Virus record (IMG/VR): IMGVR_UViG_3300047318_000426
Span: 1-57,494 of that record
Reading direction: 5' to 3' (one strand)
Source: a virus
DNA length: 57,494 nucleotides
Position numbers and translations under genes: made by a program
Part shown: one piece after another, positions 1-57,494 of the stretch
Layout: every line of letters starts with the position of its first letter
How positions within the stretch are numbered: position 1 is the stretch's first letter
The notes under the pieces: generated by a model
Database searches by the model: none
What the model was told of the DNA's origin: nothing
What the model saw: the letters and a program-made list of their open reading frames with translations, nothing else

Positions 1-166
1 CGGGCCCGATTTCTTGCGCGCACAAAATAGCCGGGAACTGACATCGTATTAGATGTCCCCCGGCCAGTCAGCGTCGCATGAATAGACGCCCTGTATAGGA
101 TTGGATAGACGTACCGTATGAATATGCACTCCCTATGGGGTGTCGATTTTTATACGGTATATTCGC
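1..166. promoter_or_regulatory. Left-end non-coding region with hairpin and promoter-like motifs
   Basis: No gene is seen before the tRNA. Positions 30-64 fold into a two-part hairpin: GCCGGG (30-35) pairs with CCCGGC (59-64), and GACATC (40-45) pairs with GATGTC (52-57). The motif GTATGAATATGC (116-127) followed by TATACGGTATATTC (151-164) recurs near the right end at 57364-57397. ACCGTAT (113-119) and ATACGGT (152-158) form an inverted pair. The region probably holds the promoter for the packaging/head operon and possibly end-recognition structure. This is inference from motifs only. Confidence 0.45.
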
Positions 167-240
167 CGCGGGATAGCTCAGTTCGGTAGAGCACCGGTTT
201 CATACACCGGGTGTCGCGGGTTCGAATCCCGCTCCCGCGG
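167..240 (+). tRNA. tRNA with CAU anticodon (Met, or Ile2 if modified)
   Basis: A full cloverleaf can be read: acceptor CGCGGGA (167-173) with TCCCGCG (233-239); D stem GCTC/GAGC (176-179, 189-192); anticodon stem CCGGT/ACCGG (194-198, 206-210) with loop TTCATAC and anticodon CAT at 201-203; T stem GCGGG/CCCGC with loop TTCGAAT. CCA is not encoded. The C1-G72 pair and the absence of three G-C pairs next to the anticodon loop argue against an initiator tRNA. The discriminator is G. Confidence 0.93.
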
Positions 241-261
241 TCATTCAAGGAAAGGGCGACG

Positions 262-585
262 ATGAGCGACTTCCGCGACGCCATCGCCTCCGATGATCGA
301 CGCGGCGCCCTCAACGCCTTGCGTGATCAGATCGCTGCCAAGCTGGACGCGGGCGAGTGCAGGCATTGCGGCGGTCCGCGCGGTGAGGCAGCGGGGCTGG
401 CCAGCCTCGCCCTTCGGCTCATGAAGATCTTCGAAGCACTCGACGCGCTCCCTGATGAGCGGGAGGTGTCCAAGCGCGATGACCTTGCTGCAAAGCGAAC
501 CATCCGTCGCCATGGGGTATCAGCGACCTCGGATCATGCGGACGCCGACCGGGGTAGTCAGCAGCGCGGGCCCGGAAGTCATTGA
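262..585 (+). CDS. Putative terminase small subunit
   Basis: 107 residues, starting at ATG 262, 21 nt after the tRNA, with a purine-rich AAGG stretch upstream. The middle is helical (RRGALNALRDQIAAKLD, then a second amphipathic helix around residues 48-65), the pattern of actinophage TerS-like proteins that bind packaging DNA. A Cys-x-x-Cys pair (residues ~33-36) lies between the helices. It overlaps the large terminase gene by 107 nt in another frame. The role is inferred mainly from position and helix pattern; no clear HTH can be named. Confidence 0.55.
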   Translation: MSDFRDAIASDDRRGALNALRDQIAAKLDAGECRHCGGPRGEAAGLASLALRLMKIFEALDALPDEREVSKRDDLAAKRTIRRHGVSATSDHADADRGSQQRGPGSH

Positions 586-2062
586 GCTTGCTGCCAGCGC
601 CGGTCTGCATCTGGACCCGTGGGAATGCCTAGTTCTCACCGAGGCGCTGAGCGAACGGATCAACGGCACCTGGGCGGCCAGTGAGGTCAACCTGGTCGTC
701 AGTCGCCAGAACGGCAAGGGCTCCATCCTGGAAGCCGTCGAGTTGGCTGATCTCTTCCTGCTCGACACCGAGATGACGATTCACTCGGCGCACCTTTTCG
801 ACACGTCGAAAGAGGCGCAGACGCGACTTCTCACTCTCATTGAAGCGTCGCCCGACCTGGACCGCTTCATGAGTAGCCATGGCGGCAAGGTGTGGCAGGC
901 GAGCGGCCAAGAGGGTATCGAGCTGCGGCGTGACAGAAAGAAGCGCCGCCTCAAATTCAAGACCCGCACCAAGGGTGGCGGGCGTGGCCTGACGGGCGAC
1001 CGCGTCATCATCGACGAAGCCATGTACTACACGCCCGAGCAGGATGCGGCGCTGCGCCCCACCCTCTCCGCTCGACCCAATCCGCAACTGTGGATGACAG
1101 CTTCGGCGGGTACCAAAGACTCACTCCAGCTCGGCATTGCTCGGAACCGTGCCCTGGAAGACAAGCCCTCCCGGCAGTGCTACATGGAATGGTCGATCGT
1201 TCCGCACACGCAGTTCTGCGGAAGCGACTGCGACCGGCATGACCGATCGGCACTGCCCAAGGACTTTGAGGATCTCTCCCTGGGCGAGCAGGGCCGAATC
1301 TTTGACGAGCTGGTTCGCTCCTATGCTCGCGCGAATCCCGGCCTCGGCTACCGGCTCACCGTGGAGAGCATCGAATCCGAGCGGCTGGCTATGAGCGAAG
1401 AGACGTTCATGCGCGAGCGTCTGGGCGTCGGCGACTGGCCCATCGTGGGCGAGGCGTCTTGGCGGGTCATCTCGAAACGGGCGTGGGACAACGTCGCCGA
1501 CGAAGAGTCCCAAATCGCGGATGGCGGCGCTGTGTGCTTCGCGATCGACGTGACTCCAGAGCGCTCCATGGCGTGCATCGCGGTCGCGGGACGCCGCGAA
1601 GACGGATTTGATCACGTCGAAATTGTCGACCATCGCCCCGGCACCACGTGGGTCGCCCAGCGGATTGCCGAGCTGAAGAAACGCCACCGCCCGCGGGCGG
1701 TCATCATCGGCGGTTTCGGGGCGGCAGCATCCCTCATTCCGGACGTTGAGGCAGCGGGGATTGAGGTGGTCAAGGCGTCCACCAGTGAGCGCTCAGCAGC
1801 CTGTGGCGGCTTCCACGATGCCGTGGTCCGACCGCGTAACGCCGCCCCCGACTGGGCGCCCACACTGCGCCACATCGCCCAGCCTGCCTTGACTGCGGCG
1901 GTCGCCGCTGCCGAGCGGCAAGCTGTGGGCCGTGAGGCGTGGGCCTGGACGCGGGCCTCTGCCTCCGCAGACATCTCGCCGCTTGTCACGGCCACCCTGG
2001 CTCGCTGGGGCTGTGCGAAGTATGGCCGGAAGACAACACGGCCACGAGCCGCATGGGCCTGA
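479..2062 (+). CDS. terL: Terminase large subunit
   Basis: 527 residues. This is the ATP-driven DNA packaging motor that docks on the portal and cuts concatemers. The Walker A-like SRQNGKGS is at residues 75-82 and Walker B VIIDEA at 176-181. The C-terminal half contains a nuclease-like segment with an acidic residue in FAIDVTPE. ATG 479 is chosen because GGAGGT at 462-467 sits at good spacing; an upstream in-frame ATG at 455 has no ribosome site. The gene begins inside the TerS reading frame, which suggests translational coupling. Confidence 0.93.
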   Translation: MTLLQSEPSVAMGYQRPRIMRTPTGVVSSAGPEVIELAASAGLHLDPWECLVLTEALSERINGTWAASEVNLVVSRQNGKGSILEAVELADLFLLDTEMTIHSAHLFDTSKEAQTRLLTLIEASPDLDRFMSSHGGKVWQASGQEGIELRRDRKKRRLKFKTRTKGGGRGLTGDRVIIDEAMYYTPEQDAALRPTLSARPNPQLWMTASAGTKDSLQLGIARNRALEDKPSRQCYMEWSIVPHTQFCGSDCDRHDRSALPKDFEDLSLGEQGRIFDELVRSYARANPGLGYRLTVESIESERLAMSEETFMRERLGVGDWPIVGEASWRVISKRAWDNVADEESQIADGGAVCFAIDVTPERSMACIAVAGRREDGFDHVEIVDHRPGTTWVAQRIAELKKRHRPRAVIIGGFGAAASLIPDVEAAGIEVVKASTSERSAACGGFHDAVVRPRNAAPDWAPTLRHIAQPALTAAVAAAERQAVGREAWAWTRASASADISPLVTATLARWGCAKYGRKTTRPRAAWA

Positions 2063-2076
2063 AGGGGGGTGACCTG

Positions 2077-3654
2077 ATGGGGCTGTTCGGCTGGACGCGG
2101 AAGTCGGAACGCAAGAGCTTCTCGGAGCCCCCCTTCTGGGCGTCCGACGCGATGAAGGGTGTCCAGTTCCTCTCCCCTCCGTCGGGCGACAAGGAGCGTA
2201 TCGAGAACGACTTTGAGGGGTATGTCAACGGCGCCTTCAAGCGCAACGGCCCCATCTTCGCCTGCATGATGGCGCGGCAACTGGTCTTCTCTGAGGCTCG
2301 TTTTCAGTATCGCCGTTTCGAGAAGGGTCGCCCCACCGACCTGTTCGGGGACAAGGGTCTGGCTCTGCTGGAGAACCCGTGGCCCGCGGGCACAACCGGT
2401 GAGCTGCTGGGGCGGATGATCCAGGATGCCGACCTGGCTGGTAACGCCTTCAACACCACTACGGATGACCGGGCGCGGTACGGCCACGCCTCACGCGGCG
2501 GCCCTGGTCGGCGCGTTGTGCGTATGCGTCCGGACTGGGTGACGCTCGTCCTCGGCTCCAAGTCGGGATCCCTCACCGCCCTGGACACCAGGCTGGTCGG
2601 CGTCTTGTATGAGCCAAAGTCCAGAACTGGACTGGGTAACGTCGCGGACACCAGGGATTCGGTCCTCCTACTTCCGGACGAGGTCAGCCACTTCAGCCCG
2701 ATCCCGGACCCGATCGCCCGTCACCGGGGCATGTCGTGGCTCACTCCCATCATTCGGGACATTGAGGCCGATAGCTCGGCAACTGTGCACAAGCGGACCT
2801 TCTTTGATCATGCTGCCGTGCCTAACATGGTGGTCAAGTTCGATAAGGACACCGCCGAGGACGCGTTCCAGGAGTTCGTCGAGAAGTTCAAGGAAGAGCA
2901 TCAGGGTGCGTGGAACGCGTACAAGACGCTCTTCCTGATGGGTGGAGCGGATGTCACGCCGCTCACTCACGACTTCCGACAGATGGAGTTCACACAGACC
3001 GTTGGCAAGGGCGAGGCGCGTATCGCGACCGCCGCTGGCGTTCCTGCGTCATGGGTTGGATTCTCTGAGGGCTTGCAGGGGAGTTCGCTTAACGCGGGCA
3101 ACTTCAGCGCCGCTCGTCGGCGGTTCGCTGATGGCACAATTCGCCCACTCTGGCGCATGGCTGCGGCCAGCTTGCAGCCCCTGCTCGACGACGTGCCCGC
3201 GGGTGCGTCTCTGTGGTACGACGAGCGGGACATCGCGTTCCTGCGCGAAGACTCCAAAGACCGCGCAGAGATCCTGCGTATCGAGTTGAACGCGGTCGAC
3301 GCCGGAGTGAAGGCCGGATTCGACACCGATGCTGTTGTTGAGGCTGTTCGCGACAACGACATCAGTAAGCTGATGGGCCGACACACAGGCCTCGTTTCCG
3401 TCCAGATGCAGCCGCCCGCCAACGTCGACGAGAACAATACTCAAAAGGCAGCCGACGTTCTCAGCGTCCAGGCGAACACGGTCGCCACGCTTCTCGGCGG
3501 TCGCTTTACCGAAGAGTCCGTTATCGCGGCAGTTGACGCCGGGGATCTCTCGCTGCTTGAGATTGATGAAGCGCAGCCTGCCCAGTTGCCGTCAGTATCG
3601 CCCGCACCCGACGAACAGCTACCACCAGCAGACAAGCCGGGAGGCGGTCAGTGA
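2077..3654 (+). CDS. Portal protein
   Basis: 525 residues, HK97/SPP1-type phage portal. It forms the dodecameric ring at the capsid vertex through which DNA enters and to which the connectors and tail attach. Family features include an acidic and aromatic N-terminal wing, a central region with GMSWLTPI, and the ASWVGFSEGLQGSS segment before the C-terminal helices. ATG 2077 follows a strong AGGGGGGT site; the in-frame ATG 2053 overlaps terL. The last ~40 residues are Pro/Gln-rich and likely flexible. Confidence 0.92.
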   Translation: MGLFGWTRKSERKSFSEPPFWASDAMKGVQFLSPPSGDKERIENDFEGYVNGAFKRNGPIFACMMARQLVFSEARFQYRRFEKGRPTDLFGDKGLALLENPWPAGTTGELLGRMIQDADLAGNAFNTTTDDRARYGHASRGGPGRRVVRMRPDWVTLVLGSKSGSLTALDTRLVGVLYEPKSRTGLGNVADTRDSVLLLPDEVSHFSPIPDPIARHRGMSWLTPIIRDIEADSSATVHKRTFFDHAAVPNMVVKFDKDTAEDAFQEFVEKFKEEHQGAWNAYKTLFLMGGADVTPLTHDFRQMEFTQTVGKGEARIATAAGVPASWVGFSEGLQGSSLNAGNFSAARRRFADGTIRPLWRMAAASLQPLLDDVPAGASLWYDERDIAFLREDSKDRAEILRIELNAVDAGVKAGFDTDAVVEAVRDNDISKLMGRHTGLVSVQMQPPANVDENNTQKAADVLSVQANTVATLLGGRFTEESVIAAVDAGDLSLLEIDEAQPAQLPSVSPAPDEQLPPADKPGGGQ

Positions 3655-4973
3655 TGCATGAAAAGGCGCTCCACGGCGTGGAGTTCAAGGACGCAGGCAA
3701 CGGTGCTGTTGAGGCTGTGTTCGCCACCCTGGGCGTGAGGGACTTGGATTCCGACGTCACCCTCAAGGGCGCCTTCGAGGAGGGTGCTCCTGTCCGCATC
3801 TCCGCATATAACCATGCGAGCTGGGAAGGCGCGCTGCCGATCGGCAAGGGAACCATCCACGAAGAAGGCGACAAGGCTGTCTTTCGTGGCGAGTTCTTCA
3901 AGACTCAGGCCGCACAGGATACGCGGGAAGCCCTCAAAGGCCTGGGCGAAATGGCCGAATGGTCATACGGGTTCGATGTTAAGGACTCCGAGTCCGGTGA
4001 GCATGAAGGCAAGAGTGTCCGATTCCTCAAGTCCCTGAAGGTGTACGAGGTGTCGCCGGTTCTCCTGGGCGCTGCAGGCCCTGGTCGCACTGGCACCATC
4101 GACGTCAAGCGCACCTTCAGCGCCGAAGATCGCCACCGTATGGCGGGGAACGGTCAGGCAATGGCCGATGGTTCTTTTCCTATTGCCAACGTACAAGACC
4201 TCCGTAACGCCATTCAGGCGATCGGTCGAGCCAAGGACCCGGTAGCGGCACGGCGCCACATCATGCGCCGCGCCCGAGCCCTGAACGCCACCAACCTCAT
4301 TCCCGATGACTGGACCAAGGCGCAGAGTGGATTCGTTGCCGCTATCCGTGGAGCCATCCCGGTACACGAAACGGGTGTCGTGTCCCAGAGGTGGGACGGC
4401 GCCGGAACCGTGAAGGCGCTCTACGATGACGCGCGCCCGTCTGAACTACGTACTGTGTACGCATGGGTCAGCCCCGAAGGCGACCCCGAAGTGAAATCCT
4501 CGTACAGGTTCCCGCATCATCACGGCATCGGTGGACCTGCAAACATCCGCGCCTGCCTCGCGGGTATCGCCGTCCTCAACGGGGCACGCGATGGCGCTGG
4601 CATCCCCGAAGGGGACCGTAAGGCCGCATACGACCACCTGGCCGCGCACCTCATGGACGCGGACAGGGAACCGCCTCAGCTGCGTACAGCCGACGGCGAA
4701 ACAAAGAAGCAAAGGTTCGGCGACGAGGCGAGCACCGTGCTTGCCAACCTGTCGGGCCTGATCGATCGTGCAACGGACGTCATGGCGCTCCGGACGCGTA
4801 AGGGCAGAGGCATGTCGCCCGCCACCGCAGATCTCCTGCTTTGGATCGGCGATGATCTGGCGCGACTCAAGTCCCTGCTTGAGCACCCCATTCAGGACGA
4901 TGAGCCGCAGCCCAGCGACGACGAAATCGCCGCCGCACTGATGGCTGCAGTTGCTCGCGTTCACGGAATCTGA
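3654..4973 (+). CDS. HK97-type prohead protease with C-terminal extension
   Basis: 439 residues. The N-terminal ~140 residues match the S78 prohead protease family, with likely catalytic His54 (AYNHASW) and Ser104 (EWSYGF). The enzyme cleaves capsid and scaffold during head maturation. A second segment at about residues 165-215 (FPIANVQDLRNAI, then RAKDPVAARRHI) matches a DUF6582-like domain seen in actinophage proteases. A third at ~230-345 contains YRFPHHH and NIRACLAGIAVLNGA. GTG 3651 lies in frame just upstream; ATG 3654 overlaps the portal stop by one base and spaces better from GGAGGC. Confidence 0.88.
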   Translation: MHEKALHGVEFKDAGNGAVEAVFATLGVRDLDSDVTLKGAFEEGAPVRISAYNHASWEGALPIGKGTIHEEGDKAVFRGEFFKTQAAQDTREALKGLGEMAEWSYGFDVKDSESGEHEGKSVRFLKSLKVYEVSPVLLGAAGPGRTGTIDVKRTFSAEDRHRMAGNGQAMADGSFPIANVQDLRNAIQAIGRAKDPVAARRHIMRRARALNATNLIPDDWTKAQSGFVAAIRGAIPVHETGVVSQRWDGAGTVKALYDDARPSELRTVYAWVSPEGDPEVKSSYRFPHHHGIGGPANIRACLAGIAVLNGARDGAGIPEGDRKAAYDHLAAHLMDADREPPQLRTADGETKKQRFGDEASTVLANLSGLIDRATDVMALRTRKGRGMSPATADLLLWIGDDLARLKSLLEHPIQDDEPQPSDDEIAAALMAAVARVHGI

Positions 4974-4987
4974 GAAAGGAGAGAGCC

Positions 4988-6250
4988 ATGACTGATGACG
5001 ATCGCATTATCGAGTTCCCCGCACTCAAGGAAGCTCAAGGCAAGCTGGACGCTAAGCGCAAGGGCCTCCGCGACATCCTTGCTGAGGCCGGTCCCGACCT
5101 GGACATGACCAAGGTGAAGTCCATCGCGGGCGACAATCACGCCAAGGTCGCCGAGGTCGGCAAGCTCAACAGGGAAATCGACGACGTCAAGAAGCATGTT
5201 GACGAGCTGCTCGTTGTCGCCCGCGCGGCGGCTGAGGCCAAGCGTCAGCCCGAAGGTGGAGAGCGCGGCTCTGAGCCTGGCTCCGAGCCCGAGCGCAAGA
5301 CCGGGAAGCTCATCACCCCTGGTCGGGCGTTCGTCCAGTCGCAGGCGTTCAAGGGCTTCCGCCCCGGCTCCGGCTCTGGCCCCATCGCCCAGATGGACGT
5401 CTCACTGAAGACGCTGTTCGCGACCTCCGCGGGCTGGGACTCCGAGGACACCCGTACCGGCCGCGTGGAGCTGTCTCCGCAGCGCCCGGCGCCGCACGTG
5501 GTGGACTTCCTCCCCCAGACCACCACCAATCAGTCCGCGATCGTGTACATGGAGGAGACCACCTTCACGAACGCGGCGACGGAAACCGCCGAAGCGGGCA
5601 CCTACCAGGAAGCCACCCTCGCCCTCACCGAGCGGACTCAGACCGTTCGCAAGGTGGCCGTCTTCCTGCCCGTCACCGACGAGCAGTTCGAGGACGAGCC
5701 GCGCGCCGAGGCGTACGTCAACAACCGGCTCCCCTTCATGGTCCGCCAGCGGCTCGACCTTCAGGCGCTACGTGGCTCCGGCACCGGCTCCCCGGCCGAA
5801 CTCCTCGGCACCGAGAGCGTCGTCGGCATCCAGACCCAGGCACTGGGCGCGGACTCCATCCCGGACGCCATCTACAAGGCGGCCCGGAAGATCCGCGACG
5901 ACGGCTTCGCCGAGCCGAACGTGTGCTTCATCGCCCCGTCCAAGTGGGAAACCGTTCGCCTCCTCAAGACCGCGGACGGCATCTACATCTGGGGCCACCC
6001 GAGCATCCCCGGCCCGTTCACCATCTGGGGCATCCCCGTGGTCGAAACCACCGCGGTCACCTCCACCAAGGCCGTGCTGGGCGACTACGCGAACTACTCG
6101 GAGCTGGCGGTTCGCCGCGGGCTTGACGTCCAGGTAACTAACAGTCACTCAACTTACTTCATAGAAGGCAAGTTGGCCATTCGCGCTGATGTGCGAGTCG
6201 CCTTTGTGCACTACAGGCCCAAAGCGTTTGCCGCGGTCACGGGACTTTGA
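4988..6250 (+). CDS. Major capsid protein, HK97 fold
   Basis: 420 residues. The N-terminal ~105 residues are charged and helical (a delta-domain-like scaffold probably removed by the protease upstream). The HK97-family shell domain follows, with LPVTDEQFEDEP, the long-helix region QRLDLQALRGSGTG, PSKWETVRLLK, and a C-terminal segment IRADVRVAFVHYRPKAFA. AAAGGAGAGAG lies just before ATG 4988. It forms the icosahedral shell. Confidence 0.95.
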   Translation: MTDDDRIIEFPALKEAQGKLDAKRKGLRDILAEAGPDLDMTKVKSIAGDNHAKVAEVGKLNREIDDVKKHVDELLVVARAAAEAKRQPEGGERGSEPGSEPERKTGKLITPGRAFVQSQAFKGFRPGSGSGPIAQMDVSLKTLFATSAGWDSEDTRTGRVELSPQRPAPHVVDFLPQTTTNQSAIVYMEETTFTNAATETAEAGTYQEATLALTERTQTVRKVAVFLPVTDEQFEDEPRAEAYVNNRLPFMVRQRLDLQALRGSGTGSPAELLGTESVVGIQTQALGADSIPDAIYKAARKIRDDGFAEPNVCFIAPSKWETVRLLKTADGIYIWGHPSIPGPFTIWGIPVVETTAVTSTKAVLGDYANYSELAVRRGLDVQVTNSHSTYFIEGKLAIRADVRVAFVHYRPKAFAAVTGL

Positions 6251-6257
6251 TCTTGGT

Positions 6258-6283
6258 CTCCACTTTTTTGTTGTAGAGTGGAG
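6258..6283 (+). promoter_or_regulatory. Hairpin covering the ribosome site of the HNH gene
   Basis: CTCCACT (6258-6264) pairs perfectly with AGTGGAG (6277-6283) across a 12-nt T-rich loop. The right arm contains the purine-rich ribosome site directly before ATG 6286, so the fold should hide the start region. Restricting translation of a nuclease from read-through transcripts is known for I-TevI in phage T4; applying that here is inference. Confidence 0.55.
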
Positions 6284-6285
6284 GC

Positions 6286-6909
6286 ATGAGACGAGGGAGC
6301 TGTGTTGACTGCGGGCAGGGGACCGAGAGCCGTGGGGCCGTCGGTCCCCTGCCGAGAAGATGCGAGCAGTGCAAGCGGCAGTACATCGCGAAGAAGAACG
6401 CAGCGGCGCGCGCCAAGATAAAGAAGCGTTCGCCGGTCGTCACGTGCACAGATTGCGGTATCGAGCTGGAGTGGTCCGGTAAGGGTCGCCCAAAGGATCG
6501 TTGCGACTCATGCCGGATCGAGCACAACCGCGTGGGGGCGAAAGAGCGTTGGGCCGCATGGGCCGAGGCCGACCCAGAGCGGGCTCGGGAGCATTGGCGC
6601 CAGCAGTACCGGAAGCACGCTGAGCGCATCCGTGCCAGCAAGCTTGACCAGCACTACCGCTACAACTACGGCATCACGCGTACCGAGCGGGATCAGATGG
6701 AGGTTGACCAGGGTGGCGTTTGCGCCATCTGTGGCGGCCTCCCCCATCCGAATCACAATGGATCTCGACTTCAGGTCGACCATTGTCACGACACGGGCGC
6801 GGTTCGTAACTTGCTATGCGGTAACTGCAACACCATGATCGGCCTAGCTGGACATGACCCCGCACGACTGCTCGCAGCAGCGAAGTACCTGGAAAAGTGG
6901 TCCCGTTAG
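6286..6909 (+). CDS. HNH / recombination endonuclease VII family nuclease
   Basis: 207 residues. The C-terminal third has the endonuclease VII signature: CAICGG, then LQVDHCHDTGAVRNLLCGNCN. This is a Zn-binding HNH fold cutting DNA. The N-terminus has further Cys pairs (CVDC, CEQC, CTDC, CDSC), suggesting two zinc ribbons for DNA recognition. It sits alone between the capsid gene and other virion genes, with its own hairpin-covered start, the usual setting of a free-standing homing-type nuclease. Confidence 0.87.
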   Translation: MRRGSCVDCGQGTESRGAVGPLPRRCEQCKRQYIAKKNAAARAKIKKRSPVVTCTDCGIELEWSGKGRPKDRCDSCRIEHNRVGAKERWAAWAEADPERAREHWRQQYRKHAERIRASKLDQHYRYNYGITRTERDQMEVDQGGVCAICGGLPHPNHNGSRLQVDHCHDTGAVRNLLCGNCNTMIGLAGHDPARLLAAAKYLEKWSR

Positions 6910-6936
6910 AGCCAGGCGAGGGCACGGGGAGGGGCT

Positions 6937-7437
6937 ATGCCTCCCGACCCCTGGACGGTGGAAACGCTGCGGGTGTTCATGCAGGAGCGCTACGGGGACT
7001 TGCGCATCCTGTTGGACGAGCGCTACCAGACGCAGACCAAGGCGCTCGAAGCTGCGTTCACTGCTCAGCAGACTGCTATGCACGCCGCCTTGCAGTCTGC
7101 CGAGAAGGCCGTGGAAGCCGCTTTGCGGTCTTCTGAGAAGGCTGTGGCTAAAGCGGAGGTTGCTGCCGAGAAGCGGTTTGAGTCGGTTAACGAGTTTCGC
7201 GCTCAACTGGCAGACCAGGCGCAGACTTTCGTTAGTCGGGGCGAGTTGGATATCAGGATCGCCGCTTTGAGCGAGAGGGTCGACGAGCTGAACACGAAAG
7301 CCTCATTGTTGGCGTCGCGTATGGATAGCGCCCAGGGCTCCATGCAGGGGTCGCGCGTGACGGTCGGTAACATGTATATGATTATTATTGCTTTTGCTGC
7401 GATAGCGGGAATCATAGGATTCACCTTCTCGCGTTAA
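6937..7437 (+). CDS. Coiled-coil protein with C-terminal membrane anchor
   Basis: 166 residues. Residues ~25-130 are an Ala/Glu/Gln-rich coiled coil containing two similar units (ALQSAEKAVEAAL, ALRSSEKAVAKAE). Residues ~144-163 (MYMIIIAFAAIAGIIGFTF) are one membrane helix. This type is common near actinophage structural genes, with unknown role. GGGGAGG precedes ATG 6937. Position in the head module argues for a virion or assembly function, but holin-like activity cannot be excluded. Confidence 0.75.
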   Translation: MPPDPWTVETLRVFMQERYGDLRILLDERYQTQTKALEAAFTAQQTAMHAALQSAEKAVEAALRSSEKAVAKAEVAAEKRFESVNEFRAQLADQAQTFVSRGELDIRIAALSERVDELNTKASLLASRMDSAQGSMQGSRVTVGNMYMIIIAFAAIAGIIGFTFSR

Positions 7438-7479
7438 GCCGAATTGGGCCAGCGTGGTCCGCAACCCAAGGAGCAAGAC

Positions 7480-8049
7480 ATGCCCGACGGCACCTACGGT
7501 CAGTACCAGACGGGCCGTTCCCGAATCCTCTCGTACAGCTTCGGCGCCCCGGCACTCGGAGCAACCACCGCCGTTCACGCGGCAGTCACGGATACCGGAT
7601 CGCAGCAGGTCGTTACGACCGGCATCACCGACCCGGTCGTCTGCCGTAACGTCACCGCCACTGCTGGTGGGACCTCGACTGACATCAAGGCCATCACGGT
7701 CACGGTCGCCGGAACTAACATCTGGGGCCAGGTCATCTCTGAAGTGCTGCCCGCCTTCACGGTGGACACCGCCGGGACGGTTGTCGGCAACAAGGCGTTC
7801 GCCACGGTCACCAGCATCACGATCCCGGCGCATGACGGTACGGGTGCAACCACCGCCATCGGTACCGGTGCGAAGCTGGGCCTGCCGGTCACACTCCCCC
7901 GCAAGTCGTTCATCGGCGCATGGGTGGACAACGCAGCCGAGACCATCTCCGCGTCCGTCGTGGATGATGACGAGGTCGAGAAGAACACCATAACGATGAC
8001 GACCGCCCTGAACGGCGTGAAGGTGTTCGTCCTGGACTACTACCGGTAG
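7480..8049 (+). CDS. Putative capsid decoration / virion beta-sandwich protein
   Basis: 189 residues, rich in Thr, Val, Ala and Gly in alternating beta-strand patterns, with no signal peptide. The start is ATG 7480 after AAGGAG; an in-frame TTG at 7444 lacks a ribosome site. The composition and its location just after the capsid gene suggest a head-surface protein. I do not recognise a named domain. Confidence 0.65.
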   Translation: MPDGTYGQYQTGRSRILSYSFGAPALGATTAVHAAVTDTGSQQVVTTGITDPVVCRNVTATAGGTSTDIKAITVTVAGTNIWGQVISEVLPAFTVDTAGTVVGNKAFATVTSITIPAHDGTGATTAIGTGAKLGLPVTLPRKSFIGAWVDNAAETISASVVDDDEVEKNTITMTTALNGVKVFVLDYYR

Positions 8050-8058
8050 AGGCTGCTC

Positions 8059-8319
8059 ATGGCACTCGCGTACAACCACGGGGAAGATGATCCGGTGAGC
8101 GACACAGTTATCATCGACAGGCGCTGGTGCCTGGTCGAGGACGGTACCCGCGTTGTGCCTGAGGGGGATCCCGAGGGCCGGTGGCTCCATTGGGTCCCCG
8201 GTGCCGCGGTTCCTCGCGCGGAAGCCGAGCGCCTGGGCGCCATCAAGCCCGCACCGAAGGCCAAGCCCGCACCGAAGGCCAAGATGTCTCAGCCTGCCGA
8301 AAACAAGAGGCGGCGATAG
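8059..8319 (+). CDS. Small conserved head-module protein
   Basis: 86 residues. The N-terminal two thirds (RRWCLVEDGTRVVPEGDPEG, then WVPGAAVPRAEAERLG) resemble small proteins that accompany actinophage head genes. The C-terminus is a Lys/Pro/Ala tail with a duplicated KPAPKA unit. AGAGG precedes ATG 8059; GTG 8095 is an alternative start. No function is known to me. Confidence 0.6.
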   Translation: MALAYNHGEDDPVSDTVIIDRRWCLVEDGTRVVPEGDPEGRWLHWVPGAAVPRAEAERLGAIKPAPKAKPAPKAKMSQPAENKRRR

Positions 8320-8322
8320 GCC

Positions 8323-8709
8323 ATGGCGAACGTCATAGACGCAACACCGTCTCGCTACTTCGAGGTGTACGCGAGCGCGGCCCGCACCACTACTCCGGAC
8401 ACGATGGAGTACGAGCTGCCATCTGGAGTCCAGGCCGGACACTTTGTGCTCGACGTCACGGCGGTCGCGTCAACTCCCAGCCTCGTCTTCAAGGTTGAGG
8501 GTGTCGACCGTGTATCCGGCAAGGTGTATTCCATCCTGACCGGTGCCGCCGTAGCGACGGCGGTCACGACCGTGTATCGGGTCGGCCCCGGCCTTACCGC
8601 TGCAACCAACCTGGTGGCGAACGACTACCTTCCGCCGTACATTCGGTTCACGGTCACTCACGGAAACGCTAACTCCGCCACGTATACGCTGTCTGGCTCT
8701 GTGGCGTAA
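8323..8709 (+). CDS. Putative virion structural protein
   Basis: 128 residues, almost wholly beta-strand-like, ending in FTVTHGNANSATYTLSGSVA. The second half of the tail-tube-like protein at 18227-18949 has a similar pattern (strand-turn-strand with TFTATA and a terminal YGVSF), so both may carry the same small beta domain. It starts 3 nt after the preceding stop. Confidence 0.55.
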   Translation: MANVIDATPSRYFEVYASAARTTTPDTMEYELPSGVQAGHFVLDVTAVASTPSLVFKVEGVDRVSGKVYSILTGAAVATAVTTVYRVGPGLTAATNLVANDYLPPYIRFTVTHGNANSATYTLSGSVA

Positions 8710-8718
8710 GGAGACGCA

Positions 8719-9042
8719 ATGCCCCGCATCCTGGATGCCGAGAAGCGCTGGGAATGCCCCAACTGTGACGCTGTGGAAGTAACAACCAAAGCCGAGGCGC
8801 ACACCCGGTTCCACACCTGCCCCGGCCTGGGTGGGCTCACTGCTCCCATGGTGCCGGAGGGGAAGAAGTCCAAGACCAGGGTCAAGGCGCTGGTTCGTGA
8901 GGACTACGTCGGCAAAGAAGACGTGCATTACGACGACAATCATCGTCCGATCATGGCTATCAGGACGACCCGAGAAGACGGCAGTTACGACACAGCGGTA
9001 CTCGCATCCTGTGTCAACTCAACAGGAGAGGCGGTAGCGTAA
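8719..9042 (+). CDS. Zinc-finger-like small protein
   Basis: 107 residues. Residues 12-35 contain CPNC followed by HTRFHTC, a plausible Cys2-His/Cys zinc site. The rest is a mixed-charge segment with no recognised domain. AAGGAG precedes ATG 8719. Its stop TAA shares one base with the next ATG (TAATG). A zinc protein among virion genes is odd; it may be a structural minor protein or an assembly factor. Confidence 0.6.
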   Translation: MPRILDAEKRWECPNCDAVEVTTKAEAHTRFHTCPGLGGLTAPMVPEGKKSKTRVKALVREDYVGKEDVHYDDNHRPIMAIRTTREDGSYDTAVLASCVNSTGEAVA

Positions 9043-9518
9043 TGGCCTGGTCGGCGAGCGCGATGTTCCGGGAGTGGCCTTCTCAGGCCATGCAGGTCTC
9101 CGGAACCGGTTACACGGGAATCGACAGCGATACTCTCAAGGTGGCGCTGTACAACAACAGCATCACCCCGGACAAGGATGCCGCGGTCGCCTCCACCGGC
9201 TACAACACCGGCACGTGGGCGAACACCAACGAGGTGACGGACACTGATTGGCCTGCTGGCGGTAACGCGCTGGCGAGCAAGGCGTTCACCACCCCCTCAA
9301 CCGGTGTGTTGATGTTCGATGCTGCGGACACTACGCACTCCAACACCGTCACTCTGGCGAACGTGTACGGGTGCCTGGTGTATGACGACACCATTAGCGC
9401 GGGCACGGTAGCTGACCAGGGCGTGACGTACCATTACTTCGGTGGAGGCCAGTCGGTTACGGCCGGAACGTTCACCGTCGTGTGGAATGCCAACGGCCTG
9501 TGGCGAATCACCACCTAA
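9042..9518 (+). CDS. Putative head-surface / minor structural protein
   Basis: 158 residues. The pattern LKVALYNNSITPD, then SKAFTTPSTGVLMFDA and YGCLVYDD, is common in actinophage structural proteins of unknown detail. It is beta-rich and without signal or membrane segments. It is coupled to the upstream zinc protein by a TAATG overlap. Confidence 0.6.
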   Translation: MAWSASAMFREWPSQAMQVSGTGYTGIDSDTLKVALYNNSITPDKDAAVASTGYNTGTWANTNEVTDTDWPAGGNALASKAFTTPSTGVLMFDAADTTHSNTVTLANVYGCLVYDDTISAGTVADQGVTYHYFGGGQSVTAGTFTVVWNANGLWRITT

Positions 9519-9532
9519 GCAAGGGGAGTTTA

Positions 9533-9566
9533 CCCGCCGCTGCGTATCGGGTGGCGTAGCGGCGGG
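9533..9566 (+). other. Intergenic hairpin
   Basis: CCCGCCGCT (9533-9541) pairs perfectly with AGCGGCGGG (9558-9566) around a 16-nt loop, just before the start at 9575. The right arm includes the G-rich ribosome site, so it could modulate translation. There is no T-tract, so a terminator is less likely. Confidence 0.45.
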
Positions 9567-9574
9567 GGGTTGAG

Positions 9575-10729
9575 ATGGCGGTTGCATTCAGGGCAGCGGG
9601 AACGGAACTGAATCTTCAGATCTCGAACACCGCTGGTCAGGCCATCTCAACTCCCGCAAGCGTGGCGGTAGGGGAAATCCTCGTCACGCTGATTGTGAAC
9701 GACGCCAACACCTACCCCACGGCCCCCTCGGGCTGGACGACGCTGGGCGAAGTCGACAACGGCACGAGTAGCGGTAGCAGTCCCTTTCGGCCGCACACCA
9801 GCGTCTATTACAGGGTGGCGGACGGCACCGAGGGGTCAAGCCAGACGTGGTCTTTTAACACGTCCGCCTATCCCACCGGAGATGCGAACGTTAAGGCGAT
9901 CATGTTCGCCTTCACTGGCGGGCACACGACCACTCCCATTCAGGGGTCGGAGTGGTCGACCAGCACCACTACGGCGACCACGTCCGCGCTTACGCACCCG
10001 TCGGTTACCCCTGGGGTGAATGGCTGCGGGTTGATTCTGTTTCGCGGCGCCGGTGTCACCGCGAACCGAACCTTCACCAGCAGCGTTACCTCGGCCAGCG
10101 CCCCTGCGGGCGTGGAGCGCTGGGATACCGCACTGGCCGGTGCTTCAACTGATAGCTGTGCCTATACCCGCGACGGATCGTTCGGTACGGGCGCTCAGTC
10201 GTTCACCACTACTTCCAGCAATACCTGCATTGACGGATCGGTACTTTGGTCCATCCTGATCCGCCCTGCGGCTACGGTCACGAACGCCAGCGCGGAACAT
10301 GTTGCGGTTACGGCTACATCTGGCGCCCCTACGGCGGCCCCCAAGGGCATCGCGGGACATGTTGCGGCTACCGGCACTGCCTCCGGCCCGCGGGTCGTAG
10401 CGACGGCTAACGCCAGTGCCGCATCGGTAGCTGCTACAGCCAATGGTGTAACTCGCCAGATTCTGGCCGAGGTTACACCTCAGGCGATTACGGCTTACGG
10501 GGCGACGATACGCCTCGCGATACGTGCTGAGGATGTCGATCTCACCGCGACCGCTTATACCATCACCGAGGTGAGGCCGCGTGCCCAGGCTGTGGCGGTA
10601 TCCGCTACGGCTTACAGTGCTTCAGTTGTTTCGGGAGATGCGGAAGCTCCTGCGGGTTATGGCCAAGTGTTGAGCGTGACTGGCCAGTCAACGCCTTCGG
10701 TGAGGGTCAATGCTGCCATAATCGGCTGA
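9575..10729 (+). CDS. Virion fiber-like protein with beta domain and short repeats
   Basis: 384 residues. Residues 1-230 look like a compact beta domain (GWTTLGEVDNG, YYRVADGTEGSSQTW, IMFAFTGG) similar to carbohydrate-binding or jelly-roll modules in phage fibers. From ~residue 235 it switches to about eight units of the same ~18-residue type found in the next, giant gene (HVAVTATSGAP, SVAATANGVTRQI, AVAVSATAYSASV). The two genes are in different frames, 13 nt apart, suggesting one fiber assembly or an ancient split and expansion. Confidence 0.65.
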   Translation: MAVAFRAAGTELNLQISNTAGQAISTPASVAVGEILVTLIVNDANTYPTAPSGWTTLGEVDNGTSSGSSPFRPHTSVYYRVADGTEGSSQTWSFNTSAYPTGDANVKAIMFAFTGGHTTTPIQGSEWSTSTTTATTSALTHPSVTPGVNGCGLILFRGAGVTANRTFTSSVTSASAPAGVERWDTALAGASTDSCAYTRDGSFGTGAQSFTTTSSNTCIDGSVLWSILIRPAATVTNASAEHVAVTATSGAPTAAPKGIAGHVAATGTASGPRVVATANASAASVAATANGVTRQILAEVTPQAITAYGATIRLAIRAEDVDLTATAYTITEVRPRAQAVAVSATAYSASVVSGDAEAPAGYGQVLSVTGQSTPSVRVNAAIIG

Positions 10730-10742
10730 CCGGGGGTGACCG

Positions 10743-13700
10743 GTGGCTAGGATCGGGCGCGGTCATCCCGCTGCTGCATATGTATTCATCAGCAAGCGTC
10801 CCGTCCCTGTCGCGACAACTAGTGCCCCGGCTGAGGCTGTAGCGGTAACCGCCACGACCTATGGCGCTACGGTTGCCGTCAAGGCGGGCGCGGGGACCGT
10901 TACTGCTACGGCTACGGCCTACGCGTCAACCGGCAAGGTCAAGCCGAACGCTGGAGCAGCGGCAGCTACCGCTACGGCCTACGCCGCAACCGTCAAGGTC
11001 AAGCCCAGTGCGGGGACCATTACTGCTACGGCTACGGCCTACGGCGCTACGGTTGCTGTCAAGCCGAACGCGGGGACCGTTACCGCTACAGCTACGGCCA
11101 ACGCGTCAAGCGTCAAGGTTAAGCCCAGCGCGGGGACCGTTACTGCTACGGCTATGGCCAATGCGTCGACTATTGCCGTCAAGCCGAGCGCGGGAGCGGC
11201 GGCGGCTACGGCTACGGCCTACGCTGTAACTCGCACCATCTCGGCTGAGGTTACGGCTCAGACGGTTACGGCCTACGGCGCCACGGTTGCCATTAAGCCG
11301 AGCGCGGGGACCGTCACCGCGACCGGCACAGCGAATGCGTCGAGTGTTGCGGTCAAGCCCAGCGCGGGGACTGTTACGGCCACGGTCACCACCTACGCCG
11401 TAACCCGCACTATCTCGGCTGAAGCTACCGCCCGGACGGCTACGGCCTACGGCGCTACGGTTGCCATCAAGCCGAACGCGGGGACCGTTACCGCTACGGC
11501 TACGGCCAACGCGTCAACCGTCAAGGTCAAGCCGAGCACGGGGGCCGTTACTGCTACGGCTACGGCCTACGCTGTAACTCGTACGATCTCGGCTGCGGCT
11601 GCGGCTCAGGCGGTTACCGCCTACGGCGCTACGGTTGCCATCAAGCCGAACGCTGGACACGTAGCGGCTGCTGATACCGCCTACGGCGCAACGGCTTCGT
11701 GTGCAGTTCACCCCAACTGTGCGGAAGTCACCTGCAACAACGAACACGATGCGGAGCCTGACGCCCATCACGTTGCGGTGTCGGCAACGGCCTACTCCGC
11801 CTTGGGTGCAGTCGGCGCGCGCGCGGGTGCGGCTACCGCTACCGCTACGACTTACAGCGTCGCTCCGTCGATCCCGGCTGGGGCTGCAGCCTCCACGGTT
11901 ACGGCCTACGACGCCACCGTTATCGCGATACCGTACGTCCAGGTCGACGCTGGCAGTGCGTCAGCTAGCGTCATGGCTTACGGCGCAATCGTTGCTGCGG
12001 CGGCTCCGGCCACAGCCCAGACGGCTACGGCCTACGGCGCCTCCGTTGCGATCAGGGCCAACGCCCAACTGGTCGCGGCTGCCGTTACGACCTACGCCGC
12101 AACCCGCCCGATCCCGGCTCAGCCGGTTACGGCTACCGTCACGGCTTACAGCGTCGCCCCGTCGATCCCGGCCGAGCAGACCGCCCAGACCGCTACGGCC
12201 TACGGCGCCTCGGTTGCGATCAGGACCAACGCCGAGCTGGTCGCGGTCGCGGTTACGACCTACGCTGCAACCCGCCCGATCCCGGCCGAGCAGACCGCCC
12301 AGACGGCTACCGCCTACGGCGCATCGGTTGTCGTAGCGCCCCGTGCCCAGTCGGCTACGGCTGCAGTCACGGCTTTCGACGCAACCCGCCCGATCTCGAC
12401 TCAGGTGGCTACGGCCACCGTTACGACCTACGCCGCAACCCGACCGATCCCGGCTGAGCAGACCGCCCAGACGGCTACGGCCTACGGCGCGTCGGTTGCG
12501 ATCAGGACCAACGCCCAACTGGTCGCCGCTACGGTCACGGTCTACGGCATAGTTCCGTCGATCCTGCCCGAGTTCGCGGACCCGACGGTTGAAGCCAATG
12601 ACGCGTCTGTCGCGGTAAGGGCTAACGCCCAACTGGTCGCGGTTGCCGGTACAGCCAACGGCGCCACGACGGACACGTCGCGCAGGGCTGACGCGGAGCA
12701 GACCGCCCAGACGGCTACGACCTACGGCGCATCGGTGGCGGTCAGGACCAGCGCCGAGCTGGTCGCCGCAACGGCTACGGCCCATGCGTCGACGCCGAGC
12801 CTTAGGGTCAACGCCGAGTCGGTTACCGCGGCGGCTACGGCCTACGGCGCCTCGGTTGCGATCAGGACCAACGCCGAGCTGGTCGCGGTCGCGGTAACGG
12901 CCTACGCCGCAACCCGCCCGATTCCGGCTGAGCAGACCGCCCAGACGGTTACGGCCTATGGCGCATCGGTCGCGATCAGGGCCAGCGCCCAGTTGGTCTC
13001 GGCTGCGGCTGTGGCTCATGCGGCGACGGCGAGCCTTAGGGCTGACGCGGAGCAGACCGCCCAGACGGCTACGGCCTACGGCGCATCTGTTGCGATCAGG
13101 ACCAACGCCCAACTGGTCGCCGCAACGACTACGGCCCATACGTCGACGCCGAGCCTTAGGGTCAACGCCGGATCGGCTACCGCGGCGGCTACGGCCTACG
13201 GCGCATCCGTTGCCATAGCGCCTCGCGCCCAGTTGGTCGCGGCTACGGCTACGGCCCACACGCCGACGGCGAGCCTTAGGGTCAACGCCGAGTCGGTTGC
13301 GGCTGCGGTCACGACCTACGGCGCCACGACAGATACGTCGCACAGGGCTAACGCCGAGCATGCCGCGGTTGCTGCCACGACCTACGGCGCCTCCGTTGCT
13401 ATAGCGCCTCGCGCCCAGTTGGTCTCGGCTACGGCCACCGCCTACGCGTCGACGGCGAGCTTTGGAGCTAGGGCTGAGCAGACCGCTCAGACGGCTACGG
13501 CCTATGGCGCATCCGTTGCGATCACGACCAGCGCTCAGTTGGTCACGGCTACCGCTACGGCCTACGGCGCAACCGCGTCGGTAGCGCCCCATGCTGGGCA
13601 TGTAGCGGCTGCGGTTACGGCCTACGCCGCAACCCGCCCGATTCCGGCTGAGCAGACCGCTCAGACGGCTACGGCCTACGGCGCGACTGCTGCGATAGCG

Positions 13701-15002
13701 CCCCACGCCGAGCTGGTCGCACTTGCCAGCGCGGCCTACGGTGCCTCCGTTGCCATAGCGCCCAGCGCCCAGTTGGTCACGTCTGCAGCCGTAGCTCACG
13801 GCGCGACTGCCGCGATCACGACTCGCGCCCAGTCGGCTGCGGCCACGACTACGGCCTACGCCGCAACCCGCCCGATTCCGGCTGAGCAGACCGCTCAGGC
13901 GGTTACGGCCTACGGCGCATCGGTTGCGATCAGGACTAACGCCGAACTGGTTACGACTGCGGCTACGGCTCATGCGTCGACACCGAGCCTTGGGGCTAGG
14001 GTCGAGGCGACTGCCGCCACGATCACGGCCTACGGCGCATCGGTTGCGATCACGACCAACGCCGAACTGGTCACGGCCACGGCCGTAGCTAATAACGCCC
14101 TAGCGGGCACGGTGGGCGTGGGTGCCGCCGAGCTGGTTGCGGTCACGGCTGCGGCCTACGGCGCATCGGTTGCGATCACGACCGGCGCCCAGTCGGCGAG
14201 TGCTACGGCCACGACTAACGGCGCGGTCGCCGGAGCTACGGCTGCGGTCACCGCCCAGACGGCTACCGCCTACGGCGCAACCGTGGTGATCAGGGCTAAC
14301 GCCCAGGCGGTCGCTGCCACGACCGCGGCCCACGGGTCGACGCCCACTCTCAAGGCCAACGCCGGGGCTGTTGCGGTTACGGCTGCGGCGCATGGGGCGA
14401 GCCGGGCGATTCCGGCCGGAACTGCGGTCTCGACGGCTACGGCCTACGGCGCCACGGTGGCCATCAGGGCGTCCGCCGGGGCGACCGCGGGCGCGGTGTC
14501 CACCCTGTCGCCCGCGGGCGGTACGGGTGCACGTGCGGGTTCCGCGCCCGTCAGCGTGGCGGCCTCGGCTGCCGCCGCGGTCGATGGTGGTGCCGCTGGG
14601 GTTGCCTCTCAGGCGGGCACGGCCTACGGCGCCATGGTGAAGGTGACCTTCGGCGCCGGGACTGCTACGGCGACCGTGACCACACCGACCGCGCTCGGCG
14701 GTGTGGGTGGCAAGGCTCAGGCGGTCGCGACGACGGCCGCTGCGTTCGGGTTCGCGGCCATCGTGATCACCGCCGGTGGTGGCACAGCGCTCGTCACGGT
14801 CACCGCGCGCGGCGTGCGCACCACGGAGGCCAGGACCCCTGCGGGGCGAACGGTCACCGTTGCGGCCGATTCGCACGTCCTGGTCGTGACTGGGGAGAGC
14901 CGCGTTTGCGTCATCCCGGCCCAGGGGCGCGCCTATGTGGTGCCTGTCGAGTTGCGAACGCGGGACATACCCGCCGAGGATCGCACGCATGAAGTCATGT
15001 AG
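10743..15002 (+). CDS. Giant repeat protein, probable head fiber or decoration filament
   Basis: 1419 residues, starting at GTG 10743 after CGGGGGT. After a ~30-residue head it consists of roughly 70 units (my estimate) of about 17-19 residues, of the type AGTVTATATAYGATVAVKPN with a near-constant A-Y/H-x-A/S turn. Two-unit blocks with ATRPIPAEQTAQT recur. One short Cys/His insert (HPNCAEVTCNNEHD) interrupts the array. The last ~55 residues are a different 9-11-residue repeat (VCVIPAQGR, AYVVPVELR). The regular strand-turn pattern fits a fibrous beta structure. The location in the head module suggests a capsid-attached fiber, but a tail fiber is possible. Confidence 0.7.
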   Translation: MARIGRGHPAAAYVFISKRPVPVATTSAPAEAVAVTATTYGATVAVKAGAGTVTATATAYASTGKVKPNAGAAAATATAYAATVKVKPSAGTITATATAYGATVAVKPNAGTVTATATANASSVKVKPSAGTVTATAMANASTIAVKPSAGAAAATATAYAVTRTISAEVTAQTVTAYGATVAIKPSAGTVTATGTANASSVAVKPSAGTVTATVTTYAVTRTISAEATARTATAYGATVAIKPNAGTVTATATANASTVKVKPSTGAVTATATAYAVTRTISAAAAAQAVTAYGATVAIKPNAGHVAAADTAYGATASCAVHPNCAEVTCNNEHDAEPDAHHVAVSATAYSALGAVGARAGAATATATTYSVAPSIPAGAAASTVTAYDATVIAIPYVQVDAGSASASVMAYGAIVAAAAPATAQTATAYGASVAIRANAQLVAAAVTTYAATRPIPAQPVTATVTAYSVAPSIPAEQTAQTATAYGASVAIRTNAELVAVAVTTYAATRPIPAEQTAQTATAYGASVVVAPRAQSATAAVTAFDATRPISTQVATATVTTYAATRPIPAEQTAQTATAYGASVAIRTNAQLVAATVTVYGIVPSILPEFADPTVEANDASVAVRANAQLVAVAGTANGATTDTSRRADAEQTAQTATTYGASVAVRTSAELVAATATAHASTPSLRVNAESVTAAATAYGASVAIRTNAELVAVAVTAYAATRPIPAEQTAQTVTAYGASVAIRASAQLVSAAAVAHAATASLRADAEQTAQTATAYGASVAIRTNAQLVAATTTAHTSTPSLRVNAGSATAAATAYGASVAIAPRAQLVAATATAHTPTASLRVNAESVAAAVTTYGATTDTSHRANAEHAAVAATTYGASVAIAPRAQLVSATATAYASTASFGARAEQTAQTATAYGASVAITTSAQLVTATATAYGATASVAPHAGHVAAAVTAYAATRPIPAEQTAQTATAYGATAAIAPHAELVALASAAYGASVAIAPSAQLVTSAAVAHGATAAITTRAQSAAATTTAYAATRPIPAEQTAQAVTAYGASVAIRTNAELVTTAATAHASTPSLGARVEATAATITAYGASVAITTNAELVTATAVANNALAGTVGVGAAELVAVTAAAYGASVAITTGAQSASATATTNGAVAGATAAVTAQTATAYGATVVIRANAQAVAATTAAHGSTPTLKANAGAVAVTAAAHGASRAIPAGTAVSTATAYGATVAIRASAGATAGAVSTLSPAGGTGARAGSAPVSVAASAAAAVDGGAAGVASQAGTAYGAMVKVTFGAGTATATVTTPTALGGVGGKAQAVATTAAAFGFAAIVITAGGGTALVTVTARGVRTTEARTPAGRTVTVAADSHVLVVTGESRVCVIPAQGRAYVVPVELRTRDIPAEDRTHEVM
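10830..14760 (+). repeat. Degenerate ~54-bp tandem repeats inside the giant repeat gene
   Basis: The DNA repeats in units of about 51-57 bp with recurrent blocks such as GCTACGGCCTACGGCGC. Many neighbouring units are near-identical, especially around the ATRPIPAEQTAQTATAYGAS coding block at 12100-13900, which indicates recent expansion or conversion. Boundaries are approximate. Confidence 0.8.
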
Positions 15003-15013
15003 GGAGGCGAGTT

Positions 15014-15286
15014 ATGGCCCAGGTGTTCATCAAGGATCCGAACGCGGTCCTGGACTACAGTTTCAACTGGGCGCCATGGCTCGCCTCGGGCGAAACCATC
15101 AGCGCGTCCACGATGGCCGTACAGACGGGGCTCACCAAAGACAGTGACACCAGCACGACTACGTCGGCGACGGTATGGCTGTCCGGCGGGACGGCTGGCA
15201 CGTCCTACACGGTGGCGAACCGCATCACAACCACGGACCTCCGTACCGATGAGCGCACCATCATCATTCAGGTGGAGCAGCGATAG
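15014..15286 (+). CDS. Fiber-tail adaptor-like virion protein
   Basis: 90 residues. VFIKDPNAVLDYSFNWAPW, ATVWLSGGTAGTSYTVANRI and LRTDERTIIIQV match a small actinophage protein family described as a fiber/tail adaptor, commonly found beside repeat fibers. AGGGAGGCGAG precedes ATG 15014. It probably bridges a fiber to the capsid or neck. Confidence 0.65.
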   Translation: MAQVFIKDPNAVLDYSFNWAPWLASGETISASTMAVQTGLTKDSDTSTTTSATVWLSGGTAGTSYTVANRITTTDLRTDERTIIIQVEQR

Positions 15287-15718
15287 GTGCCCCTGGTCGT
15301 GGTGACCGGCCCTCCCTGCGCCGGAAAGAGCACCTACATCCTCGAACGGGCTGGTCCGCAAGACATCGTCATCGACTACGATCGCCTTGCCGTCGCACTG
15401 GCTGGCGAAGGCGCCGACAGTCACGAACATCCCGCCCATCTGCGGCAGGTGGCGTTTCGGGCATGGTGCGCAGTCGTCAACGAAGCCCTCAAGCAGTCCG
15501 CCGAGGCGCAGGTGTGGCTGATCCATTCCAAGCCCAACGCCAGGGCGATGGACGACTACCGACGCCACAAGGCGGATATCGTGGTCCTCGACCCTGGGCG
15601 TCGGGTGGTTGAGGAGCGATGCCGCGAATCGCGCCCGTCGATGATGCCCGTCATCGGCAGATGGTATGGAGAGAGTCACGCCGAGTCGTCGCCTGCGCGC
15701 CGGAGTCGGCAATGGTAG
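15287..15718 (+). CDS. P-loop NTPase / kinase-like protein
   Basis: 143 residues, starting at GTG 15287 directly after the previous stop. VVVTGPPCAGKST (residues ~4-16) is a clear Walker A; IVIDYDRLAVAL fits a kinase-type substrate lid following it; VWLIHSKPNARAM and IVVLDPGRR follow. It resembles the small AAA_33/zeta-kinase-like enzymes that recur within actinophage structural operons. The substrate is unknown. An enzyme placed in a virion gene string may be packaged or may modify structural proteins. Confidence 0.75.
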   Translation: MPLVVVTGPPCAGKSTYILERAGPQDIVIDYDRLAVALAGEGADSHEHPAHLRQVAFRAWCAVVNEALKQSAEAQVWLIHSKPNARAMDDYRRHKADIVVLDPGRRVVEERCRESRPSMMPVIGRWYGESHAESSPARRSRQW

Positions 15719-15730
15719 TGGGGCGGTGCT

Positions 15731-16486
15731 GTGACCACTGACATCGTCACGACCACGGGTAATGGCACGTGGGTGGCTCCGTCTGGCGTGACCAGCGTTC
15801 AGGTTGACTGCTGGGGTGGCGGCGGTGCGGGTGGTGGTGGCTCCGGGAGTGAGAGTTCCGCTGGTGGCGGCGCGGGTGGAAACTTTGTCCGCACAGCGGC
15901 TTTCACTGTGACGCCCGGCAATACGTACAACCTGCATGTGGCGACAACGCGCACCGCCACCTCTACCAGTACCGCCGCTGCCAACAAGGGCGACACCACC
16001 TGGTTCTCGTCCAACGACGCGAGTGGCGTGGTGGCCATCGGGGGCACGGGGGCGGCGCCGGTCTCCGCTGACTCGACATCCGGCTCGGGCGCGACCGCGT
16101 CCACGACCGGCTGCGTGGGCGATACCATCCGCAGCGGCGGTAACGGGGCCGCGGGGGTTTCCGGTAGTGACCGGGGCGGGGGCGGCGGCGGCGGTGCCGG
16201 AACAACCGCGGCGGGCGGTAACGCGTCCGGGGGCACTGGAGGTAGTGGCGGTTCGACAAGTGGCGGTGCTGGCGGTACCGGTGCGACCGACAACAATAAC
16301 GGAGGCGCGGGGTCGAACTATGGCGGCGGGGGTGGTGGAGCTGACACTTTCATCACCGTCAAGAGTGGCGGCACCGGCGCCCAGGGGCGCATAGAGCTGA
16401 CGTATACGGCCGTTACCAGCATCCCCCATAGGGCTCTGGTCATCGATCAGCGCGTGCAGGCTGTCAGTCGCGCATCAATCTGGTAA
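15731..16486 (+). CDS. Glycine-rich adhesin-like protein
   Basis: 251 residues. The N-terminal motif TTTGNGTWVAPSGVTSVQVD (about residues 7-26) opens the glycine-rich domain found in phage tail and fiber tips. Gly tracts (GGGGGGGAG and similar) at residues ~32-50 and ~130-215 could form a polyglycine-II-like tip, as known for gp38 adhesins of some T4-like phages. The last ~30 residues are ordinary (HRALVIDQRVQAV). It probably contacts the host surface. Start GTG 15731. Confidence 0.65.
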   Translation: MTTDIVTTTGNGTWVAPSGVTSVQVDCWGGGGAGGGGSGSESSAGGGAGGNFVRTAAFTVTPGNTYNLHVATTRTATSTSTAAANKGDTTWFSSNDASGVVAIGGTGAAPVSADSTSGSGATASTTGCVGDTIRSGGNGAAGVSGSDRGGGGGGGAGTTAAGGNASGGTGGSGGSTSGGAGGTGATDNNNGGAGSNYGGGGGGADTFITVKSGGTGAQGRIELTYTAVTSIPHRALVIDQRVQAVSRASIW

Positions 16487-16498
16487 GGGAGGTGGAGC

Positions 16499-17014
16499 GT
16501 GGCGCTCTACATCGGATACAACTCCGCCCTGTCTACGACAACTGCCATCGCAGCGGGCACGAGTTACGCGACGGGCGCGAAGGTCGCCCTTCAGCTCAAC
16601 GTCCCGGACAACGGCACTATCACCCTGATCGAATGGGGGGTGTCCATGGATGCGTCAGCGGCGGCTACCCCGGCATTGCTGGAAGTTGCGACGACCGACA
16701 CGGCGTCGACGGTTTCCACGGCGCATACCACTACGACGATCAAGCCGTACCTGAACAATCAGCATGGCGCGTCCAGTTTGACGATGGGCACCGGCGCTAC
16801 CGGGTACGGCAACGGTACGATTACGTCCAACACCACGCTTCGGCCGCTTGACCGGCAGTATGTGGCGCCGACGAATCAGTACGTAAAGATGTGGCCACTG
16901 GGCCGCGAGCCCGTCATCGGCAACGGTACCGCGGAGAGTTTCCTGCAGTTTCGTATCAACACGACCGCGACGGTTAACGCCATCCTCTACGCTGTGTGGG
17001 ATGAGCAGATCTGA
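16499..17014 (+). CDS. Putative virion structural protein
   Basis: 171 residues, beta-rich, typified by LYIGYNSALSTTTAIAAGTS and LIEWGVSMDASAAATPALLE. Similar proteins sit just upstream of the head-tail connector in many actinophages. GTG 16499 follows GGGAGGTGG. The stop TGA overlaps the ATG of the connector gene, so the two are probably translationally coupled. Confidence 0.6.
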   Translation: MALYIGYNSALSTTTAIAAGTSYATGAKVALQLNVPDNGTITLIEWGVSMDASAAATPALLEVATTDTASTVSTAHTTTTIKPYLNNQHGASSLTMGTGATGYGNGTITSNTTLRPLDRQYVAPTNQYVKMWPLGREPVIGNGTAESFLQFRINTTATVNAILYAVWDEQI

Positions 17015-17622
17015 TGGCGCTCAACGATGCGTACGCGACAGTGCAGGCGCTCAAGACGCGCTTCGGCATCTCGGATACCACGGATGACGCCTCCCTCTCC
17101 GAGGCTCTGTCGGCGGCGTCCAGGACCATTGAGCGGTTCTGTCGGCGTCAGTTCAACGACGCGGGTTCGGCGACCGCCCGCACGTTCTTCCCGTTGAGCA
17201 AAACCCTCGCCCATATCCACGACTTCCACACCGTTACCGGGCTTGTCGTCAAGACGGACGCCAGTGACAGCGGAACGTTCGACACCACCTGGTCGTCAAC
17301 GGACTACCAGCTCGAACCCCTGGACGGCATCAGGGACGGCGTGACCGGCTGGCCGTACTGGAAGATCCGGGCTGTGTTTACGCAGTACTTCTACGATTGG
17401 CGCCGAGCCTCCCTTCAGGTGACGGCCCGCTGGGGCTGGTCGACCGTACCGGCGCCGGTAAAGGAGTCCTGCCTGATACTCGCCGAGGAGATCTGGAAGA
17501 CGAAGGACGCCCCGTTCGGCGTGGCGGGCGTCGGCGACTTCGGACCTATCCGTGTCCGCAACAACCCCAAGGTGCAGGACATGCTCATGCCCTATCGGCG
17601 CGACGCGGTCAGGGTGAAGTAG
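17014..17622 (+). CDS. Head-tail connector (adaptor) protein
   Basis: 202 residues. The N-terminal helical bundle (ATVQALKTRFG, then LSEALSAASRTIERFCRRQF) followed by beta strands and a helical C-terminus (VKESCLILAEEIWKTKDAPFG) fits the HK97 gp6/SPP1 gp15 adaptor family. It forms the ring under the portal. It resumes the canonical head-tail order after the ~10.7-kb insert that follows the capsid gene. Confidence 0.8.
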   Translation: MALNDAYATVQALKTRFGISDTTDDASLSEALSAASRTIERFCRRQFNDAGSATARTFFPLSKTLAHIHDFHTVTGLVVKTDASDSGTFDTTWSSTDYQLEPLDGIRDGVTGWPYWKIRAVFTQYFYDWRRASLQVTARWGWSTVPAPVKESCLILAEEIWKTKDAPFGVAGVGDFGPIRVRNNPKVQDMLMPYRRDAVRVK

Positions 17623-18051
17623 ATGGCGTCAGTAACTTCCATGCGCGACGGCTTCAAGACTCGGCTGGAAACCATCTCTGGGTTGAGGGTCCACGAGTAC
17701 GCGAAGGGTGCGGTAAACCCGCCGTTCGCCGTCGTCGTGCCAGGGGCGCCGGGGATAGATAGGCACGCCATCGACTTTGACGCCACCATGGGGCGCGGCA
17801 GTGACGACTACCTGTTCACGATCTTCCTGGGCGTATCGAACGCGGACGACCGTACGGCGCATGACGCCCTGGACGAGTATCTGGCGAGTGCGGGCGGCAA
17901 GTCAGTGAAGGATGCCGTTGAGGGCAACGGCGGGAACCTGGAAGGCACGTGCTCCTTCGTGAGGGTTCGCGGCGTTCGCAATTACGGAATCATCGAATAC
18001 GCCGGGGTTACCTACTTGGGCGCGGAGTTTGTCTGTGAGGTGACGGCTTGA
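17623..18051 (+). CDS. Probable tail terminator
   Basis: 142 residues. The opening MRDGFKTRLETISGLRVHEYA and the core FTIFLGVSNADDRTAHDALDEYL fit tail terminator (gpU/gp17-like) proteins that cap the tail tube and join it to the neck. ATG 17623 begins directly after the connector stop. Its end overlaps the following TTG by four bases (TTGA). Confidence 0.65.
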   Translation: MASVTSMRDGFKTRLETISGLRVHEYAKGAVNPPFAVVVPGAPGIDRHAIDFDATMGRGSDDYLFTIFLGVSNADDRTAHDALDEYLASAGGKSVKDAVEGNGGNLEGTCSFVRVRGVRNYGIIEYAGVTYLGAEFVCEVTA

Positions 18052-18227
18052 GTAAGTACAAAGCTCTGACGGGACTCAACTACCCGGACGGCAAGGGCGG
18101 CGAGAAGCGCGTTGAGGCCGGTGAAGTTGTCAGCGACCTGCCACACGACAGCGTCCCCTGGCTCCTGGACGGCGGGCTCATCGAGGAGATTCTCGGCAGG
18201 AGCACCAAGAAGGGGGGTACCTCCTAA
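18048..18227 (+). CDS. Small conserved neck/tail-module protein
   Basis: 59 residues, from TTG 18048 inside the TTGA overlap to TAA 18225-18227. The sequence contains YKALTGLNYP, then VEAGEVVSDLPHDSVPWLL and GLIEEI. It resembles the small acidic proteins that sit next to tail genes in actinophages and shares the pattern of the 8059 protein (a short beta unit ending with a residue-number or location helix). Its TAA shares one base with the next ATG. Confidence 0.7.
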   Translation: MSKYKALTGLNYPDGKGGEKRVEAGEVVSDLPHDSVPWLLDGGLIEEILGRSTKKGGTS

Positions 18228-18949
18228 TGGCGTTCATCTATGGCACGAGCGGTCGTATCCTTATCGACGAGTTCCACGTATCCGGCGACATCAGCGGGTA
18301 CAGCGCGAAGTGGCAGCGTGACAACGCTGAGACGACCTCCCTTCTCGACTCGGGCACCAGGGGCATTCCCGGCCTGATGTCCGGATCCTTGAACGTCGAC
18401 GGAAGCTTTGACTCGACGGCTGGCGCGCACCTGTACGACATTACCAAGGTCAACGTCGGCGTTGACAACAGCATGCTCGTCACGGCTTGGCCGGAAGGCG
18501 GAGCGCTCGGCAAGCCTGCGTTCATCGCGGTATGCGACCCGAGCGGATTCGAGATCGAGGCGTCCGTCAGCGACAAGGTGTCCATCTCCATTGAAGGTAC
18601 GGGAGATGACGGAGTCGACTGGGGTTACTCGTACCACGACCTCACTGCGGAGTCCGTAACCGGAAACGGTACGGGGTACGACGATCTGCCCACATCCGTC
18701 ATCACGTCGGCCAATGGTGGCGTGGGGATGCTGCACGTCACTGCGGCGACCGGAACCGGTGGCACGGTCAAGATTCAGGATTCGGCGGACAACATTACTT
18801 TCGCCGACATCATCACGTTCACCGCAACCGCAGCGGCGACATCGGAGCGTAAGACCGTTACCGGAACGGTGCGGCGCTACATCCGCTCCATACGTACGAT
18901 CAACACCACGTCCTCTCTTACGTATGGCGTCTCGTTCGCTCGACGCTAA
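18227..18949 (+). CDS. Tail tube-like protein with added C-terminal beta domain
   Basis: 240 residues. Residues 1-~135 align by eye with the protein at 19031: AFIYGTSGRILID versus AFVHGKSAVVSID; TTSLLDSGTRGIPGL versus EVTAFGDSGTKSIPGL; GSFDSTAGAHLYD versus GHFDSTATTGPNA; and EIEASVSDKVSISIEGTGD versus EVEASVDDKVSFSAEFQ. Residues ~155-240 are an extra beta domain. Probably one of two tube or tube-decorating subunits. Coupled to the upstream small gene by TAATG. Confidence 0.75.
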   Translation: MAFIYGTSGRILIDEFHVSGDISGYSAKWQRDNAETTSLLDSGTRGIPGLMSGSLNVDGSFDSTAGAHLYDITKVNVGVDNSMLVTAWPEGGALGKPAFIAVCDPSGFEIEASVSDKVSISIEGTGDDGVDWGYSYHDLTAESVTGNGTGYDDLPTSVITSANGGVGMLHVTAATGTGGTVKIQDSADNITFADIITFTATAAATSERKTVTGTVRRYIRSIRTINTTSSLTYGVSFARR

Positions 18950-18986
18950 GCTTTCAGGCCCGCACGCCTGACTGAGTATCAATCGC

Positions 18987-19007
18987 CCCGGCTCTCTGTC
19001 GGGTTTT
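18987..19007 (+). terminator. Weak terminator-like hairpin between the tail-tube paralogues
   Basis: CCCG (18987-18990) can pair with CGGG (19000-19003) around a 9-nt loop and is followed by TTTT. The stem is only 4 bp, so attenuation is possible but uncertain. Confidence 0.35.
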
Positions 19008-19030
19008 AATGCCCAGAAGGGGTGAGTATT

Positions 19031-19456
19031 TTGGCCTTCGTCCACGGCAAGTCCGCAGTGGTGTCAATCGATGACTCTGGCGGTACACTTCGTAACCTGT
19101 CGGCCTATGTCGACAACGTAGGCGGCCTGCCTGGCGCCCGTGAGCTGTCTGAAGTTACGGCGTTCGGCGACTCCGGCACCAAGTCGATTCCGGGATTGCA
19201 GGACGTTTCGTTCTCCATCTCCGGACACTTCGACTCAACCGCCACTACCGGCCCGAACGCGGTGCTCAACTCGCTGCGTACGGCCACTGCGACCGCGTCG
19301 TTCGAATACGGCCCGGAAGGCAGCGTCACCGGTAAGGTCAAGTTCTCCGGCGAGTGCTGGCTGACCAGCTACGAAGTTGAGGCGTCCGTCGACGACAAGG
19401 TGTCGTTCAGTGCGGAATTCCAGGTGGACGGCACCGTGACGAGTGGTGTGTACTAG
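19031..19456 (+). CDS. Major tail (tube) protein candidate
   Basis: 141 residues from TTG 19031, chosen because AAGGGGTG (19017-19024) is well spaced and because the resulting start AFVHGK matches AFIYGT in the paralogue at 18227; GTG 19022 is the alternative. It is an all-beta tail tube type with IPGLQDVSFSISGHFDST and SVDDKVSFSAEFQVDG. A strong terminator right after it is usual for a highly expressed major tail gene. Confidence 0.75.
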   Translation: MAFVHGKSAVVSIDDSGGTLRNLSAYVDNVGGLPGARELSEVTAFGDSGTKSIPGLQDVSFSISGHFDSTATTGPNAVLNSLRTATATASFEYGPEGSVTGKVKFSGECWLTSYEVEASVDDKVSFSAEFQVDGTVTSGVY

Positions 19457-19465
19457 GATTTCCAG

Positions 19466-19511
19466 CCGCACCTGCGCCCAGTATCTACGGGTGCGGGTGC
19501 GGCGGATTTTC
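19466..19511 (+). terminator. Strong intrinsic terminator after the major tail gene
   Basis: A 14-bp stem (19466-19479 with 19489-19502, two G-U pairs) with a 9-nt loop is followed by CGGATTTTCC. It probably lowers transcription of downstream tail genes relative to the tube gene. Confidence 0.8.
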
Positions 19512-19530
19512 CTGCATGTGGGGGTAGGCC

Positions 19531-20028
19531 ATGGCCAGAAACATCCAGATTGCCATCATCGCCGGGGACGAGTTCCGCAGGGTGGGCGACGCCCTCCGAG
19601 AAATCGACGCGAGTCTCCCGGGGGAGTTCCGCAAGGAGCTGCGCGATGCGGCCAAGCCGTTCGCCCAGGAAGTCAAGGCACGCGTTCGTCGACTCCCCAC
19701 GCCCAGGCACGCCGGACATACGGGGCTGCGCGCACGTGTCGCGCGAGGCGTCCGCGTCCAGGCGAAGCTGGGTCGCAACTCCGGAGTGCGCATCGTCACG
19801 TCGATGGACAGGCGGAATGAAGCCATCATCCCCCGCGGCTTGGACTCACGCACAAAGCTGAGGGGCTGGCTTCACCCTGTGTTCGGCCATGGGCCTATGG
19901 TGCTCCAGGAGGGCGGCTCGTGGTTCATCGAGCCACTGTCCGAGAAGCGGCCCCAGCTAGTGAAAGTTTTGCTCCACGTACTGAACGATGCCGCTCAGCG
20001 TGTGGAGCGCGCCGGAGGGCGTCTTTGA
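19531..20028 (+). CDS. HK97 gp10-like tail completion / minor tail protein
   Basis: 165 residues. The helical start FRRVGDALREIDASLPGEFRK (discontinuous with what follows) and the basic middle ARVARGVRVQAKL, then GWLHPVFGHGPMV, resemble HK97-gp10-type neck proteins. The gene normally sits before the tube gene; here it follows it. ATG 19531 follows GTGGGGGTAGG. Confidence 0.6.
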   Translation: MARNIQIAIIAGDEFRRVGDALREIDASLPGEFRKELRDAAKPFAQEVKARVRRLPTPRHAGHTGLRARVARGVRVQAKLGRNSGVRIVTSMDRRNEAIIPRGLDSRTKLRGWLHPVFGHGPMVLQEGGSWFIEPLSEKRPQLVKVLLHVLNDAAQRVERAGGRL

Positions 20029-20032
20029 TTGT

Positions 20033-20078
20033 GACCGGCCGGGGCGTGTGCGGGACCCCCGGCCGGTCGCTTTACTTG
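20033..20078 (+). terminator. Terminator-like hairpin before the chaperone genes
   Basis: GACCGGCCGGGG (20033-20044) pairs perfectly with CCCCGGCCGGTC (20057-20068), with a 12-nt loop, and is followed by GCTTTACTTG. The 12-bp GC stem should terminate or pause transcription. Confidence 0.7.
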
Positions 20079-20115
20079 TATCCCGCATTCCCGCAAGGAA
20101 AAGGAACAGCCCGCA

Positions 20116-20517
20116 ATGGCATTGATCAAGGACAAGTCCCAGATCCTGGGCGCCATCAACCTGCCCACAGAGGACGTATACGTTCCCGAGTGGAAAGCCA
20201 CAGTCCGTCTCCGTGGACTCACCGGCATCGAGCGCGACAAGTACGAAGAGTCGTGCGTCAAGATGCGTGGGGGCGTCCAGCAGGCGAACATCAGCAACGC
20301 GACCTCCCGCCTGGTCGCCTGGTGCATGGTCGACGAGAGCGGCAGCAAGCTGTTCTACGGCGAGGACGACGTCAAGGAGCTGGGCAAACAGCCCGCTTCC
20401 GCGATTCAGCGATGCTTCACCGTTGCCTGTCGCCTGTCGGGCCTCACCGAGGATGACATCAACGAGCTGACCGAGGGTTTCGACGACGCCCCGAACGACG
20501 CTTCTACTTCCGACTAG
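20116..20517 (+). CDS. Tail assembly chaperone, short form
   Basis: 133 residues, equivalent to lambda gpG. It binds the tape measure protein during tail assembly. The body is helical, with VYVPEWKATVRLRGLTGIERD and LVAWCMVDESGSKLFYGEDD, and the end is acidic. AAGGAAAAGGA lies before ATG 20116. Its 3' end carries a slippery heptamer at 20475-20481 that yields the long form. Confidence 0.85.
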   Translation: MALIKDKSQILGAINLPTEDVYVPEWKATVRLRGLTGIERDKYEESCVKMRGGVQQANISNATSRLVAWCMVDESGSKLFYGEDDVKELGKQPASAIQRCFTVACRLSGLTEDDINELTEGFDDAPNDASTSD

Positions 20518-20789
20518 CGCTCGCTTGGGGCATGCCGGTTGAGGAAGTTCTCACCCGTACGTCCTCTCGGGAGCTGACTGAGTGGATAGCGTACGAGCGG
20601 CTCTACGGCCCGGTGGGCAACGAGTGGCGCGACGAGTTGCAGGCCAGCATTCATGAGCTGCTGCAATTCGCCAACCACTTGAAGGGCGCTTCTATGACCT
20701 CGGAGAAGCAACGGAAGAACCAGGTTCCGAAGGTCAAGCTCTATCCGCGCCCATGGGGTGACGAGATGGACACCGAGGAGGGTGAGTAG
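20116..20789 (+). CDS. Tail assembly chaperone, -1 frameshift long form
   Basis: Joined product 20116..20481 plus 20481..20789, 224 residues, equivalent to lambda gpGT. The -1 frame is open from before 20475 to the stop at 20787-20789 and encodes RLALAWGMPVEEVLTRTSSR followed by ELTEWIAYERL, the hallmark of actinophage second chaperone proteins (xLALAxGMTVxELxxRMSSxEL). A separate start for this segment is unlikely because its conserved part begins upstream of ATG 20532. Confidence 0.85.
20475..20481 (+). other. Programmed -1 ribosomal frameshift site
   Basis: G GGT TTC fits the X XXY YYZ slippery rule exactly in the chaperone frame. The tRNAs can re-pair on GGG and TTT, moving into the frame that encodes the T-like domain. 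Confidence 0.85.
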
Positions 20790-20792
20790 ACG

Positions 20793-23700
20793 TTGGCTAC
20801 CGTCGCGGGCCTCGGATTTAACATCACGTCTCGCTGGAATGGTGATGGTGTTCGCCGTGCGCGGCGCGACCTCCGCGCTTTGAGCGACCAGGCTGACAGG
20901 TCGAATGCCAGGATGGGCGCTCTGTCCACTTCGGTCTTTAGCCTGTCGACTGCACTCTTCTCTCTGGCCCCGGCCATCGTCCCCATCACTGCCGTAGTGG
21001 GGGGGATGACGGCCGGGTTTGCCGCTGCAGGTGTGGCGGCAGGCGCTTTGGTGGGCGTGTTCGGCTTCGCCTTGGTGAGTGCGGCGAAGATGTCCAAAGA
21101 GCTGGCCAAGGGCAACAACGTCTTCGCCCAGTATCAGCGCTCCCTGGGCGGGATGAAGAGCGCATGGAAAAGCTTCATCGTCGCGACGGCTCCGATGACG
21201 CTGAGGCCTGCCATTGTGGGGATTCAGGCTCTCACCTCCGCGATGCCGAAGCTGATCCCCATAGTGAGGGCTGTTGCCCCGGTCGCCATGCAGGTGGCGA
21301 ACGCGTTCAGGCATTGGGTGGACACCCGCCTGGACGGATGGGTCAAGTTCCTGGTCGCCAACGGGATCCCGGCTCTTCGTAGCTTCATCGCCATCGGTAG
21401 GAATGTAGGCGCCACCCTTGGTATCGGCTTCAAGGCGTTTATGCCGCTTGGGCTGCAAGTCGTCGCGGTCCTGGCTCGCGGTTCCGCAGAGATGCGGAAG
21501 TGGGCTGAAGGCGGGGGCTTCGGGCGCTTCGTCGACAACGTCAACAAAAACGCCCCGCAAGTCAAGGAATTCTTCCGGGTGCTGGGCGCCGCCCTGTTGA
21601 ATGTCAGTAAGGCCATGGCTGGCTTGGGGCCGCTCTCTCTGGGGCTGGCGACCGCACTCTTGAAGATCGTTGCGGCCATGCCACCTCGGGTCATTCAGGC
21701 CATAGTTCTAGCGATCGTGGCATTCCGCACGGCAATGCTGGGCTTGCTGATCATTGAGACTGTCAGAAACGTGGTGCTGAGACTTCGGGCCGCGTGGGTG
21801 GCGCTCAACGCCACGTTCCTGATGAGCCCGATCGGTCTCGTCATCGCGGGAATCGCCCTGCTGGTCACGGCCATTGTTCTCATCGCCACGAAAACCACAT
21901 GGTTCCAGACGGCGTGGAAGTACACCTGGAATGCAGTCAAGTCCGTAGCCTCCGCTGTGTGGGGGTGGTTGAAGAGCGCTTTCAGCGCAACCGTCGGCTT
22001 CCTGCAGGGCAAGTGGAAGTGGCTGATTCTCGCGCTCGGCCCGATCGGCTGGCTGCTGCTCCTCGCGGCCAACTGGAAAAAGGTGTGGGGCGGCATCAAG
22101 GCCGTCGCTTCCTCGGTGTGGGTGTGGCTGCGGAACACGTGGAATTCCATCACTCGATCCATCGTGGCTGCTACCCGCTGGCTTGGAGGCGCCACTAAGG
22201 CTGCCTGGGGCGGCGTGATGGCAGCGATCCGCTGGGTCGCCGGTGGCTTCCGCTGGCTCCTCCGCAGCGGGATCAGCCCTGTTGCCCGAGCCATTGTGGC
22301 CGCCATCCGCTGGCTCGGAGGGGCGACCAAGGCTGCGTGGAGCGGCGTCATGGCGGCTCTTCGCTGGGTCGCTAGGGGCTTCCAGTGGCTTCACCGCAAC
22401 GGCGTGAACCCGGTAGCTCGGGCCATTGTGGCAGCGATCCGTTGGCTGGGCGGCGCAACCAAGTCCGCTTGGGGTGGGGTCATGGCTGCCCTTCGCTGGG
22501 TGGCTGGTGGCTTCCGCTGGCTTCATCGCAACGGAGTGAACCCGGTGGCTCGGGCCATTGTGGCTGCTATTCGCTGGCTTGGGGGGGCGACTAAGGCTGC
22601 GTGGAGCGGCGTGATGGCAGCCATCCGGTGGGTCGCGAACGGCTTCCGGTGGCTTCTGCGCAGTGGCGTGAACCCGGTGGCTCGGGCCATCGTGGCGTCC
22701 ATTCGCTGGCTGGGCGGCGCAACCAAGTCTGCCTGGAATGGCGTGATGTCGGCCCTTCGCTGGGTGGCCAATGGCTTCCAGTGGCTGGTGCGTCACGGGG
22801 TCAATCCCGTTGCCCGCGGGATTGTGGCGTCGATCCGCTGGCTCGGAGGGGCGACCAAGTCCGCCTGGGGCGGCGTGATGTCGGTCATCCGGTGGGTGGC
22901 GAACGGCTTCCGGTGGCTCCTGCGCAATGGCGTGAACCCGGTCGCCCGAGCCATCGTGGCGTCGATCCGCTGGCTGGGCGGTGCGACCAAGTCGGCCTGG
23001 AATGGCGTGATGTCGGCCATCCGCTGGGTGGCGAACGGCTTCCGGTGGCTGGCCCGTAGTGGCGTGAACCCGGTTGCCCGCGGTATCGCCACATCCATCC
23101 GCTGGGTCAAGCGCACCCTGGACGGCGCATGGCGTGGGATTATCGCCACGGTCCGCTGGGTTGCCGTAGGCTTCCGCTGGCTGAACGGCAAGGTAGTCGC
23201 CCCAGTCGCCCGCGCCATCACGGCTGCTATTCGCTGGGTCAAGCGCACGTCGGACTCCGCGTGGCGTGGAGTGGTTGCCACCGTTCGCTGGGTTGCCGCG
23301 GGCTTCCGGTGGCTGAACGGCAAGGCAGTCGCCCCAGTTGCTCGCGCGATCGTTGCCTCGGTTCGCTGGCTTAAGCGCACCTCGGACTCCGCATGGCGTG
23401 GAGTTGTTGCCACGGTCCGCTGGGTTGCTGCTGGCTTCCGCTGGCTGAACGGTAAGGCGATCGCTCCGGCTACTCGCGCGGTTGTGGCCGCAATCCGTTG
23501 GCTTAAGCGCACCTCGGATGGCGCATGGCGTGGGGTTATCGCCACGGTTCGTTGGGTCGCTGCTGGCTTCCGTTGGCTGAACGGCAAGGCGATCGCTCCG
23601 GTTGCCCGAGCTATCGTGGCCGCCATTCGCTGGGCTCGCCGAACCATGGATGGAGCCTGGCGCGGAGTCATCAACACGGTTCGCTGGGTGGCCAGCGGCT

Positions 23701-25973
23701 TCCGGTGGCTGAACGGCAAAGCCATTGCTCCGGCTGCTCGCGCGATCGTTGCTGCCATCCGCTGGGCCCGTCGAACCCTGGACGGCGCATGGCGTGGGGT
23801 CATCAACACCGTTCGCTGGGTGGCCAGCGGCTTCCGGTGGCTGAACGGTAAGGCGATTGCCCCGGCTGCTCGCGGCATCGTGGCGGCTATTCGCTGGGCC
23901 CGCAGGACGATGGATGGGGCCTGGCGCGGAGTCATCAATACGGTTCGCTGGGTTGCCAGTGGCTTCCGCTGGCTGAACAGCAAGGCGATCGCTCCGGTTG
24001 CCCGCGGCATTACGGCTGCCATCCGCTGGACGCGTAGGACCCTGGACGGCGCTTGGCGTGGAGTTGTTGGGGCGCTCCGCTGGGTTGCCCGCGCCTTCTA
24101 CTGGATCCGCGACAAGACGATTGGGCCGGTCGCCCGAGCCATCGTGGGCGCCATCCGCTGGGTCCGTAGGTCGATGGATGGCGCATGGCGTGGAGTTGTC
24201 GGAGCCATTCGCTGGGTTGCCCGTGCCTTCTGGTGGATCCGCGACAAGGCCATCAATCCGGTTACACGGTCCGTGGTGGGCGCCGTCAACAGGATGCGCG
24301 ACGGGATCCGGGCAGCCTTCTGGGCGGCTCGCGACTCCGTCCAGCACGCCATGAAGTCCCTGGCGAACCAAGCGGCTAAGCCCGTCAACTTCGTCATCAA
24401 CTGGGTGTACAACAAGGGCATCCGGAGCCTGTGGAACAAGGTTGCAGCCGTCATCTTCGGCAAGGGTAAGAAGCAACTTCCGGCGGTGAAGGAGATCAAG
24501 GGCTTCGCCTCCGGTGGTCCCGTGCGGGGTAGCGGTAGCGGAACGTCGGACTCGATCCCGGCGCGCCTGTCGAACAACGAACACGTCTGGACGGCTAAGG
24601 AAGTTAGGGCCGCGGGCGGACATGACCGGGTTCAGGCGATGCGCTCCGCCGTGCTGGGCGGGCGCGGGGTGCAGGGGAAAGCGAAGGGCAGCGGGCTTGT
24701 GCTCGGCGGCATCATCCCCGACCCCATCGCCAACCTCGGTAAGAAGGTTGCGGGTGGCGTTAAGAAGGCTGCCGGTTCGGCGTTGAGCTTTGCCGGTAAG
24801 GCTGCATCTTCCGCGTTCGGGAAGCTTAAGGATCTCGCCCGCGGAGCCCTGACAGGCATCGCCGAGCCGATCCTTAAGGGCCTAAAGGGGACGATCAAGG
24901 GCAAGGTTGGCAAGGGCACGTGGTGGAAGGAAATGGTTGGTGGTGCCATGACCAAGCCCATCGACTGGATCCTTGACTTCATCAGCAAGGACGACGCGGA
25001 AAACGCCGGCGGTGGCGGCGCGGACGTCATGAGCGCCCTCGACTGGGCGAAAACGCAGGCTGGCAAGAAGTACCAGTGGGGCGGCAATGGCAACCCGTCT
25101 TGGGACTGCTCTGGCTTCTTGTCAGCTATCGAGTCGGTCATCCGTGGCGAGAAGCCGCACCGCCGCTGGGCGACTGGTGCGTTCAGCGGCAAGAAGGCAC
25201 CTCCGGGCTGGCAGCAGGATCTGAAGTCGCCCTTCATGATTGGTATTACGAACAAGGGTGTCGGTCACACGGCCGGAACTTTGGCCGGGACGAACGTGGA
25301 GTGTCGCGGCGGGGCAGGCGTCGTGGTGGGTAAGAAGGCGCGCGGCTGGAATGACAAGATGTTCGACTCGCACTATGGGTTCAAGCCCGCGAACATCGCC
25401 GGATTCAGTGGCAACTTCGGGGGCAACTGGAAGAAGCTAGTTCTCGCCGTCCTGAAGGAGTTGGGCGAATCCCCGTCGAACGCCAGCAACGTCCTGAAGG
25501 CCATCCAGAAGGAGTCGGGCGGAAACCCGAACGCTGTCAACAATTCGGACAGCAACGCCAGGGCGGGGCACCCCTCCAAGGGTCTACTTCAGGTGATCCT
25601 AGGTACGTTCAACGCCTATGCGGGCAAGTACAAGTCCAGGGGCCAGCTCGACCCGTACGCCAACGTCTACGCGGGCATCAACTACGCCCGCCATCGCTAC
25701 GGCTCCGGCTGGTCGGCCCGTATGGCAAGGCCGGGAGGGTACGCCGCGGGCGGACCCGTGCTGTTCGACAACGGCGGAACCCTCGCCCCTGGGCTCAACA
25801 TGGTCTACAACGGCACTGGTGGGCCGGAGGAGTTGCGCCGAGTCGACCAGGGTGGGCATGACAAGTGCTACCACTTTGACTTCCGCGGCGCAGTCTTCAG
25901 CGGCGGGAAACAGCAATTTGAAGAGATGGTGGTCAAGGCCGTGTCCAGCGCCCAGCGTAAGAAGCGCCTCTGA
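20793..25973 (+). CDS. Tape measure protein with cell-wall hydrolase domains
   Basis: 1726 residues, starting at TTG 20793. It sets tail length and is ejected into the host. The N-terminal ~120 residues are coiled coil plus hydrophobic helices. Residues 455-1158 are 16 tandem units of exactly 44 residues, each with Trp near unit positions 9, 18, 27 and 34. Residues ~1425-1530 resemble an NlpC/P60-type amidase (DCSGF with Cys1439, GVGHTAG with His1492). Residues ~1560-1670 resemble a lytic transglycosylase (KAIQKESGGNPNAVN, with Glu1574). These would open peptidoglycan during DNA entry. The last ~50 residues are a GG-rich tip-binding tail. Confidence 0.92.
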   Translation: MATVAGLGFNITSRWNGDGVRRARRDLRALSDQADRSNARMGALSTSVFSLSTALFSLAPAIVPITAVVGGMTAGFAAAGVAAGALVGVFGFALVSAAKMSKELAKGNNVFAQYQRSLGGMKSAWKSFIVATAPMTLRPAIVGIQALTSAMPKLIPIVRAVAPVAMQVANAFRHWVDTRLDGWVKFLVANGIPALRSFIAIGRNVGATLGIGFKAFMPLGLQVVAVLARGSAEMRKWAEGGGFGRFVDNVNKNAPQVKEFFRVLGAALLNVSKAMAGLGPLSLGLATALLKIVAAMPPRVIQAIVLAIVAFRTAMLGLLIIETVRNVVLRLRAAWVALNATFLMSPIGLVIAGIALLVTAIVLIATKTTWFQTAWKYTWNAVKSVASAVWGWLKSAFSATVGFLQGKWKWLILALGPIGWLLLLAANWKKVWGGIKAVASSVWVWLRNTWNSITRSIVAATRWLGGATKAAWGGVMAAIRWVAGGFRWLLRSGISPVARAIVAAIRWLGGATKAAWSGVMAALRWVARGFQWLHRNGVNPVARAIVAAIRWLGGATKSAWGGVMAALRWVAGGFRWLHRNGVNPVARAIVAAIRWLGGATKAAWSGVMAAIRWVANGFRWLLRSGVNPVARAIVASIRWLGGATKSAWNGVMSALRWVANGFQWLVRHGVNPVARGIVASIRWLGGATKSAWGGVMSVIRWVANGFRWLLRNGVNPVARAIVASIRWLGGATKSAWNGVMSAIRWVANGFRWLARSGVNPVARGIATSIRWVKRTLDGAWRGIIATVRWVAVGFRWLNGKVVAPVARAITAAIRWVKRTSDSAWRGVVATVRWVAAGFRWLNGKAVAPVARAIVASVRWLKRTSDSAWRGVVATVRWVAAGFRWLNGKAIAPATRAVVAAIRWLKRTSDGAWRGVIATVRWVAAGFRWLNGKAIAPVARAIVAAIRWARRTMDGAWRGVINTVRWVASGFRWLNGKAIAPAARAIVAAIRWARRTLDGAWRGVINTVRWVASGFRWLNGKAIAPAARGIVAAIRWARRTMDGAWRGVINTVRWVASGFRWLNSKAIAPVARGITAAIRWTRRTLDGAWRGVVGALRWVARAFYWIRDKTIGPVARAIVGAIRWVRRSMDGAWRGVVGAIRWVARAFWWIRDKAINPVTRSVVGAVNRMRDGIRAAFWAARDSVQHAMKSLANQAAKPVNFVINWVYNKGIRSLWNKVAAVIFGKGKKQLPAVKEIKGFASGGPVRGSGSGTSDSIPARLSNNEHVWTAKEVRAAGGHDRVQAMRSAVLGGRGVQGKAKGSGLVLGGIIPDPIANLGKKVAGGVKKAAGSALSFAGKAASSAFGKLKDLARGALTGIAEPILKGLKGTIKGKVGKGTWWKEMVGGAMTKPIDWILDFISKDDAENAGGGGADVMSALDWAKTQAGKKYQWGGNGNPSWDCSGFLSAIESVIRGEKPHRRWATGAFSGKKAPPGWQQDLKSPFMIGITNKGVGHTAGTLAGTNVECRGGAGVVVGKKARGWNDKMFDSHYGFKPANIAGFSGNFGGNWKKLVLAVLKELGESPSNASNVLKAIQKESGGNPNAVNNSDSNARAGHPSKGLLQVILGTFNAYAGKYKSRGQLDPYANVYAGINYARHRYGSGWSARMARPGGYAAGGPVLFDNGGTLAPGLNMVYNGTGGPEELRRVDQGGHDKCYHFDFRGAVFSGGKQQFEEMVVKAVSSAQRKKRL
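22155..24266 (+). repeat. 16 x 132-bp tandem repeat in the tape measure gene
   Basis: Units begin at each R-(A/G)-I-x-A codon run and are all 132 bp, 2112 bp in total. Units 1-7 share WLGGATK, units 8-16 share W-x-(K/R)-R-T, so two sub-families expanded separately. The unit ends with (N/A)PVA. Confidence 0.95.
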
Positions 25974-27475
25974 TGGCAGCCATCGCGTACAGCGTGTACA
26001 TCGACTGGGATAACGACGGCACCGTTGACTCCGGCGCCTTCGAGGCGAACGAGAACGTGTCTGCCAACGTGCTGGGCATGCGGACTTCACTGGAGTTCAC
26101 CTACGGCCGCGACACACCCAGAGCCCTGTCGGGGATCCAACCAGCCGAGGTCAGCTTTGAGTTGAACAACGTCTCAAAGATCTACTCGCCGGACAACGCC
26201 AGCTCGGCGCTGTTCGGCAACCTCGGCCCCGGCAAGCCTGTGCTGATTCGGGCCACGCACAGCGCCGTCACGTACGACCTGTTCCGCGGCTTCATCGACG
26301 AGTACAACATCGACCCGTTCCGGGAGGCCAAGTCCGTCAGCATCACGGCGGTCGACATCCTCGCCAAGCTGGGGGGCATACAGGTCTCAACGGGGCTGTT
26401 TAGCGGAATCCAGACGGGCACGGCGATTGGCAAGGTGCTGGACGCCGCGGGGTGGAGCGCCTCAAAGCGGGATATCGATACGGGCGACTCGACTGTCCGG
26501 TGGTGGTGGGCGGACGACACAACCGCTCTGGAAGCCATCCAAGACCTGGTCGCCAGCGAGGGGCCCACGGCATTCGCGTTCGTGGATCCAGCCACCGGTA
26601 ACTTCGTGTTCCGTGGGCGGAATCACCGACTGCTGCGCTCCGCCTCCATCACTTCGCAAGCCACCTTCCGGGACACCGGAGCGGAGCCCCTCTTCTCCGA
26701 TCCGGCGGAGTATTCCATCGGCTTCCGCGATCTGATCAACACCGTCATCATTGACGTTGATGCCCGACGCGCCGAGCGGGAGCAGGTCGTCTGGGAGACG
26801 GAAGACGTCATCAACGTGGCGGCCAGCTCAAGCGTCACGATCCCCGCGAAAGCTGACGACCCGTTCTATGACGCTGTGGTTCCGGCTGAAGCCGATGGTG
26901 CCTTCACTGTGCAGGCAGGTTCGGTAGCGAGCGTATCGCTGAGCCGAACGAGTGGTGCCAGCACGACGATTACTGTCACCGCTGGCGCATCAGCAACGGT
27001 CATCGACGGCATGGCACTTCGGGCAAAGCCCGTCCCGGTCGTTCGGAGCTACCGCATTGAGGCTTCGGACTCCGCGTCTATCGCCAAGTACGGCATACAG
27101 ACGTGGGAAGAGTCGGAACTGAAGTGGGTCAACCGGTATGACGCGCAGGCCATTGCCGATCTCATCATCGCCCAGCGAGCCGAGCGTCTCCCCGTCTTTA
27201 CGATCACGGTGAAGAACGCCAACGATACGCGTAAGGTCCAGATGCTCTCGCGGGCTCTGTCCGACCGGGTGACCATCGTTGAGGCTGAGACATCCACGAA
27301 CAACACGCACTATATTGAGCGGATCACGCACGCGATCGAGAGTGTCGGTTTCGCGCACGATACCGCGTTCGCCTGCGAGCGCACCCGTACGCCCAGCCCG
27401 AGCGATACGGACATCTTCATCCTGAACAGCAACGTCTCCGGCCATCGGCTCGACACCGGAAAGCTTGGGGGCTGA
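25973..27475 (+). CDS. Minor tail protein, probable distal tail/baseplate hub component
   Basis: 500 residues, coupled to the tape measure by a TGATG overlap. It contains YSVYIDWDNDGTVD (a calcium-loop-like Asp cluster), FRGFIDEYNIDP and TAVDILAKLGG, a pattern of actinophage tail-tip proteins after the tape measure. The central region has a Dit/hub-like beta fold. The C-terminal half includes VTAGASATVIDGM. It likely forms the ring at the tail end that carries the following fibers. Confidence 0.75.
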   Translation: MAAIAYSVYIDWDNDGTVDSGAFEANENVSANVLGMRTSLEFTYGRDTPRALSGIQPAEVSFELNNVSKIYSPDNASSALFGNLGPGKPVLIRATHSAVTYDLFRGFIDEYNIDPFREAKSVSITAVDILAKLGGIQVSTGLFSGIQTGTAIGKVLDAAGWSASKRDIDTGDSTVRWWWADDTTALEAIQDLVASEGPTAFAFVDPATGNFVFRGRNHRLLRSASITSQATFRDTGAEPLFSDPAEYSIGFRDLINTVIIDVDARRAEREQVVWETEDVINVAASSSVTIPAKADDPFYDAVVPAEADGAFTVQAGSVASVSLSRTSGASTTITVTAGASATVIDGMALRAKPVPVVRSYRIEASDSASIAKYGIQTWEESELKWVNRYDAQAIADLIIAQRAERLPVFTITVKNANDTRKVQMLSRALSDRVTIVEAETSTNNTHYIERITHAIESVGFAHDTAFACERTRTPSPSDTDIFILNSNVSGHRLDTGKLGG

Positions 27476-27485
27476 AGGGGTGTCC

Positions 27486-27899
27486 ATGAGTCTGATCACC
27501 AACTATGCACGGGCCTATCTCAACTGGGGCCGATGGGTGGCGGAATGCCCTGTCCAGTGCGGCAGCGCCAAGACCCTTGACCCGCGCGAAGTCATGTTTC
27601 GGTGCACTGAGTGCCTCACGGTTGTCACCATCGACTGGCCGGACAACGCGCAAGACATCTGGGATGTCCTGCTGGAGCGCCCCGCCCCGAAGTTCCGCAA
27701 CTGGTTCCCCGCGGGCCACGAGCTGGCCATCCGCTCCGGCTGTCCGCATGGCCAGACTCCGGCTGAGCTGCGTGAGGAAACCCGCGAGCACCTTCACCCG
27801 AAGGATCCCGCCCCGGTGAACGTGTTCGCTAAGGCGGACGAGGCAGTGGACTTTGTGCGCGACTGCAACGCAGCTATGCGTGGCGAGTTGAGGGGCTGA
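27486..27899 (+). CDS. Zinc-binding-like minor protein of the tail-tip operon
   Basis: 137 residues. It contains CPVQC and, about 26 residues later, CTEC, a plausible zinc site, then WDVLLERPAPKFRNWFP and a helical end. Small proteins of this kind follow the minor tail gene in related actinophages; the role is unknown. ATG 27486 follows AAGGGG. TTG 27465 and GTG 27480 are in-frame alternatives. Its TGA overlaps the CTG proposed for the next gene. Confidence 0.65.
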   Translation: MSLITNYARAYLNWGRWVAECPVQCGSAKTLDPREVMFRCTECLTVVTIDWPDNAQDIWDVLLERPAPKFRNWFPAGHELAIRSGCPHGQTPAELREETREHLHPKDPAPVNVFAKADEAVDFVRDCNAAMRGELRG

Positions 27900-28459
27900 T
27901 TCCCATCGCTTGGACGGCGCCTTCTACACACACCGCCAACACCGCTTTGACGGCGGCGGTGTTGAATGCTCAGATCCGTGACAACTTCCTGGAAACGATG
28001 CCCGGCAAGGCGGTGCACCCTGCTGCCATCTTCGTAGCGACCGGAACGAATGCGATCGTTGAGCGTGAAACGAAGACTGCCAACGTAGCAACCTCGGAGT
28101 CGACTTCATCGACAACGTACGTCGATCTCACAACCGTTGGTCCGACCGTGTCTGTCACCACAGGGACTACGGCGTTTGTGTTCATCTCCTGCAATCTGTC
28201 CAACGACACGGCGTCGGCTCAGTCGTGTGCCTCGTATGCGATAACGGGCGCCACGACCAGGACCAGCGATGCCAGCCTGAACGAGACGGCGATCATCATC
28301 GATGGCCTGGGCGCAGCGAGCAACCAGATGAGACTGGGCTCTTGGGATCTGCGAACAGATCTGACCGCAGGGACGAACGTCTTCACGATGAAGTATCGAG
28401 CGGGCGGCGTCGGGGAAATGATTGCGCAGAATCGCGCCATCGTGGTCTGGCCGCTGTAG
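27896..28459 (+). CDS. Tail-tip/fiber paralogue 1
   Basis: 187 residues if started at CTG 27896. It shares with 28508 and 29036 the plan IAWTAP - LTAAxLNxxxRDNxLET - beta domain - DLTAGxNxFxxKYxxGxG. The conserved PIAWTAP lies upstream of the first canonical start (TTG 27947), and CTG 27896 forms a CTGA overlap with the previous stop and follows GAGGGG, so a CTG (or ATT 27899) start is proposed. Probably a trimeric tail-tip or receptor-contact protein; not proven. Confidence 0.65.
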   Translation: MIPIAWTAPSTHTANTALTAAVLNAQIRDNFLETMPGKAVHPAAIFVATGTNAIVERETKTANVATSESTSSTTYVDLTTVGPTVSVTTGTTAFVFISCNLSNDTASAQSCASYAITGATTRTSDASLNETAIIIDGLGAASNQMRLGSWDLRTDLTAGTNVFTMKYRAGGVGEMIAQNRAIVVWPL

Positions 28460-28507
28460 CCGGACTTATAGGGAGAGGGGGCGGTTCAGACGGCTTGGAC
28501 GGCGCCA

Positions 28508-29032
28508 ATGACTTTCGTTTCCGGGGCAGCGCTGACTGCCGCCCAACTCAACACCCACCTGCGTGACAACCTCATGGAGACGGCTCCGGCTAAGGCGTAC
28601 AACGCCGGTGCGTACTTCGTGGTTTCGCGACCGAACGGGATTGTGGAGCGGCTGCCGAAGGCGTCGCGAATCGCCACAAGCCAGTCCACGTCCAGCAACG
28701 AATGGACGGACCTGTCGACCCCGGGGCCGACAGTAACGGTTACGTCTGGCACGCAGGTGCTGGTGTTCATCTCGGCGTATATGCAGAACAGCGGCACCAA
28801 CGGTCTGTCCAAGGCTTCGTTCGACGTGTCGGGGGACACCGAACGGGATCCATGGATGAGTTCGGAGCTGCGCATGGACGGCCTGGTGGCGGCCAACGCC
28901 GTTCGCTACGCAAGCTGCACTCTGGCGCAGGGCTTGACGTCGGGTGGAGTCAACACGTTCACCATGAAGTATCTGGTTGGCTCCGGCACGGGGACGTGGC
29001 AGGACCGCATCCTCATTGCCCTACCGCTCTAG
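28508..29032 (+). CDS. Tail-tip/fiber paralogue 2
   Basis: 174 residues from ATG 28508. The frame is open upstream to a stop at 28469-28471, and the codons just before the ATG encode TAWTAP, matching the N-termini of the two paralogues. Yet no ATG, GTG or TTG exists there, only GTT 28484 after GGAGAGGGGG. The annotated start may therefore be too short. The body has LTAAQLNTHLRDNLMET and a beta domain ending VGSGTGTWQDR. The role is as for its neighbours. Confidence 0.65.
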   Translation: MTFVSGAALTAAQLNTHLRDNLMETAPAKAYNAGAYFVVSRPNGIVERLPKASRIATSQSTSSNEWTDLSTPGPTVTVTSGTQVLVFISAYMQNSGTNGLSKASFDVSGDTERDPWMSSELRMDGLVAANAVRYASCTLAQGLTSGGVNTFTMKYLVGSGTGTWQDRILIALPL

Positions 29033-29035
29033 GGG

Positions 29036-29584
29036 GTGGCACCAATCGCCTGGACTGCGCCAAAAACGTGGGTGGCCAACGATATCCTTACGGCTGCCCA
29101 GTTGAACACACACTTGCGGGACAACATGCTGGAGACGGCTCCGGCCAAAGCCACCACCGCCAGCGGATACTTTGTCACCACGGGCACCAACGCCATCGCC
29201 CAGCGAGTGCCAGCAAAGAGCTTCATTGCAACCGCCGAGACCACCACGTCAACTGCCTATGTGGACTTGGCGACGGCGGGCCCTTCGGTAACGGTAACCA
29301 CCGGCACGAGGGCCCTGATCTTCCATCGATGCCGGATGGAGAACAGCACCGCCAACGTGGGCTCCTTCCAGTCCTGGGCGATCTCTGGTGCGACTGTGCG
29401 TTCTGCGGCGAGTAGAACTGCATGCACCATCGACGGTATCGCGGCAGCCAACTTCGTGCAGATCGGCGACGTTGACATGCTGACCGATCTCACCGCCGGA
29501 TCCAACACGTTCGCTTGCAAGTATCAGGTGGGCGCCGGAACCGGCACCTTCTCTAACAGGTTTATTGCAGTCATGCCACTGTGA
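29036..29584 (+). CDS. Tail-tip/fiber paralogue 3
   Basis: 182 residues from GTG 29036, four bases after the previous stop. It is the only one of the three with a canonical start at the conserved position (APIAWTAP). It has LTAAQLNTHLRDNMLETAPA, identical in large part to paralogue 2, and ends VGAGTGTFSNRFIAVMPL. Sequence divergence in the central beta part suggests different ligands. Confidence 0.75.
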   Translation: MAPIAWTAPKTWVANDILTAAQLNTHLRDNMLETAPAKATTASGYFVTTGTNAIAQRVPAKSFIATAETTTSTAYVDLATAGPSVTVTTGTRALIFHRCRMENSTANVGSFQSWAISGATVRSAASRTACTIDGIAAANFVQIGDVDMLTDLTAGSNTFACKYQVGAGTGTFSNRFIAVMPL

Positions 29585-29595
29585 CGGGGTTGCCC

Positions 29596-29871
29596 ATGGA
29601 CGAAGTACTGCTCCAGTACGGAGCCTTGGGTGCTCTAGCCGTTGCTGCCCTGATGGCGGTGCGTGTCATGTTCGCCCGCCTGTCGACTGCGTACGATCGC
29701 GAACGGGAGCGCGCGGACCGCCTGGAGAAGGAGTTGCAGGCGCTCAACACAGCAGTGCGTAGCGAGTACATCGGAACCATCGCGCACGCCTCCCAGATCA
29801 TCCAGGAGGCGACTCGGGCCGTAGCTGATGCACTCAAAACAGTGCGGGAGGACGGTCATGGGAGATCCTGA
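29596..29871 (+). CDS. Small membrane protein with coiled coil, holin candidate
   Basis: 91 residues from ATG 29596 after CGGGG; GTG 29581 gives 96 residues and a GTGA overlap. Residues ~5-28 form one membrane helix (GALGALAVAALMAVRVMF). The rest is a charged helix (DRERERADRLEKELQ). Such proteins lie at the border of tail and lysis genes in actinophages. It may be a holin partner or anchor. Confidence 0.65.
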   Translation: MDEVLLQYGALGALAVAALMAVRVMFARLSTAYDRERERADRLEKELQALNTAVRSEYIGTIAHASQIIQEATRAVADALKTVREDGHGRS

Positions 29872-30017
29872 CCGGACAATGGAGGTGCTGGTGAAGGAGT
29901 CGCAGAACTTGCGAGACGAGCTATTAAGGACTGCGGCCCGCCTGGAGATGTTCGCTGGAGTGTTGGCAATGAAAGTTGATCAACTACAAAGGGCTGTTGC
30001 CGAGGGGGGTAGCGGCG

Positions 30018-30031
<14 letters not shown>
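29858..30031 (+). CDS. Small helical protein
   Basis: 57 residues from ATG 29858, preceded by GGGAGG and overlapping the previous gene by 14 nt. It is mostly one amphipathic helix (LVKESQNLRDELLRTAARLE) without a membrane segment. It may pair with the membrane proteins on either side. Unknown function. Confidence 0.6.
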
Positions 30032-31579
<1,548 letters not shown>

Positions 31580-31588
31580 GAGGAGACC

Positions 31589-31735
31589 ATGGGTAACCCG
31601 CGCCCACTGGACGGAACCGACAAGGACATCGCGGAGACGGCCAACGGCCCCACCGTGGACAACGAGGCGGAGTTGCTGGCCGAGGAGTTCGGCGAGCCGG
31701 ATGAAGAGGGCGTCTACGGAGGTGACTCCGCATGA
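31589..31735 (+). CDS. Small acidic protein between lysin genes
   Basis: 48 residues, ATG 31589 after AGGAGGAG, ending at TGA 31733-31735 with an ATGA overlap into the endolysin gene. It is very acidic (EAELLAEEFGEPDEEG). It may serve translational coupling or bind a lysin. No known family. Confidence 0.65.
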   Translation: MGNPRPLDGTDKDIAETANGPTVDNEAELLAEEFGEPDEEGVYGGDSA

Positions 31736-32430
31736 GCGGCGTTGAAGCGATGGTCGCCCAGGCAACCAAGTCCCTCGGGCTGGGCGAGCCGAACTACATT
31801 CAGCGCTGGTATCCGGGGCTGTCCGGCAACTTCGCCTGGTGCGACGCGTCGATTTCGTACTGGGCGTGGCACTCGGGCAATCAGGACGCCGTCACCTTTG
31901 GCGGCTACTACGCTTTTACCGTGGCCCATGCCGAGGCGTTCCGGAAGCGCATCCGGTGGCATACGGATACCGCGGGCATCAAGCGTGGTGACATCGTGTT
32001 CTTTGACTGGGGAGGCTCGAACACCATCTCCCGTATCGATCACGTCGGCCTGGTCACCGGAGTGTCTGGTCCCAATGTGCTCACCATTGAGGGGAACACA
32101 AATAACGTCTGCGCTCGTCGTGTGCGTCGGGCCAACGTCATTGCCGGTTACGGGCGTCCCGTCTACGCCAACTCGACCCCTTCCCGCTACGTGCCGTTCC
32201 CCGGCACAGTGTTCTTCACCGCTGGACGCAACTCCCCCATTATCACAGCCATGGGGGAGCGGCTTATCGCTGAAGGGTGCGGCATGTACCGGGTGGGGCC
32301 GGGCCCGGTGTGGGGAGAGGCCGACCGGGCGTCCTACGCCAAGTGGCAGCGCATGCTGGGTTACGCGGGGGACGACGCGAACGGCATTCCCGGCGCGTCG
32401 TCGTGGGCAAAACTCAAAGTCCCCGCATAA
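31732..32430 (+). CDS. Endolysin: CHAP amidase/peptidase with peptidoglycan-binding domain
   Basis: 232 residues. The CHAP domain spans ~15-145, with FAWCDASISYWAW (Cys37), RIDHVGLVTG (His104) and TIEGNTN (Glu120/Asn122 region). The C-terminal ~60 residues (YAKWQRMLGYAGDDANGIPG) form a PG-binding type repeat. There is no signal peptide, so holin-dependent release is expected, in contrast to the lysin upstream. Confidence 0.9.
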   Translation: MSGVEAMVAQATKSLGLGEPNYIQRWYPGLSGNFAWCDASISYWAWHSGNQDAVTFGGYYAFTVAHAEAFRKRIRWHTDTAGIKRGDIVFFDWGGSNTISRIDHVGLVTGVSGPNVLTIEGNTNNVCARRVRRANVIAGYGRPVYANSTPSRYVPFPGTVFFTAGRNSPIITAMGERLIAEGCGMYRVGPGPVWGEADRASYAKWQRMLGYAGDDANGIPGASSWAKLKVPA

Positions 32431-32448
32431 TCGAAAGGGCGGTCACGG

Positions 32449-32643
32449 ATGAGCGTCTACTTTAAGCGCCTCGCGGAGCAGTGCGCGGTCGCGTTCCTCG
32501 GCGGAGTGCTGAGCGCTATCGCCCTGGCGCCGGGTGAGCTGTCTCGGGCCGCCTTCACGGGGATTGCCGTAGCTGGAGTTCGAGCCGTATACGGCCTGCT
32601 GGCGCGACGCGTCAACGATCCAGAGGTTCCGTCCATCAAGTGA
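32449..32643 (+). CDS. Putative holin
   Basis: 64 residues, ATG 32449. Two hydrophobic segments (AVAFLGGVLSAIALAP and AAFTGIAVAGVRAVYGLLA) are joined by a short turn and followed by a short charged tail, the plan of small actinophage holins. It is the last gene of the late operon, just before a strong terminator. Confidence 0.75.
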   Translation: MSVYFKRLAEQCAVAFLGGVLSAIALAPGELSRAAFTGIAVAGVRAVYGLLARRVNDPEVPSIK

Positions 32644-32652
32644 CCTGAGCAC

Positions 32653-32697
32653 AAAGAAGCGCCCCCTGCCCATCTTCTGGGCGGGGGGCGCTTCTTT
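32653..32697. terminator. Bidirectional terminator at the convergent junction
   Basis: AAAGAAGCGCCCCCTGCCC (32653-32671) pairs with 32679-32697 over 19 bp with one G-U pair and a 7-nt loop. A run on each side (CTTCTTT / AAAGAAG) makes it usable from both strands. It separates the rightward late genes from the leftward cassette. Confidence 0.92.
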
Positions 32698-32705
32698 GCG
32701 TTCTG

Positions 32706-33191
32706 CTACTCCATGGAAGCGGAGCGATCCGCAGACAGGATCGAGCACTGGAAGGAATCTGCGGTGACATCGTTCATACCCTCAGCATCTTCCTCGCCGG
32801 TACCCTTGCCGGTGTCGACGATTTGTCCAGGAGCTACGTTGGTGGCCGTCGCGGACAGGGTGTCCAGTCGCTTCCCGTTCCCTATGGCGGTGACCTCTAT
32901 CTCGACGAGGTAGTCAGAGACCTTGCTCGACGAGTTCCTGATCTTCAGATCAGCCGTCACGTACCGGTCACCCATGCCGTACGGGTCGCCCAGCTTGCAG
33001 GACTTGATGGTTACGTCCTTGCGCCCGTCATCGAGCAGGCTGTCCTCGTTCGGGGTGGCCAGGCCTTCCGGATCGGCCGTGACACGCTGGTCGGTGTTCT
33101 TGCTGCCTACTTCATGAGCGGCGCCACAGCCCGCCAGACTGAAGACGAGGGCCGCGGTAGCCACGGCGAGGAGCTTACGGATTGACCTCAC
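32706..33191 (-). CDS. Secreted lipoprotein
   Basis: 161 residues, GTG start at 33191. The signal peptide ends in the lipobox LAGC (Cys near residue 22), so it should be lipid-anchored on the outer face of the membrane. The mature part is acidic, then beta-rich (VTADLKIRNSSSKVSDYLVE), resembling the immunoglobulin-like domain of FxLYD/DUF4352 lipoproteins. Phage lipoproteins often block superinfection. It is last in the leftward operon, overlapping the MASE1 gene by 17 nt. Confidence 0.82.
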   Translation of the reverse strand: MRSIRKLLAVATAALVFSLAGCGAAHEVGSKNTDQRVTADPEGLATPNEDSLLDDGRKDVTIKSCKLGDPYGMGDRYVTADLKIRNSSSKVSDYLVEIEVTAIGNGKRLDTLSATATNVAPGQIVDTGKGTGEEDAEGMNDVTADSFQCSILSADRSASME

Positions 33192-34128
33192 GATTGCCTT
33201 TCACTTCCTCTACGGTGCTGACTGCTTCGCTGAGTCTTGTGCAGAGCAGTTCAACCTTTGCGTGGGTTTCGTTTCGTTGGGTGATGAGCGCTGCGAGAAG
33301 CAACGACATAAGCGCCATGCACGCACTGAACGCCTGCATGTTGATCATGCGGGAGAACAGGCTGTGCTGGCTAAACGCCCCTGCCCCCACCTTGGCCGCG
33401 AAGCCCGCAGCGGTCACGACGACCAGGACGCAGGGTGCGGTACCCGCGAGTTGAAAGCGGAAGGCAGCCCAGGTCAGCACGGGGAAGGCCAGGAAGAGCA
33501 AACTAAGGGTGCTCCACGTGACCAGCACCATGACGGCCAGCGTGCTGACTGCCAGTGCTATCGCTTCAAGTCGTCGGCGCAGGGGGACCTTGCGGGGGAA
33601 CTGCCCCTTGCTGAACAGGAGGAACAGGGGGGTGACGCTCAGGACGCCCGCGGCATCCCCCACCCACCACACGGACCAGGTCGTCCAGAAGGCGCTGTCC
33701 GGTATGGCCTCCGCGAGTAGGAGCGCTGCGCTGCCTGCGAACGAGCTGATCAGCATCGCCGCCAACGCGCCGAAAACCACGAGCACGTTGGCATCACGGA
33801 GCCGGTTCAGCTCTAGGTGGAAATGTGCGCGTTGCAGCATCCAGTAGGCGCAGAGTGGAGCCACCGTGTTCCCTACCGTGATGGCAGCGAGTGCCAGCGG
33901 TGAGGGACTGATGGGCCCGTTGACGAGGAGTGCGCCGAGCGCAATGCCTGGCCACACTCGAACGCCCAGCAGAAGGAGAGCCGCCAGGGCGATGCCCGTC
34001 GGGGGCCACAGCGCGGTGACCTGACCCCCGACGATTTCCACGAGCAGCCCCAACTGGGCGCCTACGGTATAGGTAATGATGGTGACGAGAATCCCCAGGC
34101 TCGTAGTGAGCCATCGTTGATGAGACAT
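33175..34128 (-). CDS. MASE1-type integral membrane protein without effector domain
   Basis: 317 residues, ATG at 34128 after GAGGAGC. About eight membrane helices. The MASE1 signature is clear: ALWPPTGIALAALLLLG, VWPGIALGALLVNG and WWVGDAAGVLSVTPL. In bacteria MASE1 is an N-terminal sensor joined to kinase or GGDEF domains. Here only a ~35-residue charged helix follows, so there is no visible output domain. It is flanked by a lipoprotein and another membrane protein, suggesting an envelope complex. Confidence 0.88.
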   Translation of the reverse strand: MSHQRWLTTSLGILVTIITYTVGAQLGLLVEIVGGQVTALWPPTGIALAALLLLGVRVWPGIALGALLVNGPISPSPLALAAITVGNTVAPLCAYWMLQRAHFHLELNRLRDANVLVVFGALAAMLISSFAGSAALLLAEAIPDSAFWTTWSVWWVGDAAGVLSVTPLFLLFSKGQFPRKVPLRRRLEAIALAVSTLAVMVLVTWSTLSLLFLAFPVLTWAAFRFQLAGTAPCVLVVVTAAGFAAKVGAGAFSQHSLFSRMINMQAFSACMALMSLLLAALITQRNETHAKVELLCTRLSEAVSTVEEVKGNREVNP

Positions 34129-34142
34129 GATTCAGCGCTCCT

Positions 34143-34502
34143 CTAGCGCGGCTTGGAGGGGGGAGCATTCCGCATGATCAGGAACGCGTCATGGGTGAGG
34201 CAGAAGACCTCGTCGTCACCTCCCCGCGGAGCGGCCTTCAGGTACGCACGACCCTGCTTGCTCGCCTCGTGTATGTCTCGCAGATCCTTGAAGGCCAGGG
34301 CCGCCATCGCCGTCTGGACGACGAAGCCGATGACGACCAGCCAAATGATGGTTCGCTGACGACTCTGCTGTTCGCGGATATGGCTGAACACCGCTCCGGC
34401 GTCACTGCCTACGGCCTCAATAGCGCCGACAAGGGCCGTCGCCTGGTCGGCGATGTTCTGGATTTGACCTATCGGTCCACTGGACGACCGGCTCTCAGAC
34501 AT
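34143..34502 (-). CDS. Single-span membrane protein of the leftward cassette
   Basis: 119 residues from ATG 34502, preceded by GGAGGG on the minus strand. The N-terminal helix is followed by one membrane segment (TIIWLVVIGFVVQTAMAALAF, split around residues 55-75) and an outside part ending FCLTHDAFLIM. It is similar in layout to 30018-30452. It overlaps the upstream gene by eight bases. Confidence 0.7.
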   Translation of the reverse strand: MSESRSSSGPIGQIQNIADQATALVGAIEAVGSDAGAVFSHIREQQSRQRTIIWLVVIGFVVQTAMAALAFKDLRDIHEASKQGRAYLKAAPRGGDDEVFCLTHDAFLIMRNAPPSKPR

Positions 34503-35001
34503 ACTTCGCCCTCCTTGACTTCGACTCGCCACCGCGGTGGCCGTCGGAGTTGTGTTGCCCCTCGGGACGGCGGTCCGTAGCGGTCAGTAGGCGTTGGAGT
34601 TGGCCTACCGCTTCCCCTACTTGCTTCATAGCTTCCTCGGCAGCAGTTAGCGGGATTTCCGTCGCAGGGCGGTTCAGGTTCCGCAGGCCGTGTATGAGCG
34701 CCTCGGTCGGCACATCCCCTTGGATGGCCCTGATGATCTCGCCTGCCTCCGTCCCCTTGAGATACAACATCACTCCCTTGTTCTGGTCGGTGGGTAGTTG
34801 CTTGGGGATGTGGCCGACACCGAGTTCGCTCAGTCGCTCTTCGATTCGGTCGCGCACGGTCGGGTCGGTGCGGTACGAACCCTGCAAGTTGCGCAGAGTT
34901 CGCATCGTGGTGCTGGCTATCCCTGCCTCCTGCTCTAGCAGGCGCCACAGGTCCGGCCACGTCGCTGGAAAGTCCCCTGCTACCTCCGGGGAGTACTCCA
35001 C
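34495..35001 (-). CDS. Soluble protein, first gene of the leftward cassette
   Basis: 168 residues, GTG start at 35001 with GGAGGT seven bases upstream. The N-terminus WPDLWRLLEQEAGIASTTMR followed by RDRIEERLSELG suggests a helical DNA- or protein-binding region. The C-terminus is basic. It could regulate the membrane genes downstream. No family recognised. Confidence 0.65.
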   Translation of the reverse strand: MEYSPEVAGDFPATWPDLWRLLEQEAGIASTTMRTLRNLQGSYRTDPTVRDRIEERLSELGVGHIPKQLPTDQNKGVMLYLKGTEAGEIIRAIQGDVPTEALIHGLRNLNRPATEIPLTAAEEAMKQVGEAVGQLQRLLTATDRRPEGQHNSDGHRGGESKSRRAKYV

Positions 35002-35101
35002 TGGAATTACCTCCGGTTAGTAGTCCTACCTACCGACGATGGGCGGGTCTACCCCCCTTATCAAGCCTATACAAGATCCAAACACCCGGCTTTACCTACT
35101 C

Positions 35102-35133
35102 TTGACGTTTTTAAGCCGATCTGCCCCTATATG
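35102..35133 (+). promoter_or_regulatory. Candidate early rightward promoter
   Basis: TTGACG at 35102-35107 is a good -35 element; a -10 candidate is TATATG (35128-35133) with a long 20-nt spacer, or CCTATA with 18. The box CCCTATATGGTGTCG here resembles CCCTATGGGGTGTCG at 131-145 near the left end. It lies between divergent genes (35001 leftward, 35213 rightward). Confidence 0.45.
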
Positions 35134-35212
35134 GTGTCGCAGTGTGGGTGATCGCACACGCTATGCGTACGTGGTCATGCCTATCCCCCACTAAGCGCAA
35201 AGAGGAGGCAAA

Positions 35213-35371
35213 ATGCAAGATTTAGCCACGATAGGCCTTGACGATGGGGCCGAGCAGGCGCAGCGTTGGAGCCAAGGAAGAAAACCCCCACAAAGGGGAG
35301 GATCTTCTCCAACTGGACAGCAATGCGGGATGGATTGCCCGCCAGCCAAGATCACTACCTCGTACGGGTGA
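35213..35371 (+). CDS. Small protein, first rightward early gene
   Basis: 52 residues, ATG 35213 with an excellent AGAGGAGG site five bases upstream. It is hydrophilic, with a Gly/Pro-rich middle and CGMDC near the end. It is the first gene after the candidate promoter. No known function. Confidence 0.6.
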   Translation: MQDLATIGLDDGAEQAQRWSQGRKPPQRGGSSPTGQQCGMDCPPAKITTSYG

Positions 35372-35491
35372 TGGCTGCTAGGGCCGGTGCACAGGCTCAC
35401 TAGACGAAGCGAGCGGGCCCCCCAGAGAGAGTGGCCAACCCGTTCACAGAGATCCAAATGAACTTCCGCCCGCCTGGAGCGGTCAATCCAG

Positions 35492-35537
35492 GCCCTGCCT
35501 CCCCAGGCTGGGCACGGCGTCGGTCCGAATCCGACGC
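35492..35537 (+). other. Two adjacent RNA hairpins
   Basis: GCCC-T-GCCT (35492-35500) pairs with AGGC-T-GGGC (35505-35513) with one T-T mismatch and a CCCC loop. Three bases later GCGTCGG (35517-35523) pairs perfectly with CCGACGC (35531-35537) around TCCGAAT, a T-arm-like loop. The 208-nt gap 35372-35579 has no other gene. It may be an RNA leader or a decayed tRNA; I could not build a cloverleaf. Confidence 0.5.
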
Positions 35538-35579
35538 GAGGCACTGCATCATCCCGACACCTTCGGAAGAGGGATCGCC

Positions 35580-35837
35580 ATGACGAATCGCCCGCTGCGT
35601 GACATCGCCGCCGACATCGAGGCCCATTGGCCGCAGGTCAACTACGCCGCCCGCCCCTACCTGGACGCTATGGCCGAGCTGGATGAGATCACCGACAACT
35701 ACTATCTCGACACTGCCGAGTCGGTCGTCCTCTACTTTTTGGCGAACGCCCGAGCATGGCGTGGCGGGGATGCCCGTCGCATCAAGACCGAGCTGCGATC
35801 CATGATCGATCGGATTGATCACCATGACGCAAACTGA
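35580..35837 (+). CDS. Conserved small early protein
   Basis: 85 residues, ATG 35580. It is helical and acidic: LRDIAADIEAHWPQVNYAAR, YLDAMAELDEITDNY and a C-terminal RRIKTELRSMIDRI. Such proteins are common in actinophage early regions; the function is unknown. Overlaps the next gene by 14 nt. Confidence 0.75.
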   Translation: MTNRPLRDIAADIEAHWPQVNYAARPYLDAMAELDEITDNYYLDTAESVVLYFLANARAWRGGDARRIKTELRSMIDRIDHHDAN

Positions 35838-35955
35838 GTACCTCAAGGCCGTACGCCGCACCACGCAGCAGGAAGTCGACGCCCGCACCCGTGAGCGTGA
35901 CGCCCAGCGGGGACTCTACGTTCCGCGGCACACCGCCGGAACCGGCGGCCGATAG
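35824..35955 (+). CDS. Small basic protein
   Basis: 43 residues, ATG 35824 within the end of the previous gene, stop TAG 35953-35955. It is Arg/Gln-rich (YLKAVRRTTQQEVDARTRER). It may bind nucleic acid. It is followed by a hairpin, CGCTCACAT/ATGTGGGCG at 35975-35997, that could act as a weak terminator. Confidence 0.55.
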   Translation: MTQTEYLKAVRRTTQQEVDARTRERDAQRGLYVPRHTAGTGGR

Positions 35956-36044
35956 CTCCACTGGCTTACCCAATCGCTCACATCGCGCATGTGGGCGGTC
36001 GGGATAGTCGGCTGGCTGTCCATCTGACGTTTTCGGAGTAGATC

Positions 36045-36236
36045 ATGACCTCATCAAGCGAGGGATCCCCGCCACCCGTGCAACTCGACCGCGAAACCCT
36101 GGTCGACCTTCTCGCCACCCTGGACCGTCTTCAGCGCGTCCTGATCTTTGATGCGGCGGAGCATCGTGCCGCATCAATCGCCACCCTATCCGGCAACAAG
36201 GACCGGGCAGATGGTGGCGAACGGGGGCAGTCGTGA
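36045..36236 (+). CDS. Small early protein with duplicated N-terminal module
   Basis: 63 residues, ATG 36045 after CGGAG. The start SEGSPPPVQLDRETLVDLLA is nearly repeated by SEGIPLPAQIDRTPLVDLLA at 36549, and both are preceded by TTCGGAG-AGATCATG, so the leader and N-terminus were duplicated together. Its stop overlaps the next GTG (GTGA). Confidence 0.6.
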   Translation: MTSSSEGSPPPVQLDRETLVDLLATLDRLQRVLIFDAAEHRAASIATLSGNKDRADGGERGQS

Positions 36237-36421
36237 GGCTCCCCTATGCAAGGCTCACGGACGTACTGGAGTTGTACGGCAATGGCACCCTGGTACGCCT
36301 GCGCGCCGCCTGCCTGAAAGGGTTCGCCTTCGGCCCAGCGTCGGTCTACTGGGAAACGATGGCGGACATCGCGGACCGGGTCAGCGACATCCTGGACGCG
36401 CGAACCGACCCCTTCGCCTAA
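36233..36421 (+). CDS. Small conserved protein
   Basis: 62 residues, GTG 36233 in a GTGA overlap. It is mixed helical: RLTDVLELYGNGTLVRLRAA, then FGPASVYWETMADIADRVSD. No domain recognised. Translational coupling to the gene before it is likely. Confidence 0.6.
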   Translation: MRLPYARLTDVLELYGNGTLVRLRAACLKGFAFGPASVYWETMADIADRVSDILDARTDPFA

Positions 36422-36433
36422 CGGATCAAAGGG

Positions 36434-36565
36434 ATGATCAAGTACGGGGAGGAGCCCCGGCTGCCAAGCGGCACGACCTATGGCCTACGCGCCCGGTACG
36501 CCCGTAAAGCACAGTCCCTAGATCCATCCGACATCTTCGGAGCAGATCATGGACCCTCAAAGTGA
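36434..36565 (+). CDS. Possible small protein
   Basis: 43 residues, ATG 36434, stop 36563-36565, overlapping the next gene by 17 nt. IKYGEEPRLPSGTTYGLRAR looks like a natural basic peptide, but the ribosome site is only GGG near the ATG and its end runs through the repeated 21-bp element. It may be spurious. Confidence 0.35.
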   Translation: MIKYGEEPRLPSGTTYGLRARYARKAQSLDPSDIFGADHGPSK

Positions 36566-36680
36566 GGGAATTCCGCTGCCTGCGCAGATTGACCGCACCC
36601 CCCTGGTCGATCTTCTCGCCACCCTGGGTCGCCTCCAGCGCGCCCAGCGCACCAGCGAAGCGCAGTCCCTAGATCCATCC
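36509..36680 (+). repeat. Pair of 21-bp direct repeats
   Basis: GCACAGTCCCTAGATCCATCC at 36509-36529 recurs with one change (G for A at the third base) at 36660-36680, each shortly before a start codon (36549 and the internal ATG 36702). It may be a shared leader or operator. Confidence 0.7.
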
Positions 36681-36923
36681 CGATCTTCTTCGGGAGGAAC
36701 CATGAACGGCACGCTTCCCGGCACGATGATCTATCGCCCCTGCATGACGGCTGGCGGCATCGCGTCGGGCGGGCACTCGGAGGCGCACAGCGGAACCTTT
36801 CGCTACCGCTTCTCCGTCGACGGGCGACTCTACCTCCGCTACTCCTGCGAGCGCCATCATGGCGGCACGCTGCGGACGTTGCTCGCGAAGTCGGACGGCA
36901 TCGTTACCGTCTCTCGCATCTGA
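36549..36923 (+). CDS. Early protein, duplicated N-module fused to a second domain
   Basis: 124 residues, ATG 36549. Residues 1-~45 repeat the 36045 protein. Then the frame passes through the second 21-bp repeat and a strong GGGAGGAACC site before internal ATG 36702. The 73-residue C-terminal part (GTFRYRFSVDGRLYLRYSCE) could thus be made alone. It looks like two genes merged by loss of a stop. Both products are possible. Function unknown. Confidence 0.6.
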   Translation: MDPQSEGIPLPAQIDRTPLVDLLATLGRLQRAQRTSEAQSLDPSRSSSGGTMNGTLPGTMIYRPCMTAGGIASGGHSEAHSGTFRYRFSVDGRLYLRYSCERHHGGTLRTLLAKSDGIVTVSRI

Positions 36924-36952
36924 TCGACTCGACCCCTTCGAGGTGTCATTCC

Positions 36953-37285
36953 ATGACTCGTACCCACACGGTCAGCACCAACACATCGCCCTACGTGTTC
37001 CGCAGTCTGCTGGAAACCCACACACCGTTTCGCACGTACGGCCATCTAAAGGGCGTCAGCATCACGCTTGGTTTGGCGTGGCAGCTCGACAAGGGAGCCC
37101 TGGGCGCCGAGTATCACCCATCGTTCCTCCGCGCCGACTACGCGGTCTACAGCTATCGCACCCCCATCGCCTGGCATGACGGGGTCGCGGATGAGTGGTG
37201 CATCCCGAACGCGAACTACAGCCCGACGACGTCTCGGCATCAGAACAAGATGCGAGCCGCACTGCACGACTACACCGAATCATGA
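36953..37285 (+). CDS. Conserved actinophage protein (DUF8033-like)
   Basis: 110 residues, ATG 36953. It has YVFRSLLETHTPFRTYGHL, YAVYSYRTPIAWHD and YSPTTSRHQNKMRAA, a pattern widespread in actinophage early regions (motif S-Y-x-T-P-I-A-W and T-T-S-x-H-Q). It may be a small DNA-related or host-takeover protein. The biochemical role is unknown. Confidence 0.7.
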   Translation: MTRTHTVSTNTSPYVFRSLLETHTPFRTYGHLKGVSITLGLAWQLDKGALGAEYHPSFLRADYAVYSYRTPIAWHDGVADEWCIPNANYSPTTSRHQNKMRAALHDYTES

Positions 37286-37288
37286 TCC

Positions 37289-37332
37289 CTTCCCCTCGGC
37301 GAGCGTTCCTGTACGCGCCCGCCGAGGGGAAG
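37289..37332 (+). other. Perfect 13-bp intergenic hairpin
   Basis: CTTCCCCTCGGCG (37289-37301) pairs with CGCCGAGGGGAAG (37320-37332), loop 18 nt. It lies between two genes with no T-tract; possible RNA processing or pause element. Its loop length differs from the 30-nt family at 39183-40253. Confidence 0.6.
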
Positions 37333-37352
37333 TACCAATCAGAGAAGGCGCA

Positions 37353-37538
37353 ATGAATGGCGACGAAGAAAGACTTGCCGAGTTCCGGGAAGACATGCAC
37401 GGGTTGACGCGCGGGGAACTGCACGAGCTGAACCTGGTGATCAAGGACTGCAATGACTTCGCCCGTGAGGCTGGGCCGGAGTTCACTGCCGCCGCGCTGT
37501 GTGAGTGCGCCCAGCGGTTCGGTTACGTCGCCGCATGA
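37353..37538 (+). CDS. Small acidic helical protein
   Basis: 61 residues, ATG 37353 after AGAGAAGG. It is mostly helix: EERLAEFREDMHGLTRGELH, DCNDFAREAGPEF. No family known to me. Confidence 0.6.
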   Translation: MNGDEERLAEFREDMHGLTRGELHELNLVIKDCNDFAREAGPEFTAAALCECAQRFGYVAA

Positions 37539-37630
37539 AGAAGGGGGGGCGCGAAGTTTCGCCCGCTGGCGAACGCCTTTCCGCTATCGGAGGGGGCGGC
37601 GGTCGTCTCGATCAACTGAGGAGTAACGCT

Positions 37631-38104
37631 ATGCACCGCAGAACAGTCACGCTCACAGCTCTAGCTGCCCTGGCGGTAGTCGTCGGGGCAGGCGCCCCTA
37701 CCGCCGTGGCTACCGTGCCGGACGAAACGCACGTAACGAACGTCCGCTTCGGGGCGCACTCGACCTTTGACCGGATGGTGGTGGACATGTCCGGTCCGCT
37801 GCCGAACGTCAAGGTGTCCAAGCCCTGGGCGTTGCACACCGATGGCGAGGGGGCGCCGGTCAACCTGAAGGGCAAGGGCAACATCTTGACCGTGCTCTCT
37901 CCGGCGGACGCGCACGGCACGCCACCCTACGTCGGCCCGAAGAGGATCGCCGACCTACACATGAAGTACCTTCACGGATTCCAGCTCCTCGGCGACTTTG
38001 AGGGCTACGTATCCCTGGGGCTCACTACCGATGTGAGCAACCCGAAGTATCGGGTGATCAAGCTTACCAAGCCGAGCCGCGTCATCATCGACGTCTGGAA
38101 GTGA
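37631..38104 (+). CDS. Secreted AMIN-like domain protein
   Basis: 157 residues from ATG 37631 with GAGGAG upstream. Residues 1-~30 are a signal peptide (LTALAALAVVVGAGAPTAVA). The mature part fits the AMIN-like domain of actinobacterial secreted proteins: VRFGAHSTFDRMVVDMSG, FQLLGDFEGYVSLGLTTD, KPSRVIIDVWK. AMIN domains bind cell-wall or envelope structures, so the phage may export it to change the host surface. An in-frame ATG at 37535 would hide the signal. Confidence 0.8.
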   Translation: MHRRTVTLTALAALAVVVGAGAPTAVATVPDETHVTNVRFGAHSTFDRMVVDMSGPLPNVKVSKPWALHTDGEGAPVNLKGKGNILTVLSPADAHGTPPYVGPKRIADLHMKYLHGFQLLGDFEGYVSLGLTTDVSNPKYRVIKLTKPSRVIIDVWK

Positions 38105-38157
38105 GAGATGTGAGGGGGTTGTCAGCAACGGCGGCCCCTTCGCCTATAGGAGGAACC

Positions 38158-38313
38158 ATGCAGCGAATCCAGAAGCATAAAGCCATACGCACCCACGTGC
38201 GACCCCCGCCGGAGGACTCCGGTACCACCGTACGCGGACGACCCTCAGGGCGCCTCAGGCGTGCCCGCAAGGCGTCTCGCGACGCCGAATCCTTCCTCGC
38301 CCGCACCGGGTGA
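38158..38313 (+). CDS. Small highly basic protein
   Basis: 51 residues, ATG 38158 after ATAGGAGG. About a third of residues are Arg, Lys or His (RGRPSGRLRRARKASRDAES), suggesting nucleic-acid binding. Unknown family. Confidence 0.65.
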   Translation: MQRIQKHKAIRTHVRPPPEDSGTTVRGRPSGRLRRARKASRDAESFLARTG

Positions 38314-38342
38314 GCCGACAAGAGCCCGAAAGGATGGACGGC

Positions 38343-38654
38343 ATGAAGCTCAGACAGAACCCGGAAAAAGTTGCAGCACGCAAAGCCGAGCGAGAGGCCA
38401 AGCGGGGCGTCGCCCCCAAGGGTCTCACCTATGACGCGGACCGGTTCAGCGTCCAGGTGAGCGAGAACCTTACTGGCGTTGGTGCACGGAGTGCCCGCGA
38501 GCCGCTCGGTCTCAAGTACCGCGTCATCGTCACCGACGACACCACGCGCGTCACCCAACATGTGGGCTACGGCATAAGTTACCGGATGGCCGAGGCCGAG
38601 GGTCGGAAGTACATCGACAAGCTGTGCTCCGGCAAAAAGCGGCTCAGGATCTGA
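38343..38654 (+). CDS. Basic early protein
   Basis: 103 residues from ATG 38343 (AAGGA nine bases upstream; GTG 38310 and ATG 38334 are in-frame alternatives). A Lys/Arg-rich N-terminal helix is followed by a small beta-alpha domain: YRVIVTDDTTRVTQHVGYGI then RMAEAEGRKYIDKL. Unknown function. Confidence 0.65.
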   Translation: MKLRQNPEKVAARKAEREAKRGVAPKGLTYDADRFSVQVSENLTGVGARSAREPLGLKYRVIVTDDTTRVTQHVGYGISYRMAEAEGRKYIDKLCSGKKRLRI

Positions 38655-38717
38655 CGGCAGCGCGGCTGGGCTTGGCACGACTTGGCAGGGAGCCATCACC
38701 AACACAGGGGAACGCGT

Positions 38718-39176
38718 ATGGAAAAGTTCAGCTTGTATCAGCTCATCGTCGGCGTTCTCGACGAGACAACCCTGGTCGAACCCGATGATGTTGCCGCCGA
38801 GGTGGCCCGGCGCATCCCGCCAGAAGATGCCAAGGAGGCATTCCGTCAGGCCCTCCGAGCGTACGCGTCCAAGATCATGGCGTTGACTCGATCCGGTCGG
38901 GAGGTGCCCGTCAGGAGCGCTCGATCGGCCAAAGTCTCGGGCATCCGCGAGGCGTGGCTGAATCAGCGCTGGAGAGGTGACGACGGCCAGTGGAAGCTGA
39001 TGCGGCATTTCACCTACGCCGACTGCATTGCGGCGGCCGAGTACCGCAAAGAGGAGGCCGCCAAGAACCTCGCCATCGCTGGACGCCTGGAACGCCTCGC
39101 CGACACCCTCAAGGAATACGACGCCCAGGAGGTAGGGCAGCTTCCCGCACGCATCCGCGACCAGTTCGGCGACTGA
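38718..39176 (+). CDS. Conserved helical early protein
   Basis: 152 residues, ATG 38718. It has DETTLVEPDDVAAEVARRIP, FRQALRAYASKIMA, then a basic stretch REVPVRSARSAKVS and a long coiled C-terminus. The RSARSAKVSGIREAW segment resembles small DNA- or RNA-binding proteins of actinophages. It ends six bases before the first of the 30-nt-loop hairpins. Confidence 0.65.
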   Translation: MEKFSLYQLIVGVLDETTLVEPDDVAAEVARRIPPEDAKEAFRQALRAYASKIMALTRSGREVPVRSARSAKVSGIREAWLNQRWRGDDGQWKLMRHFTYADCIAAAEYRKEEAAKNLAIAGRLERLADTLKEYDAQEVGQLPARIRDQFGD

Positions 39177-39182
39177 AGACCA

Positions 39183-39410
39183 CCCGGCGGGCCAATAGAC
39201 CACCGGCGCCCACTGAGCGCGCGCCCGCCGGGTCCCAACTCCCTTATCGGCCAGCCTTCTCTCGACGCCCCGGCACCCCGCGCCGGTAGGGGCTCAACTT
39301 CCGCCAACGGCCGCCTTCGCTGCGACACCCATCGCCTAGCCGCCGTTGGCGGAACCCCATCTCGGTGGGCCACGGTCTCCCCGGCACCCACGAACCCAGC
39401 GCCCGCCGGG
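39183..39410 (+). repeat. Four tandem hairpins with 30-nt loops (upstream cluster)
   Basis: Hairpins at 39183-39232, 39241-39292, 39299-39354 and 39361-39410 have stems of 10, 11, 13 and 10 bp and loops of exactly 30 nt each (loop starts 39193, 39252, 39312, 39371; period 59-60). Stem sequences differ but pairing is kept, e.g. CCCGGCGGGC, TTCCGCCAACGGC. Every loop begins and ends with C and has CGRCRCC at loop positions 12-18. Linkers are CAACT-like. The last hairpin ends 26 nt before the IS110-like gene. Confidence 0.88.
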
Positions 39411-39436
39411 CCCCAACTCCCCGTAAAGGAAACGCC

Positions 39437-40135
39437 ATGTTTGATGTGATGTTGGCACTCCTTGCCGACATGCTGGACGACCTGGAGAAGACCCGTATCA
39501 GCAACGAGAACCGCTTGCGTCAGCTCACCCGTACCGAGGTCGACTCCGATGGTGGGGAGCGCGGGTTCGGGCTCTCCGAAGACCACCCGGATGTTGCCCG
39601 TACCGCAGCTCTGGTGGAGGGTCTGCGCAAGTTGGAGCATGATGCCACGCTAAACCTGCAGCGTGCCATGCGTAAGCACCCCCTGGGCCCCTGGGTCAAG
39701 GCTCAGAAGGGTGTTGGCGAAAAGCAAGCCGCTCGACTACTGGCCAGCGTCGGCGACCCCTATTGGCAGAGCGCCGATGATCGCCCCCGTCTGGTATCCG
39801 AGCTCTGGTCGTACTGCGGCCACGGCGGACCCTCCCGGCGACGCCGCGGGCAGGTCGTCAACTGGTCGCCTGCGGCGAAGATGCGCATCTATCTCATCGC
39901 CGAATCCTGCATGAAGACCGGGGGGCCGTACCGCGAGGTATACGACAAACGGAAAGCTGCCACCGAGAACCGTCTGCACAACGCCGACTGTGTCCGCTGC
40001 GGCCCCTCCGGCCACCCGGCGCTGGTCGGCTCTCCCTGGTCGGCTGGGCATCGCCACGCGGACGCCCTACGGATCACCGGCAAGGAGATCTTGCGGGGCT
40101 TTTGGCGCGAGGCGAAGCGACTACACGAACAGTAA
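39437..40135 (+). CDS. IS110-family C-terminal (Transposase_20)-like HhH protein
   Basis: 232 residues, ATG 39437 after AAAGGAAACGCC. The N-terminus is a long helix pair. Residues 88-108 are a helix-hairpin-helix (KGVGEKQAARLLASVGDP). Then come SYCGHGGPS (124-133), RRRRGQ, WSPAAKMRIYLIAESC (143-158) and YREVYDKRK. A CVRC-H insert (185-205) precedes HADALRITGKEIL. This order matches the C-terminal domain of IS110/IS116 recombinases, including a Ser at 133 in the usual catalytic area. The RuvC-like DEDD N-domain is not seen. Hairpin clusters flank it on both sides. Confidence 0.7.
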   Translation: MFDVMLALLADMLDDLEKTRISNENRLRQLTRTEVDSDGGERGFGLSEDHPDVARTAALVEGLRKLEHDATLNLQRAMRKHPLGPWVKAQKGVGEKQAARLLASVGDPYWQSADDRPRLVSELWSYCGHGGPSRRRRGQVVNWSPAAKMRIYLIAESCMKTGGPYREVYDKRKAATENRLHNADCVRCGPSGHPALVGSPWSAGHRHADALRITGKEILRGFWREAKRLHEQ

Positions 40136-40143
40136 CCGGATCT

Positions 40144-40253
40144 CCCGGCGGGCCATAGCATGGACGACACCTACGAATACCTCGCCCGCCGGGGCTCAAC
40201 TCCCCTACCGGCCATTCAGCAGACGGCGCCCAGTGATGCGTCGCCGGTAGGGG
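40144..40253 (+). repeat. Two more hairpins with 30-nt loops (downstream cluster)
   Basis: Hairpin 40144-40193 has the same 10-bp stem as the first upstream one; hairpin 40202-40253 has an 11-bp stem CCCCTACCGGC/GCCGGTAGGGG, a compensated form of the second upstream one. Loops 40154-40183 and 40213-40242 are 30 nt, start and end with C, and carry CGACACC and CGGCGCC at loop positions 12-18. The first begins nine bases after the IS110-like stop. Confidence 0.88.
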
Positions 40254-40281
40254 CCTTTCGCCGATACATCGGAGAAGCCGT

Positions 40282-40881
40282 ATGACTCTCAAGATGACCA
40301 AAACCGCAGGTCCGCAACCGCTCGACTTTTTGTCCGCCCTCCGCGTCGGGGCTCAGTGGGACACATCCTCCGGCGGCAAGAAGGGCTTCCTAGGGAAGCT
40401 CAACCGCATGAAGGGGGTTGACCTGGACCTGATCGCCGTCGCCGTCGACGAAGACAACCGCCCCGTCCGCCTGGCCGGGCTGGACAACTCCGATCCCTTC
40501 CGGAACGGAGCGCTCTATCACTCGGGTGACAACACCACGGGCAAGGGTGGGGGCGATGATGAAGCGATCGACTTCACCTTCGAGAAGGTGCCGGAGTACA
40601 TCAGTCAGGTGGTCTTCATCGTGGCTGCCTACAAGGCGGGGCAGACGTTCGCTGCGGCCCGCAATGTCAGCTTCAACGTGTATGACGGAACCAGCAACGC
40701 TCTGCTGGGCGAGTTCATGCCTGACCTGCTGGGCGGAGGGAACGCCTGCGCCGTCGCCAGAGCCCGCCGGACTCCCTCCGGCTGGACGCACGAGATCATC
40801 AACCGACTGGGCAGCGTCACCGCTGGTAGCGAGATCAGCATCCTGCGGTTCGCTGGTCAGCACACCGACGAGGAGGAGTAG
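40282..40881 (+). CDS. TerD-family protein
   Basis: 199 residues, ATG 40282 after CGGAGAAG. It shows the TerD fold signature: VDLDLIAVAVDEDNRPV, the calcium-site stretch HSGDNTTGKGGGDDEAI, VPEYISQVVFIVAAYKAGQT, VSFNVYDGTSNALLGEF and a terminal WTHEIINRLG. TerD proteins of bacteria act in tellurite, stress and phage-resistance complexes at the membrane. In a phage it may counter or mimic host Ter defence; the role is inferred only. Confidence 0.88.
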   Translation: MTLKMTKTAGPQPLDFLSALRVGAQWDTSSGGKKGFLGKLNRMKGVDLDLIAVAVDEDNRPVRLAGLDNSDPFRNGALYHSGDNTTGKGGGDDEAIDFTFEKVPEYISQVVFIVAAYKAGQTFAAARNVSFNVYDGTSNALLGEFMPDLLGGGNACAVARARRTPSGWTHEIINRLGSVTAGSEISILRFAGQHTDEEE

Positions 40882-40883
40882 GC

Positions 40884-41204
40884 GTGAGCGACGCGGTTCC
40901 CGTCACACGGGAGATCGTTGACCTATTCGAGGAGTACGACACCGCGCGTTCGGCGGTGAGTCGGTGGCAGGCGCACGAGAGGGCCCTCAAGCAGCAGATC
41001 CTCGAAGCCCTCGGCTATGCGGAGGGTGACCAGAGGCCGGCGCCGGTCACGGCCACCACGCCAACGGGGCGTCCGCTGTTTGAGGTGCGGGTGTCGTATC
41101 GCAAGGGACTGGATCTGAGGCATCTTCAGGATCGACATCCGGAGGCTTATGCGGCATGCGAGAAGACCTCACCGGTGAGGACGATCAAGCGTCTCGAAGT
41201 CTAG
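40884..41204 (+). CDS. Conserved protein associated with recombination nucleases
   Basis: 106 residues, GTG 40884 after GAGGAGGAG. An N-terminal coiled coil (IVDLFEEYDTARSAVSRWQA) and the C-terminal LDLRHLQDRHPEAYAACEKT with SPVRTIKRLEV are typical of small proteins encoded beside RecB/YqaJ/Cas4-type exonucleases. It may be an accessory subunit to the nuclease at 42364. Confidence 0.65.
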   Translation: MSDAVPVTREIVDLFEEYDTARSAVSRWQAHERALKQQILEALGYAEGDQRPAPVTATTPTGRPLFEVRVSYRKGLDLRHLQDRHPEAYAACEKTSPVRTIKRLEV

Positions 41205-41212
41205 GGGGAGCA

Positions 41213-41791
41213 GTGCGATGTGATCACGCGTGGTACTCGGCGGTATCCTTCCCGTCACCCGTCATGACGCGTGACCACTGCGTCAAGTGCGGGTTTGTAG
41301 CCAACTCATACAACGGGCGCATCTACGAGCGGGCATTGCCGCTTGAGTTGTTCATGGGCAAGACGAAGCGGGACCCCGCCTCCGGCTGCCTGTTGTGGAC
41401 CGCGAGCACGAACGACAAGGGATATCCGATCTTTCACGCGAGCGACGCCCAGGGATGTCGATTCACCATGGGTGCGCACCGCTGGATCTTTCGCGAAAAG
41501 TTCGGATACCTGCCTGAAGTCGTCATGCATCGCTGTGACACGCCGCTATGTGTCGACTGGGAGCGGTGCTTGATCCCTGGCACCCATGCGGACAACATGA
41601 CAGACATGATTCGGAAAGGTCGAGACCGGCACGACCGGTCCGGATTTCGCCTCACCCCCTCGCAGGTCCGCGAAATCCGCTCCCGGCGAGAACATGGGGA
41701 GACGTGCAAAGCCCTCGCCCGCGAGTTCGGGATATCCGTCAATGGCGTCCGGGACTGCGCCAACGGTCGCACGTATGCGAACATCTCGTAA
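41213..41791 (+). CDS. HNH endonuclease (HNH_3 type)
   Basis: 192 residues from GTG 41213 (ATG 41264 possible). CDHAW and CVKCGF form an N-terminal zinc ribbon. The HNH core is GCLLWTASTNDKGYP, AHRWIFREKFG, VVMHRCDTPLCVDWERCLIP and THADNMTDMIRKGR. The C-terminus LTPSQVREIRSRREHGETCK is a helix-turn-helix DNA-binding module as in SPO1-type homing enzymes. Likely mobile, inserted among recombination genes. Confidence 0.88.
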   Translation: MRCDHAWYSAVSFPSPVMTRDHCVKCGFVANSYNGRIYERALPLELFMGKTKRDPASGCLLWTASTNDKGYPIFHASDAQGCRFTMGAHRWIFREKFGYLPEVVMHRCDTPLCVDWERCLIPGTHADNMTDMIRKGRDRHDRSGFRLTPSQVREIRSRREHGETCKALAREFGISVNGVRDCANGRTYANIS

Positions 41792-42183
41792 TGGTCGACA
41801 AGCGCCCCTGCAAGGATTGCGAGCCGGGGTCAAAGCGCCCAGCTCCGCATCCAGGCCCACGCTGCGCGACTCACTGGCGGATCGAGCAGAAGCGCCGCAA
41901 AGCCGCCAATCATGATCGACGCGTCCAGGTGCTGTATGGCCTTGAGGCTGGAGCCTATACCCGCCTCAAGGCCGCACAGGGTGGCGTGTGCGCCATCTGT
42001 TGCAGAGCGAATGGGGCCGCGAAACGCCTCGCCGTGGACCACGATCACTCCAACGGCGAAGTGCGTGGAATTCTCTGCGGCCCGTGCAACCAACTCCTCG
42101 GCCATGGACGGGACAGCATCGCATTCTTCCAACGTGTCATCGACTACCTCACCAACCCCCCTGCACGAAAGTTGAATCAATGA
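41791..42183 (+). CDS. Recombination endonuclease VII-like HNH protein
   Basis: 130 residues, ATG 41791 overlapping the previous stop (TAATG). The core CAICCRANGAAKRLAVDHDH, then EVRGILCGPCNQLLGH, is the endonuclease VII signature, shared with 6286-6909. An N-terminal CKDCEPG and basic helix add DNA contacts. It could resolve branched DNA before packaging or act as a homing nuclease. Confidence 0.87.
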   Translation: MVDKRPCKDCEPGSKRPAPHPGPRCATHWRIEQKRRKAANHDRRVQVLYGLEAGAYTRLKAAQGGVCAICCRANGAAKRLAVDHDHSNGEVRGILCGPCNQLLGHGRDSIAFFQRVIDYLTNPPARKLNQ

Positions 42184-42371
42184 TCAAGCACACCATCAGA
42201 TCCGCGAAGCGTAAAGAGGGCGTCACGCTCGATGAGCTGGCGGCGTTCGTCCAGGACGTACTGCGGACGGGCGCCTCGGGCGACGAGAAGATCTTCGCTG
42301 GCGTCAGCTTCGGCGGGAAGCTCCAGTGGGCTTCCGTGTCCGTGGTCGTTGTCGGCGGAGAGAGTGAGTAA
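42180..42371 (+). CDS. Small conserved protein
   Basis: 63 residues, ATG 42180 in an ATGA overlap. IRSAKRKEGVTLDELAAFVQ and VSFGGKLQWASVSVVV suggest a small alpha-beta fold. Coupled to the nuclease gene that starts at 42364. Unknown role. Confidence 0.65.
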   Translation: MIKHTIRSAKRKEGVTLDELAAFVQDVLRTGASGDEKIFAGVSFGGKLQWASVSVVVVGGESE

Positions 42372-43398
42372 CCCCCACCCCCCACGGGAGTGCGGCGTGT
42401 GTGGCAAGACTGTTGCCGTCACCCTCACCGGACGACTTCGGGCACACAATGATCCAACGGGCAACGCCCGATGCGAGGCGGCCGGAACGTTCGCCCCCGG
42501 AACCCCTCCACCGCCACCTCCACCGGAAGGGAAGCCGTGTGCGACGAGCCCATCCCCGGGGTCGACGACTACGCCGAGCAGCTTGCCGAAGCAGCAACTG
42601 GACGCCTACCGCCCTCAGTTCCCGTTCAGCCAGCCGGGGAGGCTGAAGACGGAGGCGACGACAAGGCCGATGACTCCGCTGGGCGCTGAGGTCACCGCCC
42701 GGCTCAGAGAGCTGTTCTACGGATACAGCAATCGGATGGAGCGGAACGTTCAGGCCACCCTGGGGCCTTCCGAGATCGGCACCCCTTGCGATCGGCGCCT
42801 GGCTATGTCGCTTCTGCGGATGCCTCCCGTCAACCCCGGCGGGGACGGATGGGCTTCGTTCGTAGGTACGTGCATCCATGCCGGTCTGGCCGAGATGTTC
42901 CAGTGGGCTGACGCCGGAACCGGTCGCTATGCCGTCGAGATGGCGTTGGCATTCCCCTCACCGCATGTGCCGCGCGGGACGGGGGATCTACTGGACCGCG
43001 TACTGCTGATGTTCACCGACCACAAAGCGCAGGGCCGTTGGTCACGCAACAAGCTGAAGACCGCCGGCCCGTCGTCGACATATCGCGTCCAGGTGCACAC
43101 CTATGCCTATGGGGCTCGACTGCGAGGCGAGAAGGTGGACTACGTGGCCATTGCCTCCTGGCCGCGCGACGAGGCCTCCCTGGACGACCTGTATGTATGG
43201 ACGGAAGAATACCGGCCCGACATAGCCCGGAATGCACTAGCCCGGGTCGAGCGAATAGCGGCCGAGGTACAGCAGCGTACGGGCAATCCCCAAGAGATCG
43301 CTGCAACCTTCCCCATCGCCGAGGACTGCCGCTTCTGCAGTTGGCATCAGCCGGAGGCGAAGGACTTGTCCCACGGCGGCTGTAATGGAAAGAGCTGA
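42364..43398 (+). CDS. Cas4/RecB-like PD-(D/E)XK exonuclease with zinc ribbon
   Basis: 344 residues from GTG 42364. Residues ~8-40 contain CGVCGK and a Cys downstream. A Pro-rich linker follows. From ~103 the nuclease domain has SEIGTPCDRRLAMSLL, TCIHAGLAEMF, GTGDLLDRVLLMFTDHKAQG (Asp and DxK catalytic type) and CRFCSWHQP at the end, fitting Cas4-like nucleases with Fe-S Cys. It likely processes DNA ends in recombination-replication. The alternative start ATG 42670 would give the nuclease domain alone; an out-of-frame ORF overlaps the linker. Confidence 0.78.
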   Translation: MSNPHPPRECGVCGKTVAVTLTGRLRAHNDPTGNARCEAAGTFAPGTPPPPPPPEGKPCATSPSPGSTTTPSSLPKQQLDAYRPQFPFSQPGRLKTEATTRPMTPLGAEVTARLRELFYGYSNRMERNVQATLGPSEIGTPCDRRLAMSLLRMPPVNPGGDGWASFVGTCIHAGLAEMFQWADAGTGRYAVEMALAFPSPHVPRGTGDLLDRVLLMFTDHKAQGRWSRNKLKTAGPSSTYRVQVHTYAYGARLRGEKVDYVAIASWPRDEASLDDLYVWTEEYRPDIARNALARVERIAAEVQQRTGNPQEIAATFPIAEDCRFCSWHQPEAKDLSHGGCNGKS

Positions 43399-43407
43399 GA
43401 GGAAAGT

Positions 43408-43698
43408 ATGACCGACCCCATCAAGCCTGTATCGGTACGCGTAGACGCGCGCAGCAAAGGCGAACTCGTCATCGAAGGAGTCGACTTCGCCCCGCTCTGT
43501 CGGGGCTTCCGGCTGGACGCGTCCGTTGACAGCCTGCCAATACTGACGCTCTTCCTGAACCTGGACGAGGGGGCGGAGGGCGTACTGGAGACCGCCGTCA
43601 GGCTCTCCTACGAGGTTGAGTACGCTCTCAAGCAGCTCGGCTGGACTCCCCCCGCAGAGCCGAACGATCAGGACGACGACGAGGAGACCAGCGCATGA
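43408..43698 (+). CDS. Small acidic conserved protein
   Basis: 96 residues, ATG 43408 after GAGGAAAG. VSVRVDARSKGELVIEGVDF and LPILTLFLNLDEGAEGVLE suggest a beta-alpha fold; the tail is Asp/Glu-rich. Its end overlaps the next ATG (ATGA). It may partner with the DNA-binding protein that follows. Confidence 0.65.
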   Translation: MTDPIKPVSVRVDARSKGELVIEGVDFAPLCRGFRLDASVDSLPILTLFLNLDEGAEGVLETAVRLSYEVEYALKQLGWTPPAEPNDQDDDEETSA

Positions 43699-44414
43699 CG
43701 ATGCCCAGTCAGCCGGGTTCCGGTGGAGACAAATTCGACCTGAAGAACCGGGGCGACCAGTTTTTCGGCAAGCTGCTACTCATCTACCCGACGGCGCTGA
43801 AGACGGACTTTGACGGGGGGGAGTACGGGAAGACCGACGTGGTGGTGGCCGACGTCATCATCCTCGATCTGATCAATCTCCAGACGGGTCAGCCGGAAGA
43901 GTTCCGTGACGCGTTCCTGTTCTCGCGCGGCCTGGTCAACAACACGCGCGGCTACATCGGAGGCTCAGTGCTCGGCAGGCTGGCCCGTAAGCAATTCGCG
44001 AAGGGCATCGGCTGGTCGTTGGACGACTTCAGCGACGCGGACGGCCAGGTGGCCATGCAGTACATCAACGCACATCCGCGGAATATGCCTGCGCAGCCGA
44101 GTCAGGGCATCCCCAACGCCGAACCCCCTCCGGCGCCCGCGCCCACTCCGCCTCCGGCTGTGCCCGCCCCTCCGGCATACGCTCCGCCTCCGCCCCCCGC
44201 TCCCACTGCACTGCCCGCGGCAGCAGCCAACTACGATCCGAACCCGTGGGCAGGCATGCAGACCGCTCAGGCACCGACACCGCCTCCCCCTGAGGTGCAG
44301 GATCCCGCTCTGACTGCGTTCCTCCGCTCCAAGGGCATCAATCCGGTTCAGCCGGACGGTACGCCCATGAGCAATGCAATAATGCAGCAGATCGCCGCAT
44401 CCTTCCCGCAGTAG
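43695..44414 (+). CDS. Putative ssDNA-binding protein
   Basis: 239 residues. Residues ~10-130 look like an OB-type domain: FDLKNRGDQFFGKLLLIYP, TDVVVADVIILDLI, FLFSRGLVNNTRGYIGGSVL. Residues ~140-200 are a Pro/Ala linker, and the C-terminus is LTAFLRSKGINPVQ plus a short helix. The OB-core, disordered linker and tail layout and the place beside nuclease and primase genes fit a phage SSB, though sequence support is moderate. Confidence 0.6.
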   Translation: MTMPSQPGSGGDKFDLKNRGDQFFGKLLLIYPTALKTDFDGGEYGKTDVVVADVIILDLINLQTGQPEEFRDAFLFSRGLVNNTRGYIGGSVLGRLARKQFAKGIGWSLDDFSDADGQVAMQYINAHPRNMPAQPSQGIPNAEPPPAPAPTPPPAVPAPPAYAPPPPPAPTALPAAAANYDPNPWAGMQTAQAPTPPPPEVQDPALTAFLRSKGINPVQPDGTPMSNAIMQQIAASFPQ

Positions 44415-44426
44415 AGGAGAGTTCGC

Positions 44427-44690
44427 ATGCCTGACGCACCCGTTCCGCCCGTTGATGAAGTTGAGGGTGACGAGGCCGAGAAGAAGAAGCGCCCTGGTCG
44501 CAAGGCGTCCACCTTGGCTCCGTTGGCGCTCCGCTATGAGAGGTGCGTCACGAAGCTCAACAAGGCGCGTGCTGCCGCCGAGAAGATGCGCCCCTTGGCG
44601 GAGGCTGTGACCGCTGCTGAAAAGGACGTACAGGAGGCGGAGGCGGCCCTGGACGCTGCCATGAACGCCTTGGATGTCAGCCCGCAGTAA
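44427..44690 (+). CDS. Coiled-coil protein
   Basis: 87 residues, ATG 44427 after AGAGGAGAG. An acidic-then-basic N-terminus (EAEKKKRPGRKAS) precedes a long Ala/Glu/Lys helix (AAAEKMRPLAEAVTAAEKDV). It is the last gene before a strong terminator. Unknown function. Confidence 0.65.
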   Translation: MPDAPVPPVDEVEGDEAEKKKRPGRKASTLAPLALRYERCVTKLNKARAAAEKMRPLAEAVTAAEKDVQEAEAALDAAMNALDVSPQ

Positions 44691-44700
44691 CCCGAAAGCC

Positions 44701-44743
44701 CACACAAAGCCCGCCACCCTCCCGCTGTGGCGGGCTTTGTGTG
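44701..44743. terminator. Strong terminator
   Basis: CACACAAAGCCCGCCAC (44701-44717) pairs perfectly over 17 bp with 44727-44743 around a 9-nt loop. T-rich on the right arm (TTTGTGTG). It divides the recombination block from the WhiB/primase block. Confidence 0.88.
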
Positions 44744-44764
44744 TTCGGAGAGGAAGTGAGTGCC

Positions 44765-45259
44765 ATGGTGAGGTCGTGGCAGACGCGGGCCGCATGTATC
44801 GGCATCCCTCTGGCCGACCAGCAGGTGGCGACCAACGGGGCGCTGACGCTCGACGAGGCGCGCCCCTTCATCGCCACGTACTGCCGACAGTGCCCCGTCC
44901 GTGAAGCCTGTCGGAGCTGGGCGATGGGGGAGCGCTCATTCTCCGGCATCGCGGGGGGTGTGCTGTTCCCGGACGCCGGAGCGGGGCGCAGGCGACGCAT
45001 GCCCATAGCCGTCCCCCTGGCCGAGGAGACCGGCTATCTGCTTGCCACCGAGCGGCGTAAGCATCCGCAGGTGCGCCGACGTCATCTCGTCAACAAGGTG
45101 GTGCGCGTCCGAGTTGCGGCTCCGTGGCGTGCCCTGTGCGGCACCGTATGCGATGCGAATCGCAGCGCCATGCACGAACGGGAGGCCCTGGCGGCATCGG
45201 CATGCCTGGTGTGTGCGGAGATCAAGCAGGGTGCCTATCACGTAGAGGCGATGCGATGA
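44765..45259 (+). CDS. WhiB-family regulator with extra C-terminal zinc ribbon
   Basis: 164 residues from ATG 44765 (GTG 44756 also possible, GGAGAGG upstream). Cys11, Cys40, Cys43 and Cys49 with RAACIG, YCRQCPVREACRSWA and GIAGGVLF give the Fe-S WhiB signature. A basic stretch (RRRR) follows. The C-terminal half has CGTVC and CLVC, a second metal site like that of 47401-47652. WhiB proteins bind sigma factors; phage copies can repress host whiB genes. The ATGA overlap links it to the primase. Confidence 0.88.
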   Translation: MVRSWQTRAACIGIPLADQQVATNGALTLDEARPFIATYCRQCPVREACRSWAMGERSFSGIAGGVLFPDAGAGRRRRMPIAVPLAEETGYLLATERRKHPQVRRRHLVNKVVRVRVAAPWRALCGTVCDANRSAMHEREALAASACLVCAEIKQGAYHVEAMR

Positions 45260-46176
45260 CCTCCCTCCTCCCCTGGGCGATCCAGGCGGTGCAACGCGGG
45301 TGGTCCATCTTTCCTTGTAACGCGTCGGGGACGGTGTGCCCAGAGAGCGGCAAGGTGATCGACAAGCAAGGGGCGCTACTGAGGCCCAACGCCCCGTACA
45401 AGATCCGCTGGGCCGACGTGGCCACTAACGACCTGAGCATCGTGACGAGCTGGTGGACGTACGACCCTGAGTTCAACATCGGCGTTTCATGCAAGAAGTC
45501 GGGCCTACTCGTCGTCGACTGCGACATGCCCAAGCGGGAGTACCAGCTAAGGGACACCGCCTATGGCTACCTGCACGATCAGTTCGGCCCCCTGGTCGAC
45601 GGGTGCGATGTGCTGCGGGAGTTGTGCCGCCGACTGGAGCAGGATTTCGATGCCCTGATGCAGACCTACCAGGTCGGCACCACATCGATGGGCCTACATC
45701 TGTACTACCGCTGGCCTCCCGACATCCTCGCCAGTCAGGCGTCGATCGTGCGGGGCATCCTCGATGTGCGAACCAACGGGGGCGACCGCGGAGGGTACGT
45801 GCTGGGCGCCGGTTCCCGGACCGAGAAGGGGCCGTACGTCGTCGAGAGCAGCCTTCCCATTGCCGACGCTCCGCCCTGGCTTGTCGAATGGGTGAAGGAC
45901 AAGCCCGCACCCGTCCAGCCGCGGCGACTCTTTAGCCAACCGGGGGGCTCGTCCAACTACTCGGGCCTGGTCGACGCCGTGCGAGATGCGACGGAGGGGA
46001 ATCGCAACCAGTCGCTCCTCTGGTCGGCTCGGGCCATGTGTACCGAGGGTGTCTCCCTGGACGAGGCGGAGGAGCTCCTCGCTCGCGCCGCCTATATGGC
46101 GGGGCTCTCGGATCGGGAGGCCCGCTCCACCATCCGTTCCGCTTATCGCGTCCAGCGCTCCAAGGAGGGGAAGTAG
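45256..46176 (+). CDS. Bifunctional primase-polymerase (Prim-Pol)
   Basis: 306 residues, ATG 45256. Matches the Prim-Pol (PF09250-type) fold: GWSIFPC, PYKIRWADVAT, WWTYDPEFNIGVSC, the metal-binding VVDCD (Asp88, Asp90), SMGLHLYYRW (His148), ILDVRTNGGDRGGYVLGAGS (Asp170). A short helical C-terminus follows. It makes primers and may extend them. The helicase is encoded separately at 52182. No replicative polymerase gene is visible in the window. Confidence 0.9.
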   Translation: MTSLLPWAIQAVQRGWSIFPCNASGTVCPESGKVIDKQGALLRPNAPYKIRWADVATNDLSIVTSWWTYDPEFNIGVSCKKSGLLVVDCDMPKREYQLRDTAYGYLHDQFGPLVDGCDVLRELCRRLEQDFDALMQTYQVGTTSMGLHLYYRWPPDILASQASIVRGILDVRTNGGDRGGYVLGAGSRTEKGPYVVESSLPIADAPPWLVEWVKDKPAPVQPRRLFSQPGGSSNYSGLVDAVRDATEGNRNQSLLWSARAMCTEGVSLDEAEELLARAAYMAGLSDREARSTIRSAYRVQRSKEGK

Positions 46177-46178
46177 GC

Positions 46179-46355
46179 ATGGGCAACACCTGTAAGGTAA
46201 AGGCCGCCCACTGCGTGTGCATTAACCCCCCCGACCGCCAAGGGGATCCACATCAGTGTGAGTGCACCGGAGCATGGAGCGGCGACCACGGGACTGACAC
46301 GTTCGAGCCGGTCACGCTGCCCCCTTTCCGGCCGCTACGTTTCTTCGCGTCATGA
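46179..46355 (+). CDS. Small Cys-rich protein
   Basis: 58 residues, ATG 46179. Six Cys/His candidates (NTCKVKAAHCVCINP, HQCEC) suggest a metal knuckle. Its end overlaps the next start (ATGA). Unknown role. Confidence 0.65.
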   Translation: MGNTCKVKAAHCVCINPPDRQGDPHQCECTGAWSGDHGTDTFEPVTLPPFRPLRFFAS

Positions 46356-46552
46356 CGCGCTACTACTGCCCTGAGTGCGGGGAGGTGCACAACGCCTTCC
46401 GCTTCTCCCTTAGCGGCATTCCGGCACCCACCAAGGCGGTCGTGCCTCCGCATGACCGCTACTACAGGGAGTACTCCTACTTCCATCCCGACAAGCATCA
46501 CAGCCGCTGCCCCGGCGGCCCTGTCGATCTAGAAAAGGACAAGGCACCATGA
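46352..46552 (+). CDS. Zinc-ribbon small protein
   Basis: 66 residues, ATG 46352. CPECGEVH at the start and HSRC near the end form a likely zinc site; the middle is aromatic-rich (RYYREYSYFHPDKHH). Overlaps the next gene by four bases. Confidence 0.65.
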   Translation: MTRYYCPECGEVHNAFRFSLSGIPAPTKAVVPPHDRYYREYSYFHPDKHHSRCPGGPVDLEKDKAP

Positions 46553-46779
46553 CTACCCCTGCCCCCATGGTCACGCTGGTCGATCGCATCTGCGAAGCCG
46601 ACGAGCAGACGACGGCCATTGCCGAAATGCAGAAGCTGCTGCATAACTACCAGACGACGCGACAGGAGTACGCCGATCGGGTAACGGAGACGAAGGCCGC
46701 CCTGGACGTCCTTGTGCGCAACTCTCAGGTGGCGCTGAAGAGCCTGCGGGACGCCCTGAACGCCGCCTACCCCGCGTAA
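46549..46779 (+). CDS. Coiled-coil small protein
   Basis: 76 residues, ATG 46549. A single long helix (AEMQKLLHNYQTTRQEYADR) without Cys or membrane segment. Unknown function; part of an ATGA-linked string of small genes. Confidence 0.6.
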   Translation: MTTPAPMVTLVDRICEADEQTTAIAEMQKLLHNYQTTRQEYADRVTETKAALDVLVRNSQVALKSLRDALNAAYPA

Positions 46780-46789
46780 GGGGGGGGCG

Positions 46790-46996
46790 ATGAGCTTCTG
46801 GTGGCTGTTCGTCATAGGCATGGTCCTCACCTACTGGTACTGGTGGGTTCTCGCCCTCGTGATCGTCGTCTGCCTGGGGAACGGCCTCGGCTGGCTCACC
46901 ACGGCCCGACGCGACGGCGACCCGTTCAACTGGCGCGTCTTCCTCGGTCCGTGGCTCTACGCCCGATGGGCCGAACGAAGGAGTAGGCAGCAGTGA
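46790..46996 (+). CDS. Small membrane protein
   Basis: 68 residues, ATG 46790 after AGGGGGGG. A continuous hydrophobic Trp-rich region (WWLFVIGMVLTYWYWWVLAL, then VIVVCLGNGLG) may form two membrane helices. The C-terminus is basic (RWAERRSRQQ). Overlaps the next GTG by four bases. Confidence 0.65.
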   Translation: MSFWWLFVIGMVLTYWYWWVLALVIVVCLGNGLGWLTTARRDGDPFNWRVFLGPWLYARWAERRSRQQ

Positions 46997-47178
46997 CCGG
47001 CCATGTCATCAACTGGTTTACCGTCGCTTTCGAGACCGACTGCGACACCTTCAACCCGCAGGTGTGCGAAGGCGTGCTTCTCGTCGAGGAGCGGGCGGGC
47101 TTCATCGTGAACGGGCCCTACGGTCCCTCGTGCGAACCCTGCTGCAGGGCAGCAGAGACAGGAGACAAGGGCACATGA
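46993..47178 (+). CDS. Small Cys-containing protein
   Basis: 61 residues, GTG 46993. Contains a beta-type core (WFTVAFETDCDTF, EGVLLVEERAGFIV) and a CEPCC cluster near the end. No family recognised. Overlaps the next start (ATGA). Confidence 0.6.
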   Translation: MTGHVINWFTVAFETDCDTFNPQVCEGVLLVEERAGFIVNGPYGPSCEPCCRAAETGDKGT

Positions 47179-47267
47179 CCGGAGACAGCATCCGGGACAT
47201 CATCACGGCACTGTGCGGCATCGGTCTGGCGGCTTTCGTCATCGGCCAGCTCGGGCGGCGCCCGTGA
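47175..47267 (+). CDS. Tiny membrane protein
   Basis: 30 residues, ATG 47175 to TGA 47265-47267. One membrane helix (IITALCGIGLAAFVIGQLG). Linked by four-base overlaps on both sides, which supports it as a real gene. Confidence 0.6.
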   Translation: MTGDSIRDIITALCGIGLAAFVIGQLGRRP

Positions 47268-47404
47268 GTGTGCAAAGGATCATCCTGGCGTCCATCAGCC
47301 TGGGCGTGAGCATGGTCGTCGGTATCGCTATCGTCGGCTTTGTCGCAGTGAGCGTCGGCTACTTCGGGGCCATGCTGGTCGACCGCTTCAAGGGACGCCG
47401 ATGA
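47264..47404 (+). CDS. Small single-span membrane protein
   Basis: 46 residues, GTG 47264. Long hydrophobic stretch (ISLGVSMVVGIAIVGFVAVS) with a positive C-terminus (DRFKGRR). It could pair with the tiny protein upstream. Unknown role. Confidence 0.6.
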   Translation: MSVQRIILASISLGVSMVVGIAIVGFVAVSVGYFGAMLVDRFKGRR

Positions 47405-47652
47405 GCGCACGGGTGTACCTCTCCGCCGACGCGCCGACCGCACACCTCCTCCCCTGGGGTGTGTCGCCAAACAGCCCCGTAGCAGCTCTGTGTGGCCGCG
47501 ACCCGTGGCCCTCCGACTGGCTCGGTACCGGTACCCAAGTGGAGCGCGACAGGGCGGCAGAGTTGCCGTTGTGCATCATCTGTCGCAACGCGGTGATAGC
47601 GCCGAAGGTCATCTCCCTGCCGAAGCAACAAAGGAGAGCGCAGGGGTGCTAG
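47401..47652 (+). CDS. Zinc-ribbon protein (DUF3039-like pattern)
   Basis: 83 residues, ATG 47401. AHLLPWG, AALCGRD and LPLCIICRNAV reproduce the H-L-x-CG...C-x-x-C pattern that also forms the C-terminal half of the WhiB protein. Probably a small metal-binding domain. Basic tail (KQQRRAQGC). Confidence 0.65.
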   Translation: MSARVYLSADAPTAHLLPWGVSPNSPVAALCGRDPWPSDWLGTGTQVERDRAAELPLCIICRNAVIAPKVISLPKQQRRAQGC

Positions 47653-47825
47653 TGGCAAATAACTGCTACCAGTGCGGCCATCTGGTCGTTGACCACGTGT
47701 GGGGTGGCGACGACCAGATGGTGTGCACGATCGAAGTCCCCAAGTCGATCAGACGAGTCGTTCCCTGTCCGTGCACCATCGCCTCGAAAGAACTCCATGG
47801 CACTATCCCCTCTCACCGTAGCTGA
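47646..47825 (+). CDS. Zinc-binding-like small protein
   Basis: 59 residues, GTG 47646 (GTG 47652 possible). CYQCGHLVVDHVWGGDDQMV followed by CTIE and PCPC gives a CxxC-H...C...C metal site, similar to small phage proteins of unknown function. Confidence 0.6.
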   Translation: MLVANNCYQCGHLVVDHVWGGDDQMVCTIEVPKSIRRVVPCPCTIASKELHGTIPSHRS

Positions 47826-48018
47826 GCTGCGCGCCAAGGTCGCCCAGCTAGAACTCAGGGTGGCTCAGCTTTCCGACAGGATTCCCGGCCGCTATCAGGG
47901 CGCCCAGTATGCGCAGCGCAAGCGCATCGCCCAGTCGGCTGCGGAGTACCGGGCGCTGCTCGCCTACGCCGAGAACGAGAAGACACCCGCGCCAAAGAAC
48001 CCTCTGGGGCTGACATGA
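47797..48018 (+). CDS. Helical small protein
   Basis: 73 residues, ATG 47797, overlapping the previous gene by 29 nt. Leu/Ala heptads (VAELRAKVAQLELRVAQLSD) indicate a coiled coil; the rest is basic helix. Ends in an ATGA overlap. Confidence 0.6.
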   Translation: MALSPLTVAELRAKVAQLELRVAQLSDRIPGRYQGAQYAQRKRIAQSAAEYRALLAYAENEKTPAPKNPLGLT

Positions 48019-48350
48019 CTTCCCGCGTTCGCCAACACACCGTGCCCTGGGATGAGAAGTGGCACGACCTCACACTCAAGGGCTGGATCATCCACGTCGG
48101 CACCCAGCAGCGGGGCCGGGTCGACATCTGGGTGGTGGAGCGGGACGAGAACCCGCCCATCGTGCATCACCTGCGGGTGTTCCTGACGGGGGAGGAGCTG
48201 CCCGACTCGTCGTTCGCTGTCCTCGGTACGGCGATCACGCTCGGCGGGGCGGTGTATCACCTCGTCGAGAAGTACCCCCCGAACGAGACGGCCCCAACCC
48301 TTCCGCCTCCCCCGCCTCACCTCACGGAGTACGCAAAGGAGACGACATGA
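48015..48350 (+). CDS. Conserved phage protein (DUF7352-like)
   Basis: 111 residues, ATG 48015. HTVPWDEKWHDLTLKGWIIH, GRVDIWVVERD and FAVLGTAITLGGAVYHLVEK match a small protein family widespread in actinophages, where it is usually encoded among early genes. Beta-rich core; Pro-rich C-terminus. Biochemical role unknown. Confidence 0.7.
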   Translation: MTSRVRQHTVPWDEKWHDLTLKGWIIHVGTQQRGRVDIWVVERDENPPIVHHLRVFLTGEELPDSSFAVLGTAITLGGAVYHLVEKYPPNETAPTLPPPPPHLTEYAKETT

Positions 48351-48673
48351 CATTCTCCGAACTGGCCGCCCAGGCCCTGGCCGATCTCGGCCCCACGCGC
48401 GATCAGGTGGCGCAATCCCTCACCGAGCGGCATATCACCGGATGGCGTGGGGACCCCCGCCGCTGCCCGGTGGGCCTCTACCTAGGGGGCCAGACCGGCG
48501 GGCTGCAGTGGTCCATCTGGCCTAGCTGCGCGGACGAAGGCTGCGACGGGGGCGGCACTGCCACCCTCAGCAACGCCGAAAGCTGGGCCGATCTCCCCCC
48601 GGCCGTCAGCGCATTCGTTCGAGCTTTCGACCGGGGCGAGTACCCCAACCTGATCACCAGGAGGGACTCATGA
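48347..48673 (+). CDS. Conserved early protein
   Basis: 108 residues, ATG 48347 in an ATGA overlap. ITGWRGDPRRCPVGLYLG and VSAFVRAFDRGEYPNL form a pattern seen in Streptomyces phage early proteins. One possible metal pair (CADEGC). Unknown. Confidence 0.65.
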   Translation: MTFSELAAQALADLGPTRDQVAQSLTERHITGWRGDPRRCPVGLYLGGQTGGLQWSIWPSCADEGCDGGGTATLSNAESWADLPPAVSAFVRAFDRGEYPNLITRRDS

Positions 48674-48882
48674 GGGAAGCCGAACCACAGGTCATCCCTG
48701 CGGCGAGCGACAACGGGCCGATGACCGCCCACTGGGCGTGTCCCGTCTGCGAGCCCGTCGGACAGCTCGGCATGAAGGCCGTCTGCGGCGAGAAGCTCCT
48801 CGGCCTCCCCGCCCTCACCGGGCAGGGCTGCTCGCGCTGCTCCGCCCTGGTCGACTCCCACCTCAGAGAGCACGGACTGTAG
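48670..48882 (+). CDS. Zinc-ribbon small protein
   Basis: 70 residues, ATG 48670. CPVCEPVG and, ~30 residues on, CSRCSALVDSH give a likely zinc site. Its stop overlaps the next GTG by one base. Confidence 0.62.
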   Translation: MREAEPQVIPAASDNGPMTAHWACPVCEPVGQLGMKAVCGEKLLGLPALTGQGCSRCSALVDSHLREHGL

Positions 48883-49616
48883 TGACCGAGTGGGCGGTGT
48901 GCCGGAACGGCTTGCATGATGTGACCGATCCGGCCAACGTCTACATCCGGCCGGACAACGGAACCCGCTGGTGCAAGCCGTGCAAGCGGATCGTGGACCG
49001 TGATCACAAACGCATGATGCGGCACCTCACGGATGATCAGAAGGCCCGCAGGCTATACCTGGAATGGAAGGGCCCGCGGCGCCGCACGCAGAGCGCCATC
49101 AAGCAACACCGGGTGCGCTACGGGCTCCATCCCTACGCCTCTGGGCATCGGCTGGAGTACGCCATCACCGCAGCCGAGGTGCGCACCCTGCAGAGCTACG
49201 CGGACGGCCTCACCTGTCCGGAGATCGCAGCGCGCGAGCAGTTGGTGCCGGGCGCCATCGATCGGCGCAGCCGGAACATCCGCGCTAAGTACGGGGTGGC
49301 GGATATGGTGGCAGCCGTCGCCCAGGGGCTGAAGCGGGGGGCCATCACGCCGGATAAGGCAACGGTGCGACATCTCAGCCCCAAGGCGCTGCGGAAGAAC
49401 GTCGTCCGCACCTACGTCCATCAGCTCGTCGCGGTCGTCCAGGGGCGGGCGCGACGCGGCCAGCAGAGCAACGAGCTGAACGCGATCCTGTGGCATCTCC
49501 AAGCTCGGAACGAGGCACATGCCGTCTCGATCCTCTGGGCGGCCGGAATTATCACCGCCCGGCACGTCCCGCAAACGCGCAATCGATACCAGCGAAGAAC
49601 GGAGCAGAGCCGATGA
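48882..49616 (+). CDS. LuxR-type HTH protein with N-terminal zinc ribbon
   Basis: 244 residues, GTG 48882. The N-terminus has CRNGLHDV and CKPCKR (metal ribbon as in HNH or DNA-binding proteins). The middle, ITAAEVRTLQSYADGLTCPE then IAAREQ...NIRAKYGVADMVAAV, is a GerE/LuxR-like helix-turn-helix. The C-terminus is helical and basic. Likely a transcription regulator of phage or host genes. Confidence 0.7.
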   Translation: MTEWAVCRNGLHDVTDPANVYIRPDNGTRWCKPCKRIVDRDHKRMMRHLTDDQKARRLYLEWKGPRRRTQSAIKQHRVRYGLHPYASGHRLEYAITAAEVRTLQSYADGLTCPEIAAREQLVPGAIDRRSRNIRAKYGVADMVAAVAQGLKRGAITPDKATVRHLSPKALRKNVVRTYVHQLVAVVQGRARRGQQSNELNAILWHLQARNEAHAVSILWAAGIITARHVPQTRNRYQRRTEQSR

Positions 49617-49927
49617 CTGACCCGGCACGCCAGCTCCTCGCCGACGCGGCGAACTACATCGTCGAGCATGGCTGGACGCAGAAGCACATGAGGGATGCCT
49701 GTGGCGCCGTCTGCGCGCTGGGCGCCATCCATCATGTGCCGGTCACGACACGCGACCCGGCTGACGTCACCGCCATCTCTCACCTTCGGTTCATCGCGGA
49801 GATGATGCTGTCCGAGCACCCGGCCGTCCAGGGGGACGTGAGTATCGCCCACTGGAATGACCACCCGGACCGTACGGCCGAGGACGTCATCCTCACCTTC
49901 AGAGAGGCAGCGAACCATGACACCTGA
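49613..49927 (+). CDS. DUF6197-like protein, copy 1
   Basis: 104 residues, ATG 49613. LLADAANYIVEHGW, GAVCALGAIHH, HWNDHPDRTAEDVILTFREA are the DUF6197 motif set (A-D-I-I-x-x-x-G, C-A-L-G-A-I, W-N-D-x-P-x-T-A-E-D-V). Function unknown; common in Streptomyces and its phages. Two more copies follow. Confidence 0.75.
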   Translation: MTDPARQLLADAANYIVEHGWTQKHMRDACGAVCALGAIHHVPVTTRDPADVTAISHLRFIAEMMLSEHPAVQGDVSIAHWNDHPDRTAEDVILTFREAANHDT

Positions 49928-50222
49928 GCAGACCCTGCAGCAGGCAGCCGACCTGATCGCCCAGCGGGGGCACCACAAGGGCGACTACATCTGTGGGGAC
50001 ACCGGGGCCGTGTGCGCCCTGGGCGCTATCCAGCTCGCCGCATACGGGTTCACGCTGTCCCTCTTTGGTGGCACCTGCCCGCCTGCGACAACGGACCTCA
50101 CGCTGGAGGTGACCCGGCTGCTGGAAGCGGAAGTGGGCGACAACGTCCCGACTTGGAATGACCATCCCGACACCACAGCCGAGGACGTCATCTTGGCTCT
50201 AAAAAAGGCGGCGCAGTCATGA
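49917..50222 (+). CDS. DUF6197-like protein, copy 2
   Basis: 101 residues, ATG 49917, overlapping copy 1 by 11 nt. LQQAADLIAQRGHHKGDYIC, GAVCALGAIQLA, TWNDHPDTTAEDVILALKKA. Close to copies 1 and 3, so a tandem duplication. The end overlaps the next ATG. Confidence 0.75.
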   Translation: MTPEQTLQQAADLIAQRGHHKGDYICGDTGAVCALGAIQLAAYGFTLSLFGGTCPPATTDLTLEVTRLLEAEVGDNVPTWNDHPDTTAEDVILALKKAAQS

Positions 50223-50356
50223 CGATCCTGTGGCTAATCCTCTGGCTGGTCCAGGGGACTCCGCACGTCGAGCCGTGGAACGCCTGGCTCATCGCGCTGT
50301 GCGTATGCATCGCCTTCGATCTGCTGTTCTTCAATCGAAGGAGGCTGCTCCCGTGA
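50219..50356 (+). CDS. Small membrane protein
   Basis: 45 residues, ATG 50219, stop TGA 50354-50356. Two hydrophobic stretches (ILWLILWLVQG and WLIALCVCIAFDLLFF) separated by a short polar link. It lies inside the DUF6197 cluster with ATGA and TGATG overlaps. Confidence 0.6.
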   Translation: MTILWLILWLVQGTPHVEPWNAWLIALCVCIAFDLLFFNRRRLLP

Positions 50357-50583
50357 TGGACGTTCAGGTAGTGCGGGTGGCATTCCCGACCGGCTCGGCG
50401 AGCTACGCCTACTCCTACGAGGTGCCGCCGGGGGAGGAGCCGCTAGAGCTGGGCGACGTCGTGGAGGTGCCGCCCAACTGGGTGTCAGAAGATGGCGCTC
50501 AGGCGGTTGTTGTCGCCTTCGGCGATGGCGGCTACAAAGGCAAGCTTAGCTGGGTCGTGAGGAAAGTGTCATCCACGCCTTGA
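50356..50583 (+). CDS. Small beta-barrel-like protein
   Basis: 75 residues, ATG 50356. VQVVRVAFPTGSASYAYSYE, LELGDVVEVPPNW, AVVVAFGDGGYKG: alternating strands like the SH3/primosomal PriA-type or DUF7273-like small barrels in actinophages. Possibly DNA-binding. Shares one base with the next start. Confidence 0.6.
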   Translation: MDVQVVRVAFPTGSASYAYSYEVPPGEEPLELGDVVEVPPNWVSEDGAQAVVVAFGDGGYKGKLSWVVRKVSSTP

Positions 50584-50711
50584 TGCCGTGTCAGCAATGC
50601 CGACACGCTCGACACCGGCATACGTACAGCCATCTCCGCGGGCATGAAGCCTGCAAAGCCGAAGGCAGTCAAGGGCGTTGCCCTTGCCCGAAGTTCAAGG
50701 AGAAGACATGA
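50583..50711 (+). CDS. Tiny Cys/His-rich protein
   Basis: 42 residues, ATG 50583 to TGA 50709-50711, overlapping its neighbours by one and four bases. It holds CQQCRHARHRHTYSHLRGHE and CPCPKF, five Cys and many His, so metal binding is likely. Confidence 0.55.
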   Translation: MPCQQCRHARHRHTYSHLRGHEACKAEGSQGRCPCPKFKEKT

Positions 50712-51184
50712 CGCCTGATCAAATTCTACTCAAAGCAGCCGACATCATCGCCCAGGCTGGACACTGCAAGGGGGAGTACTACCAAGCCGCCGACCCGGGC
50801 ATGTCCGCAGAGAGCTGGGCACAGGCGGAGGACGTCGCCGCCCAGTCCGCGCCCGTCTGCGCCATAGGAGCCCTGCGTCGAGCCCGTTTCGGCACAGCCG
50901 GAGGCAGCCACTACGTCACCAATCCGGCATCCGAACTCGGGCAGGCCATCGCCCGGCTCGTCACCGTGATCGGAGATCCGCCCCTCCCCGACGCTACCCC
51001 GGAAGGGCGAATCATCGGCTTCAATGACGCCCCCACCACCACAGCCGAGGACGTGATCCTCGCCCTAAAAAAGGCGGCAACCGCCGCTGACATAGGGGAG
51101 GAAACACACGAGGTCGAGTTCGAGCCCGTCCCCGAACGGGCGCCCGCGGAGCCGACACCGAAGCCGGAGCCGATACCGGCATGA
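50708..51184 (+). CDS. DUF6197-like protein, copy 3
   Basis: 158 residues, ATG 50708. LLKAADIIAQAGHCKGEYYQ, VCAIGALRRARFG, GFNDAPTTTAEDVILALKKA. It has an insert after the first helix and a Pro/Glu-rich tail of ~35 residues, unlike copies 1 and 2. Confidence 0.72.
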   Translation: MTPDQILLKAADIIAQAGHCKGEYYQAADPGMSAESWAQAEDVAAQSAPVCAIGALRRARFGTAGGSHYVTNPASELGQAIARLVTVIGDPPLPDATPEGRIIGFNDAPTTTAEDVILALKKAATAADIGEETHEVEFEPVPERAPAEPTPKPEPIPA

Positions 51185-51891
51185 ACGACGCCCCGCACGA
51201 CTACGGCAACGGTCGGGATCCCCAGCTCGTCCCCTCCACCCTGCGCGTCTACCGGCACTTCCGGATCGACCAGGGGGAGCGGCTCGCCCCGATGTCGGTC
51301 CAGCCCGCCCGGTACCAGTACCCGGTGGCGACGCGGTACACGGCTCAGTGCCTTCGGGACGCCTACGGGTCCAGCCCCCACGAGGCGCCGCACTTCTCCT
51401 GCGCCTGCGGCTTCTACGCCTCCTATCGGCCGACGGAGGACTTCTATCCGGGGGAGCTGTGGCGCCGGGCCCCCGACGATCCCCGCAGCTTCCATCTCAC
51501 GCCTATCGCGACGGCGGTCTGTGAGGTCTCCGGCCGCGTCGTCATGGGCACCAAAGGGGTCCGTGCCCAGTACATGGAGATCAAGGCGCTCGCCCTGGAC
51601 ACCAGCAAGTACCGGATGGCCGACCTGGTCGGGGGGCAGTCCTCACAGAAGTACCGCCACGACCTCACCTGGGGGCGGATGGCCGTGACGGCTGCCGCCC
51701 AGCGACACGGGGCCGTCTACTGGCCCACGGCGAAGGGCATGCGCGAGGCTCACCCGCCCCCGGACATCTCCCATCTGCTGCCCCAGACGGAGTCGCGGCT
51801 GCGGGCGATGGTGACGGATCTGCTCAGGGCGACCAGCGAGGCAACACCCGGCATCAGGGGGGGCAAGTGGCTTCGCTTCCTCGGCGGCTGA
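51181..51891 (+). CDS. Conserved actinophage protein
   Basis: 236 residues, ATG 51181 in an ATGA overlap. PSTLRVYRHFRID, PVATRYTAQC, HFSCACGFYASYRP and HLTPIATAVCEVSGRVVMG are typical of a conserved early protein in Streptomyces phages. Possible Cys-based metal site. Role unknown. Confidence 0.7.
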   Translation: MNDAPHDYGNGRDPQLVPSTLRVYRHFRIDQGERLAPMSVQPARYQYPVATRYTAQCLRDAYGSSPHEAPHFSCACGFYASYRPTEDFYPGELWRRAPDDPRSFHLTPIATAVCEVSGRVVMGTKGVRAQYMEIKALALDTSKYRMADLVGGQSSQKYRHDLTWGRMAVTAAAQRHGAVYWPTAKGMREAHPPPDISHLLPQTESRLRAMVTDLLRATSEATPGIRGGKWLRFLGG

Positions 51892-52112
51892 CCCCCGAGC
51901 TGGTCGACCAGGTGCTGCGGGCGAACGCCACCGAGCGGCCGGAAGGCTCCTGGTATTTCGAGGGCCGAGGCATCTACCGACACACCCACGAAGAGGCGTT
52001 GAAGATCGTTAAGGCGTGTCTCATCCTGGACACCCCCATCACCGACATGATCACCAGCAGCGCATGGGTGTCCCTCATGCGCTGGGTGGCCGACATCGAC
52101 GCCCGAAGCTGA
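51867..52112 (+). CDS. Small conserved protein
   Basis: 81 residues, GTG 51867 after GGGGGG, overlapping the previous gene by 25 nt. LTPELVDQVLRANATERPEG, HTHEEALKIVKACLIL: helical. Unknown family. Followed by a strong hairpin. Confidence 0.6.
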   Translation: MASLPRRLTPELVDQVLRANATERPEGSWYFEGRGIYRHTHEEALKIVKACLILDTPITDMITSSAWVSLMRWVADIDARS

Positions 52113-52119
52113 GCCCCAA

Positions 52120-52144
52120 GGGGGTCCCATACCGTGGGGCCCCC
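52120..52144 (+). terminator. Hairpin, possible terminator before repA
   Basis: GGGGGTCCCA (52120-52129) pairs with TGGGGCCCCC (52135-52144), one G-U pair, 5-nt loop, followed by TGCTTTCCC. Outside it, CCCCAAG (52114-52120) could pair with CTTGGGG (52163-52169) as an alternative fold. Confidence 0.6.
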
Positions 52145-52181
52145 TGCTTTCCCATCTCTGCCTCTTGGGGGGCACAACTGC

Positions 52182-53399
52182 ATGAACACCTTCCCCTTCT
52201 CACAGCCTGGGGCGTCAGAGAACGGCCACGGCGACGCAGAGAGCGCCGCGCAGCTCGTCGAGGCGGAACGCGAACGCGCTCGCCAGCACGACCAGGTGCG
52301 AGCGCGCAAGGAATACCACCTGGCCGACAGGAAGGGGAAGGAAGCGGCCGATGCCGAGGGCCATGCGCTGCGCACCATCGTCAGCACCGTGGCCGACACC
52401 ATCACCCCCCGCCGGGTGAAATGGCTCTGGGCCGACCGCATCCCGCTGGGCGAACTGACGCTGATCGTCGGCAAAGGCGGTATCGGAAAGTCCACGCTGC
52501 TCTGCACGCTGGCCGCCTGGATCACCGTCGGGGACATGCGGGGGGAATTCGACGGGGAGCCGCATGACGTCATCTACGTCGCCAACGAAGATGCCCTGGA
52601 CTACACGGTCGTCCCGCGGCTTATCGCCGCCGGAGCGGATCTCTCCCGCGTCCACTTCCTGCGAATGGATCTGGCCGGACATGAGGATCGGATCATCCTG
52701 CCGTCCGACTGCGACAGCATCGCCGAATTCGCCGAGAAGCATCACGCGGTCGCCGTCATGCTCGACCCGCTCTCATCGAACCTGCGCGTCAAGGACGGCA
52801 ACTCCGGCTCGGACATCCGCCCAGTGATTGAGGCCATACGGCGCATGTGTGAGCAGGCGGGGCTTGCGGCTATCGGCTTGGGGCACACCCGCAAAGGGCA
52901 ATCGCGAGACCTGCTGGAAGCACTTCTCGGCAGTTCCGAATTGGGAAACGTCTGCCGATCCGCTATGGGGGTGATGGCAGATCCGGATTCCGACGACGGC
53001 TCGGTCGTACTCTCCCAGGAAAAGGCGAACCTGGGGCGCATGGACATCCCCGGATACAAGTACCGAATCGTCAATCACAGCTTCGCCACCACCACGGAGA
53101 TGATCTCAACAGCCCGGCTGGAATTCCTCGGCAAAACCGACCTGCGGGTGTCCGACATGCTGGCCGAAGGGGTCCAGGCGGACGGCAGCAAGACGGACAT
53201 CGCCGAGGCCGTCCAGTGGCTGCGCGAGTACCTGTCGATGGCTCCCGGCAGCCAAAGGCCGAAGGTCATGAGTGATGCTCACAAGGCGGGCATTAAGGAA
53301 CATACGCTCAAAAGGGCTGCTCGAAAGTTGAAGGTGACATCTCAACTGATGGGTCACCCGTCGGTGGCGTACTGGTCACTAGCTGGAAGCGCGACGTGA
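52182..53399 (+). CDS. RepA-like hexameric helicase/ATPase
   Basis: 405 residues from ATG 52182. After a charged N-terminal helix, the RecA-like core has Walker A VGKGGIGKST (96-105), VIYVANEDALDY, Walker B VAVMLD (190-195), IGLGHTRKG and LGSSELGNVCRSAMGVM, the AAA_25/RepA pattern. The C-terminal ~80 residues form a winged-helix-like unit (VQWLREYLSMAPG, HKAGIKEHTLKRAARKLKV). Together with Prim-Pol it probably starts and drives replication. A cluster of inverted boxes lies right behind it. Confidence 0.88.
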   Translation: MNTFPFSQPGASENGHGDAESAAQLVEAERERARQHDQVRARKEYHLADRKGKEAADAEGHALRTIVSTVADTITPRRVKWLWADRIPLGELTLIVGKGGIGKSTLLCTLAAWITVGDMRGEFDGEPHDVIYVANEDALDYTVVPRLIAAGADLSRVHFLRMDLAGHEDRIILPSDCDSIAEFAEKHHAVAVMLDPLSSNLRVKDGNSGSDIRPVIEAIRRMCEQAGLAAIGLGHTRKGQSRDLLEALLGSSELGNVCRSAMGVMADPDSDDGSVVLSQEKANLGRMDIPGYKYRIVNHSFATTTEMISTARLEFLGKTDLRVSDMLAEGVQADGSKTDIAEAVQWLREYLSMAPGSQRPKVMSDAHKAGIKEHTLKRAARKLKVTSQLMGHPSVAYWSLAGSAT

Positions 53400-53418
53400 C
53401 TGTCTGTAGATGGGGCAG

Positions 53419-53595
53419 GGTGGAACATGTTGGAACATCCCTCAGGATCTGTTCGAACCTAGGGGTAGAACAGCGGTGCCCCTAGGGGTACATGGTTCCA
53501 ACGTGTTCCAACCTCCCGGCAACTACACAGAGTAGCCTTATATACAGGGTAGAACATCATAGAACAATATATATACCTGTACCCCCTGTGTTCCA
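53419..53595. repeat. Cluster of GAACA boxes, candidate replication origin
   Basis: GGTGGAACATGTTGGAAC (53419-53436) is matched 16 of 18 by the reverse complement of 53495-53512. Within each, the box repeats at a 10-bp step (TGGAACAT at 53421 and 53431; GTTCCAAC at 53495 and 53505). TAGAACA follows at 53540 and 53550, again 10 bp apart, and further copies are near 53466 and 53588. The gap 53400-53633 has no gene. AT-rich TATATATAC at 53556-53576 could be the unwinding part. Confidence 0.65.
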
Positions 53596-53633
53596 GCTTC
53601 TAAAGGATCTTGGTTTTCCTCACGGAGAGTAAA

Positions 53634-53834
53634 GTGGAGTGCAATAAACCGAACACCTGTACGCACGTCCTGGGCGAAGATCCACCACTGATGCCGCCGT
53701 GCCCACTGCATAGGCAATGCGTCTGCACTAAATGCGGACGTAGGAATTTGCGTGTAGCGAATTTGACGTGGGGGCCTTGCCGGAAGTGCGGAGGTGACGT
53801 GAACGTGATAGGCCCGGCACGCCATCGCGCATGA
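53634..53834 (+). CDS. Cys-rich zinc protein
   Basis: 66 residues from GTG 53634 (GGAGAG five bases upstream; TTG 53610 possible). Eight Cys including CVCTKCGRR and CRKCGGD, a treble-clef or zinc-ribbon like fold. It is the first gene after the candidate origin. It overlaps the next gene by four bases. Confidence 0.65.
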   Translation: MECNKPNTCTHVLGEDPPLMPPCPLHRQCVCTKCGRRNLRVANLTWGPCRKCGGDVNVIGPARHRA

Positions 53835-54520
53835 GTAAGCATTTCGCCGATACCGACATCCGCCTCGCCCGATGCGTGCGCTGTACGGGCTACGTCTTCA
53901 CCTGCCACGTGAGCGGATTGGCGACGGCCGTGGATCCGGGGCTGCTCTCCCTGGTCGCCTATCGCGAAGCGCTGATCGCTGGGCGCATGACGTACGACCT
54001 GATCGAGCGCGCTGGGCGTCCCCATCGGCTGAGGGCGAAGGGCCCTGGGGTGTACGCCCAGATCACCACCAAGATCCTGGGCGCTCATGCCTGTGGGGCG
54101 TTGGGTCGAGACGCGAGCACCGTCGAATTGGTGCCTCAGGAGCCACCAGAGCCCGTCTGTGACGCTCGGAGGGCCCTGGGCGAGGCGCCTCCCGCATCGT
54201 GTCCTCGAAGGGCTGCAGGCGGGCGTACAGGGCTTCCGGTGTCGTGCTCGTCCTGTGAGTCGCCCCCTTTTGACTCAAAGGTCCGAGTTGCCCCTCCCCC
54301 CGCTGGGCGCCCAAGGGTCCAGCGCTGCGCCCGATGCCGGAAGGTGATCGCCCGCGGAGCCCCGCTGGTCGCCCTCGCGATGCCGGTCCCGTACACCCGA
54401 ACGGTGAAGGTCAAGGCGAAGGCGGAACAGCCCGCATACAGCTATGAAGTGGCGGAAATGGGGACACACCACTGGGCGATCCATGCCGACGGCTGCCCTG
54501 GACGCCCTGAGAGGCCCTGA
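53831..54520 (+). CDS. Zinc-binding-like early protein
   Basis: 229 residues, ATG 53831. An N-terminal CVRCTGYVFTCH site, a middle with CPRR, CSSCES and a third pair CARCRKV; the last part (HHWAIHADGCPG) resembles the end of HNH-adjacent ribbon proteins. No catalytic motif found. Unknown; possibly nucleic-acid binding. Confidence 0.6.
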   Translation: MSKHFADTDIRLARCVRCTGYVFTCHVSGLATAVDPGLLSLVAYREALIAGRMTYDLIERAGRPHRLRAKGPGVYAQITTKILGAHACGALGRDASTVELVPQEPPEPVCDARRALGEAPPASCPRRAAGGRTGLPVSCSSCESPPFDSKVRVAPPPAGRPRVQRCARCRKVIARGAPLVALAMPVPYTRTVKVKAKAEQPAYSYEVAEMGTHHWAIHADGCPGRPERP

Positions 54521-54602
54521 GAGGCTCCGAGGGGTCCCCGGGCCCCCGACTCGAACCCCCCAGGCGCTCAGAGGGGCGCCCAGAGCCCTTCTCGGAGGAC
54601 TC

Positions 54603-54785
54603 ATGACTGACATCGATCCCTGGGCGCCGAGGTCTCGCCCGACTCGACGCCTCACGCCCGAGCAGCAGACCCTCGCGGAGGAGATCTCCCTGCGGGCGCA
54701 TGCCCTCTGGGTTGCGGGCGAGATGTCGATTGAGGAATCCGTCGATCTGGCCCTGGTGCAGCTCGGCTACCGGGAGGAGACGTGA
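54603..54785 (+). CDS. Small helical protein
   Basis: 60 residues, ATG 54603 after CGGAGGA. RRLTPEQQTLAEEISLRAHA and SIEESVDLALVQLGY: two helices. It ends in an overlap with GTG 54782. Confidence 0.6.
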   Translation: MTDIDPWAPRSRPTRRLTPEQQTLAEEISLRAHALWVAGEMSIEESVDLALVQLGYREET

Positions 54786-54967
54786 TTCCCTACAAGCTCT
54801 GCAGGAGCAAAGAGGAAGCCTGGCGATTTGTTCATGATCAGGCTGCTCGATTGCGTCGTCTGGGAATTGCTCGCCGTTATGGCTTGTATTGCCGGCCGGT
54901 AGAGGAAAGTAATCCCCATGGCAATTGGGGAGTTTATCTGATTGACCGAGAAAAAGGGGAGAAGTAG
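54782..54967 (+). CDS. Small basic protein
   Basis: 61 residues, GTG 54782. CRSKEEAWRFVHDQAARLRR, then YGLYCRPVEES and NWGVYLIDREKG. Codon use here and in the next gene is visibly more AT-rich than its neighbours, suggesting a different origin. Confidence 0.6.
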   Translation: MIPYKLCRSKEEAWRFVHDQAARLRRLGIARRYGLYCRPVEESNPHGNWGVYLIDREKGEK

Positions 54968-55143
54968 TGGCTGATATTACGGTCATAGCGGACGGGAAAA
55001 CCGTTCTCCTCTTTACCGAGTACGATATCAGCTCCCTCAATTGTGGGCAGGCTATAGAGCTGGCCATGAAATTGCTGGAAGCCTCCGACAGTGCGCACGC
55101 CTATAGGGAGTGGGAAAATGCTTCACGGCAGGCCGGAACATGA
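54967..55143 (+). CDS. Small acidic protein
   Basis: 58 residues, GTG 54967 sharing one base with the preceding stop, stop TGA 55141-55143. ITVIADGKTVLLFTEYDISS, then CGQAIELAMKLLEASD. AT-richer than surrounding genes. Unknown. Confidence 0.55.
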   Translation: MADITVIADGKTVLLFTEYDISSLNCGQAIELAMKLLEASDSAHAYREWENASRQAGT

Positions 55144-55337
55144 GGGCCCGCGAAGGCGCCATCATCGTCGAACGCATCGGAGGGCGATGGCTCTGGCGCT
55201 GTACGTCCAGCGTCTGCCCCACCGGTTTCGGCGATTACGGATATGTGGTCACCCATCCGGAGGCCATCATCGAGGCGTGGCAGCACATCAAGCTGTGCGG
55301 CCGGACCCCCCTTCCACATGATCGGGAACACCCATGA
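55140..55337 (+). CDS. Small protein
   Basis: 65 residues, ATG 55140 in an ATGA overlap. GAIIVERIGGRWLWRCTSSV, then CPTGFGDYGYVVTHPEAIIE and HIKLCGR: three Cys, possibly a metal site similar to small phage ribbon proteins. Confidence 0.6.
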   Translation: MRAREGAIIVERIGGRWLWRCTSSVCPTGFGDYGYVVTHPEAIIEAWQHIKLCGRTPLPHDREHP

Positions 55338-55429
55338 GGAACAAACTCCTGGTGGTGGCGTTCGTCGTCACCACCACGCTGCTCACTGGCTTCATCCTCG
55401 TCTGCCTGAAGATCCGACGCCATCCCTGA
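55334..55429 (+). CDS. Tiny single-span membrane protein
   Basis: 31 residues, ATG 55334 in an ATGA overlap, stop 55427-55429. One membrane helix (LLVVAFVVTTTLLTGFILVC) with a basic tail. Confidence 0.55.
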   Translation: MRNKLLVVAFVVTTTLLTGFILVCLKIRRHP

Positions 55430-55440
55430 CGGGAGCACAG

Positions 55441-56151
55441 ATGGACACCGCGCAGTACCTCGCCCGCCTGGTCGACCAATTGGTTGACGGGTGGCGAGAG
55501 CGAGTCGAGTTTTTCATCCGGATCTCTGTGCACACGCCTGCCTGCCTGGACGAGCGCGCCTCGCTTCGGCCTGGCACGCTGCGGCATCACGCCTGCCGCT
55601 GTCCCCGACGCTTGGAGGCTAGGGCCAAGACCGAGCGGCAGCCTGCGCTGATCGCTCAGCTTCGGGACACGGCGGCACGGGCCTATCCCGCCGGGGAGAG
55701 CGGCGACCCCGGCGTACATAGCGCTCCGGGGTCGCGTCCGCCCGCCTCGCTGGCCGCTGCGGATCTGCTGCTGGAGATCGTCAACGAGGCGCGGGCGGCT
55801 CGTACCCTACTCGTCGGCGAGGGTGGCGAGAAGGGCAAGGTGGAAGATCAACTGCGTAGCCTCGTCACCTACGTGATGCATAGTCAGGAGGAGTATTCGG
55901 TACAGCACACTGTGCGAACGGTGCGTCAACTCGTGAGCAAAGCGCGGGTGTTGCTCGACTACGAAGTACCGAGTCGCATGCTGGCCGACGTGGTATGTCA
56001 TGAATGCGGCGGAGGTCTACGGGTACGCGAAGACGCCAGTAGCGACGTACGCTGCGCGGGCACACCCGAGGCGGAAGCGTGCGGCACGGTGTATCGCAGG
56101 TGGGAATGGGCCGCACTACTAGAGCAGAAACAGCAGCAGGAGGCAGGGTGA
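55441..56151 (+). CDS. Conserved protein with C-terminal zinc ribbon
   Basis: 236 residues, ATG 55441 after GGGAGCA. Helical body (QYLARLVDQLVDGWRERVEF, then LLLEIVNEARAARTLLVGEG) and a C-terminal ribbon CHECGGGLRVREDASSDVRC ... ACGTVYRRWEW. A common actinophage early protein (DUF7341-like); perhaps transcription-related. Followed by a GTGA overlap to the HTH gene. Confidence 0.7.
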   Translation: MDTAQYLARLVDQLVDGWRERVEFFIRISVHTPACLDERASLRPGTLRHHACRCPRRLEARAKTERQPALIAQLRDTAARAYPAGESGDPGVHSAPGSRPPASLAAADLLLEIVNEARAARTLLVGEGGEKGKVEDQLRSLVTYVMHSQEEYSVQHTVRTVRQLVSKARVLLDYEVPSRMLADVVCHECGGGLRVREDASSDVRCAGTPEAEACGTVYRRWEWAALLEQKQQQEAG

Positions 56152-56429
56152 CGGGATGGCGCTACCGGCTCATCAGCGATCCCGACGAACTGAAGGCGCT
56201 CGGCTACCGCTCGCCGCGATCACGGGGGATGGATGCCTCGATACCCCCCCGTCTGGTGGATACCGAGGTCGCCTGCCTCTATACGGGGCGCTCTCGCGCA
56301 ACGCTGTACCGCTGGGCCAAGCAAGGGCGTATCACGCGTCATGGTGGTCCACAGTGGGACCTCAATGAGCTGTCCCCCCACATTCCAGGGCAGCCGCTGC
56401 CTTCGCCCCCCCCGCTGCTTGACACGTGA
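56148..56429 (+). CDS. HTH DNA-binding protein (excisionase/MerR-like)
   Basis: 93 residues, GTG 56148 after AGGAGGCAGG. LVDTEVACLYTGRSRATLYR, then WAKQGRITRHGGPQWDLNEL is a clear winged/MerR-like helix-turn-helix used by excisionases and small regulators. No integrase is present, so regulation is more likely. Last gene before the long right-end non-coding region. Confidence 0.78.
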   Translation: MTGWRYRLISDPDELKALGYRSPRSRGMDASIPPRLVDTEVACLYTGRSRATLYRWAKQGRITRHGGPQWDLNELSPHIPGQPLPSPPPLLDT

Positions 56430-56535
56430 GACGGGGTACCTGAGACTGATCTCGCTGGGCATCGCTATGCTTCCTCGCTGGTGCGTGCCCTTTGACCCGC
56501 CCACCCTCACTCGTGTTGGGCCTAGGGTCACACGA

Positions 56536-56570
56536 CAAGGGCTCTTCCACTTCCAGTGCAGGAGCCCTTG
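56536..56570 (+). terminator. Terminator-like hairpin after the last early gene
   Basis: CAAGGGCTC (56536-56544) pairs with GAGCCCTTG (56562-56570), loop 17 nt that can pair further (CAC with GTG). No clear T-run. The region 56430-56653 otherwise shows no gene. Confidence 0.55.
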
Positions 56571-56653
56571 CGTATGCGGGTATACCGGTACCCCTGATGC
56601 GGGTGGCTCTGGGTATGAGCAACCCCGCTGTATGGGTGAAGAGGTACCCCCAT

Positions 56654-56692
56654 GGTGGGTAGGTGGTGCACCCCCCCGCACCCCTACCCACC
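56654..56692. other. Long GC hairpin at the right end
   Basis: GGTGGGTAGGTGGTGC (56654-56669) pairs with GCACCCCTACCCACC (56678-56692), 15 bp with one bulged T. It stands just before the short-period repeats and could be a terminator, replication or packaging structure. Confidence 0.65.
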
Positions 56693-56694
56693 CC

Positions 56695-56766
56695 CCATGC
56701 CCTATGCCCTATGGCTATGGCCTATGCCCTGCCTATCCCCATGCCCATGCCTATGCCTATAGCATG
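56695..56766. repeat. CCTATG-type hexamer/heptamer array
   Basis: About 70 bp made of CATGCC, CTATGCC, CTATGG and CCTATG words in tandem with small drift. No coding frame is supported. Part of the 577-bp gap 56430-57006. Confidence 0.75.
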
Positions 56767-56785
56767 TCATTGCTATTGTTGTGTA

Positions 56786-57006
56786 GTGAATGTAATACGT
56801 AATGTGTAATGCGAATACACAATGCGTAATGCGAATGCGTAATGGTAATGCGTCATGGTGATACGTGATGGTAATGCGCAATGGTAATGCATGATACGCA
56901 ATACGTAATGCGAATGCGTGATGCGTGATGCGTGATGGTAATGCGAACGCGTGATGAGTAACACGCAATGCGCAATGGCAATGTGCAACGTGAATGCGTG
57001 AGTGTG
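56786..57006. repeat. GTAATGC-type short-period array
   Basis: About 220 bp of 6-7-nt words, mainly GTAATGC, GAATGC, GTGATGC, GTAATG and GCAATG, roughly 30 in a row with point changes. Different in composition from all surrounding coding DNA. Candidate iterons, packaging or partition site, or simple repeat drift. It runs into the start of the last HNH gene. Confidence 0.8.
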
Positions 57007-57306
57007 ATGGTAGACAGAGCAGAAGCAAGCGACTACAGTCGCGGCCGAAGTGGCAGACCATTGCGGCGCGTACAAGCGCAACTCAAGCGCGAAGGCACGA
57101 ACGTCTGCTGGCTGTGTGGCCAGCCCATCGACCTGCGCTTGCCCTACCTACACCCGCTGGCCTGGACCCTGGACCACGTCATACCGCTATCACTCGGTGG
57201 CCATCCGCTGGACATGTACAACCTGCGTGAAGCCCATCGTCGATGCAACTCATCGCGCGGCAATCGCCCGCCGGTGACGCCGCAACGCAACAGCCGTGCG
57301 TGGTAG
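57007..57306 (+). CDS. HNH endonuclease next to the genome end
   Basis: 99 residues from ATG 57007 (GTG 56998, GTG 57004 and ATG 56968 are in frame; no good ribosome site is visible). CWLCGQPID, then TLDHVIPLSLGGHPLDMYNL and HRRCNSSRGNR form an HNH core with zinc Cys. In cos phages an HNH protein beside the terminase aids DNA cutting in packaging; across the joined ends this gene is about 670 bp upstream of terL. Confidence 0.82.
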   Translation: MVDRAEASDYSRGRSGRPLRRVQAQLKREGTNVCWLCGQPIDLRLPYLHPLAWTLDHVIPLSLGGHPLDMYNLREAHRRCNSSRGNRPPVTPQRNSRAW

Positions 57307-57494
57307 CGCAGGCTACGCCATGCGTGCATATGTATACGTGATGCGCAACTCTATAAGTGTCATGTATGAATATGCGCATGGCTATACGGTATAATTCTGC
57401 ATTGCATCGGGGATCACAGGTCTCCAATGCCATCCCCCCTCTCGAAATTTCATGGGGGGGCGGGGGTGCAACGGTTTTTGATAGGCCGGGCGAC
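57307..57494. promoter_or_regulatory. Right-end non-coding region with promoter-like repeat
   Basis: GTATGAATATGC (57364-57375) and TATACGGTATAATTC (57383-57397) repeat motifs of the left end. TATAAT at 57390-57395 is a perfect -10 without a good -35. Further right, CCCCCC and GGGGGG flank a GAAATTTC palindrome (57440s-57460s). No gene is seen. If the ends join, a promoter here would read into the tRNA and terminase genes. Confidence 0.5.

What the first reader, a model, noticed from the sequence alone, without database searches (positions are those of the whole stretch)
39183..40253. Six covarying hairpins with exactly 30-nt loops flank an IS110-like gene
Four hairpins precede and two follow the gene at 39437-40135. 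Stems are 10-13 bp with three different sequence types, but every loop is exactly 30 nt, begins and ends with C, and carries CGRCRCC at loop positions 12-18. Compensating and G-U changes keep pairing while the sequence changes, which argues for selection on structure. The 59-60 nt period is not a multiple of three, so it is not a peptide repeat. IS110-family recombinases are known to use structured 'bridge' RNAs encoded next to the recombinase. The protein here resembles the IS110 C-terminal domain only. A phage RNA-protein pair of a new kind is a hypothesis worth testing.
Basis: partly seen in the sequence, partly recalled or inferred. Interest (0 to 1): 0.92.

Follow-up and report, generated by a model that had tools for sequence, protein, structure and literature searches.

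The report
Phage TIGR-TasA stem-loop guide RNA array
The six hairpins are dual-spacer guide RNA units of a TIGR-Tas system, an RNA-guided DNA-binding system described in 2025, carried here by an actinobacterial phage; the system is known, but its relatives show guides that change very fast and guides nested inside the effector gene, which makes the open question of its natural role testable.

Summary
In detail: six hairpins, 10-13 bp stems, loops of exactly 30 nt, four before and two after a 232-aa gene, all with CGRCRCC at loop positions 12-18. Stem covariation beats every control.
It is an RNA-protein pair related to IS110, but not a new kind: it is a TIGR-TasA system of the stem-loop-array type (PMC12045711). 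The protein passes NCBIfam's TIGR-Tas model (230 vs cutoff 100 bits). Its AlphaFold model matches TasR and TasH before IS621 and has no nuclease domain. Each loop reads box C (CCA) - 9-nt spacer A - box D (CG) - RCRC - CCA - 9-nt spacer B - CG.
A covariance model built only from the window found about 200 units in related loci, beside tas genes and with one exception on the tas strand.
New-looking points lie in relatives: spacers are hypervariable between near-identical mycobacteriophages (diversity 0.46-0.64, against 0.02 in tas), and in 26 of 69 loci units sit in frame inside the tas ORF. No natural target was found. Function is most likely RNA-guided, nuclease-free DNA binding.

The parts
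39182..39233 (+). TIGR unit 1: 11-bp stem; spacer A 39195-39203 ATAGACCAC; loop repeat plus box C 39204-39212; spacer B 39213-39221 CTGAGCGCG
39241..39292 (+). TIGR unit 2: 11-bp stem; spacer A 39254-39262 GCCTTCTCT; loop repeat 39263-39271; spacer B 39272-39280 GGCACCCCG
39299..39354 (+). TIGR unit 3: 13-bp stem; spacer A 39314-39322 CCTTCGCTG; loop repeat 39323-39331; spacer B 39332-39340 TCGCCTAGC
39361..39410 (+). TIGR unit 4: 10-bp stem; spacer A 39373-39381 CGGTCTCCC; loop repeat 39382-39390; spacer B 39391-39399 CGAACCCAG
39437..40135 (+). tasA: 232-aa solo Nop-domain Tas protein, no nuclease domain
   Evidence: NCBIfam NF052498 230.5 bits vs cutoff 100; profile vs 9MTY TasR 3.6e-28 and TasH 8.4e-16; AlphaFold pLDDT 92.9; Foldseek TasR/TasH top
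40143..40194 (+). TIGR unit 5: 11-bp stem; spacer A 40156-40164 TAGCATGGA; loop repeat 40165-40173; spacer B 40174-40182 CGAATACCT
40202..40253 (+). TIGR unit 6: 11-bp stem; spacer A 40215-40223 TTCAGCAGA; loop repeat 40224-40232; spacer B 40233-40241 GTGATGCGT

Best explanation
This is a TIGR-TasA locus with a stem-loop array in an actinobacterial tailed phage. The two sub-arrays, on the same strand as tasA, would be transcribed and cut in the linkers into single stem-loop tigRNAs. Each loop presents two 9-nt spacers, each between a box C (CCA) and a box D (CG), to a symmetric TasA dimer. Spacer A pairs with one strand and spacer B with the other strand of an adjacent DNA site reading 5'-A-(0-2 nt)-revcomp(B)-3', and the complex unwinds and bends that site. 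With no nuclease domain, TasA probably acts by binding: blocking transcription, replication or recombination of a rival element, or marking a site for another protein. Shown here: the unit anatomy, the Tas identity of the protein, the absence of a nuclease domain, and conservation of boxes and stems with turnover of spacers in relatives. Inferred from the published TIGR systems: expression, processing, dimerisation and dual-strand targeting. Speculative: the biological role.
For: NCBIfam TIGR-Tas model 230.5 bits vs cutoff 100. Single-sequence phmmer to PDB finds TasR 9MTY 5e-10 and TasH 6e-5; the family profile gives 3.6e-28 and 8.4e-16. AlphaFold pLDDT 92.9, pTM 0.84; Foldseek: TasR E 8e-9 TM 0.71, TasH TM about 0.7, then IS621 E 3e-4. 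Pseudo-symmetric box C / 9-nt / box D anatomy in all six units, as PMC12045711 describes for stem-loop arrays (two 8-12 nt spacers flanked by boxes C and D, palindromic flanks, no nuclease in the TasA example). A covariance model from the window alone finds 203 units at E<=0.01 in other loci with Tas homologues (some loci near-duplicates), all but one on the tas strand, and in whole phage genomes only around tas apart from a weak E 0.048 match. Without any stem requirement, 258 of 329 box-pattern matches near tas have stems of at least 7 bp against 1 of 25 on the other strand. Spacer diversity 0.46-0.64 against 0-0.05 in stems and boxes and 0.023 in tas between cluster A mycobacteriophages: the pattern expected of guides.
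Against: No transcript, processing or binding data for this locus. No target DNA found for any spacer. No terminator or promoter recognised, though such scans are weak in actinophages. Box D here is CG rather than the UG of TasR arrays.
Confidence: 0.93

Rival explanations
1. Same RNP architecture, but the dual spacers guide the protein to RNA (a snoRNA-like or antisense regulator) rather than to DNA.
For: The Nop domain and boxes C/D are shared with box C/D snoRNPs; TasA has no nuclease; no DNA targets were found.
Against: The closest solved relatives, TasR and TasH, bind and cut DNA (PMC12045711; PDB titles); no methyltransferase or other RNA-modifying partner recognised beside tas in the window.
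Confidence: 0.07
2. The hairpins are bridge-RNA-like and the protein is a truncated or domesticated IS110 recombinase used for site-specific recombination.
For: Foldseek finds IS621 and ISCro4 after the Tas proteins; PHROG 4285 calls the family 'transposase'.
Against: No catalytic domain; Tas proteins match better by sequence and by fold; the array has up to 13 recognised variable dual-spacer units per locus in relatives, not one two-loop bridge RNA.
Confidence: 0.02
3. The hairpins are cis-acting elements (terminators, mRNA stabilisers, operators) or single-stranded DNA recombination sites with no guide function.
For: GC-rich stems in intergenic space.
Against: No T-tracts; loop boxes and two 9-nt variable segments conserved in length across hundreds of units; association with Tas genes and their strand; variability confined to the spacers.
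Confidence: 0.02

Closest known systems
TIGR-TasA with stem-loop array, Peromyscus leucopus gut contig (PMC12045711, Fig. 7)
   Same: Solo Nop-domain protein without nuclease; separate sub-arrays of stem-loops; loops with two short spacers flanked by boxes C and D
   Different: Actinophage; six units in two sub-arrays flanking tasA; the linker between spacers is a fixed-length loop repeat (CGRCRC+CCA), a form the paper calls intermediate to dual-repeat arrays; box D CG
TIGR-TasR / TIGR-TasH dual-repeat systems (PDB 9MTY; 21KL, 9VZX, 9W02-9W04)
   Same: Nop fold, 9-nt spacers (16 nt in all for SpTasH), box C CCA, compact loop repeat
   Different: No RuvC or HNH domain; variable palindromic stems instead of a constant edge repeat
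IS110/IS621 recombinase and bridge RNA (PDB 8WT6, 8WT9)
   Same: Shared RNA-binding (Nop-like) domain
   Different: No catalytic part, no bridge RNA, no element ends
Box C/D snoRNP (Nop5, Nop56/58)
   Same: Distant Nop fold; C/D-boxed dual guides
   Different: No fibrillarin or L7Ae partner recognised; weak structural score

Membership tests
TIGR-Tas | Tas protein with a Nop domain of the TIGR family | tested here: met
   NF052498 230.5 bits vs cutoff 100; TasR and TasH top by profile and by fold
[quoted passage not shown]
   All six units: box C-N9-CG twice, with CTA, CCC or CCG for one CCA in three units; 361 of 375 spacer A and 366 of 375 spacer B are 9 nt in the family
TIGR-Tas, stem-loop subtype | Variable palindromic flanks instead of a constant edge repeat | tested here: met
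   Three stem types with compensatory change
TIGR-Tas, TasA class | Solo Nop domain, no HNH or RuvC | tested here: met
   232 aa; no nuclease domain hit in Pfam, PHROGs or NCBIfam other than the TIGR-Tas model itself, which aligns over residues 6-226
TIGR-Tas | Array processed into unit-length tigRNAs bound by Tas | not testable with these tools
   needs RNA sequencing
TIGR-Tas | Dual-strand DNA targeting by spacers A and B | not testable with these tools
   binding cannot be tested here; no natural target found in 1.1 Mb of Tas-phage sequence or in limited scans of phage collections
IS110 transposon | Recombinase with a RuvC-like DEDD domain and catalytic serine | tested here: not met
   Only the Nop-like part aligns; no Pfam IS110 domain hit at E<=1
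Rfam RNA families | Match to a curated RNA family | tested here: not met
   No credible match in 38000-41500

The most novel reading that the evidence does not exclude
In actinobacterial phages TIGR-TasA is a fast-reprogrammed, nuclease-free guide system used in competition between phages: closely related temperate phages keep boxes and stems but replace whole spacer pairs, and in many lineages extra guide units are stored in frame inside the effector's own coding sequence, so that one stretch of DNA is both guide RNA and protein loop.
Probability: 0.3. Interest if true: 0.82.

Novelty: new member of a known kind. Interest (0 to 1): 0.55.

Why it matters
Natural targets, spacer origin and the role of nuclease-free TasA are stated open questions in the TIGR paper, which blames metagenomic origin for the difficulty. 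Relatives of this locus sit in culturable phages of Mycobacterium smegmatis and Gordonia, with hypervariable spacers at fixed unit positions, so who is targeted and how spacers change can be tested in laboratory strains. Guide units nested in the effector ORF do not appear in the main text of that paper and would be a new form of genome economy.

Tried and rejected
Rfam: nothing. Self-targets of the six spacer pairs in the window: best 3 mismatches of 18, same as wrong-orientation controls. Targets of 314 spacer pairs in 1.1 Mb of Tas-phage sequence: 4 hits at 1 mismatch and 93 at 2, controls 0-4 and 96-148, so no enrichment. Gapless 18-nt targets against 50,697 phage records: the positive control was found and no target was (19 targets; a 1-2 nt gap would be missed by word size 11). 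Exact pattern scans of IMG/VR with gaps 0-2: 0-5 hits each, about the number expected by chance, mostly in contigs of low GC. One gapless hit, L118, falls in a phage lysozyme-like gene and is judged chance. One pattern in 148 genomes of one mycobacterial genus: none. Single-sequence AlphaFold was poor (pLDDT 54) and was replaced by the alignment-based model. An apparent codon-like variation of some cluster A spacer pairs was noticed and is unproven. The VIPR system (PMC13142463) was considered and set aside: its guide code (alternating GGY/NN) is different.

Full report
Check of the observation. The six hairpins exist as described. Stems are 10-13 bp without interruption, loops are exactly 30 nt, and all loops carry CGRCRCC at positions 12-18. 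Loop-to-loop spacing is 59-60 nt within each sub-array. Stem pairs covary: five of ten pairs change on both sides, all cells pair, and neither shuffles nor slid controls approach this. Individual folding is significant for four of six units.

Anatomy. Read with the innermost stem base, each loop is C-CA, nine variable bases, CG-RCRC-CCA, nine variable bases, C-G; units 2, 3 and 5 carry a one-base variant of one box C. Box C (CCA) therefore precedes and box D (CG) follows each nine-base segment, and the middle CG-RCRC-CCA can close a four-base loop with one G-C pair. This is the pseudo-symmetric plan of a tigRNA: edge, spacer A, loop repeat, spacer B (PMC12045711). The same paper describes a second array type in which the edge repeat is replaced by variable palindromes, with either variable or constant linkers between spacers. 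The window belongs to that type with a constant linker.

The protein. The 232-aa product passes the NCBIfam model 'TIGR-Tas system RNA-guided endonuclease' with 230.5 bits against a cutoff of 100, is PHROG 4285 'transposase' and has no significant Pfam match. A single-sequence search of the PDB finds TasR (9MTY) and TasH; a 26-sequence profile finds them at 3.6e-28 and 8.4e-16 and nothing else. The AlphaFold model with that alignment has mean pLDDT 92.9, and Foldseek ranks TasR and TasH first (E 8e-9 to 4e-5, TM about 0.7), IS621 and ISCro4 next, and Nop5 weakly. No nuclease domain is present, so it is TasA; the word endonuclease in the family name does not apply.

Relatives. 84 phage records hold a homologue over at least 80% of the query, 76 of them mycobacteriophages, and alignment-based scans gave 53 IMG/VR and 5 bacterial-genome loci. 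My unit finder recovered 375 units in 64 of 69 loci, spacers being 9 nt in 96-98%. The finder requires a stem, so two independent tests were made. The loop pattern alone, with no stem required, matched 329 times near tas on the sense strand, 258 with stems of at least 7 bp; on the antisense strand 1 of 25. A covariance model built only from the six window hairpins found 203 units in other loci at E<=0.01, one of them on the other strand (a few loci are near-duplicates), and in whole genomes of eight phages the hits clustered around tas, one weak match (E 0.048) apart.

Two features of relatives seem new. First, between 15 nearly identical cluster A mycobacteriophage loci the linkers, stems and boxes are almost invariant while spacers differ nearly as much as unrelated sequence: diversity 0.46-0.64 in spacers of units 1 and 2, 0-0.05 in stems and boxes, 0.023 in tas. 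Second, in 26 of 69 loci one to four units lie in frame inside the tas ORF, always at the same loop between the WAYCG and RRGxxNW motifs, as an insertion of roughly 22-83 residues; the covariance model finds these units too. The window's own loop there is short and carries none, although its nearest relatives L013 and L014 carry two each; on a tree without the insert columns the state changes at least 11 times, with many weak forks. A text search of the main text of PMC12045711 did not show either feature; its supplements could not be read.

Targets. The published rule gives a target 5'-A-(0-2)-revcomp(B)-3'; the order was derived here from the stated 3' overhangs. No enrichment over controls appeared in the window, in sibling phages, or in the limited searches of phage and mycobacterial collections. 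This argues against self-targeting and leaves the role open.

Setting. The window is an IMG/VR virus record with portal, protease, capsid and tape-measure genes; its portal is about 45% identical to those of Rhodococcus, Gordonia and Mycobacterium phages. tasA lies between a gene of unknown function and a TerD-domain gene, near exonuclease and primase genes.

Verdict. A clear new member of a known kind. Expression, processing, dimerisation and DNA binding rest on the published homologues; the competitive role is a hypothesis.

Noticed in passing
L002, L007, L008, L013, L014, L023, L037-L040, L042-L047, L050, L051, L055, L056, L062-L064, L066-L068 (inside the tas match): TIGR units nested in frame inside the tas coding sequence at a single loop, 1-4 units per gene; gained or lost repeatedly on the tree.
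   Followed up: partly
L003, L010-L012, L026-L036, about 360 nt upstream of tas: Five stem-loop units with near-invariant stems but hypervariable spacer pairs between almost identical mycobacteriophages; alleles of different units appear reshuffled between phages.
   Followed up: partly
L003 2632-2892 (Mycobacterium phage Chanagan gp65): Annotated hypothetical protein overlies the TIGR array and is probably a spurious gene call.
   Followed up: no
window 40282-40881: TerD-domain protein (Pfam PF02342, E 6e-15; PHROG 5698) directly downstream of the array.
   Followed up: no
window 44741-45259 and 48738-49616: WhiB-like regulator and a protein with weak HNH and sigma-factor matches in the same region.
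   Followed up: no
L029 and L032 unit 5: Predicted targets AAGTATGCGATGCGAATT and AAGTACGCGCTGCGAATT differ as codons of one gene might; no target was found.
   Followed up: partly
L049 3379-3498, L025 3379-3459: Long tas loop insertions (40 and 27 aa) without recognised units, perhaps decayed guide units.
   Followed up: no
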